This document shows positions 1-33,474 of a DNA stretch of 33,474 bases, piece by piece. Each line of letters opens with the position of its first letter. Positions within the stretch are counted from its first letter, which is position 1. A program made the position numbers and the translations under genes. Source of the DNA: Candidatus Altarchaeum sp. (GTDB lineage: Archaea > Altiarchaeota > Altiarchaeia > Altiarchaeales > Altiarchaeaceae); contig JAGTWP010000005.1 of assembly GCA_018260755.1 (NCBI GenBank), positions 1 to 33,474 of the forward strand, in the 5' to 3' direction. The notes beneath the pieces are model-generated. The model was given only the letters and a program-made list of their open reading frames with translations. It had not been told where the DNA came from and searched no databases.

Positions 1-81
1 ATTGTCATCAAGAGGCATTACAATTATCTTTTTTCCTTTATTTTCTATCTCAATTTTTCCATTATTTTTATGTTCGCTCAT
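1..81 (-). CDS. N-terminal part of an ArsR-like HTH protein (runs off window edge); duplicate of the next gene
   Basis: Reverse strand from 81 reads MSEHKNNGKIEIENKGKKIIVMPLDDN, nearly identical to the ORF at 114..377; offset between copies is 296 bp. Confidence 0.6.
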   Translation of the reverse strand, partial: MSEHKNNGKIEIENKGKKIIVMPLDDN

Positions 82-113
82 TTTGGATTGTTAAAATTTT
101 AAATTTTAAATTT

Positions 114-377
114 CTAAACTTCGGAAATAAATTTATCAAATTTCTTTAAATAATACATACGGATAAATTTGAACATATACATTTTAAATCCTGTCAATTC
201 CGCACAAATTTCCGTTAATGTCATTGACCTTTCCGAAAGCAATGATAAAATTTTCCGTGCCGTATCATTTGCCAGAACCTGTGAAATTTCCTTTGAATTG
301 TCATCAAGAGGCATTACAATTATCTTTTTTCCTTTATTTTCTATCTCAATTCTCCCGTTATTTTTATGTTCGCTCAT
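114..377 (-). CDS. Small ArsR/winged-HTH-like protein, apparently 3'-truncated by tandem duplication
   Basis: ORF ...DTARKILSLLSERSMTLTEICAELTG resembles an ArsR-type HTH; the residues after it are encoded by DNA matching the upstream region of the neighbouring copy. Confidence 0.5.
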   Translation of the reverse strand: MSEHKNNGRIEIENKGKKIIVMPLDDNSKEISQVLANDTARKILSLLSERSMTLTEICAELTGFKMYMFKFIRMYYLKKFDKFISEV

Positions 378-554
378 TTTGGATTGTTAAAATTTTGAAT
401 TTTAAATTTTAAATTTTAAACCTCAAAATATAAATTCATCAAAAGAGTATAAATAATAGGTATGGATAAATTTGAATATATATTTTTAAACTTGTTTTAA
501 AATATTTTTTTGAAAATTAAATTTTAAACATTTTCTTAAATATAATGTAACACA

Positions 555-1634
555 ATGCATAAGATAATAGTTGTTGGAGGTGTAATCGGTGCTTACGGAG
601 CAAAATTTTTGGTAGAAAATAATGAGGTTACACTTATTGAGGAGCATAAAAATGAAGAACAGCCAGTACATTGTGCGGGCCTGATAAGCAAGAGCGGATT
701 TGAACGGCTTAAAATAAATCCAGATAAATTTATACTTAACAAAGTAAGGGGGGCAAAATTTTTCTCTCAAAACATATCTTTTGAAATCAGAACAAACGAG
801 ACAAAGGCGTATGTGATAAACAGAAAGATGTTTGACAATGAGCTTCTCAACTCTGCGATTGACAGCGGTGTCAAATTTATTAATGAAAGGGCGATAGACA
901 TACAGGTCGGAGAAAATTTTACGGTCAGAACAAAAAAAAACGAGTTTAAGGCAAAAAATTTAGTCATGGCAACAGGAGCAAATTATAAACTACACAGAAA
1001 ATTAAATTTAATGGTTCCGAAATTTTTAAATGCGTTGCAGTATGAGATTTTTGCTGAATGTGAGAGCGATATGGTTGAGTTGCATCTGACGAAGGACTTC
1101 TTTGCGTGGCTCATTCCCGTTAGGGGTTATACAAGAGTTGGAATTGCAGGTTACGGAAATGTAAAAGAAAAGTTAGATACTTTTATTAAAAATTTAAAAC
1201 AGCACAGGAAGGTCGGGGAAATTTTAGCAAGGCAGGCAGGGTTAATTCCGATATATGCCCCAAAATTTAAAACAGAATACAAATTTAGCGATTTAAATTT
1301 ACGATTAGCTGGTGATGCTGCTGCACAGGTTAAGGCAACAACAGGAGGTGGCGTTGTAATGGGATGTCTGGCGGCAAGGCATCTGGCTGACAAAAATTAT
1401 GAAAATGGCTGGAGAAAAGAAATAGGAAATGAACTTTATTTGCATTTGATGCTACGAAAATTTTTAAACAGGAAATCCATTAGATATGACGACATGCTGC
1501 TCCTTGCGAATAAACATAAACATATATTTTATTCGGCAGATATGGATATTGCATCAAAACTCTTAAAAAATTTAACTGCTGAATTTGTAAGGCATCCGTT
1601 AATGATAATAGATATATTTAAGATTTTGTTTTAA
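555..1634 (+). CDS. Geranylgeranyl reductase family FAD-dependent oxidoreductase
   Basis: N-terminal Rossmann-like segment, HCAGLIS, LAGDAAAQVKATTGGGVVMGCLAA motif typical of archaeal geranylgeranyl reductases. Confidence 0.8.
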   Translation: MHKIIVVGGVIGAYGAKFLVENNEVTLIEEHKNEEQPVHCAGLISKSGFERLKINPDKFILNKVRGAKFFSQNISFEIRTNETKAYVINRKMFDNELLNSAIDSGVKFINERAIDIQVGENFTVRTKKNEFKAKNLVMATGANYKLHRKLNLMVPKFLNALQYEIFAECESDMVELHLTKDFFAWLIPVRGYTRVGIAGYGNVKEKLDTFIKNLKQHRKVGEILARQAGLIPIYAPKFKTEYKFSDLNLRLAGDAAAQVKATTGGGVVMGCLAARHLADKNYENGWRKEIGNELYLHLMLRKFLNRKSIRYDDMLLLANKHKHIFYSADMDIASKLLKNLTAEFVRHPLMIIDIFKILF

Positions 1635-1699
1635 TTGTTCTGGGATTTAAATTTATTATATGGATTTTAAAATTTATTAAAACAAAACAAAAATTTAAA

Positions 1700-3112
1700 A
1701 TGAGCAATTACGAAATTTATGTATCTGACTATAATTTTGCCGATGAGGTTAAAAAAGAGCAGAATATAACTAAGGTCAAAATTTGCGACACAACTTTGCG
1801 GGACGGGGAACAAACAGCAGGGGTTTTATTCTCGTCTGAGGAAAAGGTTGAAATTGCCAAATTTCTTGCCGAACTTGGCGTTGAGCAGATTGAAGCTGGG
1901 ATTCCCATTGTTTCACAAAGTGATATTGACACAATAAAAGATATTGTAAGGGAAAAAAAAGAAAGAAATTTAAATGTAAGTATTATGAGTTGGAGCCGGG
2001 CAAACAAAAATGATATAGACAAAGTAATTGAAACCGGCTGTGATGCAATAGCAATAAGTTTGGCGACATCCAACATTCATTTAGAGCATAAACTTCACAA
2101 AACAAAGGAGGAAATTTTAAACATGGCTGCGGAAGCGGTAAGCTATGCACACTCTCACGGATTATATATTTCATTTAATGCAGAGGACGGCAGCAGAACC
2201 GACTACGACTTTCTTATTGAATATATAAAGACCTGTAAAAATGCAGGAGGTAACCGGCTGCGGCTTTGCGATACTGTTTCGGCATTACATCCGACAGCGA
2301 CAAAATTTTTAATAAAAAAGCTCAAAAAAGATACGGGAATTCCGATAGAAATTCACGCACATAATGATTACGGACTGGCCGTTGCAAATTCGCTTGCGGC
2401 AATTGAATCCGGAGTAGAATATGTTTCAACGACAGTCAACGGGATTGGAGAAAGGAGCGGAAATGCGTCACTTGAACAGCTCATAATGTCTTTAAGATGC
2501 TTATATAAAACGGATTCAAAATATAAAACGGAAAATTTAAAGAAAATTTCAGAGTATGTTGAAAAGGCATCAAAAATAAAGGTCTCGCAAATGCTGCCCG
2601 TTGTTGGAGAGAATGCTTTCAGGCACGAGTCAGGAATACATGTTGATGGGATGCTTAAATTTCCCTTTACCTATCAGACATATCCGCCCGAGATGGTCGG
2701 ACAAAAGATGAAGTTGATTATAGGAAAGATGTCCGGAAAGAGTGCAATAAAAGGAAAACTTGATGAATATAAAATCAAAGCAAGCGAAACGGATATAGAT
2801 GAAATTTTAAAGCAGGTCAAATTTTTAGCAGAAAGAAGAAAATCCGCCTTGCTTGATGAAGAATTTATTGAAATTGCACATAATGTTATAAAAAAAGAGA
2901 CATTTGTATTGGTTGAGATCTTGCCAAAACAAAGACAAAAGGTTTATGATGAAATCGGAGAAATTCCTGATATTGAAGCGTATGAGGTTGCAGGGGATGT
3001 TGATATTATCGTAAAGACAACACAAAAAAGTGCGGGCACTCTTGTTGAGAAAATTAATGAAATTGAAGGAGTAACAAAGACAACGACTTACGGAGTAGTT
3101 AAACGGCTATAA
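1700..3112 (+). CDS. Homocitrate/2-isopropylmalate synthase family protein with C-terminal RAM (AsnC ligand-binding)-like domain
   Basis: ICDTTLRDGEQTAGV, HAHNDYGLAVANS, GIGERSGNASLEQ motifs; C-terminus FVLVEILPKQRQKVYDEIGEIPDIEAYEVAGDVDIIVKTT resembles AsnC_trans_reg. Confidence 0.85.
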   Translation: MSNYEIYVSDYNFADEVKKEQNITKVKICDTTLRDGEQTAGVLFSSEEKVEIAKFLAELGVEQIEAGIPIVSQSDIDTIKDIVREKKERNLNVSIMSWSRANKNDIDKVIETGCDAIAISLATSNIHLEHKLHKTKEEILNMAAEAVSYAHSHGLYISFNAEDGSRTDYDFLIEYIKTCKNAGGNRLRLCDTVSALHPTATKFLIKKLKKDTGIPIEIHAHNDYGLAVANSLAAIESGVEYVSTTVNGIGERSGNASLEQLIMSLRCLYKTDSKYKTENLKKISEYVEKASKIKVSQMLPVVGENAFRHESGIHVDGMLKFPFTYQTYPPEMVGQKMKLIIGKMSGKSAIKGKLDEYKIKASETDIDEILKQVKFLAERRKSALLDEEFIEIAHNVIKKETFVLVEILPKQRQKVYDEIGEIPDIEAYEVAGDVDIIVKTTQKSAGTLVEKINEIEGVTKTTTYGVVKRL

Positions 3113-3159
3113 TTTCAAAAGCAAAATTTTGCCTGCAAAAGAAAATTTTAATATGCTCA

Positions 3160-3249
3160 ACAGGCTGTAAGAGAATGTAAAAGTTGAAGGTGAAAAACAC
3201 AAATTTTTCAAAAATTGGACGTGAATTTTTTAGTTTCCTTACAACCTGT
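3160..3249. repeat. 90-bp repeat copy A with imperfect terminal inverted repeats (ACAGGCTGTAAG...CTTACAACCTGT)
   Basis: Differs at only 2 positions from 5479..5568; same length, direct orientation, flanks the R-M genes. Confidence 0.9.
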
Positions 3250-3277
3250 CAAGAGATATTTGTATTTTTCATTTCTT

Positions 3278-4432
3278 TTAAAATTCATAGAGCGTTTTAT
3301 TGCTAACATACTTTAAAAAGTTGTCTGGCAATACACAATTTTCCAAACTTTTCTGACTAAAAATGTACCTGCCATCACAAACAAAACCCAGTTCAAACCA
3401 ATCTACTTTGTTTAATTCATCACACAGTTTAGGTACCTCTAAATCTTGATTAATAGGAAATATTGCTAACACAGAGCCATCATAATAATTACTTTCATGC
3501 ACGAAAAATGGTTTGTTGTTTCTTGTTTTACAATTGACATAAATGCGTTTTTTATCACTTTCGTAATGCCTTCTGCCCCATTCCTGCCAGTTATTTTTGT
3601 CAAATTTTTTAATTTTTCTCTTCATTAGTTTGTCTTTGAATTTTTCCAAATACGAATTCTTGCAGTTATATATCATTCTTTTCGTTTTTCCTATTTTTGC
3701 TGTATAAGAGCATACAAAATCAGCATTTCCTAATTTATCATTTTGGAAAATTTTATCCGCACCGCTTACCGCACCAACTTTTACAAAGAAAATATCGCTA
3801 AATTTTACAGGATATGAATTATTGGTAAATAAAAGCTGGCCGTTGGATAATACAAATTCTTTATATGTGCTTGTTTTTCTTGAAAAATTATCCTTTTCAA
3901 AACGCCAGATTATGCAATTTGGAGTATAATCTCCAAAAACTTTTTTATCACCCAAATCAATAAAATCAGTTATAGTTCCGTTTTTATATATAAACTCGTT
4001 TAATTTTATGCCTGATGTCGCTTTTAAAAAGTCCCTCGGCGTAATAAATATTAACTCTCCGTGAGGACTTAAGTGTTTTATTGCTTTTTCAATAAAAAAT
4101 AAATACAAATTTGTTCTTTTATCAAAATTTCTTAAATTTAATTTTTGTCTTGTGGTCTTTGGAATGTCCTGAAATCTTACATAAGGAGGATTTCCAATAA
4201 TCGTATCAAATTTGTTATCTGGGGGATAATCAAAAAAATCTATGTTTAGTATATTTTTGCCTTTGAACTTGTTATCTATTTCAATACCGATTGCATTAGG
4301 CAGATGTTTTAGAAATGCCCCGTTACCGCAACAAGGTTCCAATACTAAACCAAAGTTTTTTCTTAATCCCAACATTTCACTCACAATAAATTCCGGAGTG
4401 AATACCTGTCCTAAATTTTTTACATCAAACAT
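3278..4432 (-). CDS. Type II N6-adenine DNA methyltransferase
   Basis: Motif I LEPCCGNGAFL, motif IV IIGNPPYVRF, target-recognition-type C-terminus. Confidence 0.9.
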   Translation of the reverse strand: MFDVKNLGQVFTPEFIVSEMLGLRKNFGLVLEPCCGNGAFLKHLPNAIGIEIDNKFKGKNILNIDFFDYPPDNKFDTIIGNPPYVRFQDIPKTTRQKLNLRNFDKRTNLYLFFIEKAIKHLSPHGELIFITPRDFLKATSGIKLNEFIYKNGTITDFIDLGDKKVFGDYTPNCIIWRFEKDNFSRKTSTYKEFVLSNGQLLFTNNSYPVKFSDIFFVKVGAVSGADKIFQNDKLGNADFVCSYTAKIGKTKRMIYNCKNSYLEKFKDKLMKRKIKKFDKNNWQEWGRRHYESDKKRIYVNCKTRNNKPFFVHESNYYDGSVLAIFPINQDLEVPKLCDELNKVDWFELGFVCDGRYIFSQKSLENCVLPDNFLKYVSNKTLYEF

Positions 4433-5045
4433 ATTCTTTAAATAATTTTTTGAATATGAAATAAATTTCTGCCCTTAATTTTATGGATTTCCCAAAGGTT
4501 TTCAAAATAAGGTCTTTTGATTCTTTATAATTTCTGTTTTTTGGTTTTTTATTTACCTCCCACCTACATTGAAATGGCAAGTTGTTTCCGTTAGGTTGTA
4601 ATATAGATAAAGATTTTAAAGAATTTACAAAAATATCTTTATTATCACTTTTATTTATAACTAAAAAATAATAATCATTTTTTGTTTCTTTTAAGTTATC
4701 TTTTAATTTCTGAAAATAATCTAACCATGATGTTTCATTAGGAAAATCAGGAAATTTTCCAGTTAAAGAATAATATATCCCTAATTTACAATTAAGGTTA
4801 TCTGCGTGAGTTGTATCAGTTATTTTTATATTAACTGGGTAAAATTCGCCATTATGTTCTATTGAAAAATCAAACCAGTGTCTGCTTTTTGGGGTATCTA
4901 TATCAAACTTTTTCTTTATAAGTTTAATAACTTCATCCTCATTCATAGTTGCATTTATTCTGCCATCTTCAAAACGAGCAGATAATTTTAAGTTGATTTC
5001 TGCTAAATACTTTACGATTTCACTTAAAGTTTTTGGAATTTTCAT
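4425..5045 (-). CDS. Putative Type II restriction endonuclease (EcoRV-like PD-(D/E)XK arrangement)
   Basis: Overlaps the methyltransferase start by 8 bp; HWFDFSI-x7-YPVNIKITDTTHADNLNCKLGIYYSLTG resembles the D...(D/N)xK active-site layout of EcoRV-like enzymes. Confidence 0.65.
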   Translation of the reverse strand: MKIPKTLSEIVKYLAEINLKLSARFEDGRINATMNEDEVIKLIKKKFDIDTPKSRHWFDFSIEHNGEFYPVNIKITDTTHADNLNCKLGIYYSLTGKFPDFPNETSWLDYFQKLKDNLKETKNDYYFLVINKSDNKDIFVNSLKSLSILQPNGNNLPFQCRWEVNKKPKNRNYKESKDLILKTFGKSIKLRAEIYFIFKKLFKEYV

Positions 5046-5091
5046 TCTCTTCTTTAATTCTGTTTGTAATTATGATTAATATAAAAAATTT

Positions 5092-5206
5092 GTAACTATT
5101 TAGCCACTCAAAAAATTAAGGGTAAATTTTTTGACTTTTTTAAAATTTTCACATGAAAAGTTATTTATAAATTTTCAGTAAATTTTTGTACCCTCTGAAT
5201 AGTCAC
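5092..5206 (-). mobile_element. MITE (115 bp), TIR GTAACTATT(C/T)AG, TSD AAAAATTT
   Basis: Ends gtaactatttag / ctgaatagtcac; perfect 8-bp direct repeat AAAAATTT at 5084-5091 and 5207-5214; inverted homologue at 20151..20349. Confidence 0.9.
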
Positions 5207-5250
5207 AAAAATTTAAAGTTTTGGTATTGCTAAATAGGTAATGATAAAAT

Positions 5251-5397
5251 TTAATGTTTAAACCAAAATTCAATATTGGGAAATGTTAAATACATAAAAT
5301 TGTTACAAAATATCATTACATCTTTATCACTACAAAAGTTTTTTAAGCTATTTTTAATATTCACTAACCTTTTATATGTTTTATCGTAATCGCCAAC
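5251..5397 (-). pseudogene. C-terminal coding remnant of unknown protein
   Basis: Reverse strand reads VGDYDKTYKRLVNIKNSLKNFCSDKDVMIFCNNFMYLTFPNIEFWFKH*, no start codon; protein-like composition. Confidence 0.4.
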
Positions 5398-5420
5398 TAA
5401 TCGCCAACCTAATCGCCAAC
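5387..5420. repeat. Short tandem repeat, three copies of (C)TAATCGCCAAC
   Basis: gtaatcgccaac-taatcgccaac-ctaatcgccaac read directly. Confidence 0.85.
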
Positions 5421-5478
5421 TTTACCGGATGATATTAGGACTTACGCATTTGCCTCGTAAAAAAGTCTCAGTAATTCA

Positions 5479-5568
5479 ACAGGCTGTAAGAGAATGTAAA
5501 AGTTGAAGGTGAAAAACACAAATTTTTCAAAAATTGAAGGTGAATTTTTTAGTTTCCTTACAACCTGT
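5479..5568. repeat. 90-bp repeat copy B with imperfect terminal inverted repeats
   Basis: 88/90 identical to 3160..3249 in the same orientation. Confidence 0.9.
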
Positions 5569-5621
5569 CAAATTTCGGTTTTTTTGACATAATTAAAAAA
5601 TTTATTTTTCCGTTGACAGAT

Positions 5622-5850
5622 ATGACAAATTTACCTGCCAAGGTGATGCCTGCAATGTCCGTTTATATTGCTTCACCTTTGCTCGGGTTGGGTGCGCTTC
5701 CATCGGTTCGTTGATTCAAAGTCATGAAATTTCTGGAAAATCGGCAATTTTGGCATTGCTTTTGGGAAGTATTTTCATGCTTCCGATTTTATATATCCGG
5801 ATGTTCTTTCCATCGCGGATTGCAATATTTGGATTAAAATTAGGAATAAC
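5622..5850 (+). pseudogene. Frameshifted C-terminal fragment of a membrane protein (possibly nucleoside-recognition/Gate family)
   Basis: Frame 1: MTNLPAKVMPAMSVYIASPLLGLGALPSVR*; continues in another frame as SIGSLIQSHEISGKSAILALLLGSIFMLPILYIRMFFPSRIAIFGLKLG, running into the minisatellite. Confidence 0.5.
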
Positions 5851-6103
5851 AAGAGTAAGGAATAATAAGAGTAAGGAATAATAAGAGTAAGGAATAACAA
5901 TAGTAAGGCATAACAAGGGAGGAATAACAATAGTAAGGCATAACAAGGGAGGAATAACAAGAGTTAGGAATAACAAGAGTTAGGAATAACAATAGTAAGG
6001 CATAACAAGGGAGGAATAACAAGAGTAAGGAATAATAAGAGTAAGGAATAATAAGAGTAAGGAATAATAAGAGTAAGGAATAACAAGAGTAAGGAATAAT
6101 AAG
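5841..6103. repeat. Minisatellite, about 16-bp unit (GAGTAAGGAATAATAA and variants), about 16-17 copies
   Basis: Direct reading: variants gagtaaggaataataa, gagttaggaataacaa, tagtaaggcataacaa, and a 14-bp gggaggaataacaa unit. Confidence 0.95.
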
Positions 6104-6146
6104 GGGATTAATTTCAATGTCTTTTTTAAATTTATCCTTAAATTTA

Positions 6147-7325
6147 TCATCCGACCATTTCATCAACAAACCATTTTGCATCAAATTCCCTAATATCATC
6201 ATAGTTTTGTCCGATTCCCATAAATATAATCGGTTTCTGAATTGTGTGGGCAATACTTAATACACATCCTCCCTTTGCAGCATCCATCTTAGCAATAATT
6301 ACAGCATCTATTCCAACTGCATCATTAAATTCCCTTGCCTGTTCAACAGCGTCATTTCCTGTTAACGCATCGGCAACGAATACCTTTAAATCCGGATTCA
6401 TAACCTTAACAACCTTTTTCATTTCATTCATTAAATCCTTATTTGTCTGCATCCTTCCTGCTGTATCTGCAAATACAAAGTCAATATAATGTGCTTTTGC
6501 ATATTCAACCGCATCATATATAATTGCAGCGGCATCCGTGCCTCTTTTTTCCTGTTTTATAACCTTTATTCCCAATTTTTCGCCGTGAATACTGATCTGT
6601 TCAATTGCTCCTGCCCTGAATGTATCGCCTGCTGCAAACACGACACTTTTATTGTTATTAAGCAAAAATTTACCGAATTTTGCAATAGTAGTTGTCTTTC
6701 CTGTTCCGTTTATCCCGAAGAAAACAATTTTTACAGGCTTCGTTTTTGTTTTTGCCCATTCCGTAAATTTCATATTAAGCTCGTTCTTATTTAAAATTTC
6801 CAGCAAGGTCTCTTTTATTTCTTTATTTACAAATTTATCAACCTCATTTTTGTTTATTTCTTTGTCCTTCAGACGTTCAAAAATTTTCCTGCAAATTTTA
6901 TCAGATGTTTCATAAGCAACATCACTGTCTATTAAATTCATCCGTAATTCATCGATTGCAGGATTTAAATCACCTTCGGTTAGTTTTATTTTACTTGTAA
7001 ATATGCCTTTTATTTTTGAGATAAGAGATAAATCAACCTTCACACCTTTGTTAACTTCCTCTTTTTTTATTTCATCCTTTTTGGTAATTTCCTTTTCTTT
7101 TGGTTCGTTTGATGCCTCAGATGAAATTTCTTTTGACAATACCTGTTCTTTTTCAGTTACAATTATGTCTCTTTTTACCTCTTTTTCTTCCTTTATTTCT
7201 TTATTTCCCTCTGTTATTTTATCTTTATTCACTTCTTTTTCTTCCTTTTTCTCTTCTTTTTCTTCCTTTTTCTTTGTAAGTGATGATATAAATGTCGTAA
7301 ATTTATTTTTGAGTATACCTAACAT
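6147..7325 (-). CDS. ftsY: Signal recognition particle receptor FtsY
   Basis: GINGTGKTTTIAKFGKFL, DTFRAGAIEQ, DTAGRMQTNKDLM, AKMDAAKGG; acidic/basic K/E-rich N-terminus. Confidence 0.95.
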   Translation of the reverse strand: MLGILKNKFTTFISSLTKKKEEKEEKKEEKEVNKDKITEGNKEIKEEKEVKRDIIVTEKEQVLSKEISSEASNEPKEKEITKKDEIKKEEVNKGVKVDLSLISKIKGIFTSKIKLTEGDLNPAIDELRMNLIDSDVAYETSDKICRKIFERLKDKEINKNEVDKFVNKEIKETLLEILNKNELNMKFTEWAKTKTKPVKIVFFGINGTGKTTTIAKFGKFLLNNNKSVVFAAGDTFRAGAIEQISIHGEKLGIKVIKQEKRGTDAAAIIYDAVEYAKAHYIDFVFADTAGRMQTNKDLMNEMKKVVKVMNPDLKVFVADALTGNDAVEQAREFNDAVGIDAVIIAKMDAAKGGCVLSIAHTIQKPIIFMGIGQNYDDIREFDAKWFVDEMVG

Positions 7326-7432
7326 TTTAAATTTAGTACAAAATTTTTATAAAATTACGAGTTAAAGTAAATTTTAACTAAATTTAATTACTAAATTTAA
7401 TTGCTAATCATCCCAAAATTTAAAACAACAAA

Positions 7433-8110
7433 ATGAATGAAAAATACCTGATTGAGGAAAGAAGATACAGGGAAATTTTAAATTTAAATCCGTTTAATGC
7501 AGAGGCACATTTCAATCTGGGAAATTTATTGTTTGTCCAGGAAAAATTCGAAGAAGCGGAAAAGGCATACGGAGAAGCAATAAAATACAATCCGAAATTT
7601 GCAGACGCACATAACGCTATGGGAAAACTATTGGAGGTTTATGCCGAAAAGCCGAGGGTAAAATTCACAACAGAGTGGAATTCAGAAATTATATTGCCAA
7701 ATCCGGAAAAATTTAAGGAAGCGGAAAATTTCTATAAAGCGGCAATTGCAATAAATCCTTACTATCTTGAAGCCCATAACAATTTAGGGAGTTTACTCTT
7801 TAAATTGGGGCGATTGGATGAGGCAAAGAAGGAATATGAAAAAATTTTAAAATTTTTGCCTCGATTTATAGATGCGCATTACAGTTTAGCAGTTATATTT
7901 CTTGATGAAGAAAATTTTGAGCTTGCCGAAAGAGAATTCACAAGATGTATTGAGCTCAATCCGAATTTTGCAGAGGTGTATGAAATTTTAGGTACGATTT
8001 TACTTCAAACAAAAAGGACAAAGGATGGCTTGAGATATTTGGATAAAGCAGGTTTCTTAAAGCCAGAATTAAAAAAGGAAATTGAAGAAATTAAGGAAGG
8101 AATGAGGTAA
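7433..8110 (+). CDS. TPR repeat protein
   Basis: Repeated NPFNAEAHFNLGNLLFxxxKFEEAEKAYGEAI-type units. Confidence 0.9.
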   Translation: MNEKYLIEERRYREILNLNPFNAEAHFNLGNLLFVQEKFEEAEKAYGEAIKYNPKFADAHNAMGKLLEVYAEKPRVKFTTEWNSEIILPNPEKFKEAENFYKAAIAINPYYLEAHNNLGSLLFKLGRLDEAKKEYEKILKFLPRFIDAHYSLAVIFLDEENFELAEREFTRCIELNPNFAEVYEILGTILLQTKRTKDGLRYLDKAGFLKPELKKEIEEIKEGMR

Positions 8111-8169
8111 ATTTAAATTTACAAATTTAAACAAAAACAAATTTCAAATATATTTTAAACAAAAATAGG

Positions 8170-8400
8170 GTTGAACAGAATTATTCGTTAAATTCAATTG
8201 TTATTGCATCGTTTGTTGGTGTCTATACCCATTTGATATTGGACTCATTTATGCATAGCGATATGAATCCGTTCTGGCCAATAAAAGGAAATCCTTTGTT
8301 GGGAATAATAAGCAATTCGTTAAGTTTTGACATAAGTGTTGCTGGATTTTTTGTTGGAATAGTAATTTACCTATTTCACCTATTAAAGAAAAAAGAATAA
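8170..8400 (+). pseudogene. 5'-truncated membrane-bound metal-dependent hydrolase-like fragment
   Basis: Open frame without start: VEQNYSLNSIVIASFVGVYTHLILDSFMHSDMNPFWPIKGNPLLGIISNSLSFDISVAGFFVGIVIYLFHLLKKKE*. Confidence 0.6.
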
Positions 8401-8437
8401 AGAATGAAAATTTAAACTTGAAATTTTAAAATATACT

Positions 8438-9025
8438 ATGGATATTTTATTTCCCGGCAGATTCAGCATTTTAACAAAAATTCACGAAGGCATAATCAGG
8501 CACATATTAGATAAGTATGCTGCCGAAGGAAAATTGTACATCGGCTTGCGAATAATCGTTGATGAAAATTTCACAAATTACGATAATCCTTTTACATTCT
8601 ACGAAAGAAAAGAAATGTTCAGGAGTGTCTTTGGCGAAGAAATTGCAAACGGAAAAATTTCTGTTGTTCCGCTTAAATACGGATTAAATATAAGAAAAGA
8701 TATGAATGAAATTTGCGGAAAGATAATACATGTTTATACAAGGGAGAAAATATGGGCTTACGGTTGTAAATTTTTGGGCGTTCCGACGATATGTGAAAAC
8801 AGGGAGGGATTTTCAGCAACAAATATAAAGGAAAAAATTTACGAAATTTTAAGAAAGCAAGACAAATTGCCTGAGTATGTAGAGGGAATTGATGTCCGAC
8901 TATTAAATTTTATGAATAATGAACAGATAATAAATCGCCTGAAAAATTTTGCGGCGCATCCGGATAAAAACAGAGATAAATTCGGGCTAAAAAAATGGTT
9001 AAGGATACTTGCGGAAGGGAAATAA
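8438..9025 (+). CDS. NMN adenylyltransferase-like nucleotidyltransferase with degenerate HxGH motif
   Basis: FPGRFSILTKIHEG..., NPFTFYERKEMF, FSATNIKEKI resemble NadM-type FPGRFQPxHxGH, NPFTxxER, ISATxIR. Confidence 0.6.
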   Translation: MDILFPGRFSILTKIHEGIIRHILDKYAAEGKLYIGLRIIVDENFTNYDNPFTFYERKEMFRSVFGEEIANGKISVVPLKYGLNIRKDMNEICGKIIHVYTREKIWAYGCKFLGVPTICENREGFSATNIKEKIYEILRKQDKLPEYVEGIDVRLLNFMNNEQIINRLKNFAAHPDKNRDKFGLKKWLRILAEGK

Positions 9026-9885
9026 CGCTTATGCGACTTTCGGTTACACAAAAATGCAATTTAAATTGTCTGTATTGTCACAGAGAAGGTGAAACAGAAA
9101 AAAATGAAATACAAAATGGAAACGAAATTTCTGCCTCTGAAATAAAAAGAGTTGTAATGGTGGCATCAGAATTAGGAATAAAGAAGATCAAAATAACAGG
9201 GGGAGAGCCATTATTGAGGAAAGATATTGTTGATGTTGTTAAGGAAATTTCAGATGTTAAGGGCATTGTTGATATTTCAATGACTACAAATGGATTTTTT
9301 CTGAATAAATTTGCTTATCAGCTGAAAAGTAACGGATTAAACAGAATAAATATTGGCTGCGATTCACTGTCATCAAGCATTCTTCAAAAAAACATAAAAA
9401 ACATAGAAGAAGGCATAAAAAGTGCGGCAGATGCCGGCTTAAATCCACTCAAGATAAACATGGTCGTGCTAAAAGGTATAAATGATAGTGAAATAAACAA
9501 TATGATTGAAATTTCAAAAAAATATAGTGCGATACTGCAGTTAATAGAACTTATTCCGACAAATAAAGTTTTCTTTACCCAATTTTTCTTTTCACTTGAA
9601 GGCATTGAAAAGGAACTTGAAAGAAAAGCAAATAAAATTTTTGTCAGGGATGTAAATTTCAGGAAACAGTACCTTGTTGATGGTGTGGTTGTTGAGGTTG
9701 TAAGGGCGTATTTAAACAGAAATTTCTGTAAAAACTGCAGGAAGATACGAATCACAAGCGACGGATTTATAAAACCCTGCTTAATGAGAAACGATAACTT
9801 GGTTAAGATAAATTTTAACAGCGATGAAGCAATTATGAAATCACTTCTGGAAGGCATAAATAAGAGGGAAATTTATTACAAATAA
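8995..9885 (+). CDS. moaA: GTP 3',8-cyclase MoaA (radical SAM)
   Basis: LSVTQKCNLNCLYCHREG (CxxxCxxC), ITGGEPLLRKD, C-terminal NFCKNCRKIRITSDGFIKPCLM. Confidence 0.93.
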   Translation: MVKDTCGREITLMRLSVTQKCNLNCLYCHREGETEKNEIQNGNEISASEIKRVVMVASELGIKKIKITGGEPLLRKDIVDVVKEISDVKGIVDISMTTNGFFLNKFAYQLKSNGLNRINIGCDSLSSSILQKNIKNIEEGIKSAADAGLNPLKINMVVLKGINDSEINNMIEISKKYSAILQLIELIPTNKVFFTQFFFSLEGIEKELERKANKIFVRDVNFRKQYLVDGVVVEVVRAYLNRNFCKNCRKIRITSDGFIKPCLMRNDNLVKINFNSDEAIMKSLLEGINKREIYYK

Positions 9886-9972
9886 CTGAGGTTTTATTAT
9901 CAGAACAACACTTGTTAAATTTATATCCGAATACAACGTTAAAAAGGACTATAAAAATATCTAAAATTTAAT

Positions 9973-10247
9973 ATGGATTCACTGAAAGTAAAAACAGCAA
10001 AAAATATTGGAATCGTGTACGGAGCAAACATGATAAGTATGCTTTTTGGATTAGTTACAATAACAATACTCGCGAGATTACTCACACCAGAGGATTATGG
10101 TCTTGTTGCTTTAAGCGGAATCATCTTAGCGATTGTATTATTATTCCAGGACCTTGGGCTTGGAGCAGCATTAGTTCAGAGACAAAAAGACATTGATGAA
10201 GCAACAAATGTTGTTTTTTACTCAACAATTCTCATTAAATTTATTCG
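9973..10247 (+). pseudogene. Polysaccharide flippase (Wzx/MOP-type) N-terminal fragment
   Basis: MDSLKVKTAKNIGIVYGANMISMLFGLVTITILARLLTPEDYGLVALSGIILAIVLLFQDLGLGAALVQ; coding stops where the dispersed repeat begins. Confidence 0.8.
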
Positions 10248-10398
10248 CTCTTATGTTGATTTTCACTGATAGAGATAAACACATTGTTGAAGTTTTGCAA
10301 ATTTTAAAATTCAAGCACAAATTCAAATATAAATCCAAGTTCAAATACACTATAAAATGCAAAACACAAAAGTTCAATGTTCATAGGTATATGAGCGA
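10248..10398. repeat. Dispersed about 151-bp repeat copy 1, containing an imperfect inverted repeat
   Basis: High identity with 31186..31337; internal GTTTTGCA...TGCAAAAC stem (10292-10299/10358-10365). Confidence 0.9.
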
Positions 10399-10408
10399 TT
10401 AAAAATTA

Positions 10409-10600
10409 GGCTCATATTTTTAAGAGAGTGATACGCTTAAAATGATGTTAAAATTTTCAAAAATTGTCGATTTTTTAGATATTGTAAAAAGTACAAAAAA
10501 ATAATGATCTTATTAATGGCTTGCGACACTATTTCAATATAATTATGAGGTATATAATTTATAACAAATATAATTAATCACTCTTTAAGAAATATGAGCC
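10409..10600. mobile_element. MITE (192 bp), 24-bp TIR GGCTCATATTTTTAAGAGAGTGAT, TSD AAAAATTA
   Basis: TIRs match at 21 of 24 positions; perfect 8-bp TSD AAAAATTA at 10401-10408 and 10601-10608. Confidence 0.92.
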
Positions 10601-10820
10601 AAAAATTAAGTGGAATGAAAGCGATGAAATTTTGTACGGAAGATTTATTTTGCTGCGGGATAATGAAACATTCAGTGAAAATTTTACCTTTACCGCAAAT
10701 ATTAAAAATACTACGCAAAACACGGTCAAAGACAATAAAAAGCTGGAATTTTTACTATATAAAGACGATAATAGCGAAATTTACAGGAGGTTGCATTTGT
10801 GGATAGATGTGAAAATTTAA
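10601..10820 (+). pseudogene. C-terminal remnant of DUF1616-like protein interrupted by MITE
   Basis: KIKWNESDEILYGRFILLRDNETFSENFTFTANIKNTTQNTVKDNKKLEFLLYKDDNSEIYRRLHLWIDVKI*; KLEFLLYKD...YRxLHLWIDV is typical of DUF1616 C-termini. Confidence 0.6.
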
Positions 10821-10869
10821 AAGTTCCCTCCATAGAAGGAAACTTTTGTCTTTTATTTCCCTCCATATA
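10810..10869 (+). terminator. 60-bp terminator-like repeat copy 1
   Basis: Stop codon context, hairpin AAAAGTTCCCTCCATAGAAGGAAACTTTT followed by T-rich tract; 57/60 identical to 12271..12330. Confidence 0.6.
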
Positions 10870-10982
10870 GATTTATTTTCTCATAATCCAATTTTTATAT
10901 ATTTTTATATATTTTTATAACCTAAATTTTTATTATTTATTTGTTCTTATTTATTTGTTCATTTATTTGTTATTATTATAAA

Positions 10983-12281
10983 ATGGTGCCAAGAGATATA
11001 TGGATTGAAATAATAAAAGACTTTCAACAGAGGGAATTACCTGACATTATTGAAAGAGATGTTAAAATTCCAACAGATATTCCAATAAAAAGAGTAATTA
11101 CTATTATTGGTCCGAGAAGGGCTGGAAAGACATACATCATGTTTCAACTGATAAAACAGATAAGCAAAAAAATTCCCGAAAACATGATTCTTTACATAAA
11201 TTTTGAGGATGATCGTCTGATAAATGCTGATGTTAAGGACTTGAGGAATATGCTTGACATATTTTACGAAATTTATCCCGAAAACAAAAATAACAAGGTT
11301 TATTTGTTTTTTGATGAAATTCAGAATATTGAAAACTGGGAGAAATTTACAAGGGCAATAATGGATTCGGAAAAAGTGCAGCTCTTTGTTAGTGGTTCGT
11401 CCTCAAAAATGTTAAGTGAAGAAATAGCAACATCATTGAGAGGAAGAGGTCTAACCTATAAAATACTGCCATTTTCCTTTGCAGAAATATTAAAAGCAAA
11501 AAATTTTGTTCCTGAAAAATTCTTATCATCAGGCGATAAGGCAAGGTTACTAAATTACCTGGATGATTATTTGTATTATGGAGGTTATCCTGAGACAGTA
11601 CTACTTCCACAGGAAAGAAAAAAAATAATAGGAGAAATATTAAACACTACAATATACAGAGATATAATTGAAAGACACAACATAAGAAACATAAAGATTG
11701 CAAAAATTATGCTTAATCATTTGTTCACTTCAACAATATTTTCCGTGAATAAATTTTACGGTTTTTTGAAAACAACAGGGTACAAAGTTAGTAAGAATAC
11801 AATATATAATTATTTTGAATATTTTCGCGACTCACTCGTGGTTTATCCGTTAAGAAAATATTCAGCAAGTTATAGAAAAATTGAGTCATCTTTGCCTAAA
11901 ATTTATTTGATAAGCAACGGCTTACTTTCTGTTACGGACATCACAGACAAAGGACGACTCATGGAAAATCTCGTTTTTGTTGAATTAATGCACAATAGCT
12001 TTAAACCAAATGAAAACATTTTCTACTATCTAACAAGTTCTGGTAAAGAAGTAGATTTTGTGATTGTTGAAAATAAAAATGTAAAGCAACTGATTCAGGT
12101 TTGCTATGATTTAAGCGATTACAATACAAAGGAAAGAGAAATGTCTGCATTGATTAGATGTAGTGATGAATTAAAATGTAATAATTTACTGATAATAACT
12201 TATGATTATGAAAATTTAGAAAATTTTGATGGAAAAAAGATAAATTTTATTCCCTTGTGGAAATGGTTGCTGAAAATTTAA
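10983..12281 (+). CDS. AAA_14/DUF4143-type archaeal ATPase
   Basis: Walker A IIGPRRAGKT, Walker B VYLFFDEIQN, VSGSSSKMLSEEIATSLRGRGLTYKILPFSFAEIL; C-terminal VDFVIVENK nuclease-like DUF4143 signature. Confidence 0.9.
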   Translation: MVPRDIWIEIIKDFQQRELPDIIERDVKIPTDIPIKRVITIIGPRRAGKTYIMFQLIKQISKKIPENMILYINFEDDRLINADVKDLRNMLDIFYEIYPENKNNKVYLFFDEIQNIENWEKFTRAIMDSEKVQLFVSGSSSKMLSEEIATSLRGRGLTYKILPFSFAEILKAKNFVPEKFLSSGDKARLLNYLDDYLYYGGYPETVLLPQERKKIIGEILNTTIYRDIIERHNIRNIKIAKIMLNHLFTSTIFSVNKFYGFLKTTGYKVSKNTIYNYFEYFRDSLVVYPLRKYSASYRKIESSLPKIYLISNGLLSVTDITDKGRLMENLVFVELMHNSFKPNENIFYYLTSSGKEVDFVIVENKNVKQLIQVCYDLSDYNTKEREMSALIRCSDELKCNNLLIITYDYENLENFDGKKINFIPLWKWLLKI

Positions 12282-12330
12282 AATTTCCTTCCATAGAGGG
12301 AAACTTTTGTCTTTTATTTCCCTCCATATA
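12271..12330 (+). terminator. 60-bp terminator-like repeat copy 2
   Basis: TTTCCTTCCATAGAGGGAAAC hairpin followed by TTTTGTCTTTTATTT; homologous to 10810..10869. Confidence 0.6.
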
Positions 12331-12334
12331 AAAT

Positions 12335-12625
12335 TTAAATATCCAACAAAAATTTAAAATCAGAAAATTCTTCTGTCTGCTCTTCTTCGTTTACTTCAAC
12401 CTTGCGGACATACGAAAACAAAGGTCCTTTTTTGCATAATTTTATAATTTCACCAATACTTTTTTCATCTCCTTGAAAAACCGCCTCAACCTGCCCGGCT
12501 CTTTCACCGTTGCAGATATTTTTGACAAAGCCCTTTAAATTTAGTTCTTTTGCATTCTTTTCAACAAACCATCTGAACCCGACACCCTGTACAATTCCCG
12601 AAACAAAAACACGAACTCTTTCCAT
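12335..12625 (-). CDS. acyP: Acylphosphatase
   Basis: RVRVFVSGIVQGVGFRWFVEKNAKELNLKGFVKN. Confidence 0.95.
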   Translation of the reverse strand: MERVRVFVSGIVQGVGFRWFVEKNAKELNLKGFVKNICNGERAGQVEAVFQGDEKSIGEIIKLCKKGPLFSYVRKVEVNEEEQTEEFSDFKFLLDI

Positions 12626-12739
12626 ATTAAAATTTTTGAATGTCTTGTTAATTATATTTACAAAAATTATATGCTTACAAAATTAAAATTTAACAAAAAT
12701 TAAAATTTAACAAAAATTAAAATTTAACAAAAATTTAAA

Positions 12740-14098
12740 GTGGAAATAGATGATGAAATTTTAACCGAATTTTATGACAATAGGTATGCGGTTCAGGGAA
12801 TGCTTATATATAAAAAAAATGCATTGCTCGTTGTCAGGGAGATTCAGAAAATTTTGGAGGAAAAGTTAGAAAAAGCAGGACACGAGCCAGTATTATTTCC
12901 TGTTTTAATTCCTGAGGATATTTTAAAGAAGGAATCAGAACACATTAAGGGCTTTGAAACAGAGGTCTTTTGGGTTACGGAAGCTGGAAATAACAAGCTT
13001 GACAAAAAACTCGCCCTGCGGCCGACATCGGAAACACCTATTTATACAATGTTTTCACTGTGGATAAGAAGCCATAGAGACTTGCCGATGAAGGTTCATC
13101 AGACCTGCGCTGTGTATAGATATGAAACAAAGCAGACAAGACCTTTAATAAGAGGAAGGGAATTTTTATGGAATGAAGGACATTCTGCTTTTAAAAATTC
13201 AGAGGATGCCGAAAAGAATGTAGAAGATATAATAAAAATTTACGGTGATTTGCTTAATGAATTGTGCATTCCGTACAGAATCCACCGAAGGCCCGAATGG
13301 GATAAATTTCCCGGTGCGTCTTACACACTCGCTTATGATACAATAATTGACGGCAAAATTTTACAGATTGCGACAATTCACAACCTGAGCGAGAAATTTT
13401 CAGAGGCATTTGATATAAAATATGAAGATGAAGAAGGTAACCATAAATTTGTGCATTTAACCTGCTATGGACCAAGTTTTGGAAGATTGCTGGCGTCCGT
13501 TCTTAACATTCATAAAGATGATGCGGGATTAAAATTTCCTGCAAAATTTGCACCGGTACAAATAGTGATTGTCCCAATATTCGCAAAAGGAAATAAAGAA
13601 GGAGTTATAGATTATTGCAGAAAGATAAAGGAAAAATCGGATAAATTCAGGGTTGTATTAGATGAAAGCGATAAAACACCAGGAGAGAAATTTTATTATT
13701 GGGAGAAAAGAGGGGCGATGCTGCGAATTGAGGCGGGACCAAGAGACCTTGAAAATAATGAAGTTGTTGTAGTAAGGAGAGACACGAAAAAAAAAGAAAA
13801 AATAAAAATAGCGGAATTAACTGATGAAAAAATTGCCGAGATTTTTAAAGACATAGATAAAAATTTAAGAGAAAGTGCAGACAGGAAATTTAACGGAGCA
13901 ATTTTTAAGGCAAACACAATTGAAGAAGCGAAAGCTCAAATTGGAAAGGGAATTATTGAAATAGGATTGTGTAAGGATGAAAAATGTAAAAATGAAATTG
14001 AAACATACGCGAGTGTGCTTGGGACAGAAGAAAAGAAAGAAAAATGTATTGTGTGCGGCAAAGAGGGAAAGGTTGCTTATATAGGAAAGACATATTAA
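12740..14098 (+). CDS. proS: Prolyl-tRNA synthetase, archaeal type
   Basis: LRPTSETPIYTMFSLWIRSHRDLPMKVHQTCAVYRYE, IRGREFLWNEGHSA; C-terminal Zn-binding CxxC segments. GTG start at 12740. Confidence 0.95.
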   Translation: MEIDDEILTEFYDNRYAVQGMLIYKKNALLVVREIQKILEEKLEKAGHEPVLFPVLIPEDILKKESEHIKGFETEVFWVTEAGNNKLDKKLALRPTSETPIYTMFSLWIRSHRDLPMKVHQTCAVYRYETKQTRPLIRGREFLWNEGHSAFKNSEDAEKNVEDIIKIYGDLLNELCIPYRIHRRPEWDKFPGASYTLAYDTIIDGKILQIATIHNLSEKFSEAFDIKYEDEEGNHKFVHLTCYGPSFGRLLASVLNIHKDDAGLKFPAKFAPVQIVIVPIFAKGNKEGVIDYCRKIKEKSDKFRVVLDESDKTPGEKFYYWEKRGAMLRIEAGPRDLENNEVVVVRRDTKKKEKIKIAELTDEKIAEIFKDIDKNLRESADRKFNGAIFKANTIEEAKAQIGKGIIEIGLCKDEKCKNEIETYASVLGTEEKKEKCIVCGKEGKVAYIGKTY

Positions 14099-14163
14099 TG
14101 ATAAAAATAAATTTTAAAATTTTTTAAATTTTATACAAAAATAACAAAAATAACAAAAACAAA

Positions 14164-14904
14164 ATGGCAAGTCAAAAAATTGGAATTATCGGATTCGGAA
14201 GGATGGGTCAAACAATAGCACGACTTACAAAAGATAAAAATTTTGAAATTTCATGTGTATTTGATGTTAAAAATGTCGGAATAAATGTCGGAAATTTTAT
14301 CGGGACGGAGAGCAAGGTGACTATCAGCAATATCGCTGATTTGGATAAAATTTTAAAGCAAACAAATCTAGATGTTGTTATTGATTTCAGTAATGCCAGT
14401 GCATGTATTGAAAATTTAAAAATAGTTGCAAAAAATAAAATAAATGCAGTAATCGGAACTACGGGTTTTAATGAAAAAGAGAAAGAGGAATTAAAAAAAA
14501 TAATAAAAGTAAGTAATATCGGAGCGGTTATAAGCCCGAATATGAGTGTAGGTGTAAATATATTTTGGAAATTGATTGAAGATGCCGGAAATTTATTAAA
14601 TGACTATGATGCTGAAATTGTTGAAGCACACCACATAACAAAAAAAGACAAACCGAGCGGAACCGCATTAAAAATGAAGGAAATTTTAGAAAAAATTTAT
14701 GAAAAAGAAATACCTGTACATTCAATAAGAATCGGAGGAATTGTCGGAGAACATACCGTAATGTTCGGAAATCCGGAGGAGGTTATTGAAATAAAGCATA
14801 CTGCAATTTCAAGAGATACATTTGCAATGGGAGCATTAAGAGCTACAGAATTTATAAATAAAAAGAAAGGAATTTACAATATGAAGGATGTGATTGGGAT
14901 TTAA
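14164..14904 (+). CDS. dapB: 4-hydroxy-tetrahydrodipicolinate reductase
   Basis: IGIIGFGRMGQTIA, VIGTTGF, EAHHITKKDKPSGTALKM. Confidence 0.95.
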   Translation: MASQKIGIIGFGRMGQTIARLTKDKNFEISCVFDVKNVGINVGNFIGTESKVTISNIADLDKILKQTNLDVVIDFSNASACIENLKIVAKNKINAVIGTTGFNEKEKEELKKIIKVSNIGAVISPNMSVGVNIFWKLIEDAGNLLNDYDAEIVEAHHITKKDKPSGTALKMKEILEKIYEKEIPVHSIRIGGIVGEHTVMFGNPEEVIEIKHTAISRDTFAMGALRATEFINKKKGIYNMKDVIGI

Positions 14905-14931
14905 GCGATAAAAAGAAAAAACCAAAATCAA

Positions 14932-15147
14932 ATGATTAAAATAAAAATAGATAATTTAAAGGATGCCGCACTTGGATCAATAATTGCAATGGCTGTATTT
15001 GCACTTTTTATCTGGTTAGGATTTGCCAAGATTCCGGAATCACCGACCTATCCTTTATTTATCAAAGGGGCGGATGCTGTGGTAATTATGGGAGCAATAA
15101 TATTCATATTGCTCGTATTACTGAAATTCAGGTTTCGCAAGAAGTAA
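14932..15147 (+). CDS. Small two-TM hypothetical protein
   Basis: ORF with two hydrophobic segments, co-directional 28 bp after dapB. Confidence 0.55.
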   Translation: MIKIKIDNLKDAALGSIIAMAVFALFIWLGFAKIPESPTYPLFIKGADAVVIMGAIIFILLVLLKFRFRKK

Positions 15148-15189
15148 AATTAATTATCGTAAAATTGTGATGCTCTATTATTTATCTTT

Positions 15190-16068
15190 TTAAAATAAAA
15201 CCCCGGCATATCCTACATAAGACTCCATTCCATATTGCGGAAATACATCATAACTTGTTGCATATTTGATTAAATTTCCCTTTTTACTTCCTAAAATTTT
15301 TGCCGCTGCAATTATCGCCGATATTGCACCCGGTCCGCACGCATTCATGTTTTTATTTGCTTCTTCTATTATTTTGTCATATTCCAGATTGAGCATTAAA
15401 TTTATAATCTTTTTATCATTTACTTCCTTAACCCATTTTAATGCATCGGTTCCGCAGCCCTTTGGAGTAAAATCATAATTCAGGCCATAATGTGTCAAAT
15501 CGCTTGTTCCGACAATAATTATATTTTTTTGCCTTTCTTCCTTTTCTTTTTTGACAATATTTCCGACAATTTCTCCAAGTTTGATGGCATCATCACTTAT
15601 TACAGGCATTATCGTAACTATTTTTGCATTCGGAAATAAAAATTTTATGAATGGTAATTGAACTTCTATTGAGTGTTCGTTTGCATGAGCGTTAGAATTG
15701 TCTTCAACATAAATTTTTCCTTCTTTTAAAATTTTTCCTGCTAAATTTTCATCAATTTCAATCTCTCCGAAAGGTGTTTTCCATTTGCCTTTGCTTATAA
15801 TTGCCGACTTTGAAATGTATGCACTGTGATTTGCACCAAATAAAATAAAGGTATCTGCATCTTTATTGAACTCCTTAATTGCATTGAATACACTAAATGA
15901 AATTTTTCCTGAAAATACCCATCCTGCGTGTGGCACAATTCCTCCGACTGCATTTTTAAAATTTACATTTGGCTTGTAAACATCTTTTTCCATCTCAGCA
16001 ATCATTTCTTTACATTCGTATTCGGTTCCAGGATAAAAACTTCCTGCAAAACGCATTGGTCTGCTCAT
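15190..16068 (-). CDS. MEMO1 family protein (AmmeMemoRadiSam protein B)
   Basis: RFAGSFYPGTEYE, VPHAGWVFSGKI, FILFGANHS, NEHSIEVQLPFI, SDLTHYG. Confidence 0.93.
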   Translation of the reverse strand: MSRPMRFAGSFYPGTEYECKEMIAEMEKDVYKPNVNFKNAVGGIVPHAGWVFSGKISFSVFNAIKEFNKDADTFILFGANHSAYISKSAIISKGKWKTPFGEIEIDENLAGKILKEGKIYVEDNSNAHANEHSIEVQLPFIKFLFPNAKIVTIMPVISDDAIKLGEIVGNIVKKEKEERQKNIIIVGTSDLTHYGLNYDFTPKGCGTDALKWVKEVNDKKIINLMLNLEYDKIIEEANKNMNACGPGAISAIIAAAKILGSKKGNLIKYATSYDVFPQYGMESYVGYAGVLF

Positions 16069-16117
16069 TTTAATAATTTAATAATATTTAAATTTTAAAT
16101 GTAATCTGTTTTTGTTT

Positions 16118-16606
16118 TTAGAATGACAAAATTTTATTCTTTTTTGCCAGTTCAATATAAGTTAATGCATTTTGTTTTATATATTCAATTTCATCGTCGG
16201 TTAATTTTCGGATGACCTTTGCGGGAATTCCATAAACAAGCGAATTTTCAGGAATAACCTTATTTTCCGTAACTATTGCTCCTGCTCCGATTATGCAGTT
16301 CTCTTTTATTTCAGCACCTTCCATTATTATTGCACCCATTCCGATTATGCATTTATCTGAAATTTTGCACCCGTGAATTATTGCTCCGTGTCCGATACTC
16401 GCATAATCGCCGATAAGGACATCATTGTGTTCGGCATGAATAATACAGTTATCCTGAACATTTGAAAATTTTCCCATTATAATTTTCATTCTGTCGGCAC
16501 GCAAAACCGCATTATAAAATACGGATGAATTTTCACCGATATTCACATCTCCGATAATTTTTGCTCCGTCCAAAATAACTGCTGTTTTATGAATTTTTGG
16601 CTGCAT
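16118..16606 (-). CDS. Gamma-carbonic anhydrase-like hexapeptide-repeat protein
   Basis: GENSSVFYNAVLRAD, VQDNCIIHAE, IGHGAIIHGC, IGMGAIIMEGA. Confidence 0.92.
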   Translation of the reverse strand: MQPKIHKTAVILDGAKIIGDVNIGENSSVFYNAVLRADRMKIIMGKFSNVQDNCIIHAEHNDVLIGDYASIGHGAIIHGCKISDKCIIGMGAIIMEGAEIKENCIIGAGAIVTENKVIPENSLVYGIPAKVIRKLTDDEIEYIKQNALTYIELAKKNKILSF

Positions 16607-16715
16607 TTTAAAATTTACAAAATTTAATTGATATTCTAATTATAGATTATTTTTTAAACAAAATTTTAAACACAAAATTTTAAACATAAAATTTTAAACA
16701 CAAAAATTTTAAACA

Positions 16716-17552
16716 ATGAAAAAAATTTATTCATTTTTGGAATTATGTAGGCCTTTTACATCCGCATTAACTTCACTTGCCGTTGCCGCTGCAATATTAA
16801 TTGAAACGGGAAGTAATATAAATTTGTATTTGAATGTAATGTTAATTGCAATTGTTGCCGTCTTTCTTTTTTCATCTGCTGGAAATGTCTTAAACGATTA
16901 TTTTGACAGAGAAATTGATAAAATAAATCATCCGGAAAGACCGCTCCCCTCAAAAAGAGTTAATGCAGGCGATGCGTTAAAATTTTCAGCCGTCTTATTT
17001 TTACTCTCATTGCTGCTTGCGGTTTTTTTAAATATCTTTTGTATCGCAATTGCTTTGCTTGCCTTTACTTTTCAGATTTTGTACGAATTGAAATTTAAAA
17101 TGCATTATTTATCAAAAAATTTCACAATTGCATTTCTTACAGGAATGTTGTTTGTGTATGGTGGTGCGGCAGTAAAGGGCTTTGATATTCTGACAATAAG
17201 TCCGAGTATGATATTTGCAATCCTTGCGTTTTTGGCAATATTTGGAAGAGAAATTATAAAAGATATTGAAGATTTTAAAGGCGATGCAAACCGTCTTACT
17301 CTGCCAAAGAAAATTGGAATAAAGAAATCAGGAATTGTTGCAGCTATATTTTTATTGCTTTCTATTGCACTTTCTCCAGTTCCTTATATATTTTTAAAAT
17401 TTAACCTCGCTTATGTTTTTATGGTTTCTGTTACTGATTTAATGTTCATTTACTCTTTAATTATTCAGTTTAAAAATCCAAAAAATGCAAGAAAAATCAT
17501 AAAGCTCGGGATGCTGATTGCTTTACTTGCGTTTATTATCGGAAAATTTTAA
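16716..17552 (+). CDS. UbiA-family prenyltransferase, likely digeranylgeranylglyceryl phosphate synthase
   Basis: NVLNDYFDREIDKINHPERPLPSKRV and REIIKDIEDFKGDANR motifs. Confidence 0.9.
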   Translation: MKKIYSFLELCRPFTSALTSLAVAAAILIETGSNINLYLNVMLIAIVAVFLFSSAGNVLNDYFDREIDKINHPERPLPSKRVNAGDALKFSAVLFLLSLLLAVFLNIFCIAIALLAFTFQILYELKFKMHYLSKNFTIAFLTGMLFVYGGAAVKGFDILTISPSMIFAILAFLAIFGREIIKDIEDFKGDANRLTLPKKIGIKKSGIVAAIFLLLSIALSPVPYIFLKFNLAYVFMVSVTDLMFIYSLIIQFKNPKNARKIIKLGMLIALLAFIIGKF

Positions 17553-19231
17553 TGTTTTTTAAAAATAAAAATAATAAAAGCAATAACTATAAGAGCAATT
17601 GCCGCAATCAAATACAGGTTTGAACCAATATTTTTAACAAAATTTTGATATTGATTTGAAATTTCATTCCATGCATTGCCTGTCTTATTATCCTTGTTGC
17701 CAATAACATTAACGGTAACCTCTTTACTGTCCGAAAAGTCCCTGCCGGTGCATTTTGCAGTTAATATAAAATTTTGAGTAGGATATTCAATCTCATACTT
17801 TAAAACATAGTCCGCACCTTTTTCAACAACAACGGTTTCATTTACGCATTTTAATGTATTTTTATTTCCTTCATTTTGAGTATTTCCTTCATTTTGATTT
17901 CGTGTGCATATTTCAACTATAACCTCGCTGTTGTTTTCCTCATTTAAATTTTTCAGTTCAACTTCCTTTGTGGATGTATTTATTCTTTCAATCACAACAC
18001 CATTATAGATATTTCCCATTTTATCTGTATCAGCGGTAAAATTTGTTGTTAAGTTCAAATCATTGCATCTGACATTTACACTATAAAAATATAAAAAATT
18101 TCCTTCCCGTTCCGGAACAAAAACTTTAAAAGTTATATTCTTTTTTTCATAAGGTAATAAATAGAAAATTTTTTCATCGGTATCCGCCTTTAATGACGAC
18201 GAAATTTTGCATACTCCGAATACATAAAAATTTTTGCTGTTTGTTAGTTCGGCATTAATTGGCATAGTAGAATTTTTTCCGGTTAAATTTTTGTTAATGA
18301 TTTTTCCGCTTATTAAATTTTCATCTTTTAATGTTATAAATTTTGCATTTATCGTTCCCATATGCAAGACATTTTTTCCGAGAAATTTCAATTCAACTTT
18401 GATTCCCCTTGCTTCATTATCGCTGTAAATTGCTATATGCGATGCATCAGCAGGAAATTGTCCGAAAGTTGGGTCTATCGGAATCCATTGCTCATTAATA
18501 AAAACCTCTGCATAAGCGTGTCTTTCAAATCCCTTGTTAGTAGAGGCAATTCCTCCGACTGCCCTTGTGGGAATTCCAACGCTTCTGCACATTGCTACGA
18601 ATAAATTTGTATAGCCCATGCAGGTAGCTCTCTTGGACCTAAACACATCCCTTGCAGATAAAATTTCCGAATTGTAATCATAAGTAAGGTAATCATGAAC
18701 AAATTTTGCAATTTTAAAGACCTTGAGCGCATCTTCAATGTCTTTATTATCATTATAACTATTATAATTATTATAACTATCATTGGCAGAGGTTATTTCT
18801 TCTGCCTTTTTCTTTATTTCTTCGTTCCATTCAACATTTCCTCTGCTGATAATAAAATTTTGTATTTCTGAATCATTTCCTTCATTATTGCTTTCATTAT
18901 TAAATTTAATTTCGTAAATTTTTTTCTCAACAATGAAATTTAACGAATAGTTATTTGCAGAACCGACATTTATTTTTATTGTTTCTTTTCCATTACCTTT
19001 TTCAATTGAATAATTTTGAACAAACTGAATTTTTAAAATTTTTTGTGTTTTGTCTGTTAAAGGCATCTCGGTAATTAAGGTTATATCTTTTACATTTTCC
19101 TTTTCAAAATTTCCTTCATAAGTTATATTTATGGTAGAATGTGTAATTTCAGCAGATGACCAGGATAGCATAGCGGTTGTTAAGAGCAAAGTCAAAATCA
19201 GCCAAAAAGAATTTTCTCCGAAATTATCCAT
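17549..19231 (-). CDS. Secreted/membrane transglutaminase-like (cysteine protease fold) protein
   Basis: Signal/TM at N-terminus, C-terminal TM; SKRATCMGYTNLFVAMCRSVGIPTRAVGG...RHAYAEVFINEQWIPIDPTFGQ. Confidence 0.9.
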   Translation of the reverse strand: MDNFGENSFWLILTLLLTTAMLSWSSAEITHSTINITYEGNFEKENVKDITLITEMPLTDKTQKILKIQFVQNYSIEKGNGKETIKINVGSANNYSLNFIVEKKIYEIKFNNESNNEGNDSEIQNFIISRGNVEWNEEIKKKAEEITSANDSYNNYNSYNDNKDIEDALKVFKIAKFVHDYLTYDYNSEILSARDVFRSKRATCMGYTNLFVAMCRSVGIPTRAVGGIASTNKGFERHAYAEVFINEQWIPIDPTFGQFPADASHIAIYSDNEARGIKVELKFLGKNVLHMGTINAKFITLKDENLISGKIINKNLTGKNSTMPINAELTNSKNFYVFGVCKISSSLKADTDEKIFYLLPYEKKNITFKVFVPEREGNFLYFYSVNVRCNDLNLTTNFTADTDKMGNIYNGVVIERINTSTKEVELKNLNEENNSEVIVEICTRNQNEGNTQNEGNKNTLKCVNETVVVEKGADYVLKYEIEYPTQNFILTAKCTGRDFSDSKEVTVNVIGNKDNKTGNAWNEISNQYQNFVKNIGSNLYLIAAIALIVIAFIIFIFKKH

Positions 19232-19283
19232 TTTTATTGTAAATTATTTTCTATAATTAGTATTTCATTCATAATTTGTAAAT

Positions 19284-19349
19284 AAATTTTATACAATTAA
19301 TGTCACAAACAATATTAAATTTTATACAATTAATGTCACAAACAATATT
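19284..19349. repeat. 33-bp tandem duplication upstream of rrp41
   Basis: aaattttatacaattaatgtcacaaacaatatt occurs twice consecutively, followed by a partial third unit. Confidence 0.9.
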
Positions 19350-19369
19350 AAATTTTATCATATATAAAT

Positions 19370-20089
19370 ATGGAAACAGAAAAAAAATTAATCGTTGATG
19401 GGGTTAGAGTTGACGGGAGAAAATGGGACGAATTACGGGATATAAAAATGAAGGTGGGAGTCCTGAAAAATCCAGTGGGCTCGGCATCGATTGAATGGGG
19501 AAAGAATAAGGTTATTGCAGGTGTTTATGGACCAAGAGAGGTAATTCCAAAATTTGAAGAAGACTCAACAAAAGCAATCTTAAAATGTGAGTACAATATG
19601 GCACCGTTCAGTGTTGAAGACAGAAAAAGACCGGGTCCTGACAGAAGGTCGGTTGAAATTTCAAAGGTAATAACCGAAGCACTATCTTCCGTAGTACTAT
19701 TGGAAGAATTCCCGAATACGCAGATAAATGTATATATTGAAATTTTGCGGGCGGATGCCGGAACGAGAATTGCAGGAATAACCGCTGCCTCATTGGCACT
19801 GGCAGACGCAGGAGTTCCGATGAAGGATTTGGTTGCCGGATGCACATCGGGAAAGGTTAATGGTGAAATTGTTCTGGATTTATGCAAAGAAGAGGACAAT
19901 TACGGTGATTGTGATTTACCTGTTGCAATTATTCCAAAAAATAAGGAAATTGTATTGTTGCAAATGGATGGGATTTTGACAAAGGAAGAATTTAACAAAG
20001 CGTTTGATTTGGTAGTTGATGGTGCTATGAATGTTTATGAAATGCAAAAGAAGGCGTTGTATGAAAAGTATAAAAATAAAGATGTGTAG
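19370..20089 (+). CDS. rrp41: Archaeal exosome subunit Rrp41 (RNase PH family)
   Basis: VDGRKWDELRDIKMKVG, KRPGPDRRSVEISKVITEAL, DAGTRIAGITAASLALADAGVPM. Confidence 0.95.
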   Translation: METEKKLIVDGVRVDGRKWDELRDIKMKVGVLKNPVGSASIEWGKNKVIAGVYGPREVIPKFEEDSTKAILKCEYNMAPFSVEDRKRPGPDRRSVEISKVITEALSSVVLLEEFPNTQINVYIEILRADAGTRIAGITAASLALADAGVPMKDLVAGCTSGKVNGEIVLDLCKEEDNYGDCDLPVAIIPKNKEIVLLQMDGILTKEEFNKAFDLVVDGAMNVYEMQKKALYEKYKNKDV

Positions 20090-20150
20090 GTGAGTCGGTT
20101 AAGAGTTATGGATTATGTGCCATAAGAATCAGGGACAAAATTTATTTAAT

Positions 20151-20349
20151 GTAACTATTCAGAGGGTACAAAAATTTACTGAAAATTTATAAATAAATTT
20201 TCAATCTTAAAAAATATTTCAAATATTTTTTAATACCTGCGATTTTCAAACTTGTTTGAAAATACACGAACGAAGTGAGCGTAAAATTTCAAAAAATACC
20301 AAAAAGTCAAAAAATTTACCTTTAATTTTTTGGGTGGCTGAATAGTTAC
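20151..20349 (+). mobile_element. MITE (199 bp), TIR GTAACTATTCAG, TSD TATTTAAT; homologue of 5092..5206
   Basis: Ends gtaactattcag / ctgaatagttac; perfect 8-bp TSD TATTTAAT at 20143-20150 and 20350-20357. Confidence 0.93.
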
Positions 20350-20456
20350 TATTTAATTTTATATTATAGTAAATTTATCAACTTTTGTCTTAAATTTATT
20401 ATATTTGTAAATCCTTTACTATATAATATGTCCCTGTTCCATATTGATTTTAAATT

Positions 20457-21896
20457 TTACACCTTTTCTTTTCCCCGTCCGAAATCATCTTCAAATCTTT
20501 CAATATCGTCCTCTCCGAGATATTCGCCGATTTGCACCTCCATTATTTCTAAAGGTACCTTTCCCGGATTTTCTATTCTGTGAGTGAATCCCGAAGGAAT
20601 GAATGTACTTTCTCCGTTTCTTAAAAACATTTCTTTGTCGTCAACAACAATTTTAGCCATTCCTCTGACAACTATCCAGTGTTCACTTCTGTGATAATGC
20701 ATCTGCAAACTCAGTCGTTTTTTCGGCAGAACAACAATGTGCTTTATTTTATACCTTTCTCCCTCCTCTAACACCGTATACTGGCCCCAGGGTCTGTAAG
20801 CTGTTTTATCCGTAATTGCCCTTTCATCTCCTTTATTTTTTAAAATTTTAAAAATTTCCTTAACTTTTTGCGTTTCTCCTCTTTTAGCAATCAACAAAGC
20901 ATCTCCCGAGTCAATAACCACTAAATTTTCAACCCCTACCAGTGCTGTTAGTCGCTTTGTTATGACTAAATTTTTTGAAGAATCAACGGCAATAAATTCC
21001 CCCCTTCCTGCATTTTCATCTTTATTTTTATCATAAACATCATACATCGCATCAAAACTTCCCAAATCATTCCACGAGGTATTTAAAGGAACAACAGATA
21101 CATTTTTTGCTTTTTCAATAATTCCGTAATCAACCGAAATTTCAGGAATTTTTTTATAAATTTCCACTAAACTGCCGCTGCTTTCAAATGCGGTGTAAAT
21201 TTCAGGAGTCAGATTTTTTACGGCTTCTGTGAAAATTTTTGTATTAAATATAAACATTCCGCTGTTCCATAAATATCCCTCCCTAACATACTTTTTTGCC
21301 GTTTCCAAATTTGGCTTTTCCTTAAATTCTTTAACTTTAAAGGCCTTATTTTGAAAATCAGCAGATTTTGAAAATCTCCGAACATCAGTGAGGTGATGTT
21401 CTCCTTCTTTTGTTGCTTTTCCGATTCCTATGTAACCATAACCGGTATGCGGTGTCTTTGGATTTATTCCAAAGGTTACTAATTCATAATTTGCTAAATT
21501 TTCTCCTATTTTAAATGCCTCAGTATATGCATCGTTTGTATTTATAACATGGTCGGATGGAATGACTTCTACATTGCAGTCACCGTAAATTTCTTTAATC
21601 GTTTTTATTCCGAAATAAATTGCTGGAAGTGTGTTCTTTCCTGACGGTTCGAGAAGAATATTTCTTTCGGGAATGCTTATATTGATTTCTTTTAGCTCAT
21701 CCAGAACCCTAAATTTATAGTCCTTATTTGTTACGATAAAAATTTCATCTTCCTGCGAAAATAATTTTGCCCTTTCAACGGTTCTCTGGAAGAGTGATTT
21801 GTCATCAAAAATTTTTATAAACTGCTTCGGAAGCTGCTCCCTGCTTAATGGCCATAGGCGGGTTCCTTTTCCCCCGCATAATATTATTGTTTTCAT
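20457..21896 (-). CDS. manC: Mannose-1-phosphate guanylyltransferase / mannose-6-phosphate isomerase
   Basis: ILCGGKGTRLWPLSREQLPKQFIKI, FKEKP, YRPWGQYTVLEEGERYKIKHIVVLPKKRLSLQMHYHRSEHWIVV. Confidence 0.95.
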   Translation of the reverse strand: MKTIILCGGKGTRLWPLSREQLPKQFIKIFDDKSLFQRTVERAKLFSQEDEIFIVTNKDYKFRVLDELKEINISIPERNILLEPSGKNTLPAIYFGIKTIKEIYGDCNVEVIPSDHVINTNDAYTEAFKIGENLANYELVTFGINPKTPHTGYGYIGIGKATKEGEHHLTDVRRFSKSADFQNKAFKVKEFKEKPNLETAKKYVREGYLWNSGMFIFNTKIFTEAVKNLTPEIYTAFESSGSLVEIYKKIPEISVDYGIIEKAKNVSVVPLNTSWNDLGSFDAMYDVYDKNKDENAGRGEFIAVDSSKNLVITKRLTALVGVENLVVIDSGDALLIAKRGETQKVKEIFKILKNKGDERAITDKTAYRPWGQYTVLEEGERYKIKHIVVLPKKRLSLQMHYHRSEHWIVVRGMAKIVVDDKEMFLRNGESTFIPSGFTHRIENPGKVPLEIMEVQIGEYLGEDDIERFEDDFGRGKEKV

Positions 21897-21958
21897 CTGA
21901 ATTTATTAATTTATGGATTTATTAATTTAAATTTATTAAATTTTTAAACAAATTAATT

Positions 21959-22477
21959 TTAGTTAAATTTAATCCCTATCTTTTTAAAGAAATCTATTAG
22001 ATTTAAGCATTGGATATTAAAATAATTTGCAATATATGGGATGTGGTTTTCAGCATTCTTTTCATCTGTTACAATAATTATAGGTGCTTTATTTGTTTTC
22101 TCACAAATACTTAATGCTATTAACAATGGATCTGCCCAAGATTCATCTTTCTTCATTTTAGTTTTCCAATACACAAAGTCATATTTTCCTTCGATTTGAT
22201 GAAATTTTTGGGTTTGGTAATTATCAATATCTTTAAACATTTTTTTATTTTGTTTGCACCACTGGTATATTGTGTCCTTTCTTTTTTCGATTTCTTTATA
22301 TACATCTATATGTGAAATAAGCTCATCTCCCTTCACTATACTTTCTAATTTTTCCCATATAGCGGGGAATATCTCCCTAGGATACCCTGGGTATCTTGTG
22401 AGATATATTAAAGTACTTGTATCTATGCAATAGCGAAATATTGGAAATAACCTATCTTGTTTCTCCATTTTCATCAC
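21959..22477 (-). CDS. DUF4411 (PIN-like) putative toxin
   Basis: YCIDTSTLIYLTRYPG...FPAIWEKLESIVKGDELISHIDVYKEIEK...KDESWADPLLIALS..IIVTDE. Confidence 0.8.
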   Translation of the reverse strand: MMKMEKQDRLFPIFRYCIDTSTLIYLTRYPGYPREIFPAIWEKLESIVKGDELISHIDVYKEIEKRKDTIYQWCKQNKKMFKDIDNYQTQKFHQIEGKYDFVYWKTKMKKDESWADPLLIALSICEKTNKAPIIIVTDEKNAENHIPYIANYFNIQCLNLIDFFKKIGIKFN

Positions 22478-23562
22478 GTAGTAATAAGTTTCTCGGCATA
22501 TTTTGTTTTTAAACCCAAGATGCTTGAGGCCTCGTAAAAAGTAATAAGTTGTTTGTTGTATGCGTATCTTATCTCTTGAAGGGGCAAGTTCCCTATTCTA
22601 TTCAAAAAAACCTTATCCCAATTTCTCCGTCCAAACCTTTTTTGCTTTATCTCTTTCCCTCTATTCTTCTTAAACGCCTCATATTTTTTTCTTTCAATAT
22701 ACCCGAATTCTAAAAGCCGAAGCATAATTACTTGCTTACTTACACCGTATATTTCACTAAGTGGATTAATGGATTTTTCATTAATTTGTCCAAACTTTTG
22801 AACTTCAATTTTCAGATCTGCCGATGGAACTAAAAACTCAGCAGAAAAATTATTACAATAAAATTCTATATCTTCCTTTTCTTGTTCAAGATCTGATGAA
22901 CAGATGCCAGCATTTTTTTTAAGTAGATGACAAACTTCGTGAAACAGAGAAAACAGTTTTATTGGGGGTTTATCATCTTCATTCAGGACTATAACTGAAA
23001 TATCAGAAAGGATGCTGAAGGCTCGGACATCCTCTGCTTTCAATGGATATTCTATAATTATAATAGCTAAAGTCTCATCTAAAACTTTTTTGTAATGTTC
23101 TAAAGTCGCTTTAGGGTTTTGGGACTTCATAAGTTTAATATGTAAATATTTTTTAAACTCCTTTGCTAATTCATCAGCTTTCAATTTCTCTGAAAATGAT
23201 GGAATTTTGCTTCTTTTCTTACTTAATTCTTTAATTTCTTCAGAAAGATATTGTGCTCTTCTTTCAGCTAAATATACCTGAGTGGTTAATCTTTTCTTGC
23301 GATTAATCCTGTAATCAACCAATTTTGGAAGTTCCGGGATGTAATCCGAGAAAAATGCAGCAAGTGGACGTTTATATATATCTGCAAGTTTTTTAATCTG
23401 GATTAAAGTAAATGCTGCTCCGTCTCTTTCTACAGCTTCAATTTTTTCCTTGCTTGTTTTAAGTTTTTTAGCAACATCTTCAATGCTGTATCCAGATGTT
23501 TCCCGAAGTGCCTTTAACACATACGGAACCAATTTAATCTTAAAATTTTTCTTTTCTTTCAT
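22474..23562 (-). CDS. XRE-HTH + ImmA/IrrE-type Zn metallopeptidase, putative antitoxin/regulator
   Basis: N-terminal HTH YSIEDVAKKLKTSKEKIEAVERDG; LFSLFHEVCHLL (HExxH); ATGA overlap with DUF4411 gene. Confidence 0.88.
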   Translation of the reverse strand: MKEKKNFKIKLVPYVLKALRETSGYSIEDVAKKLKTSKEKIEAVERDGAAFTLIQIKKLADIYKRPLAAFFSDYIPELPKLVDYRINRKKRLTTQVYLAERRAQYLSEEIKELSKKRSKIPSFSEKLKADELAKEFKKYLHIKLMKSQNPKATLEHYKKVLDETLAIIIIEYPLKAEDVRAFSILSDISVIVLNEDDKPPIKLFSLFHEVCHLLKKNAGICSSDLEQEKEDIEFYCNNFSAEFLVPSADLKIEVQKFGQINEKSINPLSEIYGVSKQVIMLRLLEFGYIERKKYEAFKKNRGKEIKQKRFGRRNWDKVFLNRIGNLPLQEIRYAYNKQLITFYEASSILGLKTKYAEKLITT

Positions 23563-23613
23563 TTTTGTCTCATCCTTTATAGATTATGATTAAATTTTTA
23601 AGTTAAAATTTTA

Positions 23614-24582
23614 TTAAAACCACACATTCAGCCCCTTTTGTCTTGACTCTTCCTTTACCTTTCTTAATTCGTCTAATCCGTTCTTCACTCTTTCACGCGA
23701 AAAATCGTGTTCGTTACACAAAATTTTAAAAATTTCATCCTCGTCGTAGTCCTTAAATTCAATATTATACCCATCGGTTACATTCGGATTCGTAAAAATT
23801 TTTCTTATCTCGTCAATGTCAAAGTTAAATTTTTCCGTTGGAAATTTCCCGCTTTTTACTATTTTAAGTGCTGTTTTCGGTCCTATTCCTTTAACTCCGT
23901 CATTAAAATCAGTTCCGACCAAAATTCCGATATCTATCAGCTGCTCTCTTGTAATTCCCAAATTTTTAAGCACATCTGCTAAATTTAACATCTCTAATTT
24001 TTTGTCTCCGGTAAATGTTAAATTTCTCAATGTCTTCGGAGCACCGAATAGCAATGCATCATAATCCTGCGTTGCAACCGCATAAACATCTCCTTTTTTA
24101 CAGATATGTGCACATAGTGCCTCTCCGTCATTAATTGCCTGAACGCAGGGAATTCCCATCGCAGTCAGTAAATTTTTTGATTCTGCAACCATCTCCCCGG
24201 TCAGTGTTGATGTTCTTTTCGCAAATTTTCTCGCATCTTCCAGATTACCTTTTGCTATTGCCACTTTCCAATTCTCTTTTGCCGCTTCCTTTGCAATACT
24301 TCTTTTTTCCAGTGTTTTAAATTTTAAATCAACCGGTTTTCCGTCAAAGACATATACTGGCTTTATCCCGAATTTCATCAGTTTTATTGTTCTGTAAAAA
24401 AGTCCCGACAAATGCGAAGTTATATTGTCGTGAGAGTCCTTTAAAGATGTGCCATCGCTCTGTCTTAGGGCAGATAAAAACTGATAAATTGCATTAAATG
24501 CGTCAATTGCTATTAGTTTATTTCGCAATTCCGAAATTTCTATTATCTTTGGTTTAACTATGTCTCTTAAATCAACACCCAT
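23614..24582 (-). CDS. fen: Flap endonuclease 1
   Basis: GVDLRDIVKPK, IAIDAFNAIYQFLSALRQSDGTSLKD, YVFDGKPVDLK, GTDFNDGVKGIGPKTALKIVK; C-terminal PIP-box QKGLNVWF. Confidence 0.96.
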   Translation of the reverse strand: MGVDLRDIVKPKIIEISELRNKLIAIDAFNAIYQFLSALRQSDGTSLKDSHDNITSHLSGLFYRTIKLMKFGIKPVYVFDGKPVDLKFKTLEKRSIAKEAAKENWKVAIAKGNLEDARKFAKRTSTLTGEMVAESKNLLTAMGIPCVQAINDGEALCAHICKKGDVYAVATQDYDALLFGAPKTLRNLTFTGDKKLEMLNLADVLKNLGITREQLIDIGILVGTDFNDGVKGIGPKTALKIVKSGKFPTEKFNFDIDEIRKIFTNPNVTDGYNIEFKDYDEDEIFKILCNEHDFSRERVKNGLDELRKVKEESRQKGLNVWF

Positions 24583-24723
24583 TTTATGATTTGTAAAATT
24601 TATTTATGAAAATTTATTTTGAAAATTTATTTATGAATTTAAAATTTTGTATATTGAATTTAAATATTGAATTTAAAATTTAATATATCTTTCATAATTA
24701 ATAAACAGTAATAAAATTTTAAA

Positions 24724-25008
24724 ATGGCCGAAGAAACAAAAGATGTAAAAGGGGAAAAGATTGAGGAAAAAACAACAGATACAAAAGAAGAGACCTCTAA
24801 GTGTGAAGAACCTGAAGAGAAAGAAGGATTTAGCAAGGAAAAATTGTACGGAGTTGGAATGGTTGTTGCAGGTATTGTGATTTTTGCTGCAGTGGCAATA
24901 TTGTATGCAGGATTTTTGGATTTGATTATTAAAGGAATTGTATTGGGAGTAGCAGTTGCAGCAATCGGACTGATTTTGTTAGGAATTGTCTTTGCATTAT
25001 ACGCATAA
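24724..25008 (+). CDS. Small hypothetical membrane protein with charged N-terminus
   Basis: K/E-rich N-terminus followed by two hydrophobic segments. Confidence 0.6.
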   Translation: MAEETKDVKGEKIEEKTTDTKEETSKCEEPEEKEGFSKEKLYGVGMVVAGIVIFAAVAILYAGFLDLIIKGIVLGVAVAAIGLILLGIVFALYA

Positions 25009-25060
25009 GACCCGCATAAGACCAGTAGAAACAAGTACAAATATAGGACTTTAAATTTGT

Positions 25061-25987
25061 ATGGACCCTTTTATTTATTTAATTTTTTTTCCTTTTTTAA
25101 TTTTGATAATTGCTTTGAATAAAGTTAAAGCTCAATTTTTTTGGATATTTAATTACATCCTTACATTTATATGCTTTCTTACTTTATTTTTAAGCGGAAT
25201 ATTTCTTTTATCTGCTTCTTTATTTATTTCGGTTTTACTTATCCTCGCGGGACTTCTGATTTTATTGTTATTGCACGAAAAATTCAGGGAAAATTTAATA
25301 AAAATCGGACACCTGAATATTGAGTCCGAAAATCCCCGTCATTACTTTGCACTTCTGTTATTTTTGTGCATTCTTTTTGCAGCAGTTATTTCGTTCTTGT
25401 GGCTCACTGAAACAGGAGAGACAATATTCAAAACAGAAATTAACGCCCAGTTTAATATCCTGGATGTAGTGATTAATGAAATTTTTTATCTGGCAATTGC
25501 AATATTTGGCTACGGATATTTAACACGGAAAAATTTAACTGCAACATTAAATGACTTGGGAGTTAAAAAGCCAACTTCTTCCAATATTTTATTTGGGTTT
25601 ACTGTGGGTATCGGATTGATTTTTCTCATTGTGGTTTTTACCTTGATTTTCCAGCAATTTGGATTTGCTGGAGAAAATACTGATGACTGGCTCAAAAATT
25701 TAATAAATGTCCAAAATGCATTTATTTTAGGACTTTCTGCTGGAATTTGCGAAGAAATTTTATTCAGAGGTGCCTTACAGCCAAAATTCGGAATAATCTT
25801 AACAGCATTACTTTTTGCATTCCTCCACATACAATATCCTGCGTTATGGATGCTCTTTATGATCTTTATAATAGGCATTATTTTGGGATATGTGAGAAAA
25901 ATTACAAATACGACAACTGCAATAATTGTTCATTCAACTTATGATGTTGTTCAGATGTTAATGCTGTGCTTTTTTGCGCTGGGATAA
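25061..25987 (+). CDS. CPBP family intramembrane metalloprotease
   Basis: AGICEEILFRGALQP, ALLFAFLHIQYPAL, IVHSTYDVVQ. Confidence 0.92.
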   Translation: MDPFIYLIFFPFLILIIALNKVKAQFFWIFNYILTFICFLTLFLSGIFLLSASLFISVLLILAGLLILLLLHEKFRENLIKIGHLNIESENPRHYFALLLFLCILFAAVISFLWLTETGETIFKTEINAQFNILDVVINEIFYLAIAIFGYGYLTRKNLTATLNDLGVKKPTSSNILFGFTVGIGLIFLIVVFTLIFQQFGFAGENTDDWLKNLINVQNAFILGLSAGICEEILFRGALQPKFGIILTALLFAFLHIQYPALWMLFMIFIIGIILGYVRKITNTTTAIIVHSTYDVVQMLMLCFFALG

Positions 25988-26018
25988 ATTTAGTTCCCTT
26001 TTATTTGGCACATAACCC

Positions 26019-26537
26019 CTATAAGCTTATAATCTCTCTTTTATTTTCTTCTTCAAATAACTTTGCCCCGTTCCTCTTAAATTCTTTCATAACTATGTGC
26101 GTGTTTGTGCCGATAACTCCTTTTTTTGTTGCAATCTTTGCAGTAACGAATTCTGAAATTTCATCCATATTTTTCGCTTCTATATAAATATGAACATCAT
26201 AGTCCCCGGTTACGACAAAAACATCCTTAACCCTGCTGTCCATTGAAATTTCCTTACAAAATTTTGCAAACCCATCTCTTTCCTGAGGAATAACTTTTAT
26301 TTGAAGGATTGAAGAAATTTTTTCCTTATTTATTTTTTTCCAGTTAATTATTGACTTAAAACCCATTATTATGCCTTTGTTTTTTAAATTATCTATTGTT
26401 TTCTTTACTTCGTTTTTAGTTATTCCAACCATATCGGAAATTGTTTCATCGCTAACTCTGGCGTTTTCCTCTAAAAGTTTTAAAATTTTGGTCTCTGTTT
26501 CGCTGTTTGTCGGTTTTGTATTTCTTTTTGATACCAT
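26019..26537 (-). CDS. Lrp/AsnC family transcriptional regulator
   Basis: N-terminal HTH ILKLLEENARVSDETISDMVGITKNEVKKTIDNLKNKGII, C-terminal RAM-like domain. Confidence 0.92.
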   Translation of the reverse strand: MVSKRNTKPTNSETETKILKLLEENARVSDETISDMVGITKNEVKKTIDNLKNKGIIMGFKSIINWKKINKEKISSILQIKVIPQERDGFAKFCKEISMDSRVKDVFVVTGDYDVHIYIEAKNMDEISEFVTAKIATKKGVIGTNTHIVMKEFKRNGAKLFEEENKREIISL

Positions 26538-26619
26538 GGTAAATTAATTTATTAATTTTAAATATATGAACGAAGTGAATTTATTTTAAATTTATTAAAT
26601 TTGTTGAAGATATCTATAA

Positions 26620-28023
26620 TTATTTTAAATTTTGTCCTGTTAAAAATTTTGCATTTAAAAATTTATCAACCTCTTCCTTGCTCAAATATTTCTTTTCAAT
26701 AATTATTTCCTTAATACTCTTATTTGTTCTTTTCGCTTCTTTTGCGATTTCCGCACATTTATCATAGCCAAGTATCGGGTTTAATGCTGTTATCAAAGAT
26801 AATGAATGTTCCGCATAAAATTTACATCTTTCTTCATTTGCTTTAATACCTTTAACTGCCTTTTCCGCAAATATATTTATTCCGTTTGTTAAAATTTTTA
26901 TTGATTCAATTAAGGAATACGCAATTATTGGCATATGTGTATTTAGCTCCAATTGTCCCGCCGCGCACGAAGTTGTAATTGTCAAATCATTTCCAAAGAC
27001 CTTAAAGCAGACCTGATTTATTGCCTCGCAAATTGAAGGATTTATTTTTCCAGGCATTATTGATGAGCCGGGTTCAACTGCCGGCAGGAAAATTTCACTA
27101 AATCCTGTATATGGACCGGAGTTAAGCAGCCGTAAATCATTTGAAATTTTGTTTAAATCAATTGCGAGCATCTTTAATGCAGAGGAAAAATTTGCAATAT
27201 CTGTTAAGAACTGTACACTTTCAATTCCATTCTTTGCCGGAACAAAGTTTCTTTTCAAATAGAAATTTAAATGTTTAATTATAATTTCCCTGAATTTCGG
27301 AGGCGTATTTATCCCGGTTCCGATAGCATTCCCGCCTATTGCCAACTCCTCCAAAAATTTTCCGGCAAAATTTACCCTTCCAATATCCTTTTCAATTGCC
27401 CTGCTGTATGCCTGAAATTCCTGTCCAACCGTCATCGGGACCGCATCCTGTAAATGCGTCCTTCCCGACTTTAAAATATCCTTAAATTCATTGCCCTTAT
27501 TAGAAAGCACATTTTCCAGATTTTCCAGCGCGCAGATTAAATTTTCACTCAATAAGTAAGCAGAAATTTTCATCGCACTCGGCATCACATCATTTGTTGA
27601 TTGTCCTTTATTCACATCGTCATTCGGATGGATTATTTTTTTTCCGAAATTTTCCTTTTTATTTTCCAAAATTTCAACCGCAAGATTTGCAATTACTTCA
27701 TTTATATTCATATTCAGCGAAGTTCCCGAGCCGGCCTGAAAAATATCAATCGGAAACTGAGATTTATATTTCTCAAAATTTTTTAAAATTTCCTCGGATG
27801 CATTGATAATTGTCTCTCCTTTTCCTTTGTCAATCGTCTCTAATTCCAGATTTGTCTTTGCACAGGAAATTTTCAGATAGATAATTGCCTTAATTATTTC
27901 TTCATGCATCACAATTCCTGAAATTTGGAAATTTTCAACTGAACGAAGAGTGTGAATTCCGAAATATGCATCGCCCGGAATATCCTTTTCTCCAAGCGAA
28001 TCCTTTTCTATCCTGAATTTCAT
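26620..28023 (-). CDS. Aspartate ammonia-lyase / class II fumarase family
   Basis: RIEKDSLGEKDIPGDAYFGIHTLRSVENFQISG, GRTHLQDAVPMTVGQEF, GSSIMPGKINPSICEAINQVCFKVFGND. Confidence 0.9.
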   Translation of the reverse strand: MKFRIEKDSLGEKDIPGDAYFGIHTLRSVENFQISGIVMHEEIIKAIIYLKISCAKTNLELETIDKGKGETIINASEEILKNFEKYKSQFPIDIFQAGSGTSLNMNINEVIANLAVEILENKKENFGKKIIHPNDDVNKGQSTNDVMPSAMKISAYLLSENLICALENLENVLSNKGNEFKDILKSGRTHLQDAVPMTVGQEFQAYSRAIEKDIGRVNFAGKFLEELAIGGNAIGTGINTPPKFREIIIKHLNFYLKRNFVPAKNGIESVQFLTDIANFSSALKMLAIDLNKISNDLRLLNSGPYTGFSEIFLPAVEPGSSIMPGKINPSICEAINQVCFKVFGNDLTITTSCAAGQLELNTHMPIIAYSLIESIKILTNGINIFAEKAVKGIKANEERCKFYAEHSLSLITALNPILGYDKCAEIAKEAKRTNKSIKEIIIEKKYLSKEEVDKFLNAKFLTGQNLK

Positions 28024-28047
28024 TTAGAGAAAATATTTAAAGAAAAT

Positions 28048-28203
28048 TTATTGGATTTTTACTTTTTCCGCACATTCTCTGCAAATCCATATACCTTTTT
28101 CACCTTTTTTTTCTCGTTTTAAAATTTTTAATCTACCCTGAAGAGTTATATTAAATTCCTTTTTACATATTGCACATGTTCTTATCTTTTCTTTTTGAAC
28201 CAT
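28048..28203 (-). CDS. 51-aa CxxC...CxxC zinc-finger-like protein
   Basis: Reverse strand reads MVQKEKIRTCAICKKEFNITLQGRLKILKREKKGEKGIWICRECAEKVKIQ*; below the ORF-track size cutoff. Confidence 0.7.
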   Translation of the reverse strand: MVQKEKIRTCAICKKEFNITLQGRLKILKREKKGEKGIWICRECAEKVKIQ

Positions 28204-28211
28204 TTTAAATT

Positions 28212-28799
28212 TTATTTTACTTTAAATTTTTTATTAAGTTCCTCAACAATTGCTTTTCCAAATTCCCTTGATGCCCACGGGCCATTAGCAGTAATTATTT
28301 TGCCGTCCCTGACAACCACCGTCTTTTGTAGAAAACTCTCATCGGCATTAATCGGAATACCACCTCCTGCAATTATATCTTTGTCCTGTCCGGGCCATAT
28401 TGTTGCTTTTTTACCCTTTAAAATTCCTGTTTTGGCAAGAACTGCGCCAGATGCACAGATTGAAGCAACAAACATTCCTTTTTCTCCTGCATGTTTTATC
28501 AGATGAAGCACTTTTTCATCCTTTAAAAGATTCTCCCAGCCTGGGCTTCCACCCGGAACAACAACTGCAATAAAATTTTTATCTAAATTTTCTATTTCAA
28601 TTTCATCAAATGTCTTATCTGCTTTTGTAGATGTTGGCATTCCGGGAATTGAGCGTGCGGGAACAATTTTCTGTTTTCCAGCAGTAATGACCTTAAATCC
28701 ACCATTCTCAATTTCTTCCTTTGAGTAGAAATACTCCTCAGGTCTAAATCCGTTTCCTATAAGGTATAAAACATTTAATTCTTTTGCTTCGTTTGCCAT
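28212..28799 (-). CDS. DJ-1/PfpI family protein
   Basis: VVVPGGSPGWENLLKDEKVLHLIKHAGEKGMFVASICASGAVLAKTGILKGKKATIWP. Confidence 0.92.
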   Translation of the reverse strand: MANEAKELNVLYLIGNGFRPEEYFYSKEEIENGGFKVITAGKQKIVPARSIPGMPTSTKADKTFDEIEIENLDKNFIAVVVPGGSPGWENLLKDEKVLHLIKHAGEKGMFVASICASGAVLAKTGILKGKKATIWPGQDKDIIAGGGIPINADESFLQKTVVVRDGKIITANGPWASREFGKAIVEELNKKFKVK

Positions 28800-28900
28800 T
28801 TTGAAAAATTTGAAATTAAAATTAGAATTTCTTTTATAATTTTTAGTTTATAATTTAATTTTATAAATTATGAAAAAAAGATAAAATATAAAATTTAAAA

Positions 28901-30283
28901 ATGTCAATCAAAAAATTTACCCAATCGCTTAACATTGATAAACGTCTGTTTGAAGCGGATATCTGGAACACAACCTCACACAACTTAATGCTGGCAAAAC
29001 AGGGAATAATTGAAAAAGATGTCGCTGGAGAAATAATCAAAAATTTAAAGGAAGCATTAAAGGAATTTAAAGAAGGAAACTTTAAATTTTCCGAGGAATT
29101 AGAGGATGTGCATATGAATATTGAAAGTTATGTTATTTCCAAAGGCGGTGAAAAATGCGGAGCAATGCATACTGCCCGCAGCAGAAATGACCAGGTTGTT
29201 ACGGATACGAGAATTTTGGCAAGAGAAATAACTTTAAATACAATGGAAAATTTATTAAATTTATCTAATTCCCTGATTGACTTTGCAGAGAGAAGCAAGG
29301 TTATAATTCCGGGATACACTCATCTGCAGCAGGCAATGCCAACACTTGCATCTCACTGGATTCTTGCTTACATTGACGCATTTTTGCGTGACTTTGAGCG
29401 GTTAAATGGAGCATATAAAAGAACAAATTTATGTCCTCTTGGAAGTGCTGCATTTGCCGGCACAAGTTTTCCTACTGACAGAAATTTTACTGCAAAATTA
29501 CTTGGCTTTGATGGTTTGATTGAGAATTCTCTTGATGGTGTAGCAAGCAGGGATTTTATTGCAGAAATTTTATCCTGTCTGGCAATTTTATCTGCTACTT
29601 TAAGCCGTTTTTGCGAAGAAATAATTTTATTCAATTCTTATGAATTTGGCCTCATTGAAATTTCACCCGAATGGACAACGGGAAGCAGCATAATGCCCCA
29701 GAAGAAAAATCCGGATATAGCAGAATTAACCCGCGGTAAAACAGGCAGAATTTACGGAGACCTTATCAACATTTTAACTCTGCTTAAAGGTGTTCCCTAT
29801 TCTTATAACAGAGATATGCAGGAGGATAAATTTCCCCTGTTTGATGCAAGCGACGAAGTAAATTCAATGCTGGAAATTTTAACGGAAATGTCAAGGAATA
29901 TTAAATTTAAAGAGCAGGAACAAATAAATAAGAAATTTTCAAATGAAATTATTGCCACTGACATGGCAAATCTGCTCGTTATTAAAGGTATTCCGTTCAG
30001 AAAAGCATACAATATGGTTAAAGAATGTATAAACAAAAACGATTTTTCTGAAATAAATAAGGTTGCAGGAAATGAAATTTCAAAAATTAATATTGAGAAC
30101 TGTATAAAATTCAGGAAAAGTACAGGAAGTGCAAACTATGATGAAGTTGAGAGAATGGCTGCTGACAGAAAAAAGAAAATTGAAAAATTTTATGAAATCA
30201 TTGAAGAAAAAAGAAAAAGAACTGAGGATGCAAAAATAATCACCTCACAATATTGCTCGGAGATTTTAAATTTACAGGTCTAA
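28901..30283 (+). CDS. argH: Argininosuccinate lyase
   Basis: EDVHMNIESYV, HTARSRNDQVVTDTRI, PGYTHLQQAMPTLASHW, TGSSIMPQKKNPDIAELTRGKTGRIYGDL. Confidence 0.96.
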   Translation: MSIKKFTQSLNIDKRLFEADIWNTTSHNLMLAKQGIIEKDVAGEIIKNLKEALKEFKEGNFKFSEELEDVHMNIESYVISKGGEKCGAMHTARSRNDQVVTDTRILAREITLNTMENLLNLSNSLIDFAERSKVIIPGYTHLQQAMPTLASHWILAYIDAFLRDFERLNGAYKRTNLCPLGSAAFAGTSFPTDRNFTAKLLGFDGLIENSLDGVASRDFIAEILSCLAILSATLSRFCEEIILFNSYEFGLIEISPEWTTGSSIMPQKKNPDIAELTRGKTGRIYGDLINILTLLKGVPYSYNRDMQEDKFPLFDASDEVNSMLEILTEMSRNIKFKEQEQINKKFSNEIIATDMANLLVIKGIPFRKAYNMVKECINKNDFSEINKVAGNEISKINIENCIKFRKSTGSANYDEVERMAADRKKKIEKFYEIIEEKRKRTEDAKIITSQYCSEILNLQV

Positions 30284-30483
30284 ATTTTTTCAATTAAAAT
30301 TCTATGATTTAACAAGTCAATTGCTACGATTTTATATCCGGTCAATTCTTTTTCTTCTCCGAACATCTTTCCAAATGTGATTTTGTCATCATTAACATTT
30401 ACAAATACTACTTCATCCATAAATTTTTCCATAATATTATTTCCTTTGTGAATTATATATATTTCGGATTCGCACATATTCAC
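30280..30483 (-). CDS. CooT-family nickel-binding-like small protein
   Basis: MCESEIYIIHKGNNIMEKFMDEVVFVNVNDDKITFGKMFGEEKELTGYKIVAIDLLNHRILIE. Confidence 0.75.
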   Translation of the reverse strand: MNMCESEIYIIHKGNNIMEKFMDEVVFVNVNDDKITFGKMFGEEKELTGYKIVAIDLLNHRILIEKI

Positions 30484-30506
30484 CTATTTTATTTTATTTT
30501 AAATTT

Positions 30507-30893
30507 TTATTGTAGTTTTTGAACTGAACTTAAAATTTCAGAAAGCATTGCTGCTCTCGCATCAGCATCTTTATCTTTAATTTCATCATAAATTTTATCC
30601 GTTATTTTGATGTCTTTGTATCCAAGTTATTCTAATAACATCGTTATTTCAATAAATGCCTGAAGATTTCTCTCATTCTGCATAGACCAATGCACGCTGG
30701 CATATCTCTTTTTAGACAATTCACCAAGGGAAAATATTGCATAATCTAAAATTTTTTCTGCTGATTTATCTTTAAAAAACGCAAGACATCTTGCTGTCTC
30801 CATATAAGCAAATATTTTTCTATGCTTTGCGTTTATATTTCTTATTTCAGCATCCGTTGGAATCAATCCGATTAATTTTGATGCGTCTATTTT
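30507..30893 (-). pseudogene. Hypothetical helical protein gene interrupted by an in-frame TAA
   Basis: ...RNLQAFIEITMLLE*LGYKDIKITDKIYDEIKDKDADARAAMLSEILSSVQKLQ*; frame is intact on both sides of the stop at 30627-30629. Confidence 0.65.
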
Positions 30894-31185
30894 AAATTAT
30901 TTGAGACCGTTTAAAACTCTGTTGGTGAAAAAGAGTTTTAACCTCGCTAACGCTCGGATATTTCAAAAACTTCGTTTTTGAAATTATCAAAAATTTGTTC
31001 ATTTTAATTTGATTTTGCTATTTTTTTAATTTAAAATTTGTTTTTGAGCAAAAAATATTTTGTTTTGAGCAAAAAATTGTGTGAAAAAGTTAAAAATATG
31101 TTTTTTTATTGGTTTTTTGGTAAAAATTGTTAAAACCGAATCTAACATGATACCTTTATTTGTAATTTTCCATAATCCTTGATCA

Positions 31186-31337
31186 CTCTTATGTTAATTT
31201 TCACTGATGAAGATAGAATACATTATTGAAGTTTTGCAAATTTTAAAATTCAAGCATAAATTCAAATATAAATTCAAGTTCAAATACACTATAAAATGCA
31301 AAACACAAAAGTTCAATGATAATAAGTATATGAGCGA
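31186..31337. repeat. Dispersed about 152-bp repeat copy 2
   Basis: Homologous to 10248..10398, same orientation; contains the same GTTTTGCA...TGCAAAAC inverted repeat. Confidence 0.9.
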
Positions 31338-31349
31338 CAATAAATGGGA

Positions 31350-31479
31350 GTTTTGGGCTTCAGGCATTCACCCCTTTAATTCCTCTCTGCCCTTCGCCCA
31401 AAACGGAAAAAGAAATTTGAAAATTTGGCTTTTATACAAAAGCCTCCACCCATATTTTGCTCCGCTACGCTCCGCAAAA
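31350..31479. repeat. Cluster of three inverted repeats / hairpins
   Basis: GTTTTGGGC(31350-31358)/GCCCAAAAC(31396-31404); GGCTTTT(31427-31433)/AAAAGCC(31438-31444); TTTTGC(31455-31460)/GCAAAA(31474-31479). Confidence 0.75.
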
Positions 31480-31542
31480 CATTAGATATACGCAAACGTT
31501 ATATGGTATATTCGGGGACTTAGAATTTACAAACAATTATTT

Positions 31543-32346
31543 TCATTCATTTTTGAGCGCATCAGCAATCCTTATTGCTTTATAAATTTCCTTAACATCA
31601 TGCACCCTGACAATATCTGCACCATTCATTACGCTTATGGCTACACTTGCTATCGTTCCTTCAAGCCGTTCCTCCGGAGGAATATTACCAGTTAATGTTC
31701 CGATAAATGATTTCCGTGAAGTGCCAATCAATATCAGACAATTCAAAATTTTAAATTGAGCCAGATTTTTAATTATGTTTAAATTATCTTCAAGCCGTTT
31801 TCCAAATCCGATTCCGGGGTCCATAATAATTTTATCCTTTTTAATTCCGCATGCAACGGCAAAATTGAGCCGCTCTTTCAGAAATGATAAAATTTCATCA
31901 ATTACATTATCATAATGCGGATTTAACTGCATTGTCTTTGGCATACCTTTCATGTGCATCAAAACAACATTCACATTGTATTTTGCTGCAACATCATTCA
32001 TTTTTTCATCAAATCGCATAGCACTTATATCATTTATTATTGATGCACCTGCATTTATCGCTTCTTCTGCAACCTCTGCTTTTGTTGTATCTATTGAAAT
32101 TTTTGCATCTGTCTTTTTTGAAATTTCTTTTATTACCGGAATTACACGCCTTAATTCAACTTCTGCCGGAATTTGTTCTGACCCAGGACGACTTGACTCT
32201 CCCCCGACATCAATAATGTCTGCATACCTGCTCATTTCAATCGCATGCTCAACCGCTTTTTTAACATCAGAATATTTGCTTCCGTCATAAAACGAATCGG
32301 GAGTGACATTCAAAATCCCCATTATTTTTGTTTTATTGTTTTCCAT
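31543..32346 (-). CDS. folP: Dihydropteroate synthase
   Basis: KIMGILNVTPDSFYDGSKY, IDVGGESSRPGSEQIP, ISIDTTKAEVAEEAINAGASIINDIS, IMDPGIGFGKRLEDN, GTSRKSFIG. Confidence 0.95.
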   Translation of the reverse strand: MENNKTKIMGILNVTPDSFYDGSKYSDVKKAVEHAIEMSRYADIIDVGGESSRPGSEQIPAEVELRRVIPVIKEISKKTDAKISIDTTKAEVAEEAINAGASIINDISAMRFDEKMNDVAAKYNVNVVLMHMKGMPKTMQLNPHYDNVIDEILSFLKERLNFAVACGIKKDKIIMDPGIGFGKRLEDNLNIIKNLAQFKILNCLILIGTSRKSFIGTLTGNIPPEERLEGTIASVAISVMNGADIVRVHDVKEIYKAIRIADALKNE

Positions 32347-32369
32347 TTTAATTTATAACTCAATTAAAA

Positions 32370-32897
32370 ATGGATAAAAAAATTTTAACATTTTCATTTA
32401 TTGCTTTTATTTCACTTACATCTCTGCTCTTTTTGTATTTTTATTCGCTTGAAAATGCAAAATATCACTGGAATGTGAATGACAGCGAAGGAAATGTATA
32501 TGCTCCTGTTGAATATATAGCAGACAATATTGAACAATTTAAAGGAAAAGATATGTATTGTGGAGGATATGTAGAATTAAAGGCCCATAAAATTTTTATT
32601 CCTTATTCAAGTATATTTCCGACAAAGGAAAAAATAAAATTTGAGATTACAAATCCAGAAAAATTTCAACTTGAAAACGGAAAATCTTATGGTTTTAAGG
32701 CAAGGATAATTGATGTTAAAACAGACGGAGATATAAAGACGATAGAAATTTATGCAATTTCGGAAAAATTTCAGACGTTAATTGATATGCCTTGGACAAT
32801 ATTTGAAATTTTGTTCAATGTTCCTGCTGTTATCATTATGATCTATCTGCTATTAAAATTAAAAATAAATTTCAAAAGGTTTTTAATCACGCCTTAA
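32370..32897 (+). CDS. Hypothetical membrane-anchored protein with two TM segments
   Basis: N- and C-terminal hydrophobic segments around a soluble beta-rich-looking domain. Confidence 0.6.
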   Translation: MDKKILTFSFIAFISLTSLLFLYFYSLENAKYHWNVNDSEGNVYAPVEYIADNIEQFKGKDMYCGGYVELKAHKIFIPYSSIFPTKEKIKFEITNPEKFQLENGKSYGFKARIIDVKTDGDIKTIEIYAISEKFQTLIDMPWTIFEILFNVPAVIIMIYLLLKLKINFKRFLITP

Positions 32898-32898
32898 A

Positions 32899-33474
<576 letters not shown>

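Follow-up and report, generated by a model that had tools for sequence, protein, structure and literature searches.

Archaeal MITEs from known insertion sequence (IS) families are multicopy internal-deletion derivatives that have terminal inverted repeats (TIRs) in common with their IS partner, and differing deletion joints are the pattern expected of MITEs that arise in this way and move in trans (PMC3852290). Among the IS families, members of IS1595 usually generate 8-bp target-site duplications (TSDs) and, except for the IS1016 group, carry an N-terminal zinc finger (PMC8101967); the duplications are often A/T-rich (PMC8101967, PMC12561309), as are the 8-bp repeats of ISApl4 (PMC12561309). 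The literature that we searched held no relevant paper on MITEs or insertion sequences of Altiarchaeum. The element considered here, which has GGCTC ends, represents a new family; the kind of element is known and ordinary.

The element lies in a 33,474-nucleotide stretch of Candidatus Altarchaeum sp. DNA that was analysed as a whole (the window; G000:C30:1-33474) and that belongs to a draft genome of 1.32 Mb in 78 contigs, 85% complete. The features of the locus, in window coordinates, are these:

10246-10397, plus strand: neighbouring CGCTC-family MITE, ~152 bp, with about 40 genome copies; a likely partner transposase, on C34 (L072), shares its left end
10399-10820, plus strand: what remains of the C-terminal part of a DUF1616 gene (10399-10408 and 10609-10820), LKIKWNESD...WIDVKI and stop, with 79% DNA identity to the intact syntenic gene on G003:C15
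10401-10408, plus strand: left 8-bp TSD, AAAAATTA, the sole 8-mer pair around a 192-bp interval in the window
10409-10600, plus strand: GGCTC-family MITE, non-autonomous, IS1595-type, 192 bp, with an identical copy at G000:C71:23597-23788 and an empty site in G003
10409-10432, plus strand: left TIR, GGCTCATATTTTTAAGAGAGTGAT
10409-10551, minus strand: 143 bp matching the parental IS1595-like element at its 3' end, with the last 37 transposase codons and the stop, 100% identical to C63:707-849
10552-10600, minus strand: 49 bp matching the parental IS at its 5' non-coding end, 98% identical to C60:17805-17853
10577-10600, minus strand: right TIR, GGCTCATATTTCTTAAAGAGTGAT
10601-10608, plus strand: right 8-bp TSD, AAAAATTA

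A MITE with 24-bp TIRs and a perfect 8-bp TSD had been called in a sequence-only reading of the window, and both calls stand. The TIRs agree at 21 of 24 positions, an agreement for which the expectation in shuffled sequences is zero, and the duplication is perfect over its 8 bp and placed exactly at the TIR ends. The window offers 33,266 possible intervals of 192 bp, and the MITE interval alone has the same 8-mer on both sides. The element is short and has no transposase gene, its transposase leftovers amounting to the last 37 codons. Phage and plasmid collections gave no match to the element, and the exact TIR did not occur among viral contigs.

The parent is recognisable from other contigs. 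Because the MITE consists of the 49-bp 5' non-coding end of an IS joined to the last 143 bp of that IS, it is an internal-deletion derivative, and with both ends kept, both TIRs were kept as well. GGCTC ends are tied to a transposase at four places, three of them (C63, C60/C66 and G001:C165) in elements that are decayed or broken by contig ends. At C63:239-849, remnants of the transposase N- and C-terminus precede a GGCTC 3' end with 143 bp identical to those of the MITE, and the 5' tip of this decayed IS has been replaced by GTAACTATTCAG-type sequence. The end of C60 and the start of C66 overlap by 42 bp, so that a GGCTC 5' end leads into an open transposase fragment of 159 aa; G001:C165 carries a GGCTC 5' TIR and then the same transposase start within a single contig, and on C47 a 141-bp derivative encloses the transposase start between two GGCTC TIRs.

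The 159-aa fragment matches PF12760 (Zn_ribbon_IS1595) with 34.9 bits against a cut-off of 25.4, and positions 1-85 of NF033547 (transpos_IS1595) with an E value of 5e-12; the C-terminal remnant that adjoins the MITE-identical part upstream matches positions 177-215 of NF033547 (E 4.5e-4). These NF033547 matches lie in separate remnants and fall under the 75-bit whole-protein cut-off, as is expected of a truncated protein in the case of the 159-aa fragment. The catalytic domain PF12762 (DDE_Tnp_IS1595) was not detected in the genome itself. An autonomous IS with the same ends had been proposed earlier as something to look for. Decayed and contig-broken elements with an IS1595 transposase are present, but no intact autonomous or single-ORF parent was found in the 85%-complete draft, in which many contigs end inside these repeats. 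Peptide patterns confirmed no relatives of the transposase in genome_contigs and viral_contigs. Phylum-wide, an IS1595-type element with related ends (CGCTCATSTG) was seen only at 39% identity, on G025:C83 (L096). This nearly complete element, whose C-terminal part is shifted to a different frame, comes from a genome of another family within the phylum.

The GGCTC element shares with the IS1595 family (the zinc-ribbon groups, not IS1016) ends that occur on related transposase remnants, a GG start and an 8-bp A/T-rich duplication, and differs in being a 192-bp MITE without transposase whose parent is known here from decayed or broken copies. Its likeness to its IS partner reaches far beyond the TIRs (49 + 143 bp), further than is common among the archaeal MITEs described from known IS families (PMC3852290), and the host is Altiarchaeum, for which we found no MITE report in the literature searched.

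The genome-wide search for the TIR pair that the sequence-only reading had suggested gave 25 occurrences in G000 against none for the reversed pattern, besides the 100% identical 192-bp copy on C71. Three congeners have 4 to 5 occurrences each, and the reversed-pattern controls gave 0 in three of these four genomes and 1 in the remaining one. Partial or variant MITE copies elsewhere in G000 number ~20, many of them cut by contig ends. Other derivatives have different deletion joints, with lengths of 155 bp (C33), 141 bp including the transposase start (C47) and ~246 bp (G002), which is the pattern expected for internal-deletion MITEs moved in trans. A 40-bp motif of the MITE 3' half has matches in Candidatus Altiarchaeales archaeon A3 and Candidatus Altarchaeum sp. 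CG2_30_32_3053. Neither the identical C71 copy nor any other two-ended copy has an 8-bp duplication, and so the TSD evidence comes from the window copy, backed by the sister CGCTC family (5/26). Inspection of flanks gave no match by which broken contig ends could be paired via common 8-bp sequences. On G000:C46 (L006 1577-1782), a GGCTC MITE copy is split by an insert of ~200 bp whose ends resemble GACATGTTGCGAAATA / CTATTTCGCAACAACTC, and C55 has an end similar to that of this insert.

The termini had been described as unlike those of the GTAACTATTCAG family, with at least two unrelated MITE families present, and this is borne out: the genome holds more than two MITE-like families, and one of them, the CGCTC family with ends CGCTCTTATG / TATGAGCG, abuts the GGCTC element. 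The neighbouring CGCTC copy stops 3 bp before the left AAAAATTA duplication, its final bases giving 'YER' codons, and a second copy in the window occupies 31186-31337. Perfect duplications, all of exactly 8 bp, flank 5 of the 26 two-ended copies of this family, as compared with 5/650 mismatched left-right pairs taken as a control. The two families have in common a similar terminal motif (GCTCATAT), 8-bp TSDs and an IS1595-like partner transposase, whereas they differ in internal sequence, in the ~40 copies of the CGCTC family and in its partner transposase, which is only 44% identical. The CGCTC partner is likely to be the IS1595-like transposase on C34. The window copy at 10246-10397 has no duplication and joins a polysaccharide flippase gene that it truncates (9973-10245; Pfam PF13440/PF01943) to the DUF1616 remnant, a junction that suggests a rearrangement. 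A further repeat family, GTAACTATTCAGCC, has ~57 occurrences in the genome (reversed control 0), with window positions at 5092-5105 and 20151-20349.

The gene interrupted by the MITE had been labelled a DUF1616-like remnant, and an intact relative confirms the label. The DNA to the right of the MITE is 79% identical to G003:C15, where the orthologue is a 300-aa protein with a PF07760 score of 233.7 bits; the remnant in the window matches weakly, at 23 bits under a cut-off of 31.6. Gene order is conserved between the window and G003 (DUF1616 - acylphosphatase - proS), and in this genome of the same genus the insertion point is uninterrupted, reading CTAATAATTA directly followed by AATGG, as against TTAAAAATTA and AGTGG in the window. 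The empty allele sought in relatives therefore exists, within an intact and syntenic gene. Removal of the element and one TSD had been said to restore a continuous frame, which is genuine from LKIKWNESDEIL on (G003 counterpart LIIKWNESDEIL); since 10246-10397 is a separate CGCTC repeat, however, 'YER' belongs to that repeat, and the DUF1616 part begins at LKIKWNESD. The sequence-only reading would have been contradicted if other copies were lacking and relatives had the whole interval as ancestral DNA; copies exist, and the G003 site is empty. The identical copy, the 25 termini and the empty site together confirm both the MITE call and DUF1616 as the host. The host gene was probably already broken when the MITE landed.

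At 10983-12281 an AAA_14/DUF4143 ATPase gene lies between two copies of a ~60-bp terminator-like motif (near 10810-10876 and 12271-12338). G003 has one motif copy and no ATPase gene at this locus, so that in the window the gene was apparently inserted along with duplication of the motif.

Sequence evidence establishes how the MITE is built, its family, its parent and its empty site, and from these we infer an order of events and a mobilisation in trans. The MITE is almost certainly the internal-deletion product of an IS1595-family IS of this Altiarchaeum lineage, presumably moved in trans into the DUF1616 gene. Such an IS would have lost its interior, leaving 49 bp of the 5' end and 143 bp of the 3' end; the shortened element, with both TIRs and no functional transposase, would have been unable to move alone. 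An IS1595-family transposase supplied in trans would then have bound the GGCTC ends, and insertion into an A/T-rich site of the DUF1616 gene would have duplicated 8 bp.

We considered how far other origins could account for the same interval. Ends that start with GG and duplications of 8 bp are features of ISL3 members too, and ISL3-like transposases had been proposed for the GGCTC ends on this ground. This general fit does not carry over to the genome, where PF01610 has no match while its controls are positive in four genomes, and where the same termini border remnants of IS1595-type transposases instead; descent from an ISL3-family element is extremely improbable and already largely refuted. 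Equally remote is a host repeat, such as an RNA gene or a regulatory or BIME-like hairpin, in place of a transposon derivative. The single strand does fold better than shuffled sequences (z -4.15), but the excess is mainly the TIR stem, and the window gave no Rfam match and no RNA gene. A host repeat predicts presence at orthologous sites, whereas G003 lacks the element; the TSD, the empty site, the ends common with transposase-bearing elements and the several internal-deletion lengths (141, 155, 192 and about 246 bp) all fit transposition.

The window copy might also owe its present state to recombination or gene conversion between copies rather than to simple insertion alone. Exchange between copies may happen, since the C71 copy is 100% identical yet has no TSD, and the adjoining CGCTC MITE likewise lacks a TSD and links unrelated genes. 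Against this, the TSD of the window copy is perfect over 8 bp and abuts the TIR ends exactly, and the orthologous G003 site is uninterrupted; we consider such a contribution very unlikely.

Insertion in trans of an IS1595 derivative, the reading that we prefer, corrects the family assignment of the MITE (IS1595, not ISL3). The repeats, in which several contigs end, also help to account for the fragmentation of the draft (78 contigs). It is conceivable, if rather unlikely, that cross-mobilisation occurs between the two Altiarchaeum MITE families, which would each be paired with a diverged IS1595-type transposase, and that both families jointly cause much of the gene decay and rearrangement in the genome. 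The locus provides a clean case, supported by an empty site, of how IS1595-type elements give rise to MITEs in an archaeal phylum that has been little studied.
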